Shown in pieces: positions 1 through 64,000 of a stretch of 64,000 bases of DNA (its first letter is position 1; each line of letters opens with the position of its first letter). Origin of the DNA: Longispora fulva (GTDB taxonomy: Bacteria > Actinomycetota > Actinomycetes > Mycobacteriales > Micromonosporaceae); contig NZ_JADOUF010000001.1 in NCBI RefSeq assembly GCF_015751905.1, positions 7,502,001 to 7,566,000 of the forward strand. Reading direction: 5' to 3'. The notes beneath the pieces are model-generated. The model was not told the origin of the DNA, did no database searches, and worked only from the letters and a program-made list of their open reading frames with translations. Made by a program: the position numbers and the translations under genes.

Positions 1-195
1 GAACACGGCGTCGACCGCCGAGGCGCACTCGACGGTGCGGCCGAGATTCACCAGAGCTGACAGGCGGAGCACTAGGGCGCTGGCCCGCTCCTCGGGATCG
101 AGGGTGCTGGCGGCGAGGCGTTCTGCGAGGGTCGAGGCCTCGGCGGACCGGTTCGCGCGCAGCAGTCTGCGGATGCGCTCGATGGTGGAGGCCAC
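1..195 (-). CDS. N-terminus of an unidentified protein (runs off left edge)
   Basis: The minus strand is open from a GTG at 195 to the window edge (65 codons). A strong GGAAGGGGGG ribosome binding site sits 6 bases before the GTG, which supports the start. The peptide begins VASTIERIRRLLRANRSAE and looks all-helical, rich in Ala, Leu and Arg, like the start of a TPR or helical-repeat protein. It is divergent from prmC. No family can be named from this fragment; the strand and start are well supported, the function is unknown. Confidence 0.6.
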   Translation of the reverse strand, partial: MASTIERIRRLLRANRSAEASTLAERLAASTLDPEERASALVLRLSALVNLGRTVECASAVDAVF

Positions 196-267
196 GCGAT
201 ACCCCCCTTCCGGTCCGGCTCTTGGGGCTGCAGTGATGATTATGGGGTGTACGGAGCGGGTAAGGAC

Positions 268-1086
268 ATGCCCAGACGGCTGATCGCGGAAGCGACTTCT
301 CGTCTGAATGCTGCCGGGGTGCCGTCAGCCAGGGTGGATGCGGAACTACTTGCGGCTTTTGTGCTGGATGTCCCACGGGGCAGGCTGGTGCTGGTCGACG
401 AGTTCCCTCCCGAGTTGGTCACGAGATTCGAGGAGTTGGTCGCAAGGCGGGCCGAGCGGATACCGCTCCAGCATCTCACCGGCCGGGCGCACTTCGCCGG
501 GCTGGAGCTCGCGGTCGGGCCCGGCGTGTTCGTGCCGCGCCCCGAGACCGAGCTGCTGGTCGAGTGGGGACTGTCCCAGGTACGGGCGGGGATCGCCGTG
601 GACCTGTGTTCGGGGTCCGGGGCCATCGCGTGCGCCGTTGCACGGACGATCCCTGTCGTCTACGCGGTGGAACGTGACCCCGACGCGTTGCCGTGGCTCC
701 GCCGCAACACCCAAAATACATCGGTCACGGTCGTACCGGGTGACGCGACCGATCCGTCCACCCTGGCCGACCTCGACGGCACAGTGGACCTTCTGCTGAC
801 GAATCCGCCGTATGTGCCCACCACAGAGGCGTTGCCGCCCGAGGTGATCGACCACGATCCGGCCGTCGCGCTGTTCGGCGGCGAGGACGGACTGTCGGTC
901 ATCCGTCCCCTGCTGGTCCGTGCGGCGGGCCTGTTGCGTACCGGAGGATCGTTCGGCATGGAACACGACGACCAGCACGGCGAGTCCGTGCCGGCCCTGA
1001 TGGCGGCCTCGGGGGACTGGGAAGCGGTCACGGCGCACCGGGACCTGGCCGGCCGGCCGCGCTTCGTGACGGCGGTGCGGCGATGA
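268..1086 (+). CDS. prmC: Peptide chain release factor N5-glutamine methyltransferase
   Basis: PrmC (HemK) methylates the Gln of the GGQ motif in release factors RF1 and RF2, using SAM. The protein shows an N-terminal helical domain, the FVPRPETELL element, the SAM-binding motif DLCSGSGAIA and the catalytic NPPYVP motif, in family order. Length is about 272 aa, normal for the family. An in-frame GTG at 247 would add seven residues; ATG 268 is preferred because MPRRLIAEATSRL matches usual PrmC N-termini, though neither start has a strong ribosome binding site. The stop overlaps the next start by four bases (ATGA), so it is translationally coupled to the TsaC-like gene. Confidence 0.93.
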   Translation: MPRRLIAEATSRLNAAGVPSARVDAELLAAFVLDVPRGRLVLVDEFPPELVTRFEELVARRAERIPLQHLTGRAHFAGLELAVGPGVFVPRPETELLVEWGLSQVRAGIAVDLCSGSGAIACAVARTIPVVYAVERDPDALPWLRRNTQNTSVTVVPGDATDPSTLADLDGTVDLLLTNPPYVPTTEALPPEVIDHDPAVALFGGEDGLSVIRPLLVRAAGLLRTGGSFGMEHDDQHGESVPALMAASGDWEAVTAHRDLAGRPRFVTAVRR

Positions 1087-1697
1087 CCGGCGTGCAGGCC
1101 GCCCTCGTCGAGGCCCTCGCGGCCGTCCGCCGGGGCGAGCTGGTGGTCATGCCGACCGACACTGTCTACGGCCTGGCCGCCGACCCCTTCGACAAGGTGT
1201 CCGTCGACCGGCTGCTGACCGCGAAGGGCCGGGGCCGGGAGCGGCCCTCCGGGGTGCTGATCGGCACCTGGGACCAGCTCGACCTGGTCACGGCCCCGCT
1301 CGCCCCGGTCGCCCGGGCGCTGGCGGAGCGGTTCTGGCCGGGCGCGTTGTCCCTGGTCGTCCCGCAGGCCGAGGATCTCGGCTGGGATCTGGGCGAGACC
1401 GGCGGCACGGTCATGGTCCGGATGCCGGCGGACCCCGTGGCCCGGGAACTGCTGACCATGGCTGGCCCGCTGGCCGTGTCCAGCGCCAACCTGCACGGCG
1501 AGCCCCCGGCGACCACGGCGGAGGAGGCCGCACGCCAGCTCGGGACCAGGGCTGCGGTCTACGTCGACAGCGGGCCGGCGGCCCTGGGCACGCCCTCGAC
1601 GATCGTCCGGTGCGTCGGCGCCGGCTGGGAGGTGCTGAGACTCGGGGCCGTGAGCGTGGAGGAGATCGAGGCGGTCGTGCGAGACTTGCGCACGTGA
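1083..1697 (+). CDS. L-threonylcarbamoyladenylate synthase, first tandem copy
   Basis: Sua5/YciO/YrdC (TsaC) family. These enzymes make threonylcarbamoyl-AMP from Thr, bicarbonate and ATP for the t6A modification of tRNAs reading ANN codons. At 204 aa it is a single-domain TsaC-type protein without the Sua5 C-terminal domain. Visible motifs are PTDTVYGLA near residue 26, KGRGRERP, FWPGALSLVV and SSANLHGEP, which form the nucleotide and threonine pocket. The start overlaps the prmC stop, the usual actinobacterial arrangement. A second full-length paralogue follows with overlapping stop and start. Which copy carries the tRNA function cannot be decided from sequence alone. Confidence 0.88.
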   Translation: MTGVQAALVEALAAVRRGELVVMPTDTVYGLAADPFDKVSVDRLLTAKGRGRERPSGVLIGTWDQLDLVTAPLAPVARALAERFWPGALSLVVPQAEDLGWDLGETGGTVMVRMPADPVARELLTMAGPLAVSSANLHGEPPATTAEEAARQLGTRAAVYVDSGPAALGTPSTIVRCVGAGWEVLRLGAVSVEEIEAVVRDLRT

Positions 1698-2341
1698 TGC
1701 TCTACGACTGCGCCAAGCTGGCCGAGCGGGACCGCGGACTGACGGCTGCCGTCGAGGCGGTGAAGCGCGGCGACCTGGTCGTCTTCCCCACCGACACGGT
1801 CTACGGGATCGGCTGCGACGCCTTCAAGTCCTGGTCCGTCGGAACCCTGCTGCGCGCCAAGTCCCGGGGCCGCGACGTGCCTCCCCCGGTGATGGTCGGC
1901 TCCCGGCAGATGCTCGACGGCCTGGTCTACGGCCTGCCGTCGGCCGCCAGGGACCTGGTCGAGGCGTTCTGGCCGGGCCCGCTGACGATCCTCGTCGAGC
2001 ACGCGCCCAGCCTGGACTGGGACCTCGGCGACACCGACGGCGTGATCCAGGTCCGGATGCCGCTGCACCCGGTGGCCCTGGAGCTGATCCGCGAGACCGG
2101 CCCGATGGCCGTGTCCAGCGCGAACAAGCCGTCGGACCCGGCGGCGCTGACCGCCGACGAGGCACGGACCCAGTTCGGCTACGAGGTCAGCGTGTACCTG
2201 GAGGCCGGCGCGGCCCCCGAGCAGCTCACCTCCACGATCGTGGACTGCACGAACGCGACGCCGAAGATCCTCCGGGTAGGGGCGCTGTCCCTCGCCCAAC
2301 TCCGCGAGGTGGCCCCGGACGTGGCGGAAGAAGACGAATGA
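1697..2341 (+). CDS. Sua5/YciO/YrdC family protein, second tandem copy
   Basis: A second TsaC-like protein of 214 aa, beginning at ATG 1697 inside the stop of the first copy (TGATG); a GTG at 1694 is also in frame. It keeps PTDTVYGIG, KSRGRDVPPPVMVG, FWPGPLTILVEH and SSANKPSDPAALT, so the fold and pocket look intact. It differs from copy one in having a longer acidic C-terminus ending AEEDE. Copy two is closer to the usual actinobacterial wording (PPPVMVG against PSGVLIG in copy one), so it may be the canonical enzyme. The duplication is the unusual feature, not either protein. Confidence 0.87.
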   Translation: MLYDCAKLAERDRGLTAAVEAVKRGDLVVFPTDTVYGIGCDAFKSWSVGTLLRAKSRGRDVPPPVMVGSRQMLDGLVYGLPSAARDLVEAFWPGPLTILVEHAPSLDWDLGDTDGVIQVRMPLHPVALELIRETGPMAVSSANKPSDPAALTADEARTQFGYEVSVYLEAGAAPEQLTSTIVDCTNATPKILRVGALSLAQLREVAPDVAEEDE

Positions 2342-2372
2342 GCTGGCCCGTCGAGCGGGGCGGGGCGGCCGC

Positions 2373-2957
2373 GTGACGCCTTTTTCGGTCCTGCACGTGT
2401 GCGTCGGCAACATCTGCCGGTCCCCGATGGCCGAGCGGCTGTTCCTGCTGGCCCTCGGCGGGCACGCCGGCCTGGTGTACAGCCACAGCGCCGGCACCGG
2501 CAACTGGCACCGGGGCGAGCCGATGAACCCGCCGGCCGCCCGCCAGGTGCTGGCCAGGGGCGGGGACGTCGACGGCTTCGGCGCCCGTCAGCTCACGGTC
2601 GGGCACATCGAGGGCTCTGACCTCATCCTGACGGCGACCCACGAGCAGTACGACCACGTGCTGAACCTGAGCCCGACCGCGCGGGGCAGGACGTTCGTGC
2701 TCGGCGAGTTCGGCCGGCTGCTCGCGGCGTACGCCGGGGAGCTGCCGGACTTCACCGGGGACGCGGAGTCGCTGTACGGCCGGGGGGTGGCGCTCGTCAC
2801 GGCGCTGGACGCGGCCAGGGCCGGCTCCCGTCCGGTACCCGGAGATGATCTCGCCGACCCCTACGGTCTGGACGAGCGCACCTACGCCCGCACCGCCGAT
2901 GAGATCGAGTCCACCCTGCGCCCGCTGGCCGGGGTGCTCGTCGGGGGCTCCGCGTAG
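2373..2957 (+). CDS. Low-molecular-weight protein-tyrosine-phosphatase family protein
   Basis: A cytosolic arsenate reductase/LMW-PTP fold protein of 194 aa. The N-terminus carries the phosphate-binding loop CVGNICRSP (the C-x5-R-S/T signature). The general acid region is recognisable as ADPYGLDE near residue 160. The family removes phosphate from protein tyrosines and in bacteria often pairs with tyrosine kinases of polysaccharide export; no kinase lies next to it here. GTG 2373 follows a G-rich stretch 31 bases after the preceding gene. Its TAG stop is the first half of a TAGAAT promoter box for the next gene. Confidence 0.85.
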   Translation: MTPFSVLHVCVGNICRSPMAERLFLLALGGHAGLVYSHSAGTGNWHRGEPMNPPAARQVLARGGDVDGFGARQLTVGHIEGSDLILTATHEQYDHVLNLSPTARGRTFVLGEFGRLLAAYAGELPDFTGDAESLYGRGVALVTALDAARAGSRPVPGDDLADPYGLDERTYARTADEIESTLRPLAGVLVGGSA

Positions 2958-2960
2958 AAT
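2955..2960 (+). promoter_or_regulatory. Leaderless -10 box for atpI-like gene
   Basis: TAGAAT overlaps the stop of the phosphatase gene and lies 7 bases before ATG 2968. This spacing places transcription start at or next to the A of the ATG, the classic actinobacterial leaderless layout. There is no ribosome binding site before that ATG, which agrees. It suggests the ATP synthase cluster has its own promoter here. Confidence 0.55.
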
Positions 2961-2967
2961 CGCCGGC

Positions 2968-3384
2968 ATGATTACCCGTGCCGCGCTGACCAGGCGCCTC
3001 CGGCATCTGCCGACCGCCCTCGCAGCCAGCGGCGTGGGGCTCGTCGTCGCGGCCCTCGCCGGTCTGGTCTTCCAAGGTCCCGTCGGCGCGGCCGGCGCGG
3101 CCGCCGGTGTCGGGCTGGTCAGCGTCGGCTACGTGCTGTCGCACCTGATCGTGGCCTGGGCCGACGCGGTGAACCGCAAGATGGTCCTGCCGGTCGGGCT
3201 CACGGTCTACTCAGTGAAGTTCATCCTGCTGGGCATCTGGCTCGCCGCGCTGAAGGAGACCGGCTGGGCCGGGCTGAACCCCATGGCCTTCAGCATGGTC
3301 GGCGCGGTCATCGTGTGGACGACGGCTCAGGCCGTGTGGACGTGGAAGGCCCGGATCCCCTACGTCGAAATCGAACCGAATTAG
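2968..3384 (+). CDS. ATP synthase subunit I-like membrane protein
   Basis: A 138-residue protein with four predicted membrane segments (about residues 17-34, 38-60, 70-92 and 105-122), a basic N-terminus and a polar C-terminus. Position directly upstream of atpZ and atpB, and the size, match actinobacterial AtpI/UncI proteins, which help c-ring assembly or Mg2+ supply to the Fo sector. No catalytic motif is expected. ATG 2968 is chosen because it fits the leaderless TAGAAT box; a longer frame upstream overlaps the phosphatase gene and is not credible. Confidence 0.72.
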   Translation: MITRAALTRRLRHLPTALAASGVGLVVAALAGLVFQGPVGAAGAAAGVGLVSVGYVLSHLIVAWADAVNRKMVLPVGLTVYSVKFILLGIWLAALKETGWAGLNPMAFSMVGAVIVWTTAQAVWTWKARIPYVEIEPN

Positions 3385-3516
3385 TCGTCTGTTCGCTCTT
3401 ACGCAACCCGAATGGGCCGCGATTGTGAGCGGGGTTACGGTGGGAATCTGCGTACCGGCAGTTCGCCGGGGGTCGATGTCACTCATCCGACCCTCGGCTG
3501 ATATCGTCTGCGCGTC

Positions 3517-3741
3517 ATGACCGACAACAAAGAGTCGCCGAAGCGCCCCAGCTCAGCTGATGGTGCGAACGTGGGCTGGGCCGCCGTCGGGTACCTGATC
3601 TCCGGGATCGGAGTCTGGGGCTTCCTCGGCTGGATCGTCGATCGCTGGCTGGATGTGCCCAAGCACTTCGGCATGATGATCGGCATGTTGGTCGGCATGG
3701 CCGGGGCGATCTACCTGGTCGTCAAGAAGCTTGGCGCGTAA
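3517..3741 (+). CDS. AtpZ/AtpI family protein
   Basis: A 74-residue protein with a charged N-terminal tail and two membrane helices (about residues 21-42 and 50-70) carrying Gly-rich faces and WIVDRWLDVP between them, typical of the AtpZ/AtpI family. Family members form a small membrane complex that assists ATP synthase assembly or supplies Mg2+/Ca2+. The 132-base gap before it contains a possible -10 (TGATAT at 3499-3504), 12 bases before the ATG, so an extra promoter is possible. It is followed 33 bases later by atpB. Confidence 0.8.
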   Translation: MTDNKESPKRPSSADGANVGWAAVGYLISGIGVWGFLGWIVDRWLDVPKHFGMMIGMLVGMAGAIYLVVKKLGA

Positions 3742-3774
3742 GCGCTTCCGTCTCCGAGAGCGAAGGATGGTGCG

Positions 3775-4566
3775 GTGAGCGTCTCGATGGTCGTCCTCGC
3801 CAAGGCAGAGATCCCGTGGCCGCCCACGGTCGACGAGGGGTTCTTCTTCGACCCGGTGGTGGGCACCGGCCCGTGGGTCACGAAGTTCACCATCATGCTG
3901 TGGATCGCGATCGCGGCGCTGATCGTGCTGTTCGCCGTGGCGCTCCGGAAGCCGAAGATCGTTCCCACCAAGGGCCAGTGGATCGCCGAGTCGGTCATGG
4001 ACTTCGTGCGCAACGGCATCGGCCGCGAGATCATCGGCCCCAAGGGTGACAAGTTCGTGCCGTATCTGACGGTGCTGTTCTGCTTCATCGCGTTCATGAA
4101 CGTGTTCGGCATCATCCCGCTGGCGCAGATCTCGCCGATGACGCACATCGCGTTCCCCGTGGTCCTCGCGATCATCTCGTACGTGATGTACATCTTCGTC
4201 GGCATCCAGAACTCCGGCCCGGGCAAGTTCTTCAAGAACCACCTGATCCTGCCGGCCCCGTGGTACCTGCAGCCGCTGCTGATCCCGATCGAGTTCTTCC
4301 AGAACTTCATCGTCCGGCCGGTCACCCTCTCGGTGCGTCTGTTCGCGAACATGTTCGCCGGCCACCTGATCCTGCTGGTGTTCACCCTCGGCGGGTTCGT
4401 CCTGATCAACGCCGGCACCGCCTTCACCTACGGTGTCTCCGTCTTCTCCTTCGCGATGGCCATCGCGATGACGCTGTTCGAGTTCTTCGTCGCGATGCTG
4501 CAGGCGTACATCTTCGTCCTGCTGACCGGCACCTGGCTGCAGGGCGCTCTCGCCGACGAGCACTAG
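3775..4566 (+). CDS. atpB: F1Fo ATP synthase subunit a
   Basis: Subunit a of the Fo proton channel, 263 aa, with about six membrane segments. The segment RPVTLSVRLFANMFAGHLIL carries the essential stator Arg that faces the c-ring glutamate. GTG 3775 is selected because GAAGGATGG lies about 6 bases upstream; ATG 3787 is an alternative that would trim four residues. It is the first structural gene of a continuous atpBEFHAGD array. Confidence 0.95.
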   Translation: MSVSMVVLAKAEIPWPPTVDEGFFFDPVVGTGPWVTKFTIMLWIAIAALIVLFAVALRKPKIVPTKGQWIAESVMDFVRNGIGREIIGPKGDKFVPYLTVLFCFIAFMNVFGIIPLAQISPMTHIAFPVVLAIISYVMYIFVGIQNSGPGKFFKNHLILPAPWYLQPLLIPIEFFQNFIVRPVTLSVRLFANMFAGHLILLVFTLGGFVLINAGTAFTYGVSVFSFAMAIAMTLFEFFVAMLQAYIFVLLTGTWLQGALADEH

Positions 4567-4869
<303 letters not shown>

Positions 4870-4900
4870 CAACCGGTCCGCAAGGGAACGGGAGTTTCTC

Positions 4901-5437
4901 ATGTTTCTCGCGAGTGAGCACAACCCGCTCATCCCGATCTGGCAGGAAGTTGTCGTCGGGACGATCGGTTTCGCCCTGCTGTGCTTCGTGCTGATGAAGT
5001 TCGTCTTCCCCAAGATGAACGAGGCGTACGAGGCTCGGGTCGACGCGATCGAGGGCGGCATCAAGCGCGCCGAGGTCGCCCAGGCCGAGGCGAACGCGCT
5101 GCTGGAGCAGTACCGCCAGCAGCTCGCGGAGGCCCGGACCGAGGCCGCGAGCATTCGCGACGAGGCCCGCGCCGACGCTGGTTCGATCAAGGACGACATC
5201 CTCGCCGCGGCGCAGGAAGAGCGTGACCGGATCATCTCGGTCGGGCGCGAGCAGCTCGCCGCCGACCGTCAGTCGCTCCTGCACGAGCTGCGGGGCGAGC
5301 TGGGTTCGCTGTCCGTGGAGCTGGCCAGCCGCATCGTCGGTGAGTCGCTCGCGGACGAGGCTCGGAAGAAGGGCACCGTCGACCGGTTCCTGACCGAGCT
5401 GGAGAACAGCGACGCTTCTCCGGCCGGGCGGCGCTGA
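4901..5437 (+). CDS. atpF: F1Fo ATP synthase subunit b
   Basis: Peripheral stalk subunit, 178 aa. One membrane helix near residues 15-37 is followed by a long, charged, Ala/Glu/Arg-rich coiled coil (residues about 40-165) that reaches F1. ATG 4901 follows GGGAG at a good distance. The stop overlaps the atpH start (TGATG), coupling synthesis of the two stalk subunits. There is no b-delta fusion of the mycobacterial kind. Confidence 0.93.
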   Translation: MFLASEHNPLIPIWQEVVVGTIGFALLCFVLMKFVFPKMNEAYEARVDAIEGGIKRAEVAQAEANALLEQYRQQLAEARTEAASIRDEARADAGSIKDDILAAAQEERDRIISVGREQLAADRQSLLHELRGELGSLSVELASRIVGESLADEARKKGTVDRFLTELENSDASPAGRR

Positions 5438-6261
5438 TGCAGGCCGCCAGCCGCGAGTCGTACGCGGCCGCCCGCGCGCAGCTCGACAGCTACGCGTCCT
5501 CCGCCCCGGCGGGGGACGTGGCGGCGACCGCCGGCGACGTGCTCGGGGCAGCCGTGCTGCTCGGCCGTGAGCCGAGCCTGCGCCGGGCCCTGGCCGACGC
5601 CAACCGGACCGGTGCCGACCGTTCCGCGCTGCTGAACCAGATCCTCGCCGGCAAGATCAGCGAGGGCGCGGCGCAGCTGCTCGGCGCTCTGGTCTCCGGC
5701 CACTGGTCGCGGCCGACCGACCTGGTCAACGCCACCGAGCGGCTCGGGGCCGAGGCGCTGCTAGCCAGCGCCGAGTCCTCCGGCCAGCTGGCCGATGTCG
5801 AGGACGAGCTGTTCCGGCTCGGCCAGGTCGTCGCTGGTGACTCCCGGCTCGCCTCGGCGGTCGGTGACACCACGGCCGAGCTGACCCGTCGGGTCCAGCT
5901 GGTCGGCGACCTGCTCGCCGGCAAGGCGACGCCGGTGACGGCGCGACTCGCCGAGCTGGCCGTGTCCGGGTTCGAGGGGCGCAACTTCGACGGTTCGGTG
6001 AGCCGGCTCGTCGAGTTGGCCGCCGAGCGGCGGAACCGGTCCGTGGCTTATGTCACGGTTGCCGTACCGATGACCGACGAGCAGGAACGGCGACTCGTCG
6101 CCGAGCTGGCCCGGCGGTACGGTCGGGAGATCACCGCCAAGGTGACCGTCGATCCGGAGATCCTGGGTGGGATCAGCGTGCGGGTCGGCCACGACCTGTA
6201 CGACGGCACCATCCTCCGGCGGCTCGCCGAGACCCGCAACGCCCTCGCCGGGCGCAACTAA
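5437..6261 (+). CDS. atpH: F1Fo ATP synthase subunit delta
   Basis: Subunit delta (OSCP-like) links subunit b to the top of the alpha3beta3 head. The protein is 274 aa, long compared with about 180 aa in proteobacteria but normal for actinobacteria, which carry an N-terminal extension. The C-terminal part with the family signature lies around LGGISVRVGHDLYDGTILRR. It overlaps atpF by one base and is followed by a 70-base gap with a ribosome binding site for atpA. Confidence 0.92.
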   Translation: MQAASRESYAAARAQLDSYASSAPAGDVAATAGDVLGAAVLLGREPSLRRALADANRTGADRSALLNQILAGKISEGAAQLLGALVSGHWSRPTDLVNATERLGAEALLASAESSGQLADVEDELFRLGQVVAGDSRLASAVGDTTAELTRRVQLVGDLLAGKATPVTARLAELAVSGFEGRNFDGSVSRLVELAAERRNRSVAYVTVAVPMTDEQERRLVAELARRYGREITAKVTVDPEILGGISVRVGHDLYDGTILRRLAETRNALAGRN

Positions 6262-6331
6262 GCGACTTCCGCATAGCGCCTGGGCCGTCACGCCGAGTCG
6301 CTAACGACCCGATGAATAGAGGAACCTGAAG

Positions 6332-7981
6332 ATGGCCGAGCTGACCATCTCGTCGGAGGAGATCCGGGGCGCTCTGGAGCGCTACGTCTCCTCCTACAAG
6401 CCGGAGATCTCCCGCGAGGAGGTCGGCACCGTCGCCGAGGCTGGTGACGGTATCGCCCGTGTCGCCGGTCTTCCGTCGACCATGGCCAACGAGCTCCTGG
6501 AGTTCGCGAACGGGTCCCTGGGCCTGGCGCTGAACCTCGACGTCCGCGAGATCGGTACCGTTATCCTCGGTAACGCCGAGGGCATCGAGGAGGGCCAGCC
6601 CGTCAAGCGGACCGGCCGTGTCCTCTCGGTCCCCGTCGGTGACGCGTTCCTCGGCCGGGTCGTCGACCCGCTGGGCAACCCGATCGACGGCCTCGGCGAC
6701 ATCGAGGCCGAGGGCTACCGCGAGCTGGAGCTCCAGGCGCCGACCGTTATGCAGCGGCAGTCCGTCAAGGAGCCGATGCAGACCGGTATCAAGGCCATCG
6801 ACGCCATGATCCCGATCGGCCGTGGCCAGCGTCAGCTGATCATCGGTGACCGCAAGACCGGTAAGACCACGGTCGCGCTCGACACGATCATGAACCAGCG
6901 CGCCAACTGGCTGACCGGGGACCCGAAGCAGCAGGTCCGCTGCGTCTACGTCGCCACCGGCCAGAAGGCCTCCACGATCGCCTCCATCAAGGGCGCGCTC
7001 GAGGCGGCCGGGGCCATGGAGTACACGACGATCGTGGCCTCCCCGGCGTCGGACTCCGCTGGCTTCAAGTACCTGTCGCCGTACACCGGCTCGGCCATCG
7101 GCCAGCACTGGATGTACGCGGGCAAGCACGTCCTCATCGTGTTCGACGACCTGTCGAAGCAGGCTGAGGCGTACCGCTCGGTGTCCCTGCTGCTGCGTCG
7201 TCCGCCGGGCCGTGAGGCGTACCCGGGTGACGTCTTCTACTTGCACTCGCGTCTGCTCGAGCGGTGCGCGAAGCTGTCCGACGAGCTCGGCGGCGGTTCG
7301 ATGACCGGTCTGCCGATCATCGAGACCAAGGGCAACGACATCTCGGCGTACATCCCGACCAACGTGATCTCGATCACCGACGGTCAGATCTTCCTCGAGC
7401 AGGACCTGTTCAACCAGGGTGTCCGCCCCGCCATCAACGTCGGCACCTCGGTGTCCCGCGTCGGTGGTTCGGCCCAGGTGAAGGCCATCCGTGGCGTCTC
7501 CGGCCGTCTGCGGGTCGACCTGGCCCAGTTCCGTGAGCTGGAGGCCTTCTCGGCCTTCGCCTCGGACCTGGACCGCGCGTCCCGGATGCTGCTGGACAAG
7601 GGCGTCCGCCTGGTCGAGCTGCTCAAGCAGGGCGTCGGCCAGCCGGTCGCCGTCGAGGAGCAGGTCGTCTCGATCTGGGCCGGTACGACGAACAAGCTCG
7701 ACGACATCTCGGTCTCCGAGGTCCGTCGCTTCGAGACCGAGTTCGTCCAGTACCTGCGGCACTCGCACAAGGGCCTGCTCTCGGGCATCGCGACCACGAA
7801 GCTGCTGTCCGACGACGCGGTCGCCGAGCTGGAGACCGCCATCACGCGGTTCAAGCAGATGTTCCTCGCCGCCGACGACTCGATCGTGCCGAACGCGGCC
7901 GCCGAGGCGCAGGAGGCGATCGACCACGAGCTCAGCGAGTCCGTCACGCGCTACACGGCCCCGCCGGCCGAGAAGAAGTAG
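6332..7981 (+). CDS. atpA: F1Fo ATP synthase subunit alpha
   Basis: Non-catalytic nucleotide-binding subunit of F1, 549 aa. The Walker A motif GDRKTGKTT, the [11 protein letters not shown] segment and the signature [17 protein letters not shown] are all present. An AGAGGAACC site precedes ATG 6332. The extended C-terminus ending APPAEKK is typical of actinobacterial alpha subunits. Codon use is strongly C/G-ending, as expected for a highly expressed gene. Confidence 0.97.
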
Positions 7982-7990
7982 GGCTGCGCG

Positions 7991-10359
<2,369 letters not shown>

Positions 10360-10373
10360 CTGTTTCACCCGAG

Positions 10374-10409
10374 AAGGGCCCGGCCGCCGTTGGTGGTCGG
10401 GCCCTTTTT
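10374..10409 (+). terminator. Strong Rho-independent terminator after atpD
   Basis: A 12-bp stem (10374-10385 with 10395-10406, one G-T wobble) and a 9-base loop are followed by a run of five T. This is the clearest intrinsic terminator in the window. It sits between atpD and atpC, which in most bacteria are cotranscribed without a break. Confidence 0.85.
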
Positions 10410-10586
10410 CGACGGGTACGAGTGGGGCCTCCCCGCCGCGCGCCGGCCACCCCCCGCTGATCGCGACCCGTGACGCCCACCCGGCGCCGGCGTCCGGCGG
10501 CTCCCCGACAGCGCCGGAGGGTGGCTGTGCTCACATCCGGCCTGTGTGCGGGCCGACCCGATTCCGCATTCGGGTCGACCGCCCAG

Positions 10587-10592
10587 TAGGAT
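10587..10592 (+). promoter_or_regulatory. Candidate -10 box for atpC
   Basis: TAGGAT, 38 bases before GTG 10631, matches TANNNT. No good -35 is visible at the right distance, so this is tentative. A promoter is expected in this gap because the terminator at 10374-10409 isolates atpC from the rest of the operon. Confidence 0.35.
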
Positions 10593-10630
10593 CGACCTCG
10601 TTCCCCGTCTTCGCGCGTAGGAGTGTCGTT

Positions 10631-10918
10631 GTGGCGAAGAAGCTGCACGTTGAGCTAGTGGCCGTTGAAGAGAAGGTCTGGTCCGGCGAGGCCGAGATGG
10701 TCAGCGCCCGGACGACCGAGGGCGAGCTCGGCGTTCTCCCGGGGCACGCCCCGCTCCTCGGTCAGCTGGCCGAGCCGGGTGAGGTCGTGATCAAGGGCAC
10801 GGAGACCGGCGACCTGTATTTCACGGTCGAGGGTGGTTTCCTCTCCGTCACCTCCGAGGGGGTCACGGTCCTCGCTGAGGAGTGTGCGCCCTCAACCGCC
10901 AAGTCGGCGACGCACTAA
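10631..10918 (+). CDS. atpC: F1Fo ATP synthase subunit epsilon
   Basis: Central-stalk subunit epsilon, 95 aa. It has the N-terminal beta-sandwich with GELGVLPGHAPLLGQL, the conserved family signature, and only a short C-terminal tail. The inhibitory two-helix C-terminal domain of long epsilon subunits seems absent or reduced. GTG 10631 is chosen over a longer frame because TAGGAG lies 7 bases upstream and VAKKLHVELVAVE is a normal epsilon N-terminus. Unusually it is 271 bases from atpD, behind a terminator. Confidence 0.92.
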   Translation: MAKKLHVELVAVEEKVWSGEAEMVSARTTEGELGVLPGHAPLLGQLAEPGEVVIKGTETGDLYFTVEGGFLSVTSEGVTVLAEECAPSTAKSATH

Positions 10919-10935
10919 CCCCGGGCCGGACGCCG

Positions 10936-11355
10936 ATGCACGCAGTCATAGCGATCGGGATCGGCGTCCTTGCCCTGCTCTGCCTGCTCGCCATGCTCTT
11001 CGTCCGCCGCCTCATGATCGCCCGGGGCGGCGGAACTGTCGACATGTCCATCCGGCTGACCTCCAGCGTCGCCGGCCGGGGATGGGCGGTCGGCATGGGC
11101 CGCTTCGCCGGCCGTGAGCTGCGGTGGTACAGGCTGTTCAGCCTCGCCCCCAACCCGCGTCGGATCCTGCTCCGCCCCGAGCTGTCGGTGGTGTCCAAGC
11201 GGTCACCGGACGGCGCTGAGCAGCTCGCGATGCCGGCGGACAGCGTGATCCTGCAGTTGAACAGCGGCCGGGGGCCGGTGGAGATCGCGATCGCCGACGC
11301 CGCCCTGACGGGCTTCCTGAGCTGGCTGGAAGCCGCGGGCCCCGGCCGGCACTGA
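10936..11355 (+). CDS. DUF2550 family membrane-anchored protein
   Basis: A 139-residue protein with one N-terminal membrane helix (about residues 4-24) and a cytoplasmic domain containing GRFAGRELRWYRLFSLAPNP, typical of DUF2550. DUF2550 genes sit next to atpC in many actinobacteria, for example mycobacteria. The function is unknown; a role at the membrane is inferred. It follows atpC by 17 bases. Its stop codon lies inside the first unit of a 30-bp tandem repeat. Confidence 0.85.
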   Translation: MHAVIAIGIGVLALLCLLAMLFVRRLMIARGGGTVDMSIRLTSSVAGRGWAVGMGRFAGRELRWYRLFSLAPNPRRILLRPELSVVSKRSPDGAEQLAMPADSVILQLNSGRGPVEIAIADAALTGFLSWLEAAGPGRH

Positions 11356-11405
11356 TCCGAGGTCCAGGGCGCTACCCGGCACTCATCCGAGGCCCAGGGC
11401 GTTAC
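11346..11405. repeat. 30-bp tandem repeat, two units, holding two stop codons
   Basis: Two directly adjacent 30-base units (11346-11375 and 11376-11405) match at 27 of 30 positions. Unit one contains the TGA of the DUF2550 gene on the plus strand; unit two contains the TAA of the ABC permease gene on the minus strand. Duplication of one gene end between convergent genes is a likely origin. Confidence 0.9.
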
Positions 11406-12199
11406 CGCGACGCCGACTGGCGGTATTTGCGGATCGACAGCGGCACGAACACCACCAGGATCAGCAGGATCCAGCCCACGGCGAGCAGCACCGGGTGCTC
11501 CCCGGGATAGCCTGGCGGCCGTTTCAGGCCCGTGTTGCCCCACAGCGCCCGCAGCGCGAGCACGATCGAGCTGATCGGGTTCCAGTCGGCGACGTACTGC
11601 AACACCTTCGGCAGCGAACCGGTCGGGATGAACGCGTTGGACAGGAACGTCAGCGGGAACATCCAGATGAACCCGGCGCTCTGGGCCACCTCGACGCTCT
11701 TCACCGACAGGCCGATCAGCGCGGACACCCAGCTCATGGCGTAGCCGAAGCCGAACAGGATCGCGAAGCCGGCGATAGCGCGCAGGAAACCGTCGTGGAT
11801 CCGCCAGCCGACGATCAGGCCGCAGAGGCTCATCACCAGTACCACGAACACGTTGTTGAGCAGGTCGGACGTGGTTCGGCCGATCAGCACGGCAGCCCGG
11901 GACATCGGCAGGGACCGGAACCGGTCGATGGTGCCCTTCTGCAGGTCCTCCGCCAGCCCGATCGCGGTGATGGCGGCCCCGAAGGCGACGGTCTGGGTGA
12001 AGATGCCGGCCATCAGGTACTCCTTGTAGTTCACCCCCTCGATCTTGATCGCGCCGCCGAACACGTACGCGAACAGCAGCACGAACATGATCGGCTGGAT
12101 CGTGGAGAAGATCACCAGGTCCGGGATCCGGCGGAACTTGATCAGGTTGCGTTTCGCGACGACCCAGCCGTCGGTGAGCGCCATGGCCACGGGGTTCAC
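11402..12199 (-). CDS. ABC-2 type transporter permease, DrrB-like
   Basis: A 265-residue membrane protein with six predicted helices and the ABC2_membrane pattern, including LAEDLQKGTIDRFRSLPMSR in the cytoplasmic loop, as in DrrB drug-efflux permeases. GTG 12199 is selected because GGAGGTG lies just upstream and it overlaps the stop of the upstream ATPase by four bases (GTGA). Together they form a two-gene exporter. Substrate is unknown; DrrAB relatives export hydrophobic drugs or glycolipids. Confidence 0.9.
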   Translation of the reverse strand: MNPVAMALTDGWVVAKRNLIKFRRIPDLVIFSTIQPIMFVLLFAYVFGGAIKIEGVNYKEYLMAGIFTQTVAFGAAITAIGLAEDLQKGTIDRFRSLPMSRAAVLIGRTTSDLLNNVFVVLVMSLCGLIVGWRIHDGFLRAIAGFAILFGFGYAMSWVSALIGLSVKSVEVAQSAGFIWMFPLTFLSNAFIPTGSLPKVLQYVADWNPISSIVLALRALWGNTGLKRPPGYPGEHPVLLAVGWILLILVVFVPLSIRKYRQSASR

Positions 12200-13155
12200 G
12201 CCGTCACCTCCTCTGTCGAGACCCGCTCGCCGGTCAGCTGCATGAACACGTCGTCGAGGGTCGGCCGGTGCACGGCCAGGTCCACGGGCTCGACCCCGGT
12301 GGCGTCCAGTTCGCGGACGGCGGCCACCAGGGCCGGGGCGCCCCGGGTGACCGGGATCGTGATCTGGTGGGTCTCGTGGTCGACCTGCGGCTCGCCCGTG
12401 CCGACCCCGCGCATGATCGGCAGGGCCAGGTTCAGGTCCTGGGCGTTGCGCAGGGTCAGGGCCAGCCGTTCGCCGCCGACGGTGCGTTTGAGCTCCTCGG
12501 GGGTGCCGTGCGCGATGGCCCGGCCGTGGTCGATCACCACGATGTCGTCGCAGAGCTGGTCGGCCTCCTCCAGGTACTGCGTCGTCAGCAGCACCGTCGC
12601 CCCCTGCCGGACCCGCTCGCCGATCACGTCCCACATCCCGAGCCGGCTGCGCGGGTCGAGCCCGGTGGTCGGCTCGTCCATGAAGATCACCGGGGGTTTG
12701 GCGACGAGCGCGCCGGCCAGGTCGAGCCGGCGGCGCATGCCCCCGGAGTAGGTCTTCACCGGGCGGTTGGCGGCATCCGTGAGCGTGAACCGTTCGAGCA
12801 GCTCGTTGGCCCTGGCCCGGGCGGTCTTCTTGCCCAGGTGGTACAGCCGGCCGATCATCTCGAGGTTCTCGTACCCGGTCAGGTACTCGTCCACGGCCGC
12901 GTACTGTCCGGACAGTCCCATCACGCGCCGGACCTCCTGCGGGTGGTGGAGCACGTCGATCCCCGCGACGAACGCGCGCCCGGCGTCGGGTCGCAGCAGG
13001 GTGGTCAGGATGCGCACGGCCGTCGTCTTGCCCGCGCCGTTGGGGCCGAGCAGTCCGAGCACTGTGCCCTCCGGGACCGCCAGGTCCAGGCCATCGAGTG
13101 CCGTGAGCTGCCCGTACCTCTTGACCAGCCCCTCGGCCATGATCGTCGGGGTCAT
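12196..13155 (-). CDS. ABC transporter ATPase, DrrA-like
   Basis: A 319-residue ATPase with Walker A GLLGPNGAGKTT, signature YSGGMRRRLDLAGAL, Walker B VIFMDEPTTGLDP and the H-loop LLTTQYLEEADQL. The C-terminal segment PTLDDVFMQLTGE is typical of the DrrA (daunorubicin resistance) group. ATG 13155 is supported by TAGGCT 7 bases upstream, a leaderless arrangement. It is divergent from the GNAT gene. Confidence 0.92.
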   Translation of the reverse strand: MTPTIMAEGLVKRYGQLTALDGLDLAVPEGTVLGLLGPNGAGKTTAVRILTTLLRPDAGRAFVAGIDVLHHPQEVRRVMGLSGQYAAVDEYLTGYENLEMIGRLYHLGKKTARARANELLERFTLTDAANRPVKTYSGGMRRRLDLAGALVAKPPVIFMDEPTTGLDPRSRLGMWDVIGERVRQGATVLLTTQYLEEADQLCDDIVVIDHGRAIAHGTPEELKRTVGGERLALTLRNAQDLNLALPIMRGVGTGEPQVDHETHQITIPVTRGAPALVAAVRELDATGVEPVDLAVHRPTLDDVFMQLTGERVSTEEVTA

Positions 13156-13162
13156 GACGTCC

Positions 13163-13181
13163 AGCCTAGGCCGGCTAAGGT
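13163..13181. promoter_or_regulatory. Back-to-back leaderless promoters, ABC exporter and GNAT gene
   Basis: On the minus strand TAGGCT (13163-13168) is 7 bases from ATG 13155. On the plus strand TAAGGT (13176-13181) is 6 bases from ATG 13188. The two start codons are only 32 bases apart, so -35 regions of each unit would lie in the other gene. Confidence 0.5.
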
Positions 13182-13187
13182 GACCCG

Positions 13188-14096
13188 ATGACCGAATTTC
13201 ATATTCTCGCCGATGACTCTGTCTGGCGTGCTGGTTGGGAACAGCGGGTCGAAGCCCGGCACCTCGAGGTGGGCCTGTCGGAGGAGTCCTGGGACTCCCG
13301 GCTCCCCCGGTTGCGGGCGTACCGGGACCGGGGCGAGGAGCACGCGGTGGCGGCCGTGCAGGACGGCGGGACGCGCGTCGGCTACGTGGCCGTGGCCCTG
13401 GACAACGCGCAGACCCGGATCGACGACATCTGGATCGAGCCGGACCACCGGGAGCACGGCCACGGCCGGGCCGCCCGGGACTGGGCCGAGGCGTGGGGCC
13501 GCGAGCGCGGGGCGCACCGGGTGTTCCTCCAGGCACTGGAGCCCACCCCGGTGTTCGACGACTACCCGCTGCGCGCGCAGACCATGGTGAAGGTGCTGGG
13601 GGCGGCCCCGGACCTGCCGGCGGGGGTGCTGGGGCGGCCGATGTCGGCGGCGGAGTACCCGACGTGGTTGGAGAACGACATCATCGGCTACATGGCCGAC
13701 ATCGTGGACTCCGGCAGCATGGAGCCCGAGGCGGCCCGGCGCAAGGCCGACGAGGACTTCGCGAACCTGCTCCCGCAGGGTCTGGACTCCCCGGACAACA
13801 CCCTGTGGACGGTCGAGGCCGGCGGCGAGGGCGTGGCCTTCCTCTGGCTGAAGCACCACACGTCCCCGGGCCAGAGCTTCGTGTACTCGGTGTCCACCTC
13901 CCCGGCCCACCGGGGCAAGGGCTACGGCCGGGCGGCGATGATCCTCGGCGAGCGGGCGACCCTCGACGCCGGCGACCAGGCGTTGCTGCTCAACGTGTTC
14001 GGCCACAACCGGGTGGCGATCAACCTGTACGACAGCCTCGGCTACGCGGTGCTCGACCAGTCCCGGTCGACGGACGGCACGAGCTCCACCTCGTAG
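13188..14096 (+). CDS. Tandem GNAT-family N-acetyltransferase
   Basis: A 302-residue protein with two GNAT folds. The N-terminal half shows DDIWIEPDHREHGHGRAA and the C-terminal half VSTSPAHRGKGYGRAAM, both acetyl-CoA pyrophosphate loops (R/H-G-x-G-x-G/A type), followed by NVFGHNRVAINLYDSLGY. The two-domain layout resembles mycothiol synthase MshD, but this is not enough to call it. The last 55 bases are read on the other strand as the end of the VOC gene, so the C-terminal tail may be less constrained. Probably leaderless. Confidence 0.82.
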   Translation: MTEFHILADDSVWRAGWEQRVEARHLEVGLSEESWDSRLPRLRAYRDRGEEHAVAAVQDGGTRVGYVAVALDNAQTRIDDIWIEPDHREHGHGRAARDWAEAWGRERGAHRVFLQALEPTPVFDDYPLRAQTMVKVLGAAPDLPAGVLGRPMSAAEYPTWLENDIIGYMADIVDSGSMEPEAARRKADEDFANLLPQGLDSPDNTLWTVEAGGEGVAFLWLKHHTSPGQSFVYSVSTSPAHRGKGYGRAAMILGERATLDAGDQALLLNVFGHNRVAINLYDSLGYAVLDQSRSTDGTSSTS

Positions 14097-14434
14097 CCCT
14101 GGGTGTCGACGAGATAGGCCGCGCCGTTGCCCGGGTACGGGTAGTCGAACAGCTTCCGCCAGCCGTGGCCCGGTGCGGCCTCGACCAGCCGGTCGAGGGA
14201 TTCCGGGCTGCCGGCATGCAGGGCGAGGTGGTTGAGCCCGGGCGTGGTGCGGTCGTGGGTGGTCCCGGTCAGCGCCGGGGACTGCTCGAACACGATGTAC
14301 GTGTCGCCGAACTTCCAGGACCGGCCGGCGGGCCAGTCCTGGAAGAGCTCGTAGCCGAGCTGTCCGAGCAGCCAGCCCCAGCTCCGGTTGGCCTCGGCGA
14401 GGGAGGGCACCCAGAGCTCGACGTGGTGGATCAC
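14042..14434 (-). CDS. VOC family (glyoxalase-like) protein
   Basis: A 130-residue single vicinal-oxygen-chelate protein. Candidate metal ligands are His in VIHHVELWVPS, His in GLNHLALHAG and Glu in YEVELVPS. The reaction cannot be assigned; the family includes glyoxalases, dioxygenases, epimerases and resistance proteins. GTG 14434 overlaps the adenosyltransferase stop by four bases, so it is the second gene of that unit. Its 3' end overlaps the convergent GNAT gene by 55 bases. Confidence 0.82.
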   Translation of the reverse strand: MIHHVELWVPSLAEANRSWGWLLGQLGYELFQDWPAGRSWKFGDTYIVFEQSPALTGTTHDRTTPGLNHLALHAGSPESLDRLVEAAPGHGWRKLFDYPYPGNGAAYLVDTQGYEVELVPSVDRDWSSTA

Positions 14435-15009
14435 GCGGCCCCGCCGCCCGGCACCCACTTCACGTCGCCGTCGGGGTTGGCCACCCGACCGAGGATGAAG
14501 AGCAGGTCCGACAGCCGGTTCAGGTACTTCGCCGCCAGCACGTTCGTCCGGTCCGGGTCGGCCTCGATCAGGGCCCACACCCGGCGTTCGGCCCGTCGGG
14601 ACACGGTGCGCGCCTGGTGCAGCAGCGCGGCGGCCGGCGTGCCCCCGGGCAGGATGAAGGAGTCGAGCTTCGCCAGCCGCCCGTTGAACTCGTCGCACCA
14701 GCCCTCGAGCCGGGTCACGTACTCCTCGGTCACCCGCAGCGGGGGATACGCCGGAAGGTCGGTGATCGGGTTGCACAGGTCGGCGCCCACGTCGAACAGG
14801 TCGTTGTTGACCTGGGCCAGGACGGCCCGCACGTCGTCGGCGGGGTTGCCGAGGGACAGGACCAGGCCGATCACGGCGTTGGTCTCGTCCGTGTCGGCGT
14901 ACGCCTCGATCCGGGGGTCGGTCTTGGGCACCCGGGAGAAGTCACCGAGGCCGGTGGTGCCGGCGTCGCCGGTCTTCGTATAGATGCGGGTGAGGTGGAC
15001 TCCAGACAT
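14431..15009 (-). CDS. Cob(I)alamin adenosyltransferase, PduO type
   Basis: A 192-residue ATP:corrinoid adenosyltransferase that makes adenosylcobalamin. Family motifs are TRIYTKTGDAGTT at the N-terminus (ATP binding), IEAYADTDETNA, RRAERRVWAL and KYLNRLSDLLF. Adenosylcobalamin is needed by the MeaA-type mutase at 22018-23964. ATG 15009 has TATGCT 7 bases upstream and no ribosome binding site, so the mRNA is probably leaderless. It is divergent from murA. Confidence 0.93.
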   Translation of the reverse strand: MSGVHLTRIYTKTGDAGTTGLGDFSRVPKTDPRIEAYADTDETNAVIGLVLSLGNPADDVRAVLAQVNNDLFDVGADLCNPITDLPAYPPLRVTEEYVTRLEGWCDEFNGRLAKLDSFILPGGTPAAALLHQARTVSRRAERRVWALIEADPDRTNVLAAKYLNRLSDLLFILGRVANPDGDVKWVPGGGAA

Positions 15010-15016
15010 GCGGCCA

Positions 15017-15029
15017 GCATACGTAGTCT
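15017..15029. promoter_or_regulatory. Divergent leaderless -10 boxes, adenosyltransferase and murA
   Basis: Minus strand TATGCT (15017-15022) lies 7 bases before ATG 15009; plus strand TAGTCT (15024-15029) lies 6 bases before GTG 15036. Start codons are 26 bases apart. The two -10 elements are separated by one base, so RNA polymerase could not open both at once. Confidence 0.55.
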
Positions 15030-15035
15030 GGGCGG

Positions 15036-16328
15036 GTGGATCTGATCAGAGTGCACGGCGGGGTCCGGCTGGCAGGCGACGTGGCGGTGGTCGGCGCGAA
15101 GAACTCGGCCCTGAAACTGATGGCCGCGGCCCTGCTCGCCGAGGGTCGTACCGTGTTGCGCAACGTCCCCCGGATCACCGACGTCGCGATCATGGCCGAG
15201 GTGCTCCGCCGGCTCGGCTGTGCCGTGGACCTGACGACCGTCGACGACAAGTCCTGCCTCGTCACGATCGACGCTCCGGCCGAGCTGGGCGTCGAGGCCG
15301 ACTACGACCTGGTCCGCCGGCTACGGGCCTCCATCTGCGTCCTGGGCCCCCTGCTGGCCCGCCGGGGGCACGTCAGGGTGGCGCACCCGGGCGGTGACGA
15401 GATCGGCTCGCGCGGGCTCGACATGCACGTGTCCGGGCTGGCCCGGATGGGCGCGACGATCTCCAACGAGCACGGTTACGTGATCGCCCGGGCGGACCGG
15501 CTGCGGGGCGCGATGATCTGGCTGGACTTCCCGAGCGTCGGGGCCACGGAGAACCTGCTGACGGCCGCCGTGCTCGCCCGGGGTTCCACCCAGATCGACA
15601 ACGCCGCGCGCGAGCCGGAGATCGTGGACCTGTGCGCGATGCTCACCGCGATGGGCGCCAAGATCGACGGCGCCGGTACCGCGACGCTGGTCATCGAGGG
15701 CGTGGAGGCCCTGTCCCCGGTCACCCACCACACGATCGGGGACCGGATCGTGGCCGGCACCTGGGCGTTCGGGGCGGCGATGACCCAGGGCGACGTCACG
15801 GTGCGCGGGATCGACCCGGCGTTCCTGGAGCTGGCACTCGACAAGCTCGGCCAGGCCGGCGCGGAGGTCACCGGGGTCGCCGACGGCTTCCGGGTCGCGA
15901 TGTCCGGCCGGCCGCGGGCGGTGGACATCCGTACCCTGCCGTTCCCGGGTTTCGCCACCGACCTGCTGCCGATGGCGATGGGTCTGGCGGCGGTCAGCGA
16001 AGGGGCGTCCCTGATCACGGAGAACATCTTCGACGGCCGGTTCATGTTCGTGAACGAGATGTCCCGGCTCGGCGCGGACATCCGCACCGACGGCCACCAC
16101 GCGGTCGTCCGGGGCCGGGAACGGTTGTCGGGCGCGCCGGTGCGGGCCACGGACATCCGGGCCGGTGCCGGTCTGGTCCTGGCCGGGCTGTGCGCCGAGG
16201 GGGTCACGGAGGTCGGCCAGTCCCACCACATCGACCGGGGCTACCCGGGCTTCCTCCGCGACCTGCGCGGCCTGGGCGTGACCGTGGAACGCGGTGTCGC
16301 CCCGGAGGAGCCGGAGTTCGACATCTGA
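15036..16328 (+). CDS. murA: UDP-N-acetylglucosamine 1-carboxyvinyltransferase
   Basis: MurA transfers enolpyruvate from PEP to UDP-GlcNAc, the first committed step of peptidoglycan precursor synthesis in the cytoplasm. The protein is 430 aa with Lys22-Asn23 in GAKNSAL and the two-domain inside-out barrel repeats. The residue at the catalytic Cys position is Asp121 in [15 protein letters not shown]. Asp at this site is the known actinobacterial variant that confers intrinsic fosfomycin resistance in Mycobacterium. GTG 15036 is probably leaderless. Confidence 0.96.
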
Positions 16329-16355
16329 CGGTTACGCCGCATCACCGACCCGGCG

Positions 16356-16378
16356 GCGTCCTGGTCAGCCCAGGACGC
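16356..16378. terminator. Bidirectional hairpin between murA and convergent gene
   Basis: A perfect 9-bp inverted repeat (16356-16364 with 16370-16378) with loop TCAGC. The loop carries the TGA stop of the minus-strand gene. No T run follows on either side, so termination strength is uncertain. Confidence 0.45.
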
Positions 16379-16712
16379 GGCGGGCCTGGTCGAGTTCGTC
16401 GTTGAAGACCAGGACGCGCACCCTGCCGTCGGATTCGATGACGACAGTGGTGCGTATGTTGACCAGGGCCAGGGCGTCACGGACCGTGTCCGCCGCGGCC
16501 GGCCCGTCGACGATGGCGACGTCGCGCAGCAGCCCGTAGTCCCGCGTTCCGGGCGGCCAGGGCGCGTCGTCCCAGGCGATCCAGTCGACGTCCTCGGCGG
16601 CGGTGCGCGCCTCCGCCCGGAACGCCCAGCGCAGTATCAGCGCGAGTCCGCCGAGTACCGAGAAGGCGATCAGCGGGCCCGCGACCAGGGATAGACTCTC
16701 CGACCCAGGCAC
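16365..16712 (-). CDS. Small membrane-anchored protein of unknown function
   Basis: A 115-residue protein with one N-terminal helix (about residues 8-29) and a cytoplasmic alpha/beta domain ending VRVLVFNDELDQARRVLG. The second half resembles small DUF2007-like folds in its pattern, but I cannot assign it. GTG 16712 sits at the edge of a perfect inverted repeat CACACTCAGTGTG (16712-16724). It is convergent with murA and divergent from the dehydrogenase gene. Confidence 0.65.
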   Translation of the reverse strand: MPGSESLSLVAGPLIAFSVLGGLALILRWAFRAEARTAAEDVDWIAWDDAPWPPGTRDYGLLRDVAIVDGPAAADTVRDALALVNIRTTVVIESDGRVRVLVFNDELDQARRVLG

Positions 16713-16768
16713 ACACTCAGTGTGACATTTCGCGTACTCCGCGCGCAGCTACTCGGCCCACCTGAGTG

Positions 16769-16792
16769 ACCGTTCAGTAGGCACAATAGGCT
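16769..16792 (+). promoter_or_regulatory. Candidate promoter and operator before the dehydrogenase gene
   Basis: ACCGTTCAGTAG (16769-16780) is repeated exactly before the mutase gene (21997-22008). A -10-like TAGGCT follows at 16787-16792, 30 bases before ATG 16823; TAGGCA at 16778-16783 is an alternative. The motif would cover the spacer of either promoter, a good place for a repressor. Confidence 0.45.
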
Positions 16793-16822
16793 GCGGGACA
16801 AGCTGACGAGAGGGGTACGGAC

Positions 16823-17674
16823 ATGGCGGGGCGACTCGCGGTGATCGGTGCGGGCCTGATGGGTTCCGGCATCGCGCAGGTGGCGGCTCAGGCCGGCTGG
16901 CAGGTGACCCTCCGCGACCTCACCGACCAGGCGACGGCGCGCGGGCTGGCCGGGATCGAGGCCTCGCTGACGAAGTTCGCGGCCAAGGGCAAGATCTCCG
17001 AGTCCGACGCGCACGCCGCGATCGGCCGGATCTCCACGACGACGGAGCTCGGCGACGCCGCCGACGCCGACATCGTGATCGAGGCGGTGTTCGAGCAGCT
17101 CGAGGTCAAGCAGGAGATCTTCCGGGCACTGGACAAGATCTGCAAGCCGGGTGCGGTGCTGGCCACCAACACCTCGGCGATCCCGATCACCCAGATCGCC
17201 GCGGTCACCGAGCGCCCGGAGTGGGTGGTGGGGACGCACTTCTTCTCCCCGGTACCCATGATGAAGCTCTGCGAGTTGGTCAGGGGTTACAAGACCTCCG
17301 ACGAGGCGCTGGCCACCGCGCGCGCCTTCGCCGAGGAGATCGGCAAGACCTGCATCGTGGTGAACCGCGACATCGCCGGCTTCGTCACCACCCGGCTGAT
17401 CACCGCCCTGGTGATGGAGGCCGTGAAGCTGGTGGAGACCGGGGTCGTGTCCGCCGAGGACCTCGACACCGCCTGCAAGCTGGGCTTCGGGCACGCGATG
17501 GGCCCGCTGGCCACGACCGACCTGACCGGCGTGGACATCCTGACGAACGCCACGAAGAACATCTACGCCGAGACGAACGACCCGAAGTTCTTCCCGCCGG
17601 AGCTGCTGCTGCGCATGATCGCGGCGGGCGACCTGGGTCGCAAGACCGGCAAGGGCTTCTACGAGTACGAGTGA
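16823..17674 (+). CDS. 3-hydroxybutyryl-CoA dehydrogenase-like protein
   Basis: A 283-residue NAD(P)-dependent 3-hydroxyacyl-CoA dehydrogenase. It has the nucleotide-binding GAGLMGSGIAQ near residue 8, the catalytic His region THFFSPVPMMKL, and the C-terminal dimerisation domain with FGHAMGPLATTDLTG. The likely reaction is acetoacetyl-CoA to 3-hydroxybutyryl-CoA, as in butyrate, PHB or ethylmalonyl-CoA pathways, which would connect it with MeaA. GAGAGGGG precedes ATG 16823. Substrate chain length is inferred. Confidence 0.92.
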   Translation: MAGRLAVIGAGLMGSGIAQVAAQAGWQVTLRDLTDQATARGLAGIEASLTKFAAKGKISESDAHAAIGRISTTTELGDAADADIVIEAVFEQLEVKQEIFRALDKICKPGAVLATNTSAIPITQIAAVTERPEWVVGTHFFSPVPMMKLCELVRGYKTSDEALATARAFAEEIGKTCIVVNRDIAGFVTTRLITALVMEAVKLVETGVVSAEDLDTACKLGFGHAMGPLATTDLTGVDILTNATKNIYAETNDPKFFPPELLLRMIAAGDLGRKTGKGFYEYE

Positions 17675-17677
17675 GCC

Positions 17678-17711
17678 ACCGGGCCGCCCCTCACGGGAGG
17701 GGCGGCCCGGT
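17678..17711 (+). terminator. Strong hairpin after the dehydrogenase gene
   Basis: A perfect 15-bp GC-rich stem (17678-17692 with 17697-17711) closed by a 4-base loop ACGG, beginning 4 bases after the stop. No T tract follows, which is common for actinobacterial I-shaped terminators. Confidence 0.75.
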
Positions 17712-17791
17712 CTCACCCCTCCTCGCCGGACATGTGCGGACGTAGACTGGCGCACCAGTTCACGAGCTGTCGATGACGCGGGGAGAACGGC

Positions 17792-18232
17792 GTGCCGAAC
17801 GAACAGGACGACTGGTCCCGGCGGGTGGAGGGCTGGGAGCGGGCCGACGACGCCGCGGAGTCCCGGACCGGGGTGGTCAAGGTGGTCGCCTGGACCCTCG
17901 GGGTGGCGCTCGTGCTGGTCTGCGGCGTGGTGATGCTGCTCGGCCGGAAGCCTGGCCCGCTGTTCGACCCGGCGGACTATCCGGGTCCGGGGACGGGGGA
18001 GGCGGTCGTCAGGGTGCATGACCGGCAGCCCCTCAACGAGATCGCGCAGATCCTCAAGGACGCCGACGTGGTGAAGAGCGCGCGGGCGTTCCTGGAGGTG
18101 GCCGGCACCGACATCGCCCCGGGCACGTACACGCTCCGGCGGCAGATGCGGGCCCGGGACGCCTACAACCTGATGCGGGGGCAGACGCCGGCCCGCGACA
18201 CGCCGAACCCGTCGAGGTCGACGACGGCGTAG
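17792..18232 (+). CDS. Membrane protein with MltG-like N-terminal fragment
   Basis: A 146-residue protein: charged N-terminus, one membrane helix (about residues 30-50), then an extracytoplasmic segment VVRVHDRQPLNEIAQILKDA ... PGTYTLRRQM. This resembles the LysM-like subdomain of endolytic transglycosylase MltG (YceG). The MltG catalytic domain with its essential Glu is missing, so lytic activity is not expected; the family is normally over 330 aa. GGGGAGAA before GTG 17792 and a TAGACT box at 17743-17748 support expression. A peptidoglycan-related binding role is inferred. Confidence 0.7.
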   Translation: MPNEQDDWSRRVEGWERADDAAESRTGVVKVVAWTLGVALVLVCGVVMLLGRKPGPLFDPADYPGPGTGEAVVRVHDRQPLNEIAQILKDADVVKSARAFLEVAGTDIAPGTYTLRRQMRARDAYNLMRGQTPARDTPNPSRSTTA

Positions 18233-18366
18233 CGCCGGCTGGCCCCTCGCCGCCGCGACCCGACGGGTCGGTGCGCCGGCATGTCGGGTCGCCCCGGACC
18301 CCGACCGGGCGGGCAGGTCGCCCCGGCCACGCGATCGATCCTGCGGGGAGGGCGGCCTGTGGTCGA

Positions 18367-19665
18367 TCAGGCGGCTTCCGCCGGTTCCCCGACCGGGGCC
18401 GGGGACTCGGCGTCGGGCCGCTCCGCCGGTTGCCGCACGTGCCCCCAGAGGATGACGGCGACGAGCACCCCGGCGAGGAACCAGCTGAACGCCTGCACCG
18501 TCAGGATGTTCACCACGCCGAGCCGGTCGGTGAACGCCCCGGCCAGGCCGGCCCCGACGAGCGACCCCGCGGCCATCAGCACCCCGATCACCGCGAACAC
18601 CCGGCCCATGAACGCGTCGGGCGTCTCCTGCTGGATGATCGTCATCAGGGCCGCCATCGCCACGGCCGCCGGCACGCCGACCAGTACCCACAGGCCGATC
18701 TGCGGCGCCATCGACGGGGTGAACCGGGGCAGGGTGAAGATCGCCAGGTCGACCAGGCCGAAGACCATCAGGCCGACGATCAGGAGCCGCAGCGGTGTCC
18801 AGCGCGCGGCGAACCAGCCGCCGGCCAACCCGCCGAGGATGCCGCCGACCGCCTGAGAGGACATCAGCCAGCCGAACTCCTGGGCCCCGCCGTGCAGGCC
18901 CACGTCGACGAAGATGGCGAACGTCGACATCATGATGCCCTCGCCGATCGCGCCGATGGTGAGCACGAGGAGCAGGACGCTGAGTACCCGGCTGCGGCGG
19001 ATCAGGGCGAGTCCGCCGGTGAACTCCCGGCCGAAGTGCCGTTCCTCGGGCGCGCCGGTCGCGCTGTCGACGACGGCGTCCGCGCGGTGCCGGCCAGGGA
19101 TGGCGGCGACCAGGGCGGCGGCGACCAGGAACGAGGCTCCGTTGATCAGGGCCGAGCCGCCCAGGCCCAGGTAGGCCGCCGACAGGCCGCCGAGCGCCGG
19201 ACCGACCAGGCGGGCGAGGTTGTTGTTGAGCGCGTTCATCGCGTTGGCCGCCGTCAGGTCGCCGGAGTCCACGAGGCGGGGGAGCATCGCCCCCTCGGCG
19301 GGCTGGGTGAACTGGCCGATGACGCCCTGGAGGAAGACGACGCAGTACACGATCGGCACCGCCCTGGCGTTGTGCACCAGGGTCAGCGGGACCATGGCCG
19401 CCGCCTGGAGCAGGTTGCCCACGATCATGACGGTCTTGCGGTCCCAGCGGTCCACGAACACCCCGGCGACCGTGCCGAACAGGAGCCGGGCCGTCACGCT
19501 CGCCACCACCGAGCCGGCCATCGCGGCCGGGGAACCGGTCAGCTTGAGCACGTAGATCGGCAGCGCGACCATGAGCAGCCAGTCGCCGGTGAACGAGATC
19601 AGCCCGGAGGTCCAGAGCAGGGCGAAGCCGCGCCGCCGGAACAGGGAGAGGGAACCCTTTTGCAT
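18367..19665 (-). CDS. Major facilitator superfamily exporter
   Basis: A 432-residue protein with 12 predicted membrane helices. The loop DRWDRKTVMIVGN is the MFS motif A (G-x3-D-R/K-x-G/R-R/K form) between helices 2 and 3. Overall pattern fits the MFS_3/EntS-like group that exports siderophores or drugs. The C-terminus is a Pro/Glu/Ala tail. ATG 19665 lies next to a palindrome at 19676-19696 that may bind a repressor, but no regulator gene is adjacent. Substrate unknown. Confidence 0.88.
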   Translation of the reverse strand: MQKGSLSLFRRRGFALLWTSGLISFTGDWLLMVALPIYVLKLTGSPAAMAGSVVASVTARLLFGTVAGVFVDRWDRKTVMIVGNLLQAAAMVPLTLVHNARAVPIVYCVVFLQGVIGQFTQPAEGAMLPRLVDSGDLTAANAMNALNNNLARLVGPALGGLSAAYLGLGGSALINGASFLVAAALVAAIPGRHRADAVVDSATGAPEERHFGREFTGGLALIRRSRVLSVLLLVLTIGAIGEGIMMSTFAIFVDVGLHGGAQEFGWLMSSQAVGGILGGLAGGWFAARWTPLRLLIVGLMVFGLVDLAIFTLPRFTPSMAPQIGLWVLVGVPAAVAMAALMTIIQQETPDAFMGRVFAVIGVLMAAGSLVGAGLAGAFTDRLGVVNILTVQAFSWFLAGVLVAVILWGHVRQPAERPDAESPAPVGEPAEAA

Positions 19666-19700
19666 GGCGTCATCGTGACACCATCATCTGATGTCATGCA
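19661..19700. promoter_or_regulatory. Nested palindromes over the MFS gene start
   Basis: An inner imperfect palindrome, TGACACCA ... TGATGTCA with a 5-base centre (19676-19696), sits within an outer pair TGCATGGCGTCA and TGATGTCATGCA (19661-19672 and 19689-19700, 10 of 12 matching). They cover the start codon and the region where the promoter should be. The inner site has the size of a MarR or PadR operator; this is inference. Confidence 0.45.
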
Positions 19701-19745
19701 AGCCCCTCTTTGGCGTCAGTCCTTGTCGCTATGACGTCAGGTGTG

Positions 19746-20537
19746 TCACCCGTCCCGTCGGCTGGTCCAGCGGAAGGTCAACATGCACAGGGCGAGGCCG
19801 ATCACGACCCACGCGGCCAGGACCAGCGCCACCCGGCCCAGTTCCCAGCTGCCGGCCGGTTCGAACGCCGCCTGGGACTCGGGCAGGAACACCGACCGCA
19901 TGCCCTGACACATCCACTTCAGCGGGAACAGCGCCGCGACCTGCTGCATCCAGCCGGGCAGGGAGGTGAAGACGAAGTACACCCCGGAGATGAACTGGAA
20001 CACCAGCGCGATCGGGGTCACCACCGCCGATGCCCCGCGACCCGTGCTGACCAGCGACGACGCGGCGATCCCCAGCAGGGTGCACCCGGTGATGCCGAGG
20101 ACGAAGACCCAGGCGAAGGTCAGCCACCTCGCGGGGTCGGTCGGCAGGGTGACGCCGATGAACAGCACCGCGTAGGCCAGCAGCAGCGCGGTGCAGATCG
20201 CGCCGATCGCGAGGACCATCAGGATCTTGCCTATGAAGTACGAGGCCTTGGGCATCGGCGTGCCGGCCAGCCGCTTCAGGACGCCCCGGTCGCGTTCCAT
20301 CGGGATCTGCATGCCGAGCCCCTGGAACCCGGTCGCCAGCAGCCCCGCGGCGATCATGCCGGTCACGATGTACTGGCTGTAGCGGACGCCGGAGGCGAGG
20401 CTCCCCGGGTAGATCAGGCTGAAGATCGTCACCATGACGATCGGGAACGCGAGGGTGAACACCACGGACTCGCGACTGCGGAGGAACTGCTTGATCTCCA
20501 GCCGGCCCCGGCGCACCCCGAGGACTATGACCCTCAT
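19746..20537 (-). CDS. ABC-2 type transporter permease
   Basis: A 263-residue permease with six membrane helices. GMQIPMERDRGVLKRLAGTPMPK is the conserved cytoplasmic coupling region of ABC-2 proteins. ATG 20537 overlaps the ATPase stop by four bases (ATGA). This is the second DrrAB-like exporter in the window; it is not closely similar to the one at 11402-13155. Substrate unknown. Confidence 0.89.
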   Translation of the reverse strand: MRVIVLGVRRGRLEIKQFLRSRESVVFTLAFPIVMVTIFSLIYPGSLASGVRYSQYIVTGMIAAGLLATGFQGLGMQIPMERDRGVLKRLAGTPMPKASYFIGKILMVLAIGAICTALLLAYAVLFIGVTLPTDPARWLTFAWVFVLGITGCTLLGIAASSLVSTGRGASAVVTPIALVFQFISGVYFVFTSLPGWMQQVAALFPLKWMCQGMRSVFLPESQAAFEPAGSWELGRVALVLAAWVVIGLALCMLTFRWTSRRDG

Positions 20538-21484
20538 GCTTGACCTTCCTGGTCGCTCAGTCTCTCGGCAAAGGGCGCCTCGAGCCTTCGCTCGAAGATC
20601 ATCTCCAGGTACACGTCTTCCAGCGTCGGCCGGGTCACGGTCAGCCGCGGGATCTCCCCGCCCAGCTCGGCGGCCAGCGCTGTCACGAACGCCGTCGGCT
20701 CGGCCGTCTCCGCGCTGCGCGGCCCGTCCGGGGTGCTCCACCGCACGGTCGCCGGCCGGTTGGCGCGGTCGCCGAGGGCCGCCGGGGTGTCCACGGCCAC
20801 GAGCCGGCCGGCGCTGATCACGCCCACCCGGTCGGCGAGGGCCTCGGCCTCCTCCAGGTAGTGCGTGGTCAGCACGATGGTCGTACCGGTCTCGGCCAGG
20901 CCGCGGATCAGGCCCCAGAACTCCTGCCGGGCCTGCGGGTCGAAGCCCGTGGTCGGCTCGTCCAGGAAAAGCAGCTCCGGCCGGCCGATGACGCCGAGGG
21001 CCACGTCGAGCCGGCGGCGCTGGCCGCCCGACAGGGTGCGGGCCCGGGCCCGGCGTTTGTCCGCCAGCCCGACGAGTTCGATGAGTTTGTTTGGATCATC
21101 CGGGTTCGGGTAGTAACCGGAGAAGTGTCGGACGACCTCCTCGACGGTCAGTTCCTCGAACTCGCCGGTGCTCTGCAACACCACCCCGATCCGGGCCCGC
21201 CACGCGGCGGTCGGCCGGGCCGGGTCGACCCCGAGCACGCTGACCTGGCCGGCGTCGCGTTGCCGGAACCCTTCGAGGATTTCGACCGTGGTGGTCTTCC
21301 CCGCGCCGTTCGGCCCCAGAAGGGCGAAGATCTCGCCGGTGAGGACCGTCAGGTCGAGGCCGTCGACGGCGGCGAGTCGGGGGCCGAGACCGCGCCGGTT
21401 CGACTCACCGGCGGTCGCCGTCGATTTATATGTTTTTCGCAGATCTTGCACATGTATTGCGGCATCAACGAGCACGTCAGACAC
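20534..21484 (-). CDS. ABC transporter ATPase
   Basis: A 316-residue ATPase: Walker A ALLGPNGAGKTTT, signature LSGGQRRRLDVALGV, Walker B LLFLDEPTTGFDP, H-loop LTTHYLEEAEAL. It pairs with the following permease. An insert near residue 25 (TATAGESNRRGLGP) separates the first beta strands. GTG 21484 is chosen because the protein then begins VSDVLVDAAIHVQDLRKTYK, a normal ABC N-terminus; no ribosome binding site is evident, and the upstream frame of 45 codons reads as low-quality sequence. Confidence 0.9.
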   Translation of the reverse strand: MSDVLVDAAIHVQDLRKTYKSTATAGESNRRGLGPRLAAVDGLDLTVLTGEIFALLGPNGAGKTTTVEILEGFRQRDAGQVSVLGVDPARPTAAWRARIGVVLQSTGEFEELTVEEVVRHFSGYYPNPDDPNKLIELVGLADKRRARARTLSGGQRRRLDVALGVIGRPELLFLDEPTTGFDPQARQEFWGLIRGLAETGTTIVLTTHYLEEAEALADRVGVISAGRLVAVDTPAALGDRANRPATVRWSTPDGPRSAETAEPTAFVTALAAELGGEIPRLTVTRPTLEDVYLEMIFERRLEAPFAERLSDQEGQA

Positions 21485-21658
21485 TATGCCTGAACGTCTT
21501 CGTGCTACTTCGGGTGGAGGCGGGAATCGGTTTCCGGGATGACGTGCCTCGGGGATCGCCCTGAGAGAGTTCAAGGGGCAAAGCCGGAGGCGCAACCTTC
21601 GGCGGGCGGTTAGCGTCACCTAGGGGAGCAGCGAAGCGACGGAGATCGGGGGGCGATC

Positions 21659-21970
21659 ATGCTGAGACTGGTAGACGGGGGCGAGCGGGTCACGCTCGTC
21701 GGGCGGTTGGACGGACAGACTGTCGCGGGCATCCGCGAGCAGCTGCACGCCGCGCTCGCCGAGGGACATGGTCCGCTCGTCGTGGAACTCTCGGCGGTGG
21801 ACATCATCGACGCGGCGGGGCTGGGCATGCTCGTCGCCGCTCAGCAGAAGGCTGTCCGGGCCGGGCGTCGGATCGTGCTGCGGGGCACCCCGGCCCGGTT
21901 CGCCCGGCTGTTGCGGGCCACGCGTCTCGACCGCGTTCTGCCGGATGAGCGCGCGCTGTTGGCTGCGTGA
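21659..21970 (+). CDS. STAS-domain protein lacking the phosphorylatable Ser
   Basis: A 103-residue single STAS domain, the fold of anti-anti-sigma factors such as SpoIIAA and RsbV. The conserved loop that normally reads D-S-S-G-L or D-S-A-G-L is DAAGLGMLV here (after VDII), so both positions that could carry the regulatory phosphoserine are Ala. It may be a constitutive partner-binding form or may have another role. A purine-rich site (GGAGATCGGGGGG) precedes ATG 21659. No sigma factor or anti-sigma kinase lies nearby. Confidence 0.8.
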   Translation: MLRLVDGGERVTLVGRLDGQTVAGIREQLHAALAEGHGPLVVELSAVDIIDAAGLGMLVAAQQKAVRAGRRIVLRGTPARFARLLRATRLDRVLPDERALLAA

Positions 21971-21996
21971 CCAGCATCACGGGCGCAGACTTAATT

Positions 21997-22011
21997 ACCG
22001 TTCAGTAGAGT
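21997..22011 (+). promoter_or_regulatory. Leaderless promoter with operator-like motif before the mutase gene
   Basis: TAGAGT (22006-22011) is 6 bases before ATG 22018. Overlapping it is ACCGTTCAGTAG (21997-22008), identical to 16769-16780. Extended by one base, TACCGTTCAGTA fits the imperfect palindrome TACNGNNCNGTA, the size of a TetR-family half-site pair. Confidence 0.55.
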
Positions 22012-22017
22012 TGTGCC

Positions 22018-23964
22018 ATGGCAGACCGTCCCTGGCTGATGCGGACCTACGCGGGGCACTCCTCGCCGGCCCGGAGTAACGAGCTGTTCCGTCGCAACCT
22101 GTCGAAGGGGCAGACCGGGCTCTCGGTCGCCTTCGACCTGCCGACCCAGACGGGGTACGACCCCGACCACGAGCTCGCCCGCGGCGAGGTCGGCCGGGTC
22201 GGCGTCCCCGTCGCGCACCTCGGCGACATGCGGACCCTGTTCGACGGCATCGACCTGTCGGCGGCGAACACGTCGATGACGATCAACGCGCCGGCCATGT
22301 GGCTGTTCGCGCTCTACGTCTCGGCGGCCGGCGGCGACGCCTCGCGCCTGTCGGGCACCACCCAGAACGACATCATCAAGGAATACCTCTCCCGGGGCAC
22401 GCACATCTTCCCGCCCGGCCCGTCGCTGCGGCTCACCGCCGACCTGGTCGCGTGGTCCGTGCGGCACGCGCCCAAGTGGAACCCGATGAACGTCTGCTCG
22501 TACCACCTGCAGGAGGCCGGGGCGACCCCGGTGCAGGAGGTCGCGTTCGCGCTGGCCACCGCGATCGCCATCCTGGACGAGGTGCGGGCCCGCGCCGAGG
22601 TGACCGACTTCGCGGCCGTCGTGCAGCGGATCTCCTTCTTCGTCAACGCCGGGGTGCGGTTCGTCGAGGAGATGTGCAAGATGCGGGCTTTCACCCAGCT
22701 CTGGGATGAGATCACCCGCGACCGGTACGGCATCGAGGACCCCAAGGCCCGCCGCCTGCGCTACGGCGTCCAGGTCAACTCCCTCGGCCTCACCGAGGCC
22801 CAGCCGGAGAACAACGTCGCCCGGATCGTGCTCGAGCTGCTGGGCGTGACCCTGTCCAAGGACGCCCGGGCCCGCGCCGTGCAGCTGCCGGCGTGGAACG
22901 AGGCGCTCGGCCTGCCCCGGCCGTGGGACCAGCAGTGGAGCCTGCGCATCCAGCAGATCCTGGCCTTCGAGTCCGACCTGCTGCACTATGGCGACCTGTT
23001 CGCCGGCTCGCATGTCGTCGAGGCCAAGACGGCGGAGATCGCCGACGGGGCGCGCGCCGAGCTGGACCGGGTGCTGGAGATGGGCGGCGTGGTCGCCGCC
23101 GTGGAGTCCGGGTACCTGAAGAGCGCCCTGGTCTCCTCGCACGCGGAACGCCGCAGGCGGGTCGAGAGCGGCGAGGAGGTCGTCGTCGGCGTCAACAAGT
23201 ACGCCGAGACCGAGCCCAGTCCGCTGACCGCCGCCGGGGCCGCCCCGATCGAGCAGGTCGACCCGGCGGTGGAGGCCGCGGCGATCGCCTCGCTGAAGGA
23301 GTGGCGGCAGGACCGCTCGCAGAGCGCCGTGGACGACGCGCTGGCCGAGCTGCGCCGCGCGTGCCGTACCGACGAGAACCTGGTCGACGTGAGCATCGCC
23401 TGCGCGCTGGCCGGGGTGACCACCGGCGAGTGGGCCCAGGCGCTGCGCGAGGAGTTCGGGGAGTACCGGGCGCCGACCGGCATCGCCGGGGTCTCCGCCG
23501 ACGGCGGCGGTCTCGCCGACGTCCGGGCCAGGGTGGCCGCGACGTCCGCGGAGCTGGGCGGGCGCAAGCTGCGGCTGCTGCTCGGCAAGCCGGGGCTCGA
23601 CGGGCACTCCAACGGCGTCGAGCAGATCGCCGTCCGGGCCCGCGACTGCGGCTTCGAGGTCATCTACCAGGGCATCCGCCTCACCCCGGGCCAGGTGGCG
23701 GCCGCGGCGATCGAGGAGGACGTCGACCTCGTGGGCCTGTCCATCCTGTCCGGTGCGCACCTCCAGGCCGTCGCCGACGTGATGGCGGGGCTCGGCGACG
23801 CGGACATCCCGGTCATCGTCGGCGGCATCATCCCGCCCGAGGACGAGAGGACCCTGCTGGCCACCGGGGTCGCGCGGGTGTTCACCCCGAAGGACTACGC
23901 GCTGACCGAGATCATCAACGAGCTGGTCACCGTGGTTCGCCAGGCGAACAATTTACAGGATTAA
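22018..23964 (+). CDS. meaA: Ethylmalonyl-CoA mutase, MeaA type
   Basis: An adenosylcobalamin-dependent acyl-CoA mutase of 648 aa in one chain. The N-terminal barrel has RTYAGHSSPARSNELFRRNL, GQTGLSVAFDLPTQTGYDPD and NTSMTINAPAMW; the C-terminal B12 domain has GKPGLDGHSNGVEQI (the D-x-H-x2-G cobalt-ligand motif) and GLSILSGAH. Wording such as DGHSNG and the ~650-residue single chain match MeaA/Ecm, which converts ethylmalonyl-CoA to methylsuccinyl-CoA, better than the two-subunit methylmalonyl-CoA mutase. The cofactor could come from the adenosyltransferase at 14431-15009. Crotonyl-CoA carboxylase/reductase is not in the window. Confidence 0.9.
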   Translation: MADRPWLMRTYAGHSSPARSNELFRRNLSKGQTGLSVAFDLPTQTGYDPDHELARGEVGRVGVPVAHLGDMRTLFDGIDLSAANTSMTINAPAMWLFALYVSAAGGDASRLSGTTQNDIIKEYLSRGTHIFPPGPSLRLTADLVAWSVRHAPKWNPMNVCSYHLQEAGATPVQEVAFALATAIAILDEVRARAEVTDFAAVVQRISFFVNAGVRFVEEMCKMRAFTQLWDEITRDRYGIEDPKARRLRYGVQVNSLGLTEAQPENNVARIVLELLGVTLSKDARARAVQLPAWNEALGLPRPWDQQWSLRIQQILAFESDLLHYGDLFAGSHVVEAKTAEIADGARAELDRVLEMGGVVAAVESGYLKSALVSSHAERRRRVESGEEVVVGVNKYAETEPSPLTAAGAAPIEQVDPAVEAAAIASLKEWRQDRSQSAVDDALAELRRACRTDENLVDVSIACALAGVTTGEWAQALREEFGEYRAPTGIAGVSADGGGLADVRARVAATSAELGGRKLRLLLGKPGLDGHSNGVEQIAVRARDCGFEVIYQGIRLTPGQVAAAAIEEDVDLVGLSILSGAHLQAVADVMAGLGDADIPVIVGGIIPPEDERTLLATGVARVFTPKDYALTEIINELVTVVRQANNLQD

Positions 23965-24012
23965 TTCACTCATGCCTGTGGATGGAGACAAGGGCGGGGT
24001 GGATGCCGGAAA

Positions 24013-24657
24013 CTGCGGAAGTATGGTCCTGCGCTAGCTGCCGTCCTGTTCGACCTCGACGGAACACTCGTCGACAGCGAGTCGGTCTGGGACGAGGTCT
24101 TCTGTGAACTCGCCGGTCGGGCACTGCCCGCCGAGCTGCTGAGCCGTACCGACGGGCTCGGGGTGCTGGCCGCCATGCGGCTGATGCACGCCGAGCTGGG
24201 TTGGCCGCTGCGCACCGCCCCCGCCAGTGCCGTCTGGGTCGAGCGCCGCGTCGCCGAGCTGTTGTCCACCGGGACCCGCTGGCGGCCCGGCGCCGTGGAA
24301 CTGTTGGCGGAACTGCGGGCCGCCGGGGTGCCGACCGCGCTGGTCACCGCCACCCGGCGGTGCGTCGTGTCCCGGATCCCGGGGCTGGTCGGCTTCACCG
24401 TGGTGGTGTGCGGCGACGACGTCGCGCAGTCCAAGCCGCACCCGGAGCCGTACCGGGCGGCGATCCGGTCGCTCGGGGTGCCCGCCGGCGGCTGCGTGGC
24501 CGTGGAGGACACCGTGATCGGGGCGACGAGCGCCGCCGGGGCGGGGTGCGCGGTGCTGTTGGCGGCCGAGGAGCCGGTTCCGGGGTACTCGTGGACGGAG
24601 AGTCTGCACGGCGTGGACGCTGAGTACCTGAGGCGACTGCTCCCTCGTCCCGCCTGA
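24013..24657 (+). CDS. HAD-family phosphatase without a standard start codon
   Basis: A beta-phosphoglucomutase/phosphatase-like HAD protein. Motif I AAVLFDLDGTLVDSE begins at 24037, motif II is in LVTATRR, motif III Lys in SKPHPEPYRAA, motif IV VEDTVIGATSAAGAG. The frame is open from the mutase stop (23964) but has no ATG, GTG or TTG before motif I; the first GTG (24163) would remove the catalytic Asp. CTG 24013 is given as a formal start. ATG 24002 is in another frame, so a frameshift or sequence error near 24002-24040 is possible. C-terminal half is intact. Confidence 0.7.
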   Translation: MRKYGPALAAVLFDLDGTLVDSESVWDEVFCELAGRALPAELLSRTDGLGVLAAMRLMHAELGWPLRTAPASAVWVERRVAELLSTGTRWRPGAVELLAELRAAGVPTALVTATRRCVVSRIPGLVGFTVVVCGDDVAQSKPHPEPYRAAIRSLGVPAGGCVAVEDTVIGATSAAGAGCAVLLAAEEPVPGYSWTESLHGVDAEYLRRLLPRPA

Positions 24658-24767
24658 TGGGATGCCCGTGAGTCCGACATGACCGAAGGGCGGGCAGCAT
24701 AGGATCATCTCGCCCGACCGGGTGCGGCCGGGCGTTCCCATGCTAGAAGCAGGATGGACCCTGCCCG

Positions 24768-25331
24768 GTGACGATCGTCCAGGACCCGTGCTCCACGATG
24801 GCCTCGTTGGGGGTCGCCCAGATGGGAGACCCACAACTGAGCAGGTTCGCCCGGCGACTCACGTTACCGGCGGAGCGATCCGTGGCGGAACGGGTCGAGG
24901 AGGCACTCCTGCTGGCCGCCGAGCGGGTCCAGCACCACCACCCGTTCGCCAACGGGCTCGGGGTCGCGGCCAACCAGCTCGGGTACGCCGAGTCCGTCGC
25001 CGTCGTCCGCCCGCGCGATGGAGGCTACCTGACCTTCTTCAACCCCCGGATCATCGAGCGCTCGGTGGAGCACGACGAGCAGTACGAGGGGTGCCTGAGC
25101 TTCTTCGACGTCCGGGGTCTCGTGCCGCGCCCGCTGCGGATCGTCGTCGCGCACACCGGCATCGACGGGGTGGAGCGCAAGTCGGAGTTCACGGCCGGCC
25201 TGGCCCGGCTCGTCGGGCACGAGCTCGACCACCTGGAGGGCCGGCTGTACACGGCCCACATGCGCACGCCCCTGATGCCCGTGGAGGAGTACCTCCGGAT
25301 CCGCAAGGACTGGGACTACGGGCAGAGCTAG
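24768..25331 (+). CDS. def: Peptide deformylase
   Basis: Removes the formyl group from the N-terminal Met of new proteins; a metal enzyme. All three signature motifs are present: GLGVAANQLG (motif 1), EGCLSF (metal-binding Cys) and HELDHLEG (two metal His and catalytic Glu). Length 187 aa is normal. GTG 24768 has AGGATGG about 10 bases upstream; an internal ATG at 24798 (MASLGVAQMGDP) would also give a complete enzyme. Convergent with the secreted protein gene. Confidence 0.93.
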   Translation: MTIVQDPCSTMASLGVAQMGDPQLSRFARRLTLPAERSVAERVEEALLLAAERVQHHHPFANGLGVAANQLGYAESVAVVRPRDGGYLTFFNPRIIERSVEHDEQYEGCLSFFDVRGLVPRPLRIVVAHTGIDGVERKSEFTAGLARLVGHELDHLEGRLYTAHMRTPLMPVEEYLRIRKDWDYGQS

Positions 25332-25364
25332 CGGTGCCGGGGGCGGCCCGGCCCCCGGCACCGC
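25331..25364 (+). terminator. Hairpin terminator after peptide deformylase
   Basis: A perfect 14-bp stem (25331-25344 with 25351-25364), loop 6 bases, starting at the last base of the stop codon. Being symmetrical, it could act in both directions between convergent genes. Confidence 0.75.
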
Positions 25365-25383
25365 GTCCTCCTCGAGGACGTGA

Positions 25384-25414
25384 GTTCCGCGGCCGGGGTG
25401 GCCGGCCGCGGAAC
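25384..25414 (-). terminator. Hairpin terminator of the secreted protein gene
   Basis: A perfect 13-bp stem (25384-25396 with 25402-25414) and a 5-base loop, 8 bases beyond the minus-strand stop at 25423. It forms a pair with the hairpin at 25331-25364. Confidence 0.7.
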
Positions 25415-25422
25415 CTCCGTGG

Positions 25423-28044
25423 TCAGAGCTGCAGTTCCAGGTGGTAGCAGCTGTTCGTCGCGCGCTCGTCGAGCACCCGGGTCACCTGGGCGGTGACGGA
25501 GGCCACGAACAGCGGCCCGTTGCTGGCGTTGAACACGCCGGCCCCGACGTCCACGACGTTGAGGACGGCCGGGTCGGCGCAGTGCCGCGACACATTGGAC
25601 GGTCCCTGCGCCACGATCTCCGCCTGCATCGCGCCCCGGACCGTGGCGGCGTTGGCGTTGATCTGCGCGAGGGTCATGCCGGCGGTGGCGGCCGTGAACC
25701 GGTTCACGACAGCCCGGCCGGGCGCCTGGTACAGCGCCAACTGGTTGGCCGTGTTCTGCGCGACGGTGCGCGCCGGGTTCACCAGGTTGTTGAACATCGC
25801 CCGCGCCTGGTCGGCCGGGGTCCGCGCCGTGCTGGTGATCGTGGCCGTCGACTGGCCGGCCGACCGGAGTGCGTTCTTGATCGCGGTGATCATCCCGGGG
25901 GCGACCGACGCCTGGTTGGCCTGCGCGCCGAACCCGACCGTCACGTCGGCGATCGCGCCCACCTGGTTCGGGCTGCTCGCCGCGATCAGGTGGGTCGCGC
26001 CGGCCGGCGGGTTCTGCAGCAGGCTGCCGGCGATCCGGACCGGGCCGTGCGCGCCCTGGGCGTCACCGGCCGGGACCGGGTGGCTGAACAGGGCCGTGCC
26101 GATCCGGCTCTCGTAGCCGGCGCCGCTGGCCCAGTACACGTCGATGGTGCCGGCCTGCTCCAGGTCGTGGTCCTTGACCTCGTAGCGCAGGTCGAGGCCG
26201 CCCTGGGTGTTGTTCCAGGCGAGCTTCGGTTCGACCTGGTCCTTGATCTCCTCGACGAAGTCCACGACGACCTGGGAGTCCAGCAGGCCGTCCGCGACGT
26301 TGGCCACCCCGAGGTCGACCTGGATGGTGTCGCCCTTCTTGTCCACCTTCAGCTTCAGTTCGCGCCACGCGGTCGCGCCGCTGCCGTAGTCGAACGCGCC
26401 GAGGCCGAGGCCGTTCATGCTGTTGGTCTCGACAGTGGAGTCGCCGCCCTGCTGGCTGCGGATGGAGACCCGGTAGTAGTCGTTGTACTGGCTGCCGAAG
26501 TACCCACCGGGCACCTCGCTCGTGACGAACCGGAACCGGATCTTCACGGCCACCACGTCCGGGTCGGTCTGGAAGGCCCGCGAGATGGACTGCTCGCCCT
26601 GGCCGGCCGTGCCGAGTGTCAGGTCCTTGTCGGTGACCGGGGCGTTCAGGCCGGCGGGCGGCTGTCCCGTGCCGCCCTGACTGGCCGGGGTCATGAGCGG
26701 GGCCTCGGCGTGCTCGCCGACCGGCGGGGCCGGCGCCACGCCCGCGACGTGCGGGATGCCCTCGACGTGGTCCTTCACCTGCACCGGAGCGCCGCCGGTG
26801 TTCCAACCGGCCGTGCCCTGGCTGAAGTCGTTGTTCTTGACCGGGCTCGGGTCCTTGAAGCCGTGCAGCTCGACCATGAAGAACGGCCTGGACGAGAAGT
26901 CGCCCAGCACGCCGAGCCGGTTGCCGCTCGCCGTGGCCTTCACCAGGATGGTGCGCGCGGGCACACTCGGGATGGTCAGGGTGCCGGTCGTCGTGGTGGC
27001 CTCGGCGTACACCGCCAGGTTGTCCGACAGGCTGACCCGGACGGTCACCAGGTCGGTGATCAGCACGTGGTTCACGTCGTCGACCACCCGGACCGGGACC
27101 GAGGTGTTGCCGGCCCAGATGGTGTCGGTGCGGTAGAGGGGGCGTCCGGTGGTGTCGTACCCCTTGAAGGAGATCACGTTCTTGCCGGACACCAGCCGGT
27201 TCGTGCCCGCGGAGATCTTGCCGGCCGTGACGGTGGTCGGCACCGGGTTGCCGTTGATCGTGAAGGAGCCGCCGCCCTGGTCGGCGTCGAACGCCGCCCC
27301 GGTCAGCGTGTACGCCACCTCGGCGGACGTCGCGTTGAACCCGGTGGCCGACAGTCCGGCGAGCTGGAGCGCGCCGTCGGGCAGCACCTGGTCGAGCGGG
27401 TTGTCGCTCGCGAGCCGCAGGCTGGTGGCCGCGCCGAGGTTGCGGTTCGCCCGTGCGGTGTCGTCGGCGTCGATGACGCCGTCGCGGTCGGTGTCCGCCC
27501 AGGCCGAGTAGCCCGGGTCGCCGGTGTGCTTGCCCTGCAGGCCGCCGATCACGGCCAGGTCAGCGGCGTCGACCACGAAGTCGGCGTTGGCGTCGCCGAC
27601 GAGCACCTTGACCAGCTCGTACCCGCCGGTGGTGGCGAAGTTGCCCTTGATCTGGATCTCGTAGGTGGTGCCGGTGCACAGCGTCGCCAGGCCGTAGTCG
27701 GAGGCCTCGCCGGGGGAGTTGATGGTGTGCGCGCCGAGGATGTCGGCGGTCTCCGTGGTCTTGCGGACCCGGATGATGCCCGGGTTGAGGCCGCTGCCCG
27801 GTGCGGCCTCGACCGAGAATCCGACGAGGACGTCGCCGTGCGCGTTCGCGGTGTAGTCGGTGCCGGGCAGGCTGAAGACCAGGCGGTCCTGGGCCTCAGC
27901 CGTGCGCAGCTCGCCAGGGTTGACGGCGAACGCCGGGGTGCCGGTGCGGTCCACGGCGGCGACGGGCGCCGCGGACGCGGCCGTCGGGCCGAGCGGCACG
28001 GCGAGAGCTAGGGGGACGAGAACGGCCAGATAACGCTTCTTCAC
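25423..28044 (-). CDS. Large secreted protein with dockerin-like module and M15-like C-terminus
   Basis: An 873-residue exported protein. Residues 1-25 form a signal peptide (KKRYLAVLVPLALAV, cut near ASA-AP). Residues about 40-146 look like a cohesin-type beta sandwich. Residues 150-206 have two calcium loops, GDANADFVVDAADLAVI and ADTDRDGVIDADD, as in type I dockerins. A middle beta-rich region (about 210-700) follows. The last 138 residues (RTPADQARAM, SRHCADPAVLNVVDV, CYHLEL) resemble zinc peptidases of the M15 peptidoglycan-hydrolase group, with candidate ligands His821, Asp824 or Asp832, and His868. GTG 28044 is fixed by AGGAGG just upstream. Substrate is unknown. Confidence 0.8.
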   Translation of the reverse strand: MKKRYLAVLVPLALAVPLGPTAASAAPVAAVDRTGTPAFAVNPGELRTAEAQDRLVFSLPGTDYTANAHGDVLVGFSVEAAPGSGLNPGIIRVRKTTETADILGAHTINSPGEASDYGLATLCTGTTYEIQIKGNFATTGGYELVKVLVGDANADFVVDAADLAVIGGLQGKHTGDPGYSAWADTDRDGVIDADDTARANRNLGAATSLRLASDNPLDQVLPDGALQLAGLSATGFNATSAEVAYTLTGAAFDADQGGGSFTINGNPVPTTVTAGKISAGTNRLVSGKNVISFKGYDTTGRPLYRTDTIWAGNTSVPVRVVDDVNHVLITDLVTVRVSLSDNLAVYAEATTTTGTLTIPSVPARTILVKATASGNRLGVLGDFSSRPFFMVELHGFKDPSPVKNNDFSQGTAGWNTGGAPVQVKDHVEGIPHVAGVAPAPPVGEHAEAPLMTPASQGGTGQPPAGLNAPVTDKDLTLGTAGQGEQSISRAFQTDPDVVAVKIRFRFVTSEVPGGYFGSQYNDYYRVSIRSQQGGDSTVETNSMNGLGLGAFDYGSGATAWRELKLKVDKKGDTIQVDLGVANVADGLLDSQVVVDFVEEIKDQVEPKLAWNNTQGGLDLRYEVKDHDLEQAGTIDVYWASGAGYESRIGTALFSHPVPAGDAQGAHGPVRIAGSLLQNPPAGATHLIAASSPNQVGAIADVTVGFGAQANQASVAPGMITAIKNALRSAGQSTATITSTARTPADQARAMFNNLVNPARTVAQNTANQLALYQAPGRAVVNRFTAATAGMTLAQINANAATVRGAMQAEIVAQGPSNVSRHCADPAVLNVVDVGAGVFNASNGPLFVASVTAQVTRVLDERATNSCYHLELQL

Positions 28045-28052
28045 GTTTCCTC

Positions 28053-28077
28053 CTGACACAACGGGAAGGTGTGTCAG
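28053..28077 (-). promoter_or_regulatory. Stem-loop abutting the ribosome binding site of the secreted protein gene
   Basis: A perfect 8-bp inverted repeat (28053-28060 with 28070-28077), 9-base spacer. In the mRNA the 3' arm ends in CAG directly joined to GAGG of the ribosome binding site. It may be an operator or an RNA element controlling translation or stability. Confidence 0.45.
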
Positions 28078-28149
28078 GCGGGAGCTTATCTATGCCTTAA
28101 CAAACGACGGGTGTCAGATATCCATCTGGGCTGATGACTTGACGAGCGT

Positions 28150-29055
28150 CTACTCTCGACTGTCCACCTGCCGCGAGGCGTGCCCGGGCTCGGCGAAGGA
28201 CCACTCCAGCCGGTACCTGGCGTGCAGCGGCGGGGCGTTCGTCTCCCAGCTGTACTCCACCATCCCGTCCTCCGCGACCTGGTGGATCGGGCTCAGCTCG
28301 CCCCGGTCCGAGCTGGTCATCAGGATCTCCACACCCCACACCTCGGGGATCAGCTCCGCCGGGAACCGCATCCGCACCGACAACCGGTCCGTGGGGTGCC
28401 GGATCGCGCGCTGGAACCAGGATCCCCAGGTCTCCCGCTCGACGCTGTAGGAGTACTCGATCCAGGTCCGCTCGCCCGGATACAGCGGGAACCGGCCGAG
28501 GGCGTTCTCGAACAGCAGCCACACCTCCTTCAGGGTCGGCAGGTCCAGGTTCGGCACGCACTCCATCGTCAGGCCGCGACACGTGGCGCGCAGGTCCAGC
28601 TCCGGCCAGGTCAGGGGGGTCGTCGCCTCCTGGTCGGCCGCGATCTTGATGAAGTAGCGCGCGACCGGGTCGGCCTGGCCGTTGAAGAGCTGGCGGCGGA
28701 TCGTCACCCAGTACCGCTCGCCGTCGTAGCGCATCAGGGCTTCCTCGTGCTCCACCGTGAGGTCGGTGGCGGTGCCCCGCTCGACCGGCGGCGGGGCCGG
28801 GGTCGCGCGGCGGGGACGGGAGTCGTCGTAGAGCCGCCAGAGGCCGAGGAGCTCGCCCTCGGCGCGTAACACGTCGTCGGCGCGGCGGGCGAAGTCCTCC
28901 GTGGGTCGGTGCCGGCCACTCTCGATGTGGCTCACATAGGACGGGTCGAACAACATCAGGGCGCCGAGCTGCTTTTTGGACAGACCTCTGCGCTCCCGCC
29001 AGGCTGTTAACTCCCGACGGAAGGTACCCATAGCCTCCTGGGCCGACAACTCCAC
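28150..29055 (-). CDS. XRE-family transcriptional regulator with C-terminal sensing domain
   Basis: A 301-residue protein. Residues about 10-70 are a helix-turn-helix of the XRE type (RRGLSKKQLGALMLFDPSYV, HIESGRHRPTEDFARRADDVL). Residues about 95-290 are a separate domain with YWVTIRRQLFNGQADPVARY and EVWLLFENALGRFPLYPGE, which I know from actinomycete HTH proteins but cannot name. GTG 29055 has GGAG four bases upstream. It is the last gene in line after the FtsK cassette (43-base gap) and precedes the secreted protein gene in the same direction, so it may regulate either. Confidence 0.83.
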   Translation of the reverse strand: MELSAQEAMGTFRRELTAWRERRGLSKKQLGALMLFDPSYVSHIESGRHRPTEDFARRADDVLRAEGELLGLWRLYDDSRPRRATPAPPPVERGTATDLTVEHEEALMRYDGERYWVTIRRQLFNGQADPVARYFIKIAADQEATTPLTWPELDLRATCRGLTMECVPNLDLPTLKEVWLLFENALGRFPLYPGERTWIEYSYSVERETWGSWFQRAIRHPTDRLSVRMRFPAELIPEVWGVEILMTSSDRGELSPIHQVAEDGMVEYSWETNAPPLHARYRLEWSFAEPGHASRQVDSRE

Positions 29056-29098
29056 ATACTCCAGCTTGTCTGGCGGGCCGAGATCTGGCTACCCCGCT

Positions 29099-29761
29099 TC
29101 AGCGGATGAGAAAAGTCAGCGAACAACTCACCACCAGACCGCCGAGGACCGTGAGGGCCACGGTGCCGACCCCCGTCCGCTGACCGCGGAACCGTGCCAT
29201 TCCCCAGACCACCAGCGGAATCCCGGCGAAGGGTGACAGGAACACCGCGAGCTGGGCGAGCAGGTTCGACAGCAGGGTCTCCTCGTCCCCGAACCCCAGC
29301 ACCAGTCGGGCGAGTCCGAAAATTGACGCAGCAACAATTGCTCCAATAAGGACCGCTACAATCCCGCTGTACTTGATGGGATCGGGCGACCACTCACCCC
29401 GCCGGGCGCGGGCCATCAGGTCCTTGGCCGTCGACAGCAGCTCCTCCGGGTCGGTGCCGGCCGGCGCCACGAGCACGTCTGGCATGTCGCCCATCCGCTT
29501 CGCCATCCGCCGGCCCACGTACGACCGGACGTCGCGCCACACCCGCTCCGCCGTGTTGTCCGCCCGCTCGACGTCCTCCCGCGCGCGGGCCAGGTCCTCC
29601 TGCCGGGCGAGGACGGCCGCACGGGCCGCCTCCAGCCGCTCCTCGATCCGCCGGGCCGCAGCGTCGTGCGCCTGGGCCGCCTGGCGCGCCTCGGCGTTCG
29701 CCTGCTCCAGGGCACCGGCGACCTGGCCCACCAGCGCGCGGTACTCCGCCACCGAAGACAT
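29099..29761 (-). CDS. Coiled-coil membrane protein of the FtsK cassette
   Basis: A 220-residue protein. Residues 5-75 form a strongly predicted coiled coil (ALEQANAEARQAAQAHDAAA onward), residues 80-130 a polar linker, and residues about 133-218 three membrane helices. The topology puts the coiled coil on the cytoplasmic side. ATG 29761 overlaps the ATPase stop by one base (TGATG). It may be the membrane anchor or channel for the ATPase. No named family was recognised. Confidence 0.75.
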   Translation of the reverse strand: MSSVAEYRALVGQVAGALEQANAEARQAAQAHDAAARRIEERLEAARAAVLARQEDLARAREDVERADNTAERVWRDVRSYVGRRMAKRMGDMPDVLVAPAGTDPEELLSTAKDLMARARRGEWSPDPIKYSGIVAVLIGAIVAASIFGLARLVLGFGDEETLLSNLLAQLAVFLSPFAGIPLVVWGMARFRGQRTGVGTVALTVLGGLVVSCSLTFLIR

Positions 29762-32373
29762 CAGTGCACCTCGTACGGGATCATGATCTCGGGCACCCGG
29801 TGGTGCGCCCGGTCGAAGAACAGCGCCCGGTTCTCGCGCGGATACCAGGCTGGGCCGCCCTGGCCCGGGTACAGCGACGCCAACTCGTTGCCGTGCACGT
29901 CGAGCGCCACCCAGGCCCCGACGACGTCCAGCTTCGCGGCCGTCCCGCCCAGGTCGTCCTTCAGCCGGGACACCGAACGCCACCAGCCGAGCACATGGGT
30001 ACGCCGCTCCGGGCCGGACTGCATCACCCGGCGGAGGTTGACGTGGCCCTGGCCGGCGAGGCGGGAGGCGGCGGCGTCCACCGCGTACACGATGAGGTAG
30101 TGCGGGTCGCCGGAGTCGTCGGCCGCCAGCTCCCGCAGCACCTCGACCACGTCGTCGCGCAGGGCCGCGCCGGTGTGCCCGGCGCTCCACAGGTGCCCGA
30201 TGACGGTGGACGCGGCGTCCACGGCGTCCGGCTCCAGACAGACCACGGTGAACCGGGCCGTGCCCGGGGCGTGCTGGCGGGCCAGGGACAACACGGCCGC
30301 GCCCAGCACGGAGCACGCCTCACCGACCCGGGTGCCCAGCACGGCCAGGTTGCGACCAGGGGTCCGCCCCAGGCGCACGTGCGCCGGCCTGGCCTGCACG
30401 TCGATCGTCTGGCCCACCCAGGCGACCGGATCGCGGCCGCCGTCCGGGGTGTGCCGTGGCAGCGGCGGCACGTGGCTGCCGTCGAACAGGATCGGCTCCG
30501 GCGCGTCCGGCGATCGCATGCCCCACAGCCGCCGCTGCAGGTCCTCCCAGACCTGCCGGCTGCCCGCGTCGGGCACCCGGACCACCTTGTTGGCCGGCAG
30601 CACGCCCGAATCCGGGTTCACCACGGCGTGGTAGCGCGGGATCACGTCGGAGACCACGTTGTTCTCCGCCATCATCCGCCGCGCCTTCGGCAGCGCGATC
30701 CGCAGCGTGAACTGCGAGACCAGGGCCGAGCGGCCCCACAGCGCCTCGATGCCACCGATGTCCTGGCTGGCGAGCACCAGGTGGATGCCCTGCGACCTGC
30801 CGCGCCGGGCCAGGTCCTCCATCAGGTCCGTCGCCTCGGCCGACACCGGGTCGCGCATCGTCGTCAGCAGCACCTGGAACTCGTCGATCACGGCCACGAT
30901 CCGGGGCCACCGGCCGCCCGGATCCTCGGTGCGCAGCTCCTCCAGCTTCGTCGCCTCGTGCAGCTTGGCCGCCTCGGCCCGCCGGCGCAGCTCCCCGGCG
31001 AGGAACCGCAGCAGGGCCAGCCCGAACTCCCGGTCGGAGTTGACGTTCACCCCGACCAGGCGGACGTGCGGCAGCCAGCTCTCGTCCCGCCGGCCCCGGG
31101 CGAAGCGCGCGAAGGACACGCCCTCCTTGAAGTCGAGCAGGTACAGCTCCAGCTCGTCCGGGGAGTAGCGGCTGCACAGGGCGCCCAGCCACGCGTACAG
31201 CAGGTTCGTCTTGCCCGAGCCCGACGGGCCGCCGATCAGCGCGTGCGGCGGGGCGTCGCCCAGCGCCAGGTCCACCAGCCGGCCGTCGGCAGCCTCGCCG
31301 ATCGGGGCGACCAGGCCGGCGGCCGAGGACTCCGTCCACAGCTTCTCCGGCAACAGATCCGCGAACACGCCCGGAGCCGGGCCGGCCGCGACGATCTCGG
31401 CGATCCCGCGACAGGTCCGGGTGATCAGCTCGGCCGGCGGCGCGGGGTCCAGCGAGATCCGCATCGGGCCGGTGACGCTCGTGGTCCGGTTGTCCAGGTC
31501 CACCGTCTCGGCCGGCGTCGTGGGCACCCCCACAGTGATCAGGTGCACGCCGCACGCCGCGCCGGTACGGGCGATCCGGTCCAGCTGGGCCCGCTGCCGG
31601 TCGGACAGGTCGTCGACCGAGTCCCCGATCGACCCGTCGCCGAGCAGCACCGCCACCCGCCACGGCTCCGGCCGCCGGCCGGTGGTCGCGGCCAGCTCCC
31701 GCAGCGACGTGTACTCGCCGGCCAGCACCGTCTCGTGGATCCGGCGGATCTCCTCGACCAGCTCGTCCAGCAGGCCGGTCAGCGCGCCCGGGCCGTAGAA
31801 GCTGGCCAGGCCCGCCGGGCTGAGCGCGGCGAAACCGGCCAGCGAGCCGCCGAGCTGCTCCGGGTCGTACACGCTCAGGCGCAGGCCGCCCGGGGCCGTG
31901 CCGCCCAGCGCCCGCAGCAGCAGCGTCGCCACCACGCCCACAGCTTTCGTGGGGTCGCCCTCGATGGCCAGGTGCGCGTGGTCGAGCAGGGGGAGGAGGG
32001 CGGGGATGTCGGGGGAGACCGCGCCGATCCGGTACAGCGCCGGGGCCGTGCCCCGCTCCGGCCGGCTCGGCGTCCACCCGTCCCAGGCGGCGCTCGCCGC
32101 GCCCGGGGCCGCCGTGGTCACCAGGGCGCGGATCGTGGCCGTGCGCGCGGCCAGGGTGGTCCCGGCCGCGTCCGTGCTCACCGCGCGGGCCGCCGCCAAC
32201 CCCACGGCCAACTCGTCGCGCAGCCGCAGCACGTCGTCCTCGGTGTTGCGCAGCCGCAGCTCGCTGTCCGCCAGCGCCTCGGCGGCCCCGGCGGCCGCGG
32301 CCCGCGCGGCACCCCTGGCCTGACCGAGCGCGGATGCGACCTCGGTGGCCACCGCCGTCCGTGGACTGCGCAT
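29761..32373 (-). CDS. FtsK/SpoIIIE-type ATPase with three RecA-like modules
   Basis: An 870-residue protein, mainly soluble. Residues 1-65 are helical. Residues about 105-290 look like a degenerate first RecA-like module with no Walker A. Residues about 350-560 are the active FtsK/SpoIIIE module: Walker A GGPSGSGKTN (381-390), LYLLDFKEGVSF, Walker B VAVIDEFQVLL, and LARRGRSQGIHLVLASQ. Residues about 660-860 form a third module whose P-loop position reads LGTRVGEACS, so it is inactive. Three modules in one chain recall EccC of type VII secretion. No N-terminal membrane helices are seen. Role: likely hexameric translocase of DNA or protein; which one is unknown. Confidence 0.85.
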   Translation of the reverse strand: MRSPRTAVATEVASALGQARGAARAAAAGAAEALADSELRLRNTEDDVLRLRDELAVGLAAARAVSTDAAGTTLAARTATIRALVTTAAPGAASAAWDGWTPSRPERGTAPALYRIGAVSPDIPALLPLLDHAHLAIEGDPTKAVGVVATLLLRALGGTAPGGLRLSVYDPEQLGGSLAGFAALSPAGLASFYGPGALTGLLDELVEEIRRIHETVLAGEYTSLRELAATTGRRPEPWRVAVLLGDGSIGDSVDDLSDRQRAQLDRIARTGAACGVHLITVGVPTTPAETVDLDNRTTSVTGPMRISLDPAPPAELITRTCRGIAEIVAAGPAPGVFADLLPEKLWTESSAAGLVAPIGEAADGRLVDLALGDAPPHALIGGPSGSGKTNLLYAWLGALCSRYSPDELELYLLDFKEGVSFARFARGRRDESWLPHVRLVGVNVNSDREFGLALLRFLAGELRRRAEAAKLHEATKLEELRTEDPGGRWPRIVAVIDEFQVLLTTMRDPVSAEATDLMEDLARRGRSQGIHLVLASQDIGGIEALWGRSALVSQFTLRIALPKARRMMAENNVVSDVIPRYHAVVNPDSGVLPANKVVRVPDAGSRQVWEDLQRRLWGMRSPDAPEPILFDGSHVPPLPRHTPDGGRDPVAWVGQTIDVQARPAHVRLGRTPGRNLAVLGTRVGEACSVLGAAVLSLARQHAPGTARFTVVCLEPDAVDAASTVIGHLWSAGHTGAALRDDVVEVLRELAADDSGDPHYLIVYAVDAAASRLAGQGHVNLRRVMQSGPERRTHVLGWWRSVSRLKDDLGGTAAKLDVVGAWVALDVHGNELASLYPGQGGPAWYPRENRALFFDRAHHRVPEIMIPYEVH

Positions 32374-32376
32374 CGT

Positions 32377-33228
32377 CTACTTTTCCTCGGTCTCGGGCAG
32401 GGACAACGACTCCGGCGGCCGGCGCAGCGTGGCCAGCAGCGCGCCCACCAGCACGGCGCTGCCCGTCGCCGAGTCCACCGGATGCTCGGGCACCCCGTGG
32501 TTGCCGTGCGTCGGCTCGGCGTGGCAGGCCCGGCCCAGCAGGATGTCGGGCAGCTGCGGCGGCAGGCCGGGCAGCGCCTTCACGGTCAGCTTGTCCAGCC
32601 GCTCGCGCAGCTCCGGCACGTCGGCCGGGCCCGGCTTGCGGCCCAGCAGCTCGCCGGACAGCTCCTGGATCAGCGGCGCGCACAAGGCGGTCAGCCGCAG
32701 CCCGATCGCCGGCCCGGCCTTCCACAGCTGCACCCGCAGCGGCTTCGGCTCCTCACGGCGGACCAGGGTGGCGACCCGACGGAGCAGCTCGGCGGCCGGC
32801 GGCGGCTTCTCGTCCTGCTTCTTGTCCACCGGGTCGTCGAGGCCGGTGACCACGTCGACCCGGGTCTCCCACCAGTCGTCCAGCGCCGGGGCCTGCTTCG
32901 GCTCGACCTTCGGCTTCGGCCGGTCCTGCTCCTCGGGCCGGGCGGGCAGTGGTGCGGCGGGAGTCGCGCCGGCGACCCCGAGACCGATCGCCAACTGGTA
33001 CTCCGCGAGAGTCTCCTGCGCGCGCGCCAGCGTCGCGAACGCCTGCTCCAGATGGGTGGTGGCCGCAGCGAGCTGGCTCAGCCCGATCGAGCGCCCCGAC
33101 GTGTGCAGGACGTAGCCGAGCAGGCCGGTGGCGGCCTGCACCCGGTCGGCGGCGAGCCGCAGCTCGGACAGGGGGAGCCCGGCGGACACGCCGTTGAGGG
33201 TGGCGCCGAGTTCCTGGATGACGGACAT
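32377..33228 (-). CDS. Helical protein with Pro-rich linker, FtsK cassette
   Basis: A 283-residue protein. The first ~80 residues are helical (ELGATLNGVSAGLPLSELRL ...), similar in character and length to the small protein encoded just upstream. A Pro/Lys/Glu-rich linker follows (about 95-150), then a helical C-terminal domain (LWKAGPAIGLRLTALCAPLI) with Pro-rich loops and one possible hydrophobic helix near residue 260. ATG 33228; the stop is 3 bases before the ATPase start, so it is cotranslated with it. No family recognised. Confidence 0.72.
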   Translation of the reverse strand: MSVIQELGATLNGVSAGLPLSELRLAADRVQAATGLLGYVLHTSGRSIGLSQLAAATTHLEQAFATLARAQETLAEYQLAIGLGVAGATPAAPLPARPEEQDRPKPKVEPKQAPALDDWWETRVDVVTGLDDPVDKKQDEKPPPAAELLRRVATLVRREEPKPLRVQLWKAGPAIGLRLTALCAPLIQELSGELLGRKPGPADVPELRERLDKLTVKALPGLPPQLPDILLGRACHAEPTHGNHGVPEHPVDSATGSAVLVGALLATLRRPPESLSLPETEEK

Positions 33229-33234
33229 CGCGGG

Positions 33235-33495
33235 CTACAGCGTCGCGACGTACTGCTCGGCCTGCTCGACCGCCGCCGCCGTCGCGGCGAGGCACTCGTC
33301 GAGCTCCAGCGCGGCCTGGGCGAGCGCGGCGTGGCAGGCCAGCACCGCGTCGTGGCCGCTGCCGTCGAGGGCCACGGCCAGGGCGCCCTGCGCCTCGGTG
33401 AGCTTCTCACCGGCCGCGGCCACGACCTCCTGCCCCTCGAGGACATGCTCCATCGCGGTGTTGATCGCGGCCTTGACCTCGGCAACGCTTGCCAA
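33235..33495 (-). CDS. Small all-helical protein, first gene of FtsK cassette
   Basis: An 86-residue acidic protein, predicted as two or three long helices: ASVAEVKAAINTAMEHVLEG, then EKLTEAQGALAVAL and LAQAALELDECLAATAAAVE. Length and helical hairpin character resemble WXG100 proteins, but there is no W-x-G turn. TTG 33495 is the start because AGGAGGTG lies 4 bases upstream and no other start fits. The ribosome binding site is inside a perfect palindrome (33500-33513). Six bases separate it from the next gene. Confidence 0.7.
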   Translation of the reverse strand: MASVAEVKAAINTAMEHVLEGQEVVAAAGEKLTEAQGALAVALDGSGHDAVLACHAALAQAALELDECLAATAAAVEQAEQYVATL

Positions 33496-33499
33496 GCGG

Positions 33500-33513
33500 C
33501 ACCTCCTGAGGTG
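33500..33513. promoter_or_regulatory. Perfect palindrome containing the ribosome binding site
   Basis: CACCTCCTGAGGTG is a 14-base perfect palindrome. On the minus strand it contains GGAGGTG, the ribosome binding site of the first cassette gene. It could be a repressor site or an RNA fold hiding the site. Confidence 0.45.
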
Positions 33514-33584
33514 TGAAAGTCAACTGTCCCAAAATGAACGGACCACCGCTAGTAACCGCGCCGGTCAGAAGGCTGAATGAACTG

Positions 33585-34433
33585 CTAGAACAGGTCGGAC
33601 AGCACCACGGGCTCCAGCCCCTTCGCGCGCAGTCCCGCGATGATGGCCGGCAGGGCCTTGTCCGTGACCGGTGCGTTCACGTCCGTGCAGTGCATGATCA
33701 CAATAGAGCCGGCCCGCACCTTGCCGAGGACGGCGTCGGACACCGCCTTCGGGTTGGTGGCGAACGGATCGCCGCTGACCACGTCACCGTCCACGACGGT
33801 CACCCCCTGGGCCCCGACGGCGGCGAGCGCCGCAGGGTCGTGGCACAGGCCGGGGAAGCGGAAGAAGCGGGTCTGGCGGCCGCCGTACCCGTCGAGGAGT
33901 TGGAAGGTCCTCGCCACCTCGCCGGTCATCTCCCCCGCCGGCACCTGGCCGAGGGTGTAACAGTTCGGGGTGAACCCCCGGTGGCTGAACGAGTGGTTGG
34001 CCAGCTCGAACGTCGGGTTCGCGGCGAGCCGGCGGGTGAACTCCGGATACTCCTCCACGAACATGCCCGACATGAAGAACGTGCCCGGCACCTTCTCCCG
34101 CTCGAGCACGTCGAGCACCCGGGTGTTCGCGTAGGACTTCACGGAACCGGCCCGCAGCTTGGCCCGCATGTCGGCGGTCAGGTCGGCGTCGAAGGTGAGC
34201 GCGACCCGGTTGCCGGTCCGCTTCCCGAAGTTGACCACCGGAGCCGGCCGCCCGGCCGGGGCGGCCCCCGGGCTCGGCGACGGGCTGGGTGACGGGGAGG
34301 GCGTGGGCGACGGGGTGGGCGAAGCCGTCGTCAGCGGCACCCTGCTCGGCCCGGCGGCCGGCGCGGCGGCGACACCGCACCCGGCCAGCAAAGCGCAGGA
34401 CAGCAGGGCCACGACGGTGAGGGGTGCTCGCAC
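33585..34433 (-). CDS. Lipoprotein polysaccharide deacetylase (NodB domain)
   Basis: A 282-residue carbohydrate esterase family 4 protein outside the membrane. The signal peptide ends in lipobox LLAGC (Cys19), followed by a Ser/Pro repeat linker (about 38-55). NodB motifs: LTFDADL (motif 1, catalytic Asp), HSFSHRGF (zinc His pair), RFFRFPGLCHD (motif 3), and IVIMHCTD (motif 5). It probably removes acetyl groups from peptidoglycan or a surface glycan. GTG 34433 is probably leaderless. Confidence 0.9.
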   Translation of the reverse strand: MRAPLTVVALLSCALLAGCGVAAAPAAGPSRVPLTTASPTPSPTPSPSPSPSPSPGAAPAGRPAPVVNFGKRTGNRVALTFDADLTADMRAKLRAGSVKSYANTRVLDVLEREKVPGTFFMSGMFVEEYPEFTRRLAANPTFELANHSFSHRGFTPNCYTLGQVPAGEMTGEVARTFQLLDGYGGRQTRFFRFPGLCHDPAALAAVGAQGVTVVDGDVVSGDPFATNPKAVSDAVLGKVRAGSIVIMHCTDVNAPVTDKALPAIIAGLRAKGLEPVVLSDLF

Positions 34434-34439
34434 CCGTTT

Positions 34440-34445
34440 ACTCTA
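34440..34445 (-). promoter_or_regulatory. Leaderless -10 box of the deacetylase gene
   Basis: TAGAGT on the minus strand, 6 bases before GTG 34433. It overlaps the last codons and stop of the DUF4126 gene (stop at 34443-34445), so the deacetylase can be expressed separately. Confidence 0.5.
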
Positions 34446-35030
34446 GCCAGATGTCCGGCGGAGCCTGCGCCGGTTCAGCAGCCACCACGCCGCGACGAAC
34501 AACCCGGCCAGGCACAGCAGCACCAGGATCGGCACGATGATCGCGACCAGGGACATCACGACGCTGGTGAAGTCCTCAGCCGTGGACACCACGGGCGCGG
34601 CCACCCCGATCGACATCGCGTTCAGCAGCGGCCGGGCCAGCGACTTGATGCCGTGCACGACCAGCGCCACGAAGATGCCCAGCACGATCGACACCCACTG
34701 GTGGCCGCTGAAGAACGAGCCGGGGTCCTGCACGCTCACGGTCTCCGACGTGGACGCCGCCCCGAACGCCAGCCCGCCGGCCGTCGGCCGGACCACGGTC
34801 TGCACCACGTCGTTGACGCTGTCGACCACCGGCACCTTGTCGGCCACGACCTCGATCAGCAGCAGCACCCCGAGGATGACCAGCACCCAGCCGTTGGACA
34901 GCCAGCTCCAGCTCTGCGGCAGCGTGATCAGGTCGGTGTACCGCCCGAGCAGGCCCACGAGGAGCAGCGGGATGTACGCGTTCAGCCCGGCCGACGCCGC
35001 CAGGCCCGTGCCGGTGAGGGCTTCGAGCAT
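34443..35030 (-). CDS. DUF4126 family membrane protein
   Basis: A 195-residue protein with about five membrane helices, with GLAASAGLNAYIPLLLVGLLG at the N-terminus and PTAGGLAFGAASTSE, both characteristic of DUF4126. Function is unknown. ATG 35030 has a TACCGT box 6 bases upstream (35037-35042), again a leaderless pattern. The C-terminus is a basic RRRLRR stretch. Confidence 0.85.
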   Translation of the reverse strand: MLEALTGTGLAASAGLNAYIPLLLVGLLGRYTDLITLPQSWSWLSNGWVLVILGVLLLIEVVADKVPVVDSVNDVVQTVVRPTAGGLAFGAASTSETVSVQDPGSFFSGHQWVSIVLGIFVALVVHGIKSLARPLLNAMSIGVAAPVVSTAEDFTSVVMSLVAIIVPILVLLCLAGLFVAAWWLLNRRRLRRTSG

Positions 35031-35036
35031 GGCTCG

Positions 35037-35042
35037 ACGGTA
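35037..35042 (-). promoter_or_regulatory. Leaderless -10 box of the DUF4126 gene
   Basis: TACCGT on the minus strand, 6 bases before ATG 35030, no ribosome binding site. Confidence 0.4.
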
Positions 35043-35090
35043 CCCCCTGCCCCTGGTCCCCGGCGCGAAATCGGCACCGGCGGCCGCCGG

Positions 35091-35750
35091 CTAGAACAGG
35101 GTCAGCTCGTCCTTCTCGATGCCGCGGAGCCGGTCGTAGTCCACGGTCACGCACCGGATGCCCCGGTCGTTGGCGAGCACCCGGGCCTGCGGCTTGATCT
35201 CCTGGGCGACGAACAGGCCGGACACTGGCGCGAGTAGCGGGTCGCGGTTGAGGAGCTCGAGGTAGCGGGTCAGCTGCTCGACGCCGTCGATCTCGCCGCG
35301 CCGCTTGACCTCGACGGCGACGTGCGCGCCGTTGGCGTCCCGGCACATCAGGTCCACGGGGCCGATCGCCGTCGGGTACTCCCGGCGGACCAGCGTGAAG
35401 TCCTTGCCCATCGCGGTCGGGTTGTCGGCGAGCAGGATCTGCAGGTGCGCCTCGACGCCGTCCTTGCGCAGCCCGGGGTCGACGCCGAGCTCGTGGGAGG
35501 TGTCGTGCAGGACCTCCTCGATGGTGATCCGCAGCTCCTCGCCGGCCTTGTTGATCACCTTCCACGCGCCGGGGGCCTCCTCGACCCTGCACGGCGGTGA
35601 CATCCAGTTGAGTGGCTTGTAGGCCCGGTCGTCGGCGTGAATGGACACGGAGCCGTCCGCCTTGATCAGCAGCAGCCGCGTGGCCATCGGGAGATGTGCG
35701 GTGAGGCGGCCGACGTAGTCGACCGAGCACCGAGCGATGACAAGACGCAC
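35091..35750 (-). CDS. nucS: Mismatch-specific endonuclease NucS (EndoMS)
   Basis: A 219-residue nuclease that cuts both strands at mismatches; it is the non-canonical mismatch repair enzyme of actinobacteria, which lack MutS/MutL. Start [20 protein letters not shown], the [16 protein letters not shown] segment, catalytic PVDLMCRD and [20 protein letters not shown] are all as in the mycobacterial protein. The C-terminal DELTLF is the clamp-binding tail. GTG 35750 has TACCCT (35757-35762) 6 bases upstream; the upstream in-frame extension is not credible. Confidence 0.95.
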
Positions 35751-35756
35751 CCGATG

Positions 35757-35762
35757 AGGGTA
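35757..35762 (-). promoter_or_regulatory. Leaderless -10 box of nucS
   Basis: TACCCT on the minus strand, 6 bases before GTG 35750. No ribosome binding site is present in the gap. Confidence 0.45.
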
Positions 35763-35795
35763 ACGGAGGCCGGGCGAAACGGGCCGTTCACATCC

Positions 35796-35825
35796 TTGAC
35801 ATCGATGGGCGTCGAGGAGTGTGAT
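35796..35825 (+). promoter_or_regulatory. Candidate sigma-70 type promoter of the alpha-galactosidase gene
   Basis: TTGACA (35796-35801, perfect -35) and TGTGAT (35820-35825) are 18 bases apart, giving a leader of about 50 bases before ATG 35885. Confidence 0.5.
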
Positions 35826-35884
35826 GTGGGGACTGCTGTTTGATCCTGGGGATTCATGTTCGACCATGATGGGATTGATGCTCC

Positions 35885-37954
35885 ATGCTTCGAAAACTGT
35901 CGGTACTGGCGCTCCTCGCCGGGCTGATCGCGGTGCCCCTCGCGCCCGCCGGTCCGGCCGCCGCCGTGGGCAACGGGCTGGCCCTCACTCCGCAGATGGG
36001 GTTCAACAACTGGAACTCGACCCACTGCCGCGCCGAGTTCAACGAGGCCATGGTCAAGGGGACCGCCGACCTGTTCGTGTCCTCCGGCCTCAAGGCCGCT
36101 GGCTACCAGTACGTGAACCTGGACGACTGCTGGGCGCTGCCGAACCGCGACTCCGCCGGCAACCTGGTGCCCGACCCGGTCCGGTTCCCCCACGGCATCA
36201 AGGCCGTCGCCGACTACGTGCACTCCAAGGGCCTCAAGTTCGGCGTCTACTCCAGCGCCGGCACGAAGACCTGCGACTCGCTGGGATTCCCCGGCGGGCT
36301 CGACCACGAGACGGCCGACGCCAACCTGTGGGCGTCGTGGGGGGTGGACTACCTCAAGTACGACAACTGCAACAACGCCGGGGTCGACGCGCAGGTCCGG
36401 TACAAGAAGATGCGCGACGCCCTCGCCGCCACCGGCCGGCCGATCCTGTACAGCATCTGCGAGTGGGGCTCCAACCAGCCGTGGAACTGGGCGGCCGACG
36501 TCGGCAACTCGTGGCGCACCACCGGCGACATCTCCGACAACTGGTCGAGCATGGTGTCGATCCTGCACCAGAACGAGGCGCTGGCCCCGTACGCGAAGGT
36601 CGGCGCGTGGAACGACCCCGACATGCTCGAGGTGGGCAACGGCGGGATGACCGACACCGAGTACCGCAGCCACTTCAGCCTCTGGTCGATGATGGCCGCC
36701 CCGCTGCTGATCGGCTCGGACCTGCGCACCGCGAGCGCCTCGACGATGACCATCCTGACCAACACGGACATCATCGCCCTCGACCAGGACTCCCTCGGCA
36801 AGCAGGCGACCGTCGTGGCCACCGGCGTCTACGCCAAGCCGCTCGCCAACGGGGACCGGGGCGTGGCCCTGTTCAACGAGAGCGCCACGGCGAAGACGAT
36901 GAGCACGACGGCCGCGGCGGTGGGGATCGGCGGGGCGACGTCGTACACGGTGAAGGACCTGTGGTCGAAGGCGACCAGCACCGGCACCGGCACGTTCACC
37001 GCCACGGTCCCGGCGCACGGCACGGTCGTCTACCGGGTCACCCCCGGCAGTCCCGTCCCGCCGCCCACCGGGATCTCGCAGCTGTCCGACCTGTCCTGGC
37101 GCAGCGCCACCAACGGCTGGGGCCCGGTCGAACGCGACCGCAGCAACGGCGAACAGGCCCCCGGCGACGGGCGCACCCTGACCATCGGCGGCACGACCTA
37201 CGCCAAGGGCCTCGGCACCCACGCCGCCAGCGAGATCGTCTACCACCTCGGCGGCACGTGCACCACGTTCACCGCCGACGTGGGCGTCGACGACGAGGTC
37301 GGCGTCACCGGCTCGGTCACCTTCCAGGTGTACCGCGACACCACCCTGGTCGCCGACAGCGGCCCGGTCACCTACGCCGACGCCGCCAAACGCCTGACCG
37401 CCGGCCTCGCCGGTGGCCAGCAACTCCGGCTCGTCGTCACCGACGCCGGCAACGGCATCGGCTACGACCACGCCGACTGGGCCAACCCGAAGATCGCCTG
37501 CGGCCCCGGCCCCGGCGCGGGCGCCCACCCGCTGTCCGACCTCACCTGGAGCAGCGCCAGCAACGGCTGGGGCCCGGTGGAGAAGGATCTCAGCAACGGC
37601 GAGCGGGCCGCCGGCGACGGGCGCGCCCTGACCGTGGGTGGCGTCGGCTACGCCAAGGGCCTCGGGGTCCACGCCACCAGTGACATCGTGTACTACCTCG
37701 CCGGCGGCTGCTCCACCCTCACCGTCGACGTCGGCGTGGACGACGAGTCGGGCAACAACGGCTCGGTCGCCTTCCAGGTGTACCGGGACGGAACGCTCGT
37801 CGCCGACAGCGGCGTCGTGCGGGGGACCGGTGACCCGGTGCACCTCACCGCAGACGTCACCGGAGGCCAGGAACTGCGCCTCACGGTCACCAACGGCGGG
37901 GACACCGTCGACTACGACCACGCGGACTGGGGCGGCCCGGTTCTTACCTGTTGA
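35885..37954 (+). CDS. Secreted GH27 alpha-galactosidase with two NPCBM modules
   Basis: A 689-residue extracellular glycosidase. Signal peptide residues 1-27; GH27 barrel about 33-300 with [11 protein letters not shown], nucleophile Asp160 in YLKYDNCN, and acid/base Asp215 in [12 protein letters not shown]; a beta-sandwich to about 385. Two NPCBM carbohydrate-binding modules follow (about residues 397-540 and 548-689), both with NGWGPVE, VGVDDE and DHADW. It should release terminal alpha-D-galactose from plant galactosides. The duplicated module is the unusual part; one is more common. Confidence 0.92.
37074..37951 (+). repeat. Tandem repeat encoding two NPCBM modules
   Basis: Two in-frame units of about 430 bases (from about 37074 and 37528) encode highly similar modules, with shared segments such as LSDLSW/LSDLTW, NGWGPVE and YAKGLG. 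Arose by internal duplication in the alpha-galactosidase gene. Confidence 0.8.
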
Positions 37955-37984
37955 GATGTGATTCCTGCTAGTTGGGAATGGGGT

Positions 37985-37990
37985 TAGCGT
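37985..37990 (+). promoter_or_regulatory. Leaderless -10 box of the methyltransferase gene
   Basis: TAGCGT is 7 bases before ATG 37998, with no ribosome binding site. Confidence 0.4.
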
Positions 37991-37997
37991 GGTGCCC

Positions 37998-38801
37998 ATG
38001 TACACCCATGGGCACCACGACTCCGTGCTGCGTTCGCACCGCTGGCGCACCGCCGAGAACTCCGCCGGCTACCTGCTGCGGCACCTCGCCCCCGGACAGT
38101 CCCTCCTGGACGTCGGCTGCGGGCCGGGCACCATCACCGTCGACCTGGCCGAGCGGGTCGCGCCGGGGCGGGTGGTCGGGGTGGACGCCTCGGCGGAGGT
38201 GCTGGAGGAGGCCCGGGCGCTGTCCGAGCCGGCGGTGGGCCGGGTCGGGGGCGGCGGGGGCGCGCCGGCGTTCGTGGTCGGCGACGTCATGGCCCTGGAG
38301 TTCGCCGACGCCTCCTTCGACGTCGTGCACGCCCACCAGGTCCTCCAGCACCTCGCCGACCCGGTCGGCGCGCTCCGTGAACTCCGACGGGTCAGCCGGG
38401 GCGTGGTCGCGGCCCGGGACGCGGACTACGCGGCGATGACGTGGTACCCCCGCGTCCCGGCCCTCGACGACTGGCTGGCCCTCTACCAGCGGGTCGCCCG
38501 CGACAACGGCGGCGAGCCCGACGCCGGTCGCCGGCTGCTGTCGTGGGCCCGGGCCGCCGGGTTCGCCGAGGTGACCCCCGGGGCGTCGGTGTGGTGCTAC
38601 GCGACGCCGGAGGACCGGGCCTGGTGGGGCGACCTGTGGGCGGACCGGATGGTGGACTCCGCGTTGGCCCGGCAGGCCGTGGCGCGGGGCTTCGCTGGCG
38701 AGGCGGACCTGCGGGCGATCGCTTCCGGCTGGAGGGAGTGGGCCGGATCCCCGGACGGGTGGTTCCTCGTGCCGCACGGGGAGGTGCTGGCCTGGGGCTG
38801 A
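37998..38801 (+). CDS. Class I SAM-dependent methyltransferase
   Basis: A 267-residue methyltransferase of the Methyltransf_11/25 type: motif I LLDVGCGPGTITVDLA, acidic GVDAS, motif post-I FVVGDVMALEFADASFDVVH. The N-terminus YTHGHHDSVLRSHRWRTAENS is typical of a widespread actinobacterial/fungal group related to ubiquinone/menaquinone methyltransferases. Substrate unknown. ATG 37998 is preferred over GTG 37989 because of the leaderless box. Confidence 0.87.
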   Translation: MYTHGHHDSVLRSHRWRTAENSAGYLLRHLAPGQSLLDVGCGPGTITVDLAERVAPGRVVGVDASAEVLEEARALSEPAVGRVGGGGGAPAFVVGDVMALEFADASFDVVHAHQVLQHLADPVGALRELRRVSRGVVAARDADYAAMTWYPRVPALDDWLALYQRVARDNGGEPDAGRRLLSWARAAGFAEVTPGASVWCYATPEDRAWWGDLWADRMVDSALARQAVARGFAGEADLRAIASGWREWAGSPDGWFLVPHGEVLAWG

Positions 38802-38891
38802 GGGTGCCGCCGGCCGACGGACGCCGCCCCGCCCGGGCCCGAGCCGCCCCACCCCGCGCCACGTCGCCCGGGGCCGTGGCACCCTCGAAGG

Positions 38892-39713
38892 GTGAGTTCC
38901 GAACTGTTCGGCCCGCGCAGCGTCACCTGGCAGCTGCACGCCGACCCCGCCATGTGGGTCGCCGGCGTCAGCGCCCTCTTCCTCCAGGCCCTGCACCCCC
39001 TGGCCGTCCGAGGCGTCGTCCGGCTGTCCGACTTCCGGGACGACCCCCTCGGCCGGCTGAAGCGGACCGCCAGCTTCGTCAGCGTCTCCACCTACGGCAC
39101 CGCTTCCCAGGCCGAGGAGGCCGGCGCCAGGGTCCGCCGGATCCACGCCGCGCTCAAGGTCCCGCTGCCCGATGGCGGGAAGCACCCGGTGGACGACCCG
39201 GAGCTGCTGCGCTGGGTGCACTGCGCGGAGGTGGCCTCCTATGTGGACATCGTTCGCCGGGCGGGGTTTCCGGTCACCGACCGGCACGTCGACCTCTACC
39301 TCACCGAACAGCGCCGGTCGGCGGCCCTCGTCGGCCTCGACCCCGAGACCGTGCCCGGCACCTGGGCCGACATGACCGCCTACTTCGCGCGGATGCGCCC
39401 CGCGCTGGCCCGGACGACGGAGTCCGACGAGATCTACGACTTCCTCACCACCCCACCGGTGAACCCGCCGATGCGGGCGGGCTGGTGGCCGGTGGCCCGG
39501 GTGGCGTACGCGCTGCTGCCGCCCTGGGCCATCGCGATCTACGGCCGCCCGGCCTGGAGTCCGGCCCAGGCCGAACGCCGGCTGCGCGCGCTGCGCCGGA
39601 CGGCGAAGCTGATCCCCGACCGGCTGCGCTGGCGGATCCCGACCGGCAACATCCTGCGCGCCGTCGAGCGCCTGGGCCCGGAAGCGACCCCGTCGCCGAG
39701 GAACCTGCCCTAG
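38892..39713 (+). CDS. Oxygenase MpaB family protein (DUF2236)
   Basis: A 273-residue protein with the DUF2236/MpaB pattern: LQALHPLAVRGVVRLSDFRDDPLGRL, HCAEVASYVDIV and the His-rich heme-ligand positions typical of the latex-clearing-protein group. Some relatives are b-type heme oxygenases (rubber-cleaving Lcp, MpaB); the reaction here cannot be told. GTG 38892 follows 90 bases after the methyltransferase, same strand. Confidence 0.83.
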   Translation: MSSELFGPRSVTWQLHADPAMWVAGVSALFLQALHPLAVRGVVRLSDFRDDPLGRLKRTASFVSVSTYGTASQAEEAGARVRRIHAALKVPLPDGGKHPVDDPELLRWVHCAEVASYVDIVRRAGFPVTDRHVDLYLTEQRRSAALVGLDPETVPGTWADMTAYFARMRPALARTTESDEIYDFLTTPPVNPPMRAGWWPVARVAYALLPPWAIAIYGRPAWSPAQAERRLRALRRTAKLIPDRLRWRIPTGNILRAVERLGPEATPSPRNLP

Positions 39714-39753
39714 GATTTGATCTTGCGCGGGCGCCGCGCGGAACGGGAGAGCC

Positions 39754-40419
39754 ATGTCCACGCTGTACCACCGGATCGCCGCCGGCAGTCTGGACAGACT
39801 CGCGGCGCTGAGCGACGGGGTGTTCGCGGTGGCGATCACCCTGCTCGTCCTGGACATCAAGGTGCCGGTCTCCGAGGCGGTGCACGAGCAGCGGCCCCTG
39901 TGGGAGACCGGTGCGGTGCGTTCGGAGCACGAGCTGTGGGTGGCGCTGGCGCACCTGGCGCCGAGGCTGCTGCCGTACCTGATGAGCTTTGTGACCCTGG
40001 GCATGTTCTGGGTCGGCCAGCAGACCCAGCTCAACCACTTCGCCCGCAGCGACCGGCGGCTGACGTGGATCCACCTCGCGTTCCTCAGCGGGGTGACCCT
40101 GATGCCGTTCTCCACCGCGCTGCTGGCCGAGTTCATCACGTTCCGGCTGGCCCTGTTCGTGTACTGGCTCAACCTGCTCCTGCTGGGCGCGGTGCTGTTC
40201 GCCAGCCTGCGCTACGCCCGGCGCGCCGGCCTCGCGAAGCCGGACGCCGAGCCGCGGGCGTTCGCGGCCCAGGAGCGCAGGATCGTGACGTACCAGGCGC
40301 TCTACGCGGCCAGTCTGCTGCTGTGCGTGGTGAACACCTACCTCAGCATCGCGATGATCATGCTGCTCCAGCTCAACTCCGCGATCGCGCCCCGGATCTG
40401 GCCACTGAACCGGATCTAG
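39754..40419 (+). CDS. TMEM175-family (DUF1211) potassium channel-like protein
   Basis: A 221-residue protein with six membrane helices. The first helix has RLAALSDGVFAVAITLLVLD, matching the R-x3-[FL]SD signature of bacterial TMEM175 proteins, which form K+ channels. GGGAGAG precedes ATG 39754 by about 3-5 bases. Bacterial members normally have one such six-helix repeat, as here. Confidence 0.87.
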   Translation: MSTLYHRIAAGSLDRLAALSDGVFAVAITLLVLDIKVPVSEAVHEQRPLWETGAVRSEHELWVALAHLAPRLLPYLMSFVTLGMFWVGQQTQLNHFARSDRRLTWIHLAFLSGVTLMPFSTALLAEFITFRLALFVYWLNLLLLGAVLFASLRYARRAGLAKPDAEPRAFAAQERRIVTYQALYAASLLLCVVNTYLSIAMIMLLQLNSAIAPRIWPLNRI

Positions 40420-40521
40420 CCGCGGGACTGGCGCCGACCGGTTCCCGGCACCGCCCCCGAGCCGGATCCGGCCCCCCGGTCCAGACCTGGCGAACCGCGC
40501 CGCAGCCTCGCGCCTCCGCGC

Positions 40522-42027
40522 CTACCTGCGCCCGTGCAGGATCCGCAGCGCCAGCCGGGTCAGCTTCGTGTCCCGCGGCCCCTTCTCGAACGTCAACACC
40601 TTCACCAGCGACGGCATCCACCGCTTCGCGATCGCCTTCGGCCGGGCGAACTCCCGCAGCCCGTCCGCCCCGTGGATCCGGCCGAACCCGGAGTCCCCGA
40701 CCCCGCCGAACGGCAGCGACGGAATCCCGGCGAACGACAGCGTCGAGTTGATCGAGGTCATCCCGGACCGCAACCGCCGGGCCGTCGCCATCGCCCGCGC
40801 CTTGCCGAACACGGCGCCGGCGAGCCCGTAGTGCGCGGCGTTGGACCGCTCGACGGCCTCGTCCACGTCCCGGACCCGCGCGATGGTCAGGGTCGGGCCG
40901 AAGGTCTCCTCGCGGACGGCCTCGGAGGTCTCCGGCACGTTCACCAGGATCGTCGGGTGCACGAACGGCGGCCGGACCGCCTCGGGGCCGCCGAGCACGG
41001 CCTCGCCGCCGTCGGCGAGCGCCGCGGCGATGTGGCGGCGGACGACGTCGATCTGGCTGGGCATGGTCATCGGGCCGATGTCGGCGCCCGGCTCGGCCCC
41101 GACCGTGAGCTTGCCGGCCTTGGCGACGACCTTGGCGAGGAACGCGTCGTAGACGGCGTCGACGGCGTAGACCCGCTCGATGCCGATGCAGGTCTGGCCG
41201 GCGTTGAACAGGCCGCCCCACACGGCGGCCTCCGCGGCGGCGTCCAGGTCGGCGTCGGAGTCCACGATCATGGCGTCCTTGCCGCCGCACTCCAGGAGCA
41301 CGGGCGTCAGGGTCTCCGCTGCCGCGGCCATGACCTTCTTCCCGGTACGCGTCGAGCCCGTGAACGCGATCTTGTCCACCCCGGACGTGACCAGGGCGGC
41401 CCCGGTGTCCCCGAGCCCGTGCACGATCTGGAACACGGGATGCTCGGGCACCACCTCGGCGAAGGTGTCGACGAGGAACTGCCCGACCGCCGGGGTGTAC
41501 TCACTCGGCTTGAACACCACGGTGTTGCCGGCCGCCAGCGCGTACCCGATGGAGCCGACCGGGGTGAAAACGGGGTAGTTCCACGGCCCGATCACGCCGA
41601 TCACGCCATAGGGCTGGTACTCGACGTGCGCCGTGTACTCCGACTGCATCAGCGTGCCGCCCACCCGGCGGCTCCTCAGCACCCGCTTGGCGTGTTTCGC
41701 CGCCCAGTGGATGTGGTCGATGGCCCCGGCGGACTCGGCCGTGGCGTCCACGATCGGCTTGCCGCCCTCGCGGTGCATGATCCCGGTCAGCTCGTCCAGC
41801 CGGGAGGTGATCAGGGCCCGCCAGGCGTACAGCCGCTTGCGGCGGCCATCGAAGCCCAGGTCGCGCCACCAGTCGGCGGCGTCGCGCGCTCTGGCCACGG
41901 CGGCGGCGACCGCCGCGGCGTCGGCCACGGGGAATCTGCCGACCTCCTCCCCGGTCGCGGGGCTGGTCGAGACGAGGTGGCCGCCGTCCACGACGGGGCT
42001 GCCGGAAACGCTGACGCCAGGGGTCAT
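40522..42027 (-). CDS. NAD(P)+-dependent aldehyde dehydrogenase
   Basis: A 501-residue enzyme of the aldehyde dehydrogenase superfamily. Cofactor motif GVIGPWNYPVFTPVG, catalytic Glu in LLECGGKDAMIV, nucleophile Cys in NAGQTCIGIERVY, and FTGSTRTGKKV are all intact. Resembles succinate-semialdehyde and broad-range aldehyde dehydrogenases of actinomycetes; substrate not assigned. A good -35/-10 promoter with an operator-like palindrome lies upstream. Confidence 0.9.
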   Translation of the reverse strand: MTPGVSVSGSPVVDGGHLVSTSPATGEEVGRFPVADAAAVAAAVARARDAADWWRDLGFDGRRKRLYAWRALITSRLDELTGIMHREGGKPIVDATAESAGAIDHIHWAAKHAKRVLRSRRVGGTLMQSEYTAHVEYQPYGVIGVIGPWNYPVFTPVGSIGYALAAGNTVVFKPSEYTPAVGQFLVDTFAEVVPEHPVFQIVHGLGDTGAALVTSGVDKIAFTGSTRTGKKVMAAAAETLTPVLLECGGKDAMIVDSDADLDAAAEAAVWGGLFNAGQTCIGIERVYAVDAVYDAFLAKVVAKAGKLTVGAEPGADIGPMTMPSQIDVVRRHIAAALADGGEAVLGGPEAVRPPFVHPTILVNVPETSEAVREETFGPTLTIARVRDVDEAVERSNAAHYGLAGAVFGKARAMATARRLRSGMTSINSTLSFAGIPSLPFGGVGDSGFGRIHGADGLREFARPKAIAKRWMPSLVKVLTFEKGPRDTKLTRLALRILHGRR

Positions 42028-42056
42028 GATCTATCTCCTCGCCGGTGGTGTCCCCG

Positions 42057-42085
42057 AGTCTAGCCCTGTTCCTACTCGCAAGTAA
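42057..42085 (-). promoter_or_regulatory. Promoter with overlapping palindromic operator, aldehyde dehydrogenase gene
   Basis: On the minus strand TTACTT (42080-42085) and TAGACT (42057-42062) are exactly 17 bases apart. The palindrome TACTCGCAAGTA (42073-42084, form TACTNGCNAGTA) covers the -35. A TetR-family repressor is the likely ligand; none is encoded nearby. Confidence 0.6.
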
Positions 42086-42210
42086 CCCTGTGACGGACTG
42101 CATTCCACCCGCATGTTGCGCACTGCTAAGTTGGCCTGAACGATGGGTCAGCACGAGGGTGCGCGGCGGTCCGCCGGGCGATCTGAGGTCGGCAGCACAG
42201 GAGGCACGGC

Positions 42211-43986
42211 GTGACGGGCATCAACAAGGTCGGCGTGGTCGGGCTCGGCACCATGGGGGCCGGCATCGTCGAGGTCTTCGCCCGCAACGGCGTCGAGGTC
42301 CTCGGCGTCGAGATCACGGAGGCGGCGCTCGAACGCGGCCGGCAGACGCTGCGGTCGTCCACCGACCGGGCCGTCGCCAAGGGCAAGCTGTCCGAGGCCG
42401 ACCGGGACGCGCTGCACGACCGGGTCAGCTTCAAGGTCGGCCTGCCGGCGCTGGACGACGTCGACCTCGTGATCGAGGCCGTGCCGGAGCGCCTCGAGCT
42501 CAAGCGGGCGATCTTCGCCGAGCTGGACAAGGTGTGCAAGCCCACCGCGATCCTCGCGACCAACACCTCCTCCCTGTCGGTCACCGAGATCTCCGTGGCC
42601 ACCCACCGCCCCAACCGGGTGATCGGGATGCACTTCTTCAACCCGGCCCCGATCATGAAGCTCGTCGAGATCGTCCGGACCGTCGTCACCGAGCAGTCGG
42701 TGGTCGACGACATCGAGGCGCTGTGCACCCGGCTGGGCAAGGTCGACGTCACGATCTCCGACCGGGCCGGCTTCATCGCCAACGCCCTGCTGTTCGGCTA
42801 CCTGAACCACGCCGTCTCGCTGTACGAGTCGAAGTACGCCAGCCGCGAGGACATCGACGCCGCGATGCGCCAGGGCTGCGGCCTGCCGATGGGTCCGCTG
42901 GCCCTGATGGACCTGATCGGCATCGACACCGCGTACGAGATCCTGGACACCATGTACAAGCGCGGTGGCCGCGACCGCCGGCACGCGCCCGTCCCGCTGA
43001 TCAAGCAGATGGTCACCGCCGGCCTGCTGGGCCGCAAGTCCGGCCGCGGCTTCTACACCTACGAGAAGCCCAGCTCCCCGGTCGTGGTCAGCGACCCGGA
43101 GCCGGCCCCGATCCCGGAGGAGAGCGCCCGCCCGGTGTCCCGGATCGGCGTGGTCGGCTCGGGCACGATGGCCGCCGGCATCGTCGAGGTGCTGGCCAAG
43201 TCCGGCTACGAGACCGTGTTCGTGGCCCGGGGCGCCGAGCAGGCCGCCCGGGCGATGGACCGGATCGAACAGTCCCTGAACAAGGCCGTGGTGCGCGGCA
43301 AGCTGACCCAGGAGGACCGCGACGCGGCCCGGGCCCGGATCACCAGCGCGCACAAGCTCGACGATCTGGCCGATGTGGACCTCGTGGTCGAGGCGGTGGT
43401 CGAGGAGGTCAGCGTCAAGAAGGCCCTCTTCGAGGCGGTGGCCGAGATCTGCAAGCCCGGCACGGTGCTCGCGACCACCACGTCCTCGCTCCCGGTGATC
43501 GAGTGCGCGATGGCCTCCGGCCGGCCGGAAGACGTTGTGGGACTGCACTTCTTCAACCCCGCCCCGGTCATGAAGCTGGTCGAGGTGGTCCGCACGATCC
43601 GTACCTCACCTGCGGCGCTGGCGACTGCGGTCGCGGTGTGCGAGGCTGTGGGGAAGCGTCCGGTGGTGTGCGCCGACCGGGCCGGTTTCGTGGTGAACGC
43701 GCTCCTGTTCCCGTACCTGAACGACGCGGTCAAGATGCTCGAAGCCAGCTACGCGACGGCGGACGACATCGACTACGCGATGAAGCTCGGCTGCGGGTAC
43801 CCGATGGGCCCGTTCGAGCTTCTCGACGTGGTCGGTCTGGACGTGTCGCTGGCCATCCAGCGGCAGCTGTACCTGGAGTTCCGTGAGCCGGGCTTCGCCC
43901 CAGCGCCCCTGCTGGAGCACCTGGTGACCGCCGGTTACCTGGGCCGCAAGGCTGGCCGGGGCTTCCGGGACTACAGCACCCCCTAG
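42211..43986 (+). CDS. Duplicated 3-hydroxyacyl-CoA dehydrogenase in one chain
   Basis: A 591-residue protein made of two complete 3-hydroxyacyl-CoA dehydrogenase units. Unit one (about 1-290): GLGTMGAGIVEVFARNG, GMHFFNPAPIMKLVEIVR, QGCGLPMGPLALMDLIG. Unit two (about 308-588): GSGTMAAGIVEVLAKSG, GLHFFNPAPVMKLVEVVR, LGCGYPMGPFELLDVVG. Both keep the catalytic His-Phe-Phe-Asn region. It oxidises 3-hydroxyacyl-CoA with NAD+ in beta-oxidation or related paths. AGGAGG precedes GTG 42211. No enoyl-CoA hydratase domain is present, unlike FadB. Confidence 0.92.
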   Translation: MTGINKVGVVGLGTMGAGIVEVFARNGVEVLGVEITEAALERGRQTLRSSTDRAVAKGKLSEADRDALHDRVSFKVGLPALDDVDLVIEAVPERLELKRAIFAELDKVCKPTAILATNTSSLSVTEISVATHRPNRVIGMHFFNPAPIMKLVEIVRTVVTEQSVVDDIEALCTRLGKVDVTISDRAGFIANALLFGYLNHAVSLYESKYASREDIDAAMRQGCGLPMGPLALMDLIGIDTAYEILDTMYKRGGRDRRHAPVPLIKQMVTAGLLGRKSGRGFYTYEKPSSPVVVSDPEPAPIPEESARPVSRIGVVGSGTMAAGIVEVLAKSGYETVFVARGAEQAARAMDRIEQSLNKAVVRGKLTQEDRDAARARITSAHKLDDLADVDLVVEAVVEEVSVKKALFEAVAEICKPGTVLATTTSSLPVIECAMASGRPEDVVGLHFFNPAPVMKLVEVVRTIRTSPAALATAVAVCEAVGKRPVVCADRAGFVVNALLFPYLNDAVKMLEASYATADDIDYAMKLGCGYPMGPFELLDVVGLDVSLAIQRQLYLEFREPGFAPAPLLEHLVTAGYLGRKAGRGFRDYSTP

Positions 43987-44012
43987 CAGCCTCCACCCCC
44001 TCGGAGCGCGTT

Positions 44013-44468
44013 GTGGTCAAGCGGGTCCTGGTCATCGCCGGCGCGGCTCTCGGCGTCGTCCTGGTCGCCGTGCTGCTGTTCGGCAACAGCGGCAAGAGCG
44101 ATCCGGTGACGTTCACCGAGGGCGGGGTGGACGTCAAGGTCGAGTTCCTCGACACCGGCCTCGTGGGCGACCGGGTGAAGGTGACCCTGAAGCCCGAGGC
44201 CATCGACGGGTACATGGCGGCGGCGGTCACCCTGGAGGTCTCCGGCGACCTGGCGCCGATCGCCCCGGTGGACCTGCCGCACGCTCTGACCAAGAAGGAC
44301 GTGCCGGTGCCGGTGTTCGCCGCCGGTGCCGCCCGGGTCGAGGTCAAGGTGAAGCGTGCCTCGGACAAACCCGGCAAAGCCACTGTCAAGGTTGGATACC
44401 AGGCGTGTGACAAGACGGGCTGCAAGCCCGCTGTGGTCGGCAAAACGGTCACTCTCACCCTGAAGTGA
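44013..44468 (+). CDS. Membrane-anchored protein with DsbD-alpha-like domain
   Basis: A 151-residue protein with an N-terminal membrane anchor (about residues 5-23) and an extracytoplasmic immunoglobulin-like domain. The end carries VKVGYQACDKTGCKPAV, which resembles the Cys-x(n)-Cys region of the N-terminal domain of thiol-disulfide interchange protein DsbD (YQACxxxxCxPP type). The two Cys could carry a disulfide exchanged with other exported proteins; this is inference. It follows the dehydrogenase by 26 bases. Confidence 0.68.
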   Translation: MVKRVLVIAGAALGVVLVAVLLFGNSGKSDPVTFTEGGVDVKVEFLDTGLVGDRVKVTLKPEAIDGYMAAAVTLEVSGDLAPIAPVDLPHALTKKDVPVPVFAAGAARVEVKVKRASDKPGKATVKVGYQACDKTGCKPAVVGKTVTLTLK

Positions 44469-44482
44469 TCCGTGCCGCAGCA

Positions 44483-44503
44483 CCGGTCCCGCGCCGGGAC
44501 CGG
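44483..44503 (+). terminator. Hairpin after the DsbD-like gene
   Basis: CCGGTCCC and GGGACCGG form a perfect 8-bp stem with a 5-base loop, 15 bases after the stop. Confidence 0.55.
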
Positions 44504-44507
44504 CCCG

Positions 44508-44513
44508 TATTCT
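44508..44513 (+). promoter_or_regulatory. Leaderless -10 box, small zinc-ribbon gene
   Basis: TATTCT is 7 bases before GTG 44521, immediately after the hairpin at 44483-44503. Confidence 0.5.
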
Positions 44514-44520
44514 TGACCCC

Positions 44521-44841
44521 GTGAGCCCTCGTCATAACCGTCGCCAACACACCGGCCCGAGTGGGCCCGGCGACGAGGACGACGAGGGCGTCATGCGGCG
44601 CGCCTCCCAGGCCGTCGAGGGCGACTGGATGGTCCGCACCCTGCCCGGCAACCCCGGCACCGGCAAGACCTACCGCTGCCCGGGCTGCGACCACGAGGTC
44701 CCGGCCAGCCAGGGGCACATCGTGGCCTGGCGGCTGGACAGCGACGGCGAGGACCGGCGGCACTGGCACACGGCGTGCTGGCGGTCCCGGGGCCACCGCC
44801 TCCCGAACATCCAACGCGGCCGTTCGGCACCGAAGTACTAG
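44521..44841 (+). CDS. Small conserved protein with Cys/His zinc-binding pattern
   Basis: A 106-residue hydrophilic protein. YRCPGCDHEV followed by GHIVAW and RRHWHTACW gives a C-x2-C ... H ... C arrangement that could bind zinc. GNPGTGKTYRCPG looks like a P-loop and may explain ATP/GTP-binding labels given to relatives, but the rest of an NTPase fold is absent, so that label is not justified. The termini are basic. Function unknown. Confidence 0.72.
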   Translation: MSPRHNRRQHTGPSGPGDEDDEGVMRRASQAVEGDWMVRTLPGNPGTGKTYRCPGCDHEVPASQGHIVAWRLDSDGEDRRHWHTACWRSRGHRLPNIQRGRSAPKY

Positions 44842-44855
44842 CAAGGAGATCCGTC

Positions 44856-45632
44856 ATGCAGCCGATCCGGGCGAACTCGATCCTGCCGGCCCGCCGGGAG
44901 GACATCGAGCTGCACACCGCCGACGGGCACACGCTCGTCGGCGAGCTGGCGCTCCCCGCCGACCGGCCGCCGGTCGCCACCCTGATCTGCCTGCACCCGC
45001 TGCCCACCCACGGCGGCATGATGGACAGCCACGTGTACCGCAAGGCCGCCTGGCGGCTGCCGGCGCTCGCCGACGTCGCGGTGCTGCGGTACAACTCGCG
45101 GGGCACGTCCAGTGTCCGGGGCCGCAGCGGGGGAGAGTTCGACGGCGGCAACGCCGAGCGCTTCGACGTGGCCGCCGCGCTGGAGTTCGCGGAGTTCGCC
45201 GAGCTGCCGGACATCTGGCTGATCGGCTGGTCGTTCGGCACGGACCTGGCGCTGAAGTACGGCCTGGATCCCGGGGTGCGCGGCGCGATCCTGTTGTCCC
45301 CGCCGCTGCGGTTCTCCGAGCCGGCGGATCTGGCGGCGTGGGCCGCCGACGGCAAGCCGCTGACCGCGCTGGTGCCCGAGTTCGACGACTACCTGCGGCC
45401 GGCCGAGGCCGCTGAGCGGTTCGGGGTGATCCCGCAGGCCGAGGTCGTGGGGGTGCCCGGGGCCAAGCACCTGTGGGTGGGCGACGCGGAGACGGTGCTG
45501 GACGAGATCGTCCGCCGGGTGGCGCCGGACCGGTATCCGCTGCCCCGGGAGTGGGCCGGCGAGATGGGCCAGGGCGACGCGAGCGCCTACGCGGACCGCA
45601 CGGTCGCCGCTTTCAAGGACGTCCCCCGCTAG
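44856..45632 (+). CDS. Alpha/beta hydrolase
   Basis: A 258-residue serine hydrolase fold: nucleophile Ser in GWSFGTD, oxyanion region CLHPLPTHGG, catalytic His near GAKHLWVGD. The HPLPTHGGMMDS and NSRGTSSVRG segments match a family of small actinobacterial hydrolases with uncharacterised substrates. ATG 44856 is chosen over an upstream frame because GCAAGGAGAT lies just ahead and the upstream part overlaps the previous gene. The stop shares CTAG with the convergent beta-helix gene. Confidence 0.85.
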   Translation: MQPIRANSILPARREDIELHTADGHTLVGELALPADRPPVATLICLHPLPTHGGMMDSHVYRKAAWRLPALADVAVLRYNSRGTSSVRGRSGGEFDGGNAERFDVAAALEFAEFAELPDIWLIGWSFGTDLALKYGLDPGVRGAILLSPPLRFSEPADLAAWAADGKPLTALVPEFDDYLRPAEAAERFGVIPQAEVVGVPGAKHLWVGDAETVLDEIVRRVAPDRYPLPREWAGEMGQGDASAYADRTVAAFKDVPR

Positions 45633-46738
45633 GGACGCTTCTTGGCCGCCCGCTGTTCGGCTTCGGTCACGGGGTCGACCACCTCCGGCCGGCCCGGCTC
45701 GTTCCAGTAGTTGCCGCGCCACTCGTTGGACTCCCGGGTCCACGACGTGGCCGGCCCGTAGTGTCCGCACTTCGCGTACGGGGTCCGGGCGAACGCGTTC
45801 CCCACGATCCGGACATTGTTCGCCACCGGGAACGGCTTGGTCACGAGGCTGCCCGCGTACAGGCAGTAGCTGCCGCCGGAGAACAGGTTGCCCTCGACGA
45901 GCACGTCGTGGATGGGCCCGAAGTTCCCGTACAGGGCCAGGGCCGCCGAGCAGTTCCCGGTCGCCCCGCAGTCGAGCGTGTTGCCACGGATCACGTTCCC
46001 GCCGCCCCCGTGGCTGGCCATGGCGCTGTTGTGGCTGGCCCCGGCCTCGTACGGGTCGTGCAGCCACGACTCCGTCACCGTCACGTTGTCGGTGAAGTGC
46101 AGCTGCGAGCCGCCGCCGTGCAGGTCACACCGGTGGCAGGTGTAGTTGGAACCGACGACGAGCGGCCAGGTGGGCGCGCGGCGCTGGCCGTCGACCTCCA
46201 CGTGGTCGAGGACCGTGTCGCGGGTCAGTCCGTCGATGTCGGTGCGGACGGTACCCACGGCGCACGCTCCCCGGATCCGGCTGTTGCGGATCGTCACGTG
46301 GTCCGCCTTGATCATCACGCAGCCGGCGATGTCGACCCCGTCGAGCACCGTGCCGGCGACCGTGATCGTGGTGCCGGCCATCGGGCGCAGCACGGTACCC
46401 GGCGGCACCCCGGTGGTGTCCGGCCCCGGCCAGCCGGTGATGTCCGTCCGCGGCCCGGTGGTCTGCCGCGAGTCGTCCGGCGCGACCCGCCCGGACCTGG
46501 TCGGCACGGGACCGGTCGGCCCGTCCGGGTCGTCGTCCCCGTCGACGGCGGTCGGTCCGGCCGCGCGCCGGGTGGGGTGTTCGCCGGGGGCCAGCGCGAG
46601 GAGCCCTATCGCGACCAGGAACGCCACGGTCAGGCCGACGACGAACAGGACCAGGCCGAGCGGCTGGCGGGTTCGCCGGGGCGGGTGGGTCGGCGCGTTG
46701 AGCAGATCGGGCGCGTACTCGTCGATCGGCGCGGCCAT
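45629..46738 (-). CDS. Membrane-anchored right-handed beta-helix protein
   Basis: A 369-residue protein: cytoplasmic N-terminus, one membrane helix (about residues 28-52), a Pro/Asp-rich linker, then parallel beta-helix repeats (VMIKADHVTIRNSRIRG, DHVEVDG, NVTVTESWLHDPYE, NVIRGNTLDCG, DVLVEGNLFSGG). The fold is that of pectate lyases and polysaccharide epimerases or depolymerases. It is the last gene of the large glycan operon (10 bases after the GT2 gene), so it probably acts on or trims the exported polysaccharide. Catalytic residues are not assignable. Confidence 0.78.
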   Translation of the reverse strand: MAAPIDEYAPDLLNAPTHPPRRTRQPLGLVLFVVGLTVAFLVAIGLLALAPGEHPTRRAAGPTAVDGDDDPDGPTGPVPTRSGRVAPDDSRQTTGPRTDITGWPGPDTTGVPPGTVLRPMAGTTITVAGTVLDGVDIAGCVMIKADHVTIRNSRIRGACAVGTVRTDIDGLTRDTVLDHVEVDGQRRAPTWPLVVGSNYTCHRCDLHGGGSQLHFTDNVTVTESWLHDPYEAGASHNSAMASHGGGGNVIRGNTLDCGATGNCSAALALYGNFGPIHDVLVEGNLFSGGSYCLYAGSLVTKPFPVANNVRIVGNAFARTPYAKCGHYGPATSWTRESNEWRGNYWNEPGRPEVVDPVTEAEQRAAKKRP

Positions 46739-46748
46739 CGCTGTGACC

Positions 46749-47801
46749 CTAGGCCGATTCCGGCGCCGGGACCGGGCCGGAAGCCGGAACCGGTCCGGAA
46801 TCCGGACCAGGCACCGAGGCCGGAGCCATGGCCGGAGTCGAGGCCGGGATCGGAGCCGGAGCCGTGGGTTCCGGCCAGCCGGCCCGCCACTCGGCACGCC
46901 GTCCCCACACCTCGGCCCACCCCTTCCCGACCAGCGACCGCACCCACACCCCGAGCCCGATCAGCGCGAGCCCGACCCGGCCCCGGAGCGGCGACCACCG
47001 CAGCCGGACGAACGTCACCTTGCCGCGCAGCACCATCACCCGCTTGACGGTCTGGCTCGACGACGCCCCGTTCTCGTGCACGACGGTCGCACCGGCGACC
47101 AGCACCGGACCCCGGCCGAGCAGGCCGGCGCGGTAGCTGAGGTCGACGTCCTCGGAGTACATGAAGAACCGGGGGTCGAAGCCGCCGAGCCGCTCGAACA
47201 GCGCCCGCTCGAGCAGCATGACGCAGCCGGAGGCAGCCGGGGCCGGCCCGCCGACCGCGCGGTCGGGCCCGGCGCACTCCTCGGGGTTGAACAGCCGGGA
47301 GCGCCGGAACACCGAGGACAGGCCGGTGGCGAAGCACAGGTAGCCCCACAGCGTCGGCAGGCCGAAGACGGAGCGGCCGTCGTCGGAGCCGTCCCGGCGC
47401 AGCGTGCGGCCGGCGTAGATGCCCGGCTCCGGGTGGGCGATGGCGTGGTGCAGGAGCGCGCCGACCGGGTCGCCGACCGGTTCGGTGTCCGGGTTGAGCA
47501 GCATCAGGTAGGGCGTCCGGACCCGTGCGGCCGCGAGGTTCACGGCCCGGGCGAAGCCGAGGTTCTCCTCCGACCGAACAAGATCAATTTTCGGGTACGC
47601 CGCCTCGATCGCCTCAGCCGTCCCGTCCCCCGAGGCGTTGTCCACCACGATCACGGGGCACTCGGGCGGCAGCCCGGCGAGGCACGTCAGGATGAGCTCC
47701 CGCGTCCGGTACGCCACGAGAACCACGGTCACCGCGTCCACACCCGGCGTGCCGTCCCCGCCCCGGGCCGCCACAGCCTGCGGGCCCTCGGTGGCCGTCA
47801 C
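46749..47801 (-). CDS. Family 2 glycosyltransferase (rhamnosyltransferase-like)
   Basis: A 350-residue GT2 enzyme: VTVVLVAYRTRELI, VIVVDNASGDGT, LMLLNPDTE (metal-binding DxD-like), FFMYSEDVDLSYRA (acceptor and catalytic region). The pattern fits WbbL/RfbN-type rhamnosyltransferases. The last ~45 residues are a Pro/Ala/Ser tail coded by simple GC-rich repeats. GTG 47801 overlaps the previous stop by four bases. Donor and acceptor are not known. Confidence 0.87.
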   Translation of the reverse strand: MTATEGPQAVAARGGDGTPGVDAVTVVLVAYRTRELILTCLAGLPPECPVIVVDNASGDGTAEAIEAAYPKIDLVRSEENLGFARAVNLAAARVRTPYLMLLNPDTEPVGDPVGALLHHAIAHPEPGIYAGRTLRRDGSDDGRSVFGLPTLWGYLCFATGLSSVFRRSRLFNPEECAGPDRAVGGPAPAASGCVMLLERALFERLGGFDPRFFMYSEDVDLSYRAGLLGRGPVLVAGATVVHENGASSSQTVKRVMVLRGKVTFVRLRWSPLRGRVGLALIGLGVWVRSLVGKGWAEVWGRRAEWRAGWPEPTAPAPIPASTPAMAPASVPGPDSGPVPASGPVPAPESA

Positions 47802-48685
47802 CGGGCCACCTCCCACGTCGTCGGGGTCGTCCGGCGGCGGCGCTCGGCGGCCACGGTGATCGCCACGTAGCACAGCGCGGCAGGCCACAGCCACGGTCGG
47901 GGCGCGGCGAGCCTCAGCCACGCCGTCCGGCTGCCGGTCGCGCCCTGCTGGGCGGTGCCGGCCCGGACGCGGGACAGCCGGCCGACCAGCTCGGCCGTGC
48001 CGCGCGCGGTGTCCACGACGCTGTCGCCGTCCGCGACGGCCTTCTCGGCGTCGGTGAACAGCCGGTCGAGGAACAGGTCGTCGGCGATGATTTCCTGCGC
48101 GCTCGCGTCCGCGGCAAGGCCGGCCTGTGGCGCTCGCGCGGCAAGGCCACCGAACGTGTCGAACCGGGCCCGACCGGCTTCGCTGACCGCGACCACGCCC
48201 CGGCCGAACAGCGCCCGCCGGTAGAGGGGGAGCCGGGCCTGGATGGCGAAGTAGCCGCGCAGGGCCAGGGGGCGGCCGGCGACGGCGAGTTTCCGGCGCA
48301 GGGTCGCGGCGTACACCCGAGGGTCGTCGAAGGCTCTGATCAGGGCGGCGATGCCCTCGGCGGTGACCTGCACGTCGGCGTCGAGGTAGATCCGGGGGAA
48401 ACCGGTCGCGGCGGCGTCGCCGGCGTTGAGGGCCGCGGCCTTGGACGCCTCGGCGAGTTCGATCACCCGGACCCCGGCGGCGCGGGCCACCTCGGCGGTG
48501 TCGTCGGCGCAGCCGTTGGCGATCACGGTGACGTCCAGGCCGGCGAGCCGCGGCAACAGTCGGGCCAGGCCGGCGGCGTCGTTGTGCGCGGGGATCAGAA
48601 TCGAGCAGCCGCCCGCGCCGGAACCCGCCACGGTGTTCGACCCGTCCGGCTCCGTCGCCGGGCACCCGTCCTCGGTCGCTACCAC
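47798..48685 (-). CDS. Family 2 glycosyltransferase
   Basis: A 295-residue GT2 protein: SILIPAHNDAAGLARLL, VTVIANGCADDTAEVAR, SKAAALNAGDAAA and IYLDADVQVT (DxD). A C-terminal membrane helix (WLWPAALCYVAITVAAE) may anchor it. GTG 48685 overlaps the upstream gene by seven bases. Part of the ten-gene glycan operon. Confidence 0.84.
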   Translation of the reverse strand: MVATEDGCPATEPDGSNTVAGSGAGGCSILIPAHNDAAGLARLLPRLAGLDVTVIANGCADDTAEVARAAGVRVIELAEASKAAALNAGDAAATGFPRIYLDADVQVTAEGIAALIRAFDDPRVYAATLRRKLAVAGRPLALRGYFAIQARLPLYRRALFGRGVVAVSEAGRARFDTFGGLAARAPQAGLAADASAQEIIADDLFLDRLFTDAEKAVADGDSVVDTARGTAELVGRLSRVRAGTAQQGATGSRTAWLRLAAPRPWLWPAALCYVAITVAAERRRRTTPTTWEVAR

Positions 48686-49521
48686 GGCGCCTTCCCCGTC
48701 AGGGTCCTCCGGATCCTCCGGAACACCGACCTGCGGGTCTTCCGCCAGCCGAAGTAGTCACGCAGGTCCAGCGAGGCGGTCTGGGCGACCACCGCCGAGC
48801 GCTTCATCTGCGCCGTCCAGTCCGCGAGGGTGTTCACCCCGGTCGTCTTGGCCGACAGCGGGAGCCGGGCGCGCAGCTCCTCGTCGTTCGTGTACACGGT
48901 GTGCGGGCTGCGCGGGTCGTCCATGTGGTCCTCGGGGATGAACGGGAAATACCACCCGTTGACCCAGCCGGCCCGCGCGGCATCCAGACACCAGCTCGTG
49001 AACGAGTGCCCGTCGGTCAGCGGCCCCACGCCCTCCAGTACCGCGCGCTTGGCCAGGTAACCGGAGCCCTGCACCCAGTGGTTGCGCAGCAGCTGGTGGC
49101 CGCCCGCGTACTCGACGGTCTTTTTCGAGGCCAGCTCGGGGCGGTAGTCCTCCTCGAGGAACCGCCAGCTGCAGATCACGCCGAACTCCGGCACGTCCTC
49201 GTGCGCGGTGCGCAATTTCTCGATCCATCCGGGCGATACGAGGCAATCGTCATCCACTTTGGACAGATAAGAGCCGTCGGACTCGGCCCACAGCCAGTTC
49301 GTGGGGATCCGCAGTCCGACGTTGTCCGGGCTGTGGTGGAACCGGGCCACTTTCGGGTGCTCGGCGTACTCCCGGGTCACCGCGAGCGTCTCCTCGTGCC
49401 CGCCGTTGTGCCAGAGCCACACCCGGTCGTCCGGTCCGCACGTCTCCAGCAGCCTGGGCAGCGAGAGCCGGACGTACTCCGGCCGCTCGTAGGTGATCAT
49501 CAGGATGTCAGTACCGGTCAT
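48679..49521 (-). CDS. Family 2 glycosyltransferase
   Basis: A 280-residue GT-A enzyme: ILMITYERPEYVRLSLPRLL, NVGLRIPTNWLW, SYLSKVDDDCLVSPGW (DDD metal-binding motif). No membrane helix. It overlaps the polymerase-like gene by 14 bases. Donor and acceptor unknown. Confidence 0.84.
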   Translation of the reverse strand: MTGTDILMITYERPEYVRLSLPRLLETCGPDDRVWLWHNGGHEETLAVTREYAEHPKVARFHHSPDNVGLRIPTNWLWAESDGSYLSKVDDDCLVSPGWIEKLRTAHEDVPEFGVICSWRFLEEDYRPELASKKTVEYAGGHQLLRNHWVQGSGYLAKRAVLEGVGPLTDGHSFTSWCLDAARAGWVNGWYFPFIPEDHMDDPRSPHTVYTNDEELRARLPLSAKTTGVNTLADWTAQMKRSAVVAQTASLDLRDYFGWRKTRRSVFRRIRRTLTGKAPW

Positions 49522-50875
49522 GAGCTCTCCCCGACCCGCTGATCCGCCAGAGCGCCCCGACGGCGCCCAGCAGCAGCCCGAGCGTCACCACGAAGGTGGT
49601 GAAGAACAGGGCATCGAACGTGAACGCCGAAAACGTGAAGGCGGCCAGACCGCCGACCAGGCAGGCGGACAGGTGCCGGTCGGACTCCCGGGCGGCGCGC
49701 CGCCAGACCGCGATCCCCTGGCCCATGCCGGTGAAGAACAGCGCCACCAGGCCGAGCACGCCGATGACGCCCGAGCTGACCAGGGTCAACAGCCACTGGT
49801 TGTCCAGCAGGAAGTACTGCTCCGGGATGAACGTGCCCGTGCCCCGGCCCAGCCACGGCCGCTCGAAGATCAGCGGGAACACCCGGGCGTAGTCGTCGGT
49901 GCGGCCCGACAGGCTCGGGTCGTTCTCCGAGTGGAAGAACAGGGCGCGCAGGGTGCCCAGCAGGCCCGGTCTGATCACGCTGAACGCGGCGGTGGTGGCC
50001 AGGGTCGCCAGCCCGATCGTGATCCGGCGCTTCCACGGCCACGCGATCCCGACGACGAGCATCGAGATGAACAGGGCCAGGATGCCCGTCCGCGACAGGG
50101 CCAGCGGGATCGCGCAGGCGCTGATCACCGTGGCGACCGCGATCAGTTGGCGCTCCAGCGACCGGACCGCGTACCGGCTGAAGTGCAGGCCGAGCGGCAC
50201 CACCACGGCGGCGACGAGCGTACTGAACTCGATGTAGTGGCCAACGGTGCCGGCCACCCGGACCAGCCCGCCGGAACCCCGGTTGGAGAAGCCGACCGGC
50301 GGAGCCTGGAACACCAGGCCGGGCGGCTGAATGTAGATCGTGATGTCCTTGCGCAGCGCGAACTGCAGGATGCCGACGATGGACATGAACACCCCGGACC
50401 AGAACAGCACCCGCAGCATCAGCCCGAGCTGGCGCCGGCTGCGCAGCCCGTCCGCCGCCATCAGCGCGACCCCGATCAGGGCCCCGGCGGCGAGCATGGT
50501 CCGGTCGGCGTTGTTGGACTCCAGCACGCTGAGTCCACGCAGCTCGCCGGAGATGTAGGAGGCCGCCAGGGTGAGGAAGTACGCCAGCAGGCCCCAGCGC
50601 ATCGGCTGCCGGCCCGCCACCACGTGGTCGGGATGCAGGTGCGCCAGCAGCCACAGCAGCATCAGGCCGAGGGCCAGCAGGGTGCCCGGCCGGCCGATGC
50701 TGGTCAGGCCCGGCACGATGACGCGTGCGGGCAGCCAGTAGATGAGGAAGACGACGGCGGACAGCAGACCGACCGGGTTGGCGGCGATCCGGACGAGGGC
50801 CTGCCCGGACGACCGCGGAGTCACGCTGAGTGGCTCCGACGATCGCGGGGCCGCACTGAGGGGTACGGACGTCAT
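49508..50875 (-). CDS. O-antigen ligase/polymerase-like membrane protein
   Basis: A 455-residue protein with about 11-12 membrane helices and a large external loop (around residues 320-370) with SLSGRTDDYARVFPLIFERP and WLGRGTGTFIPEQY, the Wzy_C/O-antigen ligase signature. It probably polymerises or ligates lipid-linked glycan units outside the membrane. ATG 50875 begins one base after the preceding stop. An upstream in-frame ATG at 50905 lies inside the previous gene and is not preferred. Confidence 0.87.
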   Translation of the reverse strand: MTSVPLSAAPRSSEPLSVTPRSSGQALVRIAANPVGLLSAVVFLIYWLPARVIVPGLTSIGRPGTLLALGLMLLWLLAHLHPDHVVAGRQPMRWGLLAYFLTLAASYISGELRGLSVLESNNADRTMLAAGALIGVALMAADGLRSRRQLGLMLRVLFWSGVFMSIVGILQFALRKDITIYIQPPGLVFQAPPVGFSNRGSGGLVRVAGTVGHYIEFSTLVAAVVVPLGLHFSRYAVRSLERQLIAVATVISACAIPLALSRTGILALFISMLVVGIAWPWKRRITIGLATLATTAAFSVIRPGLLGTLRALFFHSENDPSLSGRTDDYARVFPLIFERPWLGRGTGTFIPEQYFLLDNQWLLTLVSSGVIGVLGLVALFFTGMGQGIAVWRRAARESDRHLSACLVGGLAAFTFSAFTFDALFFTTFVVTLGLLLGAVGALWRISGSGRAHDRY

Positions 50876-50876
50876 G

Positions 50877-51713
50877 TCAGTGCTGCGGCGGGCCATCTGG
50901 CGCACTCGGGCCGGCGTTCTGCCCGGCCTGCCGCACGGTCGGCTCGTCCTCCGCTGAGATCACGCTCAGCACCATGGTGTCGGCGCTGGTGATCGACTTG
51001 GCCTTGGCGTCCCGCGCGCTGAACAGGCTGGAGTGCACGGTGGTCTGCCCGGCGGGCACCACGGCCCGGACCGCGCCGCGCACCATCTTCTCCCTGCGGC
51101 GGCGGATCATCGTGATCAGCGCGTCGACGATGATGGTGAAGACGATGGTGATCAGGAAGCCGACGCCGGCGATGCCGATCTGGGCGCGGCGGACCCCGGT
51201 GGTCACGGGCGTGACGGTGCCGGCGCCGTCCAGGGTCTCCGTGTTGATCTTCAACGTGGGCTGTTCGGCGAACGCCTTCTGCTTGTCGTTGATCTCGTTG
51301 GTGATCTTCTTGAGCACCCACTGCACGGTGGCCTGCGCCTTGCCGGTGCTCTTCGAGGTCACCGAGGCCTCGATGATCGCGCTCCGGGTGACGATCTTCA
51401 GCGTGTACCCGGGCTCCACGCCCTGGGTCGCCGCCTCCTGGCGGACCTTCTGGCTCTCCAGGATGATCGTGACCGCCTGGGCCATCTGCACCGGGCCGAG
51501 CTCCGCCCACGGGTTACCGGGCGGGGCCTGCTTGCCGGCGGGCACGGGCGCGGCCTTGCCGTTCGGCGGCACGAGGAGCAGCGAGCCGGTCGCGGTGAAC
51601 TCCGGCTTCACGTAGTTCGACGTCTGCAGCGTCGCCACGGCCGTGATCAGCAGAAGTGGGATGAACACGAACCAGCGGCGCAGAAGGAGCCGACCGATGT
51701 CCCAAAGATCCAT
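50877..51713 (-). CDS. Wzz-like chain-length/polysaccharide export regulator
   Basis: A 278-residue protein with two membrane helices (about 15-33 and 180-205) flanking an extracytoplasmic domain with a coiled coil, the Wzz/Wzc-N topology. The MDLWDIGRLLLRRWFVFIPL start is typical. After the second helix comes a cytoplasmic tail with no Walker motifs, so there is no fused tyrosine kinase. It probably sets glycan chain length with the polymerase-like protein. Confidence 0.82.
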   Translation of the reverse strand: MDLWDIGRLLLRRWFVFIPLLLITAVATLQTSNYVKPEFTATGSLLLVPPNGKAAPVPAGKQAPPGNPWAELGPVQMAQAVTIILESQKVRQEAATQGVEPGYTLKIVTRSAIIEASVTSKSTGKAQATVQWVLKKITNEINDKQKAFAEQPTLKINTETLDGAGTVTPVTTGVRRAQIGIAGVGFLITIVFTIIVDALITMIRRRREKMVRGAVRAVVPAGQTTVHSSLFSARDAKAKSITSADTMVLSVISAEDEPTVRQAGQNAGPSAPDGPPQH

Positions 51714-51722
51714 AATGGGGCC

Positions 51723-52976
51723 TCACGAAGTTTCTGCGCGTGCACGCCCAGTGGTGACCTGGTCGTGTGGAGCTGGGCGGGGAGCGGGCACCTTATCGGC
51801 ACCGTACCGTGCCAGTAACCTATCCCACAGGGCGATGTAGCGGGACGCCTGATGTTCCCAGGCGAGCTCCTCGACAAAGCGGGACCTACCTAAACCGGAC
51901 ATCGTGGCACGCCGTTCCGGGTCGGACAACAGTTCGTCGAGCGCGGCCGCCAGTTCCTTCGGCGCGCCCGTCGGCACGTACACGGCAGCTTCCGCCGCGC
52001 TGCGCCGGGTCTCGATCAGGTCCACGGCGACGACCGGCACCCCGCGACCGAGATATTCCACGGTCTTCGCCATCGTGGACCGCTCGGCGTGCGGGGTCGG
52101 CGGGTCGGGCTGCAGCGCCACGGTCGCCCGGGAGAGCAGCTCGTCCACCTCCTCCGGGCCCAGCCAGCCGGTGAACTCGACGACGTCGTCGAGGCCCTGG
52201 GCGGTGCTGAGCGCCTTCAGGTCGGCCAGGCACTCGCCGTCCCCGGCGATGACCATCCGCCAGTCGGAGCGGACGTGCCGGAGTTCGGCGGCGGCGAGCA
52301 CCGCGGCGTCGACGCCGTCCTGGGCGCCGAGGACGCCGAGGTACACAATGGTGTGTTTATCTGATTTATGGACAGGTCGGACAGTGATCTCGCCGGCGGC
52401 CGGCCCGTTGCGGACCACCGTGATCCGGTCGGGCCGCACGCGCCCCCGGTCGATCGCCATCTGCTTGTACGACTCGTTCGTCGACACCACGGCCGACGCG
52501 CACCGCAGCGACAGCCACTCCAGCAGCCGGAGCACCCGGTGCACCGCGCCGGTCGGGTTGCCGCCCCGGCTCTCGTACACCTCGGGGGACAGGTCGTGGT
52601 GGTCGAAGACGAAGGGTTTGCCCAGGGCGCGCATCGCCAGGGCCAGCGGCCAGAACACGTCCGGCGGGTTGCACGCCTGCGCCGCCCGGGCCCGCTGGAA
52701 CAGCACGGCCTGGGCGAGGCGGAGCGCGATCCAGAAGAAGGACCAGGCGAACTCGACTGCGAAGGACAGCAGCCCACCACCGGCGAACGGCTGCGGGTAG
52801 GCCAGGATCCGGGTGTCGGCGGTGCCCGGGACGACCCGGAGACCCCTGGTTCCCCGGGGGCAGATCACCGAGACCCGGTAGCCGGCGCCCTCCAGCGCGC
52901 GGCACTCCCGGATCACCCGGCGGTCACGCTCGACCGGCAGGTTGGCCACGGCGATCACCACGTGCGGCCTGGACAT
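51723..52976 (-). CDS. Family 4 glycosyltransferase
   Basis: A 417-residue GT-B glycosyltransferase: N-domain ANLPVERDRRVIRECRALEG, FDHHDLSPEVYESRGG, and C-domain YLGVLGAQDGVDAAV and STMAKTVEYLGRGVPVVAVD, the E-x7-E nucleotide-sugar region being modified. Resembles WbuB-type N-acetylhexosaminyl transferases. ATG 52976 shares one base with the stop of the sugar transferase gene; an upstream in-frame extension is overlapped by that gene. Confidence 0.88.
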   Translation of the reverse strand: MSRPHVVIAVANLPVERDRRVIRECRALEGAGYRVSVICPRGTRGLRVVPGTADTRILAYPQPFAGGGLLSFAVEFAWSFFWIALRLAQAVLFQRARAAQACNPPDVFWPLALAMRALGKPFVFDHHDLSPEVYESRGGNPTGAVHRVLRLLEWLSLRCASAVVSTNESYKQMAIDRGRVRPDRITVVRNGPAAGEITVRPVHKSDKHTIVYLGVLGAQDGVDAAVLAAAELRHVRSDWRMVIAGDGECLADLKALSTAQGLDDVVEFTGWLGPEEVDELLSRATVALQPDPPTPHAERSTMAKTVEYLGRGVPVVAVDLIETRRSAAEAAVYVPTGAPKELAAALDELLSDPERRATMSGLGRSRFVEELAWEHQASRYIALWDRLLARYGADKVPAPRPAPHDQVTTGRARAETS

Positions 52977-53638
52977 CAGCGGGCCACCGAGCGGTCGAAG
53001 ATGACCTGGACGGTCTTGAGCAGGATCTTCAGGTCGAACCACAGCGACTTGTTGCGGACGTAGATGACGTCGAGCTCCAGGGCGGCCTTGTAGTCCACCG
53101 TGGACCGCCCGCTCACCTGCCACAAACCGGTCATTCCGGGCCGGGCGGCGAACCGCTGCTCCGCCCCGGGCGGGAACAACGCCGCCTCCCACTCCAGCAC
53201 CGGCCGCGGGCCCACCAGGGACATCTCGCCCTTGAGGACGTTCCACAGCTGGGGCAGCTCATCCAGGCTGGTCCGCCGCAGGAACGCCCCGATCGGGGTG
53301 ATCCGGGCGTCCTTGGTGAGCTTGAAGACCCCCTCCTCGCCGCCATGCGCGGCCTTCTCGGAGGTGAGCATGCTCGACACGTACTCCCGGTGCTGCCGGT
53401 CGTCGTTGTTGTGGCTCATCGTGCGGAACTTGATGACCGGGAACTCCTCCCGGTGCAGCCCGAGCCGGCTCTGTCGGAACAGCACCGGACCCGGACTCGT
53501 CGCCTTCACCGCGATGGCCACGGCGATCAGCAACGGGGACAGCAGAAACAGCAGCACGATCGCCGCCGCGGCCTCGACGAGCTGACGCGCGCTCATCCCC
53601 CGCGGTGCGATGCGTAGTACCGCCTGCTCGACGCTCAT
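52976..53638 (-). CDS. Polyprenyl-phosphate sugar-1-phosphate transferase
   Basis: A 220-residue initiating transferase (bacterial sugar transferase family; WcaJ/ExoY/PglC type) that puts the first sugar phosphate on undecaprenyl phosphate. One membrane helix (about 20-43), then KATSPGPVLFRQ, FPVIKFRTM, LRRTSLDELPQLWNVLKGEM and SLVGPRP, all catalytic-core motifs. It lacks the N-terminal four-helix part of long WbaP-like enzymes. Starts the glycan repeat unit. Confidence 0.93.
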   Translation of the reverse strand: MSVEQAVLRIAPRGMSARQLVEAAAAIVLLFLLSPLLIAVAIAVKATSPGPVLFRQSRLGLHREEFPVIKFRTMSHNNDDRQHREYVSSMLTSEKAAHGGEEGVFKLTKDARITPIGAFLRRTSLDELPQLWNVLKGEMSLVGPRPVLEWEAALFPPGAEQRFAARPGMTGLWQVSGRSTVDYKAALELDVIYVRNKSLWFDLKILLKTVQVIFDRSVAR

Positions 53639-54723
53639 CCTCGCAGCGCCCCCGTAAGGGCGGCGGACACGTACTCCACCTGGGCCTCCGTCATGGTCGG
53701 GAACAACGGCAGGGACAACAGCTCACGAGCGGCCGACTCGGCGACGGGCGCGTGCGCGGCCACGTTGTACGCGGGCTGCTGGTGACACGGGATCGGGTAG
53801 TGCACGCCGGTCTGGATCTCCTTGCGGTCCAGTTCGGCGCGGACGGCGTCCCGGTCGGCGACCCGCACGACCAGGAGGTGCCAGGCGGAGGTGACCCCGT
53901 CGGGCGGCTCAACGATCATCCCACCGAGCTTGTTGCGGTAGAGGTCGACGATGTCATCCTTCTGGGCGTTCCATCCGTCCAGAAGGGGGAGTTTGAGGGA
54001 CAGGATCCCGGCCTGCATCGCGTCCAGCCGGCTGTTGATGCCGATCTCCGCGTGCCGGTAGTGGTCCCCGCCGGCCCTGCCGTGGTTGGCCAGGGTGCGG
54101 ATCCGCTCGGCGAGCGCCGGGTCGTCGGTCACGACCGCGCCGCCGTCGCCCCACGCGCCGAGGTTCTTGCCCGGGTAGAAGCTGAAGCAGGCCGCGACGC
54201 CGAACGAGCCGGCCCGCCGGCCCTCCCAGGTCGCGCCATGCGCCTGCGCCGCGTCCTCGACGACGACGAGGCCGTGCGCGTTGGCGAAGGCCAGAATCGG
54301 CTCAGGAAGGACAATGTGCCCATAGAGGTGTACGAGCAGGACCGCCTTCGTCCGCTCCGTCCGCCCGGCGTCGAGTGTGTCCGGTGTGACCTGCAGGTGC
54401 ACCGGGTCGACGTCCACGAACACCGGGGTGGCCCCGGCGGCGGACACGGCGGCGGCGCTGGCGATGAACGTGTTCGCCGGGACCAGCACCTCGTCGCCCG
54501 GGCCTACGCCCAGCGCCCGCAGGGTCAGGACGATCGCGTCGGTGCCGTTGGCGACGCCGACGGCGTGCTCGACCCCGCAGTACGCCGCCCAGGCGCTCTC
54601 GAACTCCGCGACGTGCCGGCCGCCGATGAACGCCGACGTGCCGGCGAGCTCCCGGACCAGCTCGAGGACCCGGTCCTCGATCGGGGCGTGCATCGCCCGC
54701 AGGTCCATGAAGGGAACCTTCAT
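53635..54723 (-). CDS. DegT/DnrJ/EryC1/StrS aminotransferase
   Basis: A 362-residue PLP-dependent sugar aminotransferase. GTDAIVLTLRALGVGPGDEV, EDAAQAHGA (cofactor Asp) and FYPGKNLGAWGDGG (Lys forming the Schiff base) are intact; NSRLDAMQAGIL follows. It adds an amino group to a keto-sugar nucleotide. With the adjacent Gfo/Idh/MocA dehydrogenase it probably makes an amino sugar such as a 3-amino-hexuronate or acetamido sugar (WlbA/WlbE-like pair), an inference from order. ATG 54723 overlaps the upstream stop by four bases. Confidence 0.91.
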   Translation of the reverse strand: MKVPFMDLRAMHAPIEDRVLELVRELAGTSAFIGGRHVAEFESAWAAYCGVEHAVGVANGTDAIVLTLRALGVGPGDEVLVPANTFIASAAAVSAAGATPVFVDVDPVHLQVTPDTLDAGRTERTKAVLLVHLYGHIVLPEPILAFANAHGLVVVEDAAQAHGATWEGRRAGSFGVAACFSFYPGKNLGAWGDGGAVVTDDPALAERIRTLANHGRAGGDHYRHAEIGINSRLDAMQAGILSLKLPLLDGWNAQKDDIVDLYRNKLGGMIVEPPDGVTSAWHLLVVRVADRDAVRAELDRKEIQTGVHYPIPCHQQPAYNVAAHAPVAESAARELLSLPLFPTMTEAQVEYVSAALTGALRG

Positions 54724-55730
54724 GCCTTCGTAACCTCCAGCAGTTCGACCGTGCGACCGGTCTGGATGGATTCGTTCGCGGCTTCCAGGACCCGGACGAC
54801 CGCCAGGCCGGCGTAACCGTCCGTCTTCGGGCGGGCCCCGGTCCGGATGCACTCGACGAAGTGCTTGTCCTCGCTCATCAGCGGCTCGGTGAACGCGATG
54901 TGCGGGGAGACGATGCCGCCGTACCGGTAGGTCATCGGCACCGCGCCGTCGTTGGTGGGCTGGGCCTGGACGCCCTTGTCGTAGATGCGCAGCCGGCCCT
55001 CGTCGAGCATGTCGTCGTACACGGCCATCCGCTGGCTGCCGACCACGGTGGTCTGACGCACCTTGGAGGGGTGCAACCAGCTGACGTGCAGGTTGGCCGT
55101 TGCGCCGATGGTGCCGTAGTCCAGCCGCAGATACGCTACGTCCTCAAAAGGTGACCCAGCGTGCTTGGAGCCGAAGGCTGTAACGGAAGTGGGCTCCGCG
55201 TCGAGAACAGTGTTGATGATGGAGATGTCGTGCGGGGCCAGATCCCAGACGACGTTGACGTCGGGCTGGTAGAGGCCGAGGTTCAGTCGAGCGGAGTCGA
55301 GGTAGTAGATGGAGCCCAGTTCGCCGGAGGCCACCAGGTCCCGCAGCGCGATCACCGCGGCGTTGTAGGCGAAGGTGTGCCCGGTCATGAGCGTCAGGCC
55401 GCCGGCCTCGGCGAGCGCGATGAGCTCCAGCGCCTCGGCGGTCGACGCCGTCATCGGCTTCTCGACGAGCACGTGCTTGCCGGCCGCGAGCAGCCGCTTC
55501 GCGATCGGGCCGTGGGTGCGGGGCGGGGTCGCGACGATGGCCGCGTCCACCAGGTCCAGCGCCTCGTCGAGTTCCGAGACGCACAGCACGCCGGGGAACT
55601 GCTGCTGGAGCTGCTTGAGCTGGTCCTCGCGGCGGTCGATCGCCACGACCAGATCGACGTCCGGAATCTGCGTGAGGACGCGGAGGTGCTTCGCTCCCCA
55701 GTACCCGCAACCGATGACACCAACGCGCAT
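54720..55730 (-). CDS. Gfo/Idh/MocA family sugar-nucleotide dehydrogenase
   Basis: A 336-residue NAD(P)-dependent oxidoreductase: GVIGCGYWGAKHLRVL (Rossmann), ATPPRTHGPIAKRLLAAGKH and VLVEKPMT (catalytic Lys), then WDLAPHDISI. Members such as WlbA oxidise the 3-OH of UDP-GlcNAc uronate before transamination. First gene of the ten-gene operon. ATG 55730 has GGGGAG about 8 bases upstream, and a palindrome lies 32-49 bases beyond it. Confidence 0.89.
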   Translation of the reverse strand: MRVGVIGCGYWGAKHLRVLTQIPDVDLVVAIDRREDQLKQLQQQFPGVLCVSELDEALDLVDAAIVATPPRTHGPIAKRLLAAGKHVLVEKPMTASTAEALELIALAEAGGLTLMTGHTFAYNAAVIALRDLVASGELGSIYYLDSARLNLGLYQPDVNVVWDLAPHDISIINTVLDAEPTSVTAFGSKHAGSPFEDVAYLRLDYGTIGATANLHVSWLHPSKVRQTTVVGSQRMAVYDDMLDEGRLRIYDKGVQAQPTNDGAVPMTYRYGGIVSPHIAFTEPLMSEDKHFVECIRTGARPKTDGYAGLAVVRVLEAANESIQTGRTVELLEVTKA

Positions 55731-55761
55731 TACCAGATCTCCCCAGGCTCGCTACTAAACG

Positions 55762-55779
55762 TATATGACCGGTCACATA
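55762..55779. promoter_or_regulatory. Near-perfect palindromic operator before the glycan operon
   Basis: TATATGACCGGTCACATA matches its reverse complement at 16 of 18 positions, with the core TGACCGGTCA perfect. It lies 32 bases upstream of ATG 55730, where the operon promoter should be. Size and symmetry fit a dimeric repressor of the GntR or TetR kind. Confidence 0.6.
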
Positions 55780-55857
55780 GGTTGTCGGGAAAGCTTCCCG
55801 GTTGGGCTGGCACCCGCGCAAGTGGAGTACCGGTCAGAGCTGGTGTCGCCTTCCTTA

Positions 55858-55874
55858 CTTCCGCGTAGCGGAAG
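55858..55874. repeat. Inverted repeat CTTCCGC/GCGGAAG
   Basis: Perfect 7-bp arms with a 3-base spacer in the glycan intergenic region. No T run follows, so an operator is as likely as a terminator. Confidence 0.5.
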
Positions 55875-55924
55875 AAAATAGTGCTGGGACTAATCCGATA
55901 AGCGCGTTTTATTACTTACTCCCT

Positions 55925-55954
55925 CATCGGATTGAGTCGTCATATGATCCGATG
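55925..55954. repeat. Inverted repeat CATCGGAT/ATCCGATG
   Basis: Perfect 8-bp arms (55925-55932 and 55947-55954) with a 14-base spacer ending CATATG. Half-sites lie 22 bases apart centre to centre, about two helical turns. Confidence 0.5.
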
Positions 55955-56078
55955 TGGACGGCTTGCGCGGCTTATATGACACTTGCCGGATTCAGCCAAT
56001 AGTCATGAGTTGATGACACCTGTTCGACATGACCCGAAACTGACCCTCACGCAGCGCAGTGGTGAACTCTGCTGCCGA

Positions 56079-56084
56079 TAGGCT
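56079..56084 (+). promoter_or_regulatory. Leaderless -10 box of the RmlC-like gene
   Basis: TAGGCT is 6 bases before GTG 56091; no ribosome binding site is visible. Confidence 0.5.
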
Positions 56085-56090
56085 GGCCGG

Positions 56091-56621
56091 GTGCTGTTCA
56101 CGCCACTCGCCCCCGCCGGGGCATACCTCATCACGCCCGAGCCCGTCGGTGACCACCGGGGCCTGTTCGCCAGGGTGTTCTGCGCCGACGAGTTCGCCGA
56201 ACACGGCCTGGCCACGGTGTACGTGCAGGGCAGCGTCGCCACCAATCCCCGCGCCGGCACCCTGCGCGGCATGCACTGGCAGGTCGCGCCGCACGCCGAG
56301 GTGAAGCTCGTCCGGGTCACGGCCGGCGCGATCTGGGACGTGGTCGTCGACGTCCGCCCCGACTCGGCGACGTACCTGGAGCACGCGGCCGTCGAGCTGT
56401 CCGCCGCCAACCGCGCGACACTCTACGTGCCCGCTGGCTTTGCGCATGGTTACATCACGCTCACCGACGACGTCGAGATCACCTACCAGATGTCCGAGAG
56501 GTACGCCCCGGACGCCTACCGGGGCGCGCGGTGGGACGACCCGGCGTTCGGGATCGAGTGGCCGCGCGAGCCGACCGTGATCGCCGACCGGGACGCGACC
56601 TACCCGGACTTCGTCCGCTAG
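56091..56621 (+). CDS. dTDP-4-dehydrorhamnose 3,5-epimerase-like protein
   Basis: A 176-residue cupin of the RmlC family. GTLRGMHWQ holds the catalytic His, and VPAGFAHGYITL with ITYQMSERYAP gives the substrate and Tyr region. Members epimerise C3/C5 of 4-keto-6-deoxy sugar nucleotides; some are 3- or 5-only epimerases. RmlA, RmlB and RmlD are not in the window, so rhamnose synthesis itself is not shown. Convergent with the flippase gene. Confidence 0.88.
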   Translation: MLFTPLAPAGAYLITPEPVGDHRGLFARVFCADEFAEHGLATVYVQGSVATNPRAGTLRGMHWQVAPHAEVKLVRVTAGAIWDVVVDVRPDSATYLEHAAVELSAANRATLYVPAGFAHGYITLTDDVEITYQMSERYAPDAYRGARWDDPAFGIEWPREPTVIADRDATYPDFVR

Positions 56622-56630
56622 CCGGCCCGG

Positions 56631-56657
56631 CCTGCCGGGAGGCCCGGCCCGGGCAGG
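56631..56657. terminator. GC-rich inverted repeat between convergent genes
   Basis: CCTGCC (56631-56636) pairs with GGCAGG (56652-56657), extended inward with a one-base bulge. It fills the gap between the RmlC-like and flippase stops and may terminate both. Confidence 0.4.
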
Positions 56658-58115
56658 TCAGACCCTGGCCGGGGTCAGCCGCAGCTTCCGGCCGAGCCGG
56701 CCCAGGATGTCCCGCGCCTTGGAGTCCAGCACGATCAGCAGCCCCCCGGCGACCAGCACGGCCACCGTCCCCTGCAACAGCACCGCCACCGCGGGCGGCA
56801 GGTGCCGGTCCACGGCGTCGATGAGCGCGGCCACCCCGAACCCGACCACCCCGGCCAGCGCGGCCGGCAGCGTCGGTCCCAGGGCCGGCCACAGCGGCAC
56901 CTGGAGCACCCGGTGCAGCGTCCACCACAGCGCGGCGGCCACTACGACCACCTCGGAGACCAGCGTGGTCAGGGCGATCCCGAACACCTGCTCGGCCACC
57001 GTCATGCTGTCGGCGAAGTGCCCCACGACCGCGTAGCCGACCAGGGAGAGGCCGGCCTGGCTCCAGACCACCACGGACAGCGTTCCGGGCCTCCCGGCCG
57101 CCTGGAGGGCCGGGCCGAGCAGGACGCCGTAGACGTTGACCGCGCCGACCAGGCAGAGCAGTTGCAGTGCGTTGGCCGCGGGCGACCAGGCCGGGCCGAG
57201 GAACACCATGAACGGGTGCGCGATCCCGGCCAGGATGCCGAGCGCCGGCAGGCCGAGCAGCGCCCCGAGGTGCTGGAGCGCGCCGAGCCGGGCCGCGAAC
57301 GCCGGTTTGTCGTCCTGCAACCGCGACAACTCGGGCAGGGACACCTGTTGCAGGGACCGGGCGGCCACGTCCACCAGGGTCTCCGACAGTCGGGAGGCCA
57401 GCCGGAGCAGACCGACGGCGACGGCGCCGAAGTAGTACCCGGTGATCAGGACGTAGCCCCGGGTACCGATCAGCAGGCCCACGCTGGCCAGCGCCGACCG
57501 GGACGAGAAGCTCCACAGCTCGCGGGCCGGGCCGACCCGGGGCCGGCTCGGCCGCCAGTCGGTCCGCGCCCACAGCACGGCCACCCCGACCGCGGCCGTG
57601 ATCAGCTGCTGGGCGACGAGGGCCCAGACCCCGTACCCCGCGAACGCCATCCCGACGCCCACGACGCCGCCGAGCATGACCGAGGACAGCGACCGCATCG
57701 TCAGGGTCTTGAACTGCAGCTCCCGGCGGAGCAGCGCCTCCGGGATCAGGGACAGCGCGAGCAGCGGTAGCAGCGGAGTGAGCGCCAGGCAGACCCCGGT
57801 CAGGGACTTGGAGTGCGCCGCGCTGGCGTAGAGCGGGGTGACCGCCGCCAGGCCGAGGGCGAGCACGACGCTGAGGACCAGGAGCAGCCAGAACGCGGCG
57901 TTCAGGTGCTCGTCGCGCAGCTCGGACCGCTGGATGATCGCGGCCATCAGGCCCTGTTGGAGCACGGCCTGCACGAGGTTGACGAGCACCAGGGCCAGGG
58001 TGAGCACGCCGAGCGCCGCCGGGCCCAGGAGCCGGGCCAGCAGCAGCATCACGATCATGGTCACGGCGAGGCGTCCGCCGGTGAGGATGTAGGACCAGCC
58101 GACGGCGCTCTTCAC
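56658..58115 (-). CDS. Wzx-like polysaccharide flippase
   Basis: A 485-residue MATE/MOP-superfamily protein with about 12-14 membrane helices. LLLARLLGPAALGVLTLALVL and the ALLRRELQFKTLTMRSL region are typical of the polysaccharide_synt (Wzx/TuaB/AmsL) family, which flips undecaprenyl-linked oligosaccharides. GTG 58115 overlaps the GT2 stop by four bases and has AAGGAG upstream. It completes the Wzx/Wzy/Wzz set with 49508-51713. Confidence 0.9.
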   Translation of the reverse strand: MKSAVGWSYILTGGRLAVTMIVMLLLARLLGPAALGVLTLALVLVNLVQAVLQQGLMAAIIQRSELRDEHLNAAFWLLLVLSVVLALGLAAVTPLYASAAHSKSLTGVCLALTPLLPLLALSLIPEALLRRELQFKTLTMRSLSSVMLGGVVGVGMAFAGYGVWALVAQQLITAAVGVAVLWARTDWRPSRPRVGPARELWSFSSRSALASVGLLIGTRGYVLITGYYFGAVAVGLLRLASRLSETLVDVAARSLQQVSLPELSRLQDDKPAFAARLGALQHLGALLGLPALGILAGIAHPFMVFLGPAWSPAANALQLLCLVGAVNVYGVLLGPALQAAGRPGTLSVVVWSQAGLSLVGYAVVGHFADSMTVAEQVFGIALTTLVSEVVVVAAALWWTLHRVLQVPLWPALGPTLPAALAGVVGFGVAALIDAVDRHLPPAVAVLLQGTVAVLVAGGLLIVLDSKARDILGRLGRKLRLTPARV

Positions 58116-58957
58116 CGGACGAATCTCCTTTTGAGTCTGCTGAGCCGGTCCTTGGTCTTGCGCGCGTTCCAGTTCAGCGTCCAGGCCACCGCCGAGGCGG
58201 GGTCGATCGCGAGCAGCGCCCGCGCCGTCTCCGCCTGCATCCGCAGCCTCGGCGCGCGGGCCCTGGCCGGGCCGTCCGGGTTCCACCACCGGGCCAGGTC
58301 CGCCAGTTTGCGCTCTGGGGCCAGGGCCGTGGAGTCCTCGTGCACCCGGCGGAAGAACAGTTCTTCGGGCACCTCGTGGAACTCGCCCAGCGCGGCCAGC
58401 TCCGCGAGCATCGTGTAGTCGCTGGAGACGTAGGTGCGGAGGATCCCGGTGCGCCGGAGGGCTGCCGTGCGGATCACGCCGTACATCGGGTTCACCAGGC
58501 TGATCTTGCGGGCGTAGCGGGCCACCCGCCGCCACGGCGACGGTGCGCGCAGGTCGAGGAAGTCGCGGTGCGAACGGGTCCGTTCGCCGGCCCCGTCGAT
58601 CAGGACCGTGCGCGGGTAGGCGAGCACGGCCCCCGGCGCGGCGTCCAGGGCGTCGACGCAGCGGCTGAGCATCGTCGGGGCGCACATGTCGTCGTACCCG
58701 GTCCACTTGAACAGCTCGCCCTCGGCGAGCGCCACGACCCGGTTGAAGTTGTGCACGCCGCCGATGTTGCGGTCGGTCCTGGTGTAGCGGATCCGGTCGT
58801 CCCCGAACGACCTGACGATCTCCGGTGTGCTGTCGGTGGAGCAGTTGTCGCTGATCAGGAGCTCGAAGTCGTCGTAGTCCTGGGCGAGCAGCGCCGCGAT
58901 GGTCTCCGCGACGTACTTCTCGCCGTTGTACACGGGCATCCCGACGGTCAACCTCAT
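58112..58957 (-). CDS. Family 2 glycosyltransferase
   Basis: A 281-residue GT2 enzyme: LTVGMPVYNGEKYVAETIAA, LLISDNCSTDSTPEIVRSF, WTGYDDMCAPTML (DD metal site) and RRVHEDSTAL. ATG 58957 overlaps the stop of a 27-codon mini-ORF (ATGA) and lies inside the left arm of a 9-bp inverted repeat. Donor and acceptor unknown. Confidence 0.87.
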   Translation of the reverse strand: MRLTVGMPVYNGEKYVAETIAALLAQDYDDFELLISDNCSTDSTPEIVRSFGDDRIRYTRTDRNIGGVHNFNRVVALAEGELFKWTGYDDMCAPTMLSRCVDALDAAPGAVLAYPRTVLIDGAGERTRSHRDFLDLRAPSPWRRVARYARKISLVNPMYGVIRTAALRRTGILRTYVSSDYTMLAELAALGEFHEVPEELFFRRVHEDSTALAPERKLADLARWWNPDGPARARAPRLRMQAETARALLAIDPASAVAWTLNWNARKTKDRLSRLKRRFVR

Positions 58958-58992
58958 GCGCCCGCCTCGCTGCGCTCGCCGGCCGCATGAGG
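58952..58992. repeat. Inverted repeat with CGCTGCGCTCG core
   Basis: CCTCATGCG (58952-58960) and CGCATGAGG (58984-58992) are perfect 9-bp arms around a GC-rich core. The left arm contains the GT2 start codon. Confidence 0.55.
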
Positions 58993-59037
58993 CACGTCGC
59001 CGCTGTGTCCCTGATTCACTCGCTGGCGCTCGCTCAT
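58954..59037 (-). CDS. 27-codon mini-ORF coupling two glycan genes
   Basis: The 77 bases between the methyltransferase stop and the GT2 start are bridged by a 27-codon frame. It begins at ATG 59037, overlapping the methyltransferase TGA (ATGA), and ends with a TGA overlapping the GT2 ATG (ATGA). The peptide starts MSERQRVNQ and ends ERSEAGA. Two perfect ATGA junctions suggest it is translated at least to carry ribosomes to the GT2. Its 3' part is made of a GCCTCGCTGCGCTCG-type repetitive sequence. A product function is not claimed. Confidence 0.4.
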   Translation of the reverse strand: MSERQRVNQGHSGDVPHAAGERSEAGA

Positions 59038-60158
59038 GCGACCAGCACCTCGCAGGTGACGCCCAGCTCCGCGACGGACCTTTCGATCTCCTTCTGGTAC
59101 GCCGGGTTCGTGATGATCACGACATCGGTGTCCGGGGGGAGGCTCGACGGCGGGTCGACCCGGTGCCCGGTTGCCAGGAAACGACCGTGTTTGCCCGGGT
59201 TCAGGTCGACGACGGTCATGGCGTGCCCGGGGTCCACGGTGGCCAGGAAGGTCAGGCCCCGGGCCCCGGCACCCCACAGCGCCGGCCTGTGGTGGGCCTT
59301 GACCACGCCCTGCCACCGGTCGATCAGCGCGCCGAACCGGTCGCCGAAGTTCTGCGCGACCGCACGCTGGTGGTCGTTGTCCAACGGCCCGCAGTCGACG
59401 CAGGCCTCGGCCCTCTCCGCCCCGGGATGGGTGCTGACCTCGACATACAGGTACTGGTCGTGGAACGTCAGCCCGTAGTTCGTCACCGTGAACCCGGCCC
59501 GCTCGCACATCGCGACCAGGGACCCGGCGTGGAAGTACTGCGCGTGCGGGTAGATCACGTCCCAACCGGCCGCGCCCAGGTCGTAGCCGGCGTCGGGGAC
59601 CTCGAAGTAGCCCCGGCCGTCGGTGACGCTCCGGAGCTGGCGCAGCAGGCCGAGCGGGTCGGCGACGTGTTCGAGGACGTGCCGGGCGACGACGAGGTCG
59701 TAGGCCCCGGCCCCGGGGGTCCAGGAGCCGGCGTTGAGCGTGTAGCCGCCCAGGGTGGTGGGCTCCGGCACGTGCCGGCTCCAACCGGTCCGCTCGCCGG
59801 GCAGCAGCTCGAGCAGCTCGCCCTCGCCGCAGCCCAGTTCCAGGGTGCGGGTCGGCAGCGCCCGGCCGAGCACCCGTTCGGCCACCCCCGCCACGTGCGC
59901 GCGGTACGACGCGGAGGACAGCATGCCGTTGTCGAACAGCCCGTCGGTGGCCCGGAGGTCCTCGGTGAAGGCCCGGTTGACGACGTGCGCGCAGCTCGGG
60001 CAGTACCACAGGTCCATCCGGCCCAGGACGGGGTCGGTCGGGGGCTCGGGCCAGGTCATCCCGCAGGTGGCCGGGAACAGCCCCAGGTCGGCGCACGGTG
60101 TGAGGCCGAGGGCCCCACAGGCCTCGCAGGTCAGCTCGGAGGTGTGCTGCCGGGTCAC
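59034..60158 (-). CDS. SAM-dependent methyltransferase of the sugar C-methyltransferase group
   Basis: A 374-residue protein with an N-terminal zinc-type Cys cluster (CEACGALGLTPCADLG, YCPSCAHVV), a SAM domain with LELGCGEGELLELLP, and a C-terminal Rossmann-like domain (ALWGAGARGLTFLA, VVDLNPGKHGRFLATGH). This three-part plan is that of TylC3/EvaC-like deoxysugar C-methyltransferases, though the catalytic Tyr/His region differs. GTG 60158 overlaps the epimerase stop by four bases. A second, closer relative is at 61302-62537. Confidence 0.82.
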   Translation of the reverse strand: MTRQHTSELTCEACGALGLTPCADLGLFPATCGMTWPEPPTDPVLGRMDLWYCPSCAHVVNRAFTEDLRATDGLFDNGMLSSASYRAHVAGVAERVLGRALPTRTLELGCGEGELLELLPGERTGWSRHVPEPTTLGGYTLNAGSWTPGAGAYDLVVARHVLEHVADPLGLLRQLRSVTDGRGYFEVPDAGYDLGAAGWDVIYPHAQYFHAGSLVAMCERAGFTVTNYGLTFHDQYLYVEVSTHPGAERAEACVDCGPLDNDHQRAVAQNFGDRFGALIDRWQGVVKAHHRPALWGAGARGLTFLATVDPGHAMTVVDLNPGKHGRFLATGHRVDPPSSLPPDTDVVIITNPAYQKEIERSVAELGVTCEVLVA

Positions 60159-61180
60159 GACGCGGGGCGCAGGTCGGGTCCCAGCAGGCCGCTGTCGAGC
60201 AGCTCCCGGATCCGGGCGATCCGCTGGTACTTCACGCCCGCGAACTCCTCGGCCGTCAGCCCGTGCTCCCGGTACGCCGCGACGAGCTGCGCGATGCCGG
60301 TCGGCACGGTCCACCGCGGCTGGAACCCGGGAATCTCGTTCTTGATCCGCTCACAGTCGACCCGGTAGTCGCGCTTGTCGGAGGACGCGCCCTCGGCGAA
60401 GCTGACCACGCTGCCCTCCACGGCCGCGCCGACCAGCTCGGCGACCTCGCGGATCCGGTAGTTCTCGCTGGTCAGGCCCACGTTGTACGCGCGGTCCCTG
60501 ATCAGGTCCTCGTCGGCCTCGAGCAGGGCCACGAACGCGCGGGCGATGTCCTCGCAGTGCACCAGGGGTCGCCACGGGGTGCCGTCGGACTGGAGCAGCA
60601 CCTTGCCGGTGGTCACGGCGTGCGCGACGAGGTTGTTCACCACGATGTCGCCGCGCAGCCGGGGGGAGACCCCGTAGGCGGTGGCGTTGCGCAGGTAGGT
60701 GGGCACGAAGTCGGCGTCGGCGAGCTTGGAGATCTCCTGCTCGGCCAGCACCTTGGACTCGCCGTACGGGGTCACCGGGTAGAACCCGGCGTCCTCGGTG
60801 ACCGGGGCGTCGCCGCCGGCGCCGTACAGGCTGCAGGAGGACGAGAACAGGAAACGGCGGACACCGGCGGCCTTGGCGGCGGCGGCGAGCCGGACCGAGG
60901 CGTGCTGGTTGATGTCATATGTGATCTGAGGGGACAGGTTGCCCAGCGGGTCGTTGGACAGCGCCGCCAGGTGCAGGACGGCGTCGAAGCCCTCGCAGTG
61001 CGCCGGCGTGACGTCGCGGATGTCCACCTCGACGGAGGGCACCTCGTCGACCTCCGAGCCCAGCAGGCAGGATGCGAAGAAGTCGGTGTCCAGGCCAACC
61101 ACGTCGTGCCCGGCTTCTTTGAGCAGGGGTGTGAGGACACTTCCGATGTATCCGTGGTGACCGGTGACGAGCACGCGCAT
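60155..61180 (-). CDS. NAD-dependent sugar-nucleotide epimerase/dehydratase
   Basis: A 341-residue short-chain dehydrogenase (extended type): VLVTGHHGYIGSVLTPLL (G-x2-G-x2-G), LHLAALSNDPLG, SSSCSLYG, and catalytic Tyr-x3-Lys in PYGESKVLAE. Resembles UDP-glucose 4-epimerase and CDP/dTDP-sugar ketoreductases found near C-methyltransferases. First gene of the epimerase-methyltransferase-GT2-flippase unit. ATG 61180 with a G-rich site 10 bases upstream. Confidence 0.89.
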   Translation of the reverse strand: MRVLVTGHHGYIGSVLTPLLKEAGHDVVGLDTDFFASCLLGSEVDEVPSVEVDIRDVTPAHCEGFDAVLHLAALSNDPLGNLSPQITYDINQHASVRLAAAAKAAGVRRFLFSSSCSLYGAGGDAPVTEDAGFYPVTPYGESKVLAEQEISKLADADFVPTYLRNATAYGVSPRLRGDIVVNNLVAHAVTTGKVLLQSDGTPWRPLVHCEDIARAFVALLEADEDLIRDRAYNVGLTSENYRIREVAELVGAAVEGSVVSFAEGASSDKRDYRVDCERIKNEIPGFQPRWTVPTGIAQLVAAYREHGLTAEEFAGVKYQRIARIRELLDSGLLGPDLRPAS

Positions 61181-61301
61181 GTTCTTTGACCCCCAGGCCC
61201 CAGGCAGAGTGATACGCCGCGACTGTAAGCGATAAGTATTGTGTCCCATACCCTCTGACGGGTTTTTTACTGACCCCTGGACCGCACGTGTGGAGAGATC
61301 A
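61181..61301. promoter_or_regulatory. Divergent promoter region between two sugar units
   Basis: A 121-base gap, AT-rich for this genome in its middle (61220-61245, with GATAAGTATTGTG), between the minus-strand epimerase and the plus-strand C-methyltransferase. Promoters for both directions must lie here, but I cannot assign boxes firmly; TACCCT at 61249-61254 is a possible plus-strand -10. Confidence 0.4.
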
Positions 61302-62537
61302 TTGACTAGCCCGGTGATCGTGCCTGAGTGCCGTCTGTGCGGCGCCGATTTGACCGAAACCTTCGTCAATCTGGGGATGTCCCCCCTGTGCGAGTCTTTT
61401 CTCGCTGCGGACAAACTTGATGAAAGAGAATCATTCTACCCGCTGCATGTCCGGGTCTGCCCGAGTTGCCTGCTCGTCCAGCTGCCGGCGTATGTGGCCG
61501 GCGAGGACATCTTCTCCGACTACGCCTACTTCTCCTCCTACTCGGATTCGTGGGTCGCGCACGCCAAGAACTACGCCGACTCGATGGCCGAGACCCTCGG
61601 GCTGGACGAGAACAGCCTGGTCACCGAGGTGGCCAGCAACGACGGCTACCTGCTGCAGCACTTCGTCGCGCGCGGGATCCCGGTCGTCGGGGTCGAGCCG
61701 GCGGCCAACGTCGCCGAGGTCGCCCGCGCCAAGGGCATCCGCACCGAGGTCGAGTTCCTCGGCCCGGAGACCGGCGCCGCCGTGGCGGCGAAGCACGGCC
61801 GGGCCGACCTGGTCTGCGGCAACAACGTCTATGCGCACATCCCGGACATCACGGGCTTCACGAAGGGGCTCGCCGCCCTGGTGAAGGAGACCGGGCTGGT
61901 CACGCTGGAGTTCCCGCACCTGCTGCGGCTGATCGAACGCCGGCAGTACGACACGATCTACCACGAGCACTACCAGTACTACACGCTCCTCACCGCCCAG
62001 CGCGCGCTCGCCAGCGGCGGCCTGCACCTGGTCGACGTCGAGGAGCTCGACACGCACGGCGGGTCGCTGAGAGTTCACGCCCGGCTCACCGAACAGCCGC
62101 TCTCGCAGCGCGCCCAGGACCTCCTCGCGCGCGAGGCTGAGGCCGGCCTGCACGACGTCGCCGGCCACAAGGGCTTCGCGGCGGAGGTCGACAAGGTGAA
62201 GTTCGACCTGCTGGACTTCCTGATCACCGCGCGGCGCGAGGGCAAGACGGTCGTCGGCTACGGGGCTCCGGGCAAGGGCAACACCCTGCTCAACCAGTGC
62301 GGCATCCGCGAGGACCTGCTGGCCTACACCGTGGACCGCAGCCCGCACAAACACGGGAAGTTCCTCCCCGGTACCCATATCCCGATCTTCGCTCCGGATC
62401 GCATCGAAAAGGACCGACCGGACTATGTCCTCGTCCTGCCCTGGAACCTGAAGATCGAGCTGGACGCCCAGTTGGCATACGTGCGCGACTGGGGCGGCAA
62501 GCTCGTTTACCCGATCCCGACCCTGGAAGTGTCGTGA
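61302..62537 (+). CDS. Deoxysugar C-methyltransferase (TylC3/EvaC/NovU type)
   Basis: An about 411-residue enzyme in three parts: Zn-binding N-domain ECRLCGADLTETFVNLGMSP and HVRVCPSCLLVQL; SAM domain with VTEVASNDGYLLQHF; C-domain VVGYGAPGKGNTLLN. TIYHEHYQYYTL is the catalytic Tyr/His-Glu-His region. The family adds a C-methyl to C3 of 4-keto-2,6-dideoxy or 3,6-dideoxy sugar nucleotides. TTG 61302 is preferred because GGAGAG lies 4 bases upstream; GTG 61314 or an upstream start at 61239 are possible. Its stop overlaps the cytidylyltransferase start. Confidence 0.9.
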   Translation: MTSPVIVPECRLCGADLTETFVNLGMSPLCESFLAADKLDERESFYPLHVRVCPSCLLVQLPAYVAGEDIFSDYAYFSSYSDSWVAHAKNYADSMAETLGLDENSLVTEVASNDGYLLQHFVARGIPVVGVEPAANVAEVARAKGIRTEVEFLGPETGAAVAAKHGRADLVCGNNVYAHIPDITGFTKGLAALVKETGLVTLEFPHLLRLIERRQYDTIYHEHYQYYTLLTAQRALASGGLHLVDVEELDTHGGSLRVHARLTEQPLSQRAQDLLAREAEAGLHDVAGHKGFAAEVDKVKFDLLDFLITARREGKTVVGYGAPGKGNTLLNQCGIREDLLAYTVDRSPHKHGKFLPGTHIPIFAPDRIEKDRPDYVLVLPWNLKIELDAQLAYVRDWGGKLVYPIPTLEVS

Positions 62538-63346
62538 AGGTAGTCCTGTTCTGCGGTGGTTACGGGATGCGGATGCGCGACGGCACGTCCGACGCCCCGA
62601 AGCCCATGGTGATGGTGGGCGACCGCCCGCTGCTCTGGCATGTGATGCGCTACTACGCGCATTTCGGGCACACCGACTTCGTCCTCTGCCTCGGCTACGG
62701 CGCGTCGGCGGTCAAGGACTTCTTCCTCAACTACGACGAGACCCGGTCGAACGACTTCACCCTGTCCGAGGGCGGCCGGAAGATCGAGTTGGCCTCCAGC
62801 GACATCGAGGACTGGACGATCACGTTCGTCGACACCGGGCTGAAGGCCACGATCGGTGAGCGACTGCTCGCGGTGCGCAAGCATGTCGAGGGCGAGGAGA
62901 TGTTCCTGGCCAACTACGCCGACACCCTCACCGACGCGCCGCTGCCGGAGATCATCGAGCGGGTCCGGGCCACCGGGGCCCAGGCCTCGCTGCTGGCCGT
63001 GCCGCCGCAGTCCTCGCACCACATGGTCGAGTTCACCGCCGAGGGGCACGTCGAGCGGCTGCGCCCGATGCGCGAGATGCTCGCCTACGAGAATGGCGGC
63101 TACTTCGTCCTGCGGCCCAGCGTCTTCGACGTGCTGCACGAGGGCGAAGAGCTGGTCGTGGAGGCGTTCGCGCGGCTGGCGGAGCGCAAGGAGCTGCTGG
63201 CGTACCCGTATCACGGGTTCTGGTGTCCGGCCGACACGCTCAAGGAGCGGGCCGAGCTCGAAGCCCTCTACAACCACGGCACCGCGCCGTGGATGCTGTG
63301 GGACGAGCTGCACGGCGCCGACCGGGGGTCTGATGGCTCGGCTTGA
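62534..63346 (+). CDS. rfbF: Glucose-1-phosphate cytidylyltransferase
   Basis: A 270-residue nucleotidyltransferase that makes CDP-glucose, the entry to CDP-3,6-dideoxyhexoses. The N-terminal signature VVLFCGGYGMRMRDGTSDAPKP (FCGG-Y-G rather than GLGTR) with KPMVMVGDRPLLWHVMRYY and the FVDTGLKATIGERL region point to RfbF rather than dTDP-glucose enzymes. GTG 62534 overlaps the previous stop by four bases. CDP-glucose 4,6-dehydratase (RfbG) is not in the window and may lie to the right. Confidence 0.88.
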   Translation: MKVVLFCGGYGMRMRDGTSDAPKPMVMVGDRPLLWHVMRYYAHFGHTDFVLCLGYGASAVKDFFLNYDETRSNDFTLSEGGRKIELASSDIEDWTITFVDTGLKATIGERLLAVRKHVEGEEMFLANYADTLTDAPLPEIIERVRATGAQASLLAVPPQSSHHMVEFTAEGHVERLRPMREMLAYENGGYFVLRPSVFDVLHEGEELVVEAFARLAERKELLAYPYHGFWCPADTLKERAELEALYNHGTAPWMLWDELHGADRGSDGSA

Positions 63347-63953
63347 GGCCGTCGAGCGGCTGACGCTGCTCGGCGCGCACCCGGACGACATCGAGATCGC
63401 GGCCGGCGGACTGCTGCTGTCGCTGAACCCCAAGACCGTCCATTATGTACTACTGACCGGGTCCCCGGCCCGGCTCGCCGAGGCCAGGGCCGCCGCCGCG
63501 GCGTTCCTGCCCGGCGCGGAGATCACGTTCGCGTTCTCGGCGCTGCCCGACGGCCGGCTGCCGGCGCACTGGGCGGAGGCCAAGGCCGCCGTGCAGGCCG
63601 CGGCCACGGTGCCGGCCGACCTGGTGCTCGCCCCGTCGCTCTACGACGCGCACCAGGACCACCGGCTGCTCGCCGAGCTGGCCCCGACCGCGTTCCGCGA
63701 CGCCCAGATCCTGCACTACGAGATCCCGAAGTGGGACGGGGACCTGGGCCGGCCCAACGTGTACGTGCCGCTGACCGACGACGTCGCGCGCCGCAAGGTC
63801 GAGCTGCTGCACAAGTGCTACCCGTCCCAGCACGCCCGGGACTGGTGGGACGACGAGTTCTTCCTGGCCCTGGCCCGACTGCGCGGGGCGGAGTGCCGCC
63901 GCCGGTACGCCGAGGCCTTCACCGTCTCGAAGATGACTCTGGTAGTTGAGTGA
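63333..63953 (+). CDS. PIG-L family deacetylase
   Basis: A 206-residue zinc-dependent N-deacetylase of the LmbE/PIG-L family. The metal-binding signature GAHPDDIEIAAGG is at residues 13-26 and the second His cluster is DAHQDHRLL. Family members deacetylate GlcNAc groups (MshB, PIG-L). ATG 63333 overlaps the cytidylyltransferase by 14 bases, so it belongs to the same operon and probably acts on a sugar intermediate of this glycan. Confidence 0.88.
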   Translation: MARLEAVERLTLLGAHPDDIEIAAGGLLLSLNPKTVHYVLLTGSPARLAEARAAAAAFLPGAEITFAFSALPDGRLPAHWAEAKAAVQAAATVPADLVLAPSLYDAHQDHRLLAELAPTAFRDAQILHYEIPKWDGDLGRPNVYVPLTDDVARRKVELLHKCYPSQHARDWWDDEFFLALARLRGAECRRRYAEAFTVSKMTLVVE

Positions 63954-63967
63954 CACAACGTGGTCGA

Positions 63968-64000
63968 GTGACCACCGAACGAAGTGAGGCGCGTCTCGTG
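63968..64000 (+). CDS. Possible start of the next gene (runs off right edge)
   Basis: GTG 63968 opens a frame to the window end (11 codons, VTTERSEARLV), 14 bases after the deacetylase stop. Another GTG lies at 63998. No ribosome binding site is clear. The ERSEAR wording comes from the same repetitive sequence type as in the mini-ORF at 58954-59037. Confidence 0.3.
   Translation, partial: MTTERSEARLV

Follow-up and report, generated by a model that had tools for sequence, protein, structure and literature searches.

A conserved four-gene cassette of Longispora fulva with an EccC-fold ATPase as a candidate compact type VII-like exporter of hairpin-headed proteins

The window analysed here is a 64,000-nucleotide stretch of the Longispora fulva genome (contig NZ_JADOUF010000001.1), and its minus strand carries four open reading frames (ORFs), designated A, B, C and D (Table 1). 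Their coordinates leave gaps of 6, 3 and − 1 bases, confirming the tight packing that a first-pass annotation of this DNA had described. A begins with TTG behind AGGAGGT, and the starts of its orthologues are similar. The XRE regulator gene that had been placed behind the four is present; as a cassette partner it was rejected, and it is excluded from the unit because a relative adjoins C in just one of 80 other loci (L009). Going upstream from A, the third gene is nucS-like as judged by eye, and no toxin was recognised next to the window's own cassette.

Table 1. Features of the cassette and the adjoining regulator gene (positions within the window)
Feature	Position	Strand	Remarks
Gene A, 86 aa, TTG start	33235..33495	-	predicted two-helix hairpin, G-S turn at 45-46
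Ribosome-binding site of A, AGGAGGT	33501..33507	-	direct reading of the sequence
Codons of the A C-terminus, Y82-x-x-x-L86	33238..33252	-	candidate recognition signal
Gene B, 283 aa	32377..33228	-	A-like hairpin (~1-80), Pro-rich linker, helical C-terminal domain (114-268)
Gene C, 870 aa	29761..32373	-	N-terminal helix (4-88, modelled as single and long) and three RecA-like modules; EccC/EssC fold
Walker A of the C middle module, GPSGSGKT, residues 382-389	31207..31230	-	
Walker B of the C middle module, residues 493-498, ending DE	30880..30897	-	
Gene D, 220 aa	29099..29761	-	one-base overlap with C; coiled coil at the N-terminus (by eye) and three predicted membrane helices
XRE regulator gene	28150-29055		real ORF

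The four genes travel together. Among the 75 loci with a readable C, the order A-B-C is kept in 60, 59 of which also have a D-type ORF behind C; in total, a D-type ORF, placed by position, follows C in 74 of the 75, and tblastn recovered a sequence relative of D at 38 of 80 loci. Genes in the fetched loci were called by a simple GC-frame script, with some starts misplaced. The 61 A orthologues include one at L054, whose C is unreadable and which therefore lies outside the 75 loci. A profile seeded with the window orthologues only was then compared with loci centred on C. Against 4428 ORFs from 43 own-family loci, it gave 13 matches at E ≤ 2e-4, 12 of them within 1 kb of C, as well as four weaker ones (E 4e-4 to 0.04) at distances of up to 4.9 kb; it missed the A of L117. 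Against 1291 ORFs from 12 other-family loci, it gave 10 matches (1e-11 to 0.018) and none else at E up to 1. All 10 are the small protein just beyond C, in three other families, and all end in Y-x-x-x-L; the two weakest, at L231 and L232 (0.006 and 0.018), rest on a second profile, A7 (2e-17), whose seed sequences were hairpins adjacent to C. These 12 loci come from 12 of 35 other-family genomes, chosen for C alone with the strongest C matches favoured, and A is absent from two of them, an A-less type that is under-sampled (two of 14 matches fetched). A chance run of unrelated genes, to which the non-conserved XRE gene would lend itself, is refuted by the conserved gene order, i.e., A-B-C along most loci and A beyond C in three other families, and its probability is negligible.

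The C-D-A arrangement recurs in other families, and A relatives are also found beside C-D at paralogous loci. Searched with the A7 profile, the own genome yields three proteins, each adjoining a C paralogue and each itself a member of A7. Across 41 genomes, 89 C genes were counted, after manual removal of three second fragments of an already included C, and 43 of them lack an A within 6.5 kb; the count leans toward pairing because of the way A7 was seeded. With three candidates scored per genome, C is matched at 1e-70 in 3 of 296 genomes of the phylum, one of them in another family, and at 1e-60 in 38 of 246 genomes of the class; restriction of C to one family was dropped, since 35 of these 38 lie outside its own.

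C had been annotated as an ATPase with one active and two degenerate RecA modules, and the motifs bear this out at the level of prediction. By strict patterns, a single Walker A (residue 382) and a single Walker B (from residue 493) are present in C, both in the middle module, and modules 1 and 3 have no Walker motifs. Among 119 C proteins, exactly one Walker A is present in 113 and none in 6 (one of them a truncated gene call), and the strict Walker B pattern occurs once in 97, twice in 1 and not at all in 21. Among PDB folds, the modelled C matches the cytoplasmic domain of EccC best (4nh0, E 1.2e-32 over 935 alignment columns), followed by FtsK (3e-14) and TcpA. TIGR03924 (EccCa) matches residues 339-539 at E 1.3e-30, with 106.7 bits and thus below its cut-off of 509.15. 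No membrane segment was found in C, whose highest 19-residue hydropathy is 1.43. The model thus suggests a triple-RecA motor of the EccC/EssC fold whose middle module alone is intact.

The presence of a Pfam FtsK_SpoIIIE domain, together with FtsK and TcpA as the next fold matches, would also suit a pump that moves DNA in chromosome segregation or conjugation, as would the nucS-like gene upstream of A and the paralogue at L090, which adjoins a VirB4-like ATPase and an M23 peptidase. However, the EccC match is far better than that of FtsK, no FtsK gamma DNA-reading domain was found in C (Pfam scan, E up to 1), the cassette holds no relaxase, and the partners of C are hairpins with toxin-borne relatives, which together make a DNA pump very improbable. 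Phage defence was also lowered as a candidate, since the PADLOC matches of C (SspH, mad8, HerA and mad3) are all confined to its central ATPase part. A and B have no PADLOC match, and D has coiled-coil-like matches only (best 3.4e-4). The annotation had offered a minimal secretion, DNA-translocation or defence machine, with the small helical proteins serving as its substrates or adaptors; the secretion part of this proposal gains from the EccC fold, the A-like B and the toxin-heading relatives of A described below, whereas the DNA pump finds little support and PADLOC none for defence.

D had been called a coiled-coil protein with three membrane helices, and three hydrophobic windows are indeed predicted (residues 128-146, 163-181 and 196-214), each barely above threshold. 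D may provide a membrane anchor for C.

All 61 A orthologues end in Yxxx[LIV]-COOH, and in the alignment A7 the terminus is [YFW]xxx[LIVAMF]-COOH in 24 of 24 and Yxxx[LIV] in 19 of 24. The WXG motif, already reported as missing by the first-pass annotation, is absent throughout: none of the 61 A orthologues or the 24 A7 members has WxG, which is present in 7 of the 8 sequences of control set A6. The export motif YxxxD/E is likewise found in 0 of 20 A orthologues and 0 of 24 A7 members (control 3 of 8). A C-terminal pattern HxxxD/ExxhxxxH has been described for type VII secretion (PMC3935865, available text); a loose version of it is present in 7 of 20 A orthologues, including the window's A, in 5 of 24 A7 members and in 4 of 8 controls. 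At E up to 1, Pfam WXG100 matches 17 of 20 A orthologues (best 5e-5), the window's A not among them, a threshold at which unrelated helical families also match weakly, and at E up to 0.1 it matches 6 of 24 A7 members. In hhalign, the A family gave probabilities of 4.4% and 6.6% against eight WXG100 proteins of the own genome, each value being one comparison. On these comparisons, any kinship of A with WXG100 would be weak.

B appears to be a larger variant on the same theme. Its N-terminus aligns with the A family by hhalign (A2 versus A7) with a probability of 92% (E 7e-7), and with the A orthologues alone at 76% (2.3e-5), a single comparison in each case, supporting B as an A-like hairpin plus an extra domain. 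The AlphaFold2 model of B (mean pLDDT 79.5) has no PDB match at E 0.001.

Toxin fusions are a feature of relatives of A and not of the window's protein: these relatives form the N-terminal domain of differing toxins that come with immunity genes. Ten A-type and five DUF6244-type fusions were listed, and seven and two of them, plus L163, were scanned; L163 gave no domain match. Away from C, five of the seven scanned A-type fusions carry Pfam toxin domains, either CdiA_C (3.4e-16, 6.6e-16) or DddA-like (7.9e-17, 7e-19, 2.8e-12). Imm1 adjoins two fusions, at L177 and L193 (5.3e-12, 2.5e-17), and the genes next to both CdiA_C fusions (L173, L176) have no Pfam immunity match. The fusion hairpins match A7 at 4.8e-8 to 4.3e-12, in stretches that were fetched because A7 matched there. 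Ala-rich helices are prone to weak matches. In the LXG toxins of T7SSb, a helical head is fused to a variable toxin accompanied by an immunity gene; the A-type heads differ in being about 85 aa long, and the five toxin fusions have no WXG100 or LXG match in Pfam at E 0.05.

DUF6244 (PF19757) comprises helical proteins next to or fused with WHH and DddA-like toxins, and occurs in 9 of 41 family genomes. Its link to A is weak, with a different C-terminus: hhalign gives 51% (E 1.5e-4) against the A family and 17% against the A orthologues alone, one comparison each. As a general partner of C, DUF6244 was rejected, since it stands beside a C paralogue only in the own genome and in one of the same genus. 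In the tree of C, the DUF6244-bearing genomes do not correspond to any one clade, and no publication on DUF6244 was found in the open-licence literature.

Both Imm1 and SUKH immunity genes were found beside the toxins, and such genes are typical of exported polymorphic toxins. This argues against an intracellular conflict complex, in which the hairpin would be an adaptor recruiting effectors to a membrane-tethered ATPase and the toxins would act in the producer, in abortive infection or signalling and with no export. The modelled fold of C, which is that of a secretion motor, and the lack of a defence system by PADLOC likewise weigh against it. However, inspection by eye found no Sec signal in A, B, C or D, one paralogue operon contains Hsp70, DnaJ/TPR and GrpE, and adaptor domains are described in bacterial apoptosis and immunity systems (PMC8195603, available text), all of which would be in keeping with such a complex; we regard it as unlikely.

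An exporter related to type VII secretion, which comprises ESX/T7SSa, T7SSb and the subtypes c-j (PMC11217815, available text), agrees better with these observations. Both combine a triple-ATPase motor of the EccC/EssC fold with a small helical protein encoded alongside it, and helix-headed polymorphic toxins are also common to the two. However, the type VII ATPase is membrane-bound, whereas C has a separate membrane protein, D, and no membrane segment of its own; the cassette motor has one intact ATPase centre only; and the hairpins of type VII carry WxG and YxxxD/E, in place of which the A family has Y-x-x-x-[LIV]-COOH. EccB, EccD, EccE, TsxB and MycP were not recognised in the cassette. As the annotation had stated, EccB/D/E and conjugation genes are absent, none being found among the cassette and three scanned neighbours, and the same holds for MycP; genes farther out were inspected by eye. 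Ordinary ESX membership was lowered on these grounds (no WxG, no C membrane segment, no EccB/D/E/MycP), and the cassette falls outside strict type VII membership.

Among the papers listed by title and opening of the abstract in searches of the open-licence literature, hence weak evidence of absence, none describes a cassette of this make-up or a named conjugation or ESX locus to which the set belongs, in line with the earlier annotation, which the co-conservation of the genes also favours; nor did this literature yield a publication on an FtsK/SpoIIIE operon in Micromonospora. Some FtsK/SpoIIIE genes of M. lupini are labelled eccC in PMC4182475, the available text of which describes no such cassette. 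The nearest published hint is found in Zhang et al. 2012 (PMC3482391, Table 1 footnote 6), which notes a solo WXG protein with a YueA-like ATPase that has three HerA/FtsK domains, the middle one active. Compared by description only, the two systems share three modules with the middle alone active, in C as judged by its Walker motifs, and a solo small helical protein. They differ in that the footnote mentions neither D nor B and portrays its systems as apparently mobile and in other phyla, with actinobacteria not named, whereas the present cassette lacks WxG, is chromosomal and is partly syntenic.

Seven more long ATPase frames (1294-1505 aa), canonical-EccC-like, also occur in the own genome, as do seven WXG100 stretches above the Pfam cut-off. 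C-D-A might therefore be an ESX accessory that hands hairpin substrates to an ordinary EccBCDE channel of the same cell, much as small partner proteins assist a T7SSb nuclease toxin (PMC10653861, available text). However, the long-ATPase and WXG100 places listed are all more than 240 kb away from the window's cassette, and C, which has a triple-ATPase fold and a membrane partner (D) of its own, would be a second motor; such a role seems rather improbable.

We consider it probable instead that the cassette is a compact, type VII-like machine for the export of hairpin-headed proteins. C would be the cytosolic motor, burning ATP in its middle RecA module only, and its degenerate modules would serve as structural or recognition domains. 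D would anchor C at the membrane, replacing the built-in membrane segment of EccC, and may form part of the conduit. A would be the obligatory hairpin substrate or co-substrate, its Y-x-x-x-[LIV] tag being read by C, and B a larger hairpin-headed partner, cargo or adaptor. Some such machines probably export antibacterial toxins, because in other genomes the hairpin has relatives fused to toxins that attack nucleic acids and are accompanied by immunity genes; these toxins would leave by the C motor rather than by an ordinary ESX system. As a point against this, the canonical EccC-like ATPases of the same genome could be the exporters of hairpin toxins.

It is also possible, although we would lean against it, that the cassette stands for a separate actinobacterial secretion class with a split motor (C + D), a new hairpin family tagged at its C-terminus, repeated recruitment of toxin heads for bacterial competition, and paralogous machines each with its own hairpin. 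Type VII secretion is known from large membrane complexes, and a soluble-motor version of three or four genes would show the essential parts and suit reconstitution. If the exporter reading is true, it would explain toxin delivery by Micromonospora-type soil actinobacteria with heads that match no Pfam export domain here, and it gives a testable function to a Pfam-unassigned hairpin family and to DUF6244.

By the strict patterns, both Walker motifs have disappeared from five full-length C paralogues. Lost Walker motifs and a missing A may be tied, as an association noticed in the comparison.

The four genes of the cassette, encoding a helical hairpin (A), a hairpin-headed partner (B), a triple-RecA motor (C) and a coiled-coil membrane protein (D), are spaced by 6, 3 and −1 bases, and the TTG start codon of A is preceded by AGGAGGT. 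The window lies in a genome of 8.68 Mb, assembled as a single contig, which contains three C paralogues besides the window's C. Among 80 loci, the XRE gene next to the cassette is common only to the window and Longispora, and it is adjoined by the gene of an 878-aa protein that matches dockerin weakly (20.5 bits, under the 22.9 cut-off). XRE-like regulators also occur near several A-type hairpins, including those of loci L162 and L163, where a small gene nearby is, by eye, presumably DUF397-like.

Features in and beside the cassette (window positions)
Feature	Position	Strand
Gene A	33235-33495	minus
Gene B	32377-33228	minus
Gene C	29761-32373	minus
Gene D	29099-29761	minus
XRE gene	28150-29055	
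878-aa protein	25423-28059	

C matches both FtsK_SpoIIIE (4.9e-20) and, over residues 339-539, EccCa (1.3e-30). In an AlphaFold2 model of C (mean pLDDT 87.8), three RecA-like modules come after a single long N-terminal helix (residues 4-88). In the PDB this model is closest in fold to 4nh0, the cytoplasmic domain of T. curvata EccC (E 1.2e-32), to 4n1a and to EssC; FtsK ranks below them (3e-14). Walker motifs are found in the middle module only, exactly one Walker A is present in 113 of 119 C proteins (none in the other 6), and no membrane segment was found in C (highest 19-residue hydropathy 1.43). The fold matches, Walker motifs and hydropathy together indicate that C, as modelled, is an EccC-fold motor that has one intact centre and lacks a built-in anchor. 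Five full-length C paralogues (L130, L132, L135, L138 and L149) lack both Walker motifs under strict patterns as well as an adjoining A, and are possibly pseudo-ATPases or decaying copies. The nearest precedent seen in the literature is a table footnote of Zhang et al. 2012 (PMC3482391), which describes solo WXG proteins accompanied by an ATPase of three modules, of which just the middle one is active; the footnote systems belong to other phyla and are apparently mobile versions of type VII. On the strength of this footnote, the cassette is placed as a variant of an already known kind. The main text of PMC11217815 mentions neither Micromonospora nor Streptomyces.

All 61 A orthologues are 86-88 aa long, turn at GS or GT and end in Yxxx[LIV], and none contains WxG. 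The N-terminal domain of B is similar to A (hhalign 92%, E 7e-7; 76% against the A orthologues alone), and the remainder of B forms a helical domain for which the PDB gave no fold match. D carries, by eye, an N-terminal coiled coil, and has three hydrophobic windows each barely above threshold; counterparts chosen by position have at least one such window at 74 of 74 orthologous loci, and a sequence relative of D was found at 38 of 80 loci. Under a strict rule, a membrane gene directly follows C at 31 of 43 own-family loci, which are mostly paralogues.

Co-conservation was assessed at 80 loci among the matches listed (the scan had more), 75 of them with a readable C. A and B are present in order at 60 of these 75, and a D-type ORF lies behind C at 59 of the 60 and at 74 of all 75; of the 15 loci without A, 12 are Actinoplanes-type and the other three are short contigs. 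At 11 loci, namely L016 (8533-9888) and ten similar nucS-side loci of Actinoplanes-type genomes, A and B are absent and a membrane protein of ~440 aa precedes C-D, with no Pfam match in the one scanned. Across 41 family genomes, C is present in 37 and A in 32; C lies within 2.5 kb of 41 of 45 strong A matches, and A within 6.5 kb of 46 of 89 C genes. A nucS-like gene (by eye) was read near the cassette in the window and in Longispora, Actinoplanes-type and Actinocatenispora loci; a DUF4126-like gene (by eye) separates the two in most of them, and this shared neighbourhood makes a mobile island unlikely. Micromonospora cassettes occupy a different genomic place.

A profile of the A orthologues alone, run on 4428 ORFs of the 43 loci, gave 13 matches at E 2e-4 or better, 12 of them <1 kb from C, and four weaker matches as far as 4.9 kb from C. 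The same profile was run on 1291 ORFs of 12 loci from three other families of the class, selected for the presence of a C relative and drawn from 12 of 35 genomes of that kind, yielding 10 matches (E 1e-11 to 0.018) and no further match at E up to 1. All 10 are 85-87 aa proteins immediately past C, each with a C-terminal Y-x-x-x-L, and the two loci without A are both of a type under-sampled here. By these profile results in own- and other-family loci, C–D–A is the core of the system, to which the window's type has added B. In one other family, a 201-aa helical protein follows C-D in place of A (L236, 11713-12318; L238, 11794-12399), that of L236 with a weak WXG100 match (E 0.0015, below cut-off).

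Away from C, A-type hairpins are fused to CdiA_C (L173, L176) or DddA-like domains (L177, L179, L193; the end of the L179 fusion appears degenerate). These are five of seven A-type fusions scanned from a longer list, and L163, added to the scan, gave no toxin-domain match. An Imm1 gene follows the fusion at L177 and L193, the genes beside the L173 and L176 fusions have no Pfam match, and WXG100 or LXG was detected in none of the five toxins (Pfam, E 0.05). The simplest account is that the cassette is a compact type VII-like exporter, in which export, a tag and a part for D would be putative elements. The main open alternatives are exit of the hairpin toxins through ordinary ESX, given the presence of WXG100 proteins and of long ATPases resembling EccC, and action of these toxins within the cell. 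Another protein, 199-212 aa long and VGxxxGP-like at its start, recurs beside A-type hairpins (L117, L124, L161, L162, L171, L178), with no Pfam match in the three scanned.

DUF6244 proteins, whose similarity is more distant than that of A-type hairpins, are fused to DddA-like domains at L208 and L211 (both of the two scanned, of five listed), and also adjoin WHH, DddA-like, Imm1 and SUKH genes. In the own genome and in one same-genus genome, a DUF6244 array and a C–D pair stand back-to-back; at these loci (L089, 11294-17157; L113, 739-7662) the array includes WHH, SUKH or Imm1, and its gene set differs between the two genomes.

In the own genome (C1:125000-144000), the paralogous operon L091 (5100-11644) has the order Hsp70, DnaJ/TPR, GrpE, C, D, A, read as three chaperones coupled with the motor; L231 and L232, of another family, have C, D and then a similar A, with a DnaJ-like gene (by eye) upstream in L232. 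At L090 (711-7770), genes for a VirB4-like ATPase, a multi-membrane protein and an M23 peptidase lie upstream of a C-D-A set in a type IV-like operon, and genes of like size and order (by eye) stand upstream of several other C loci.
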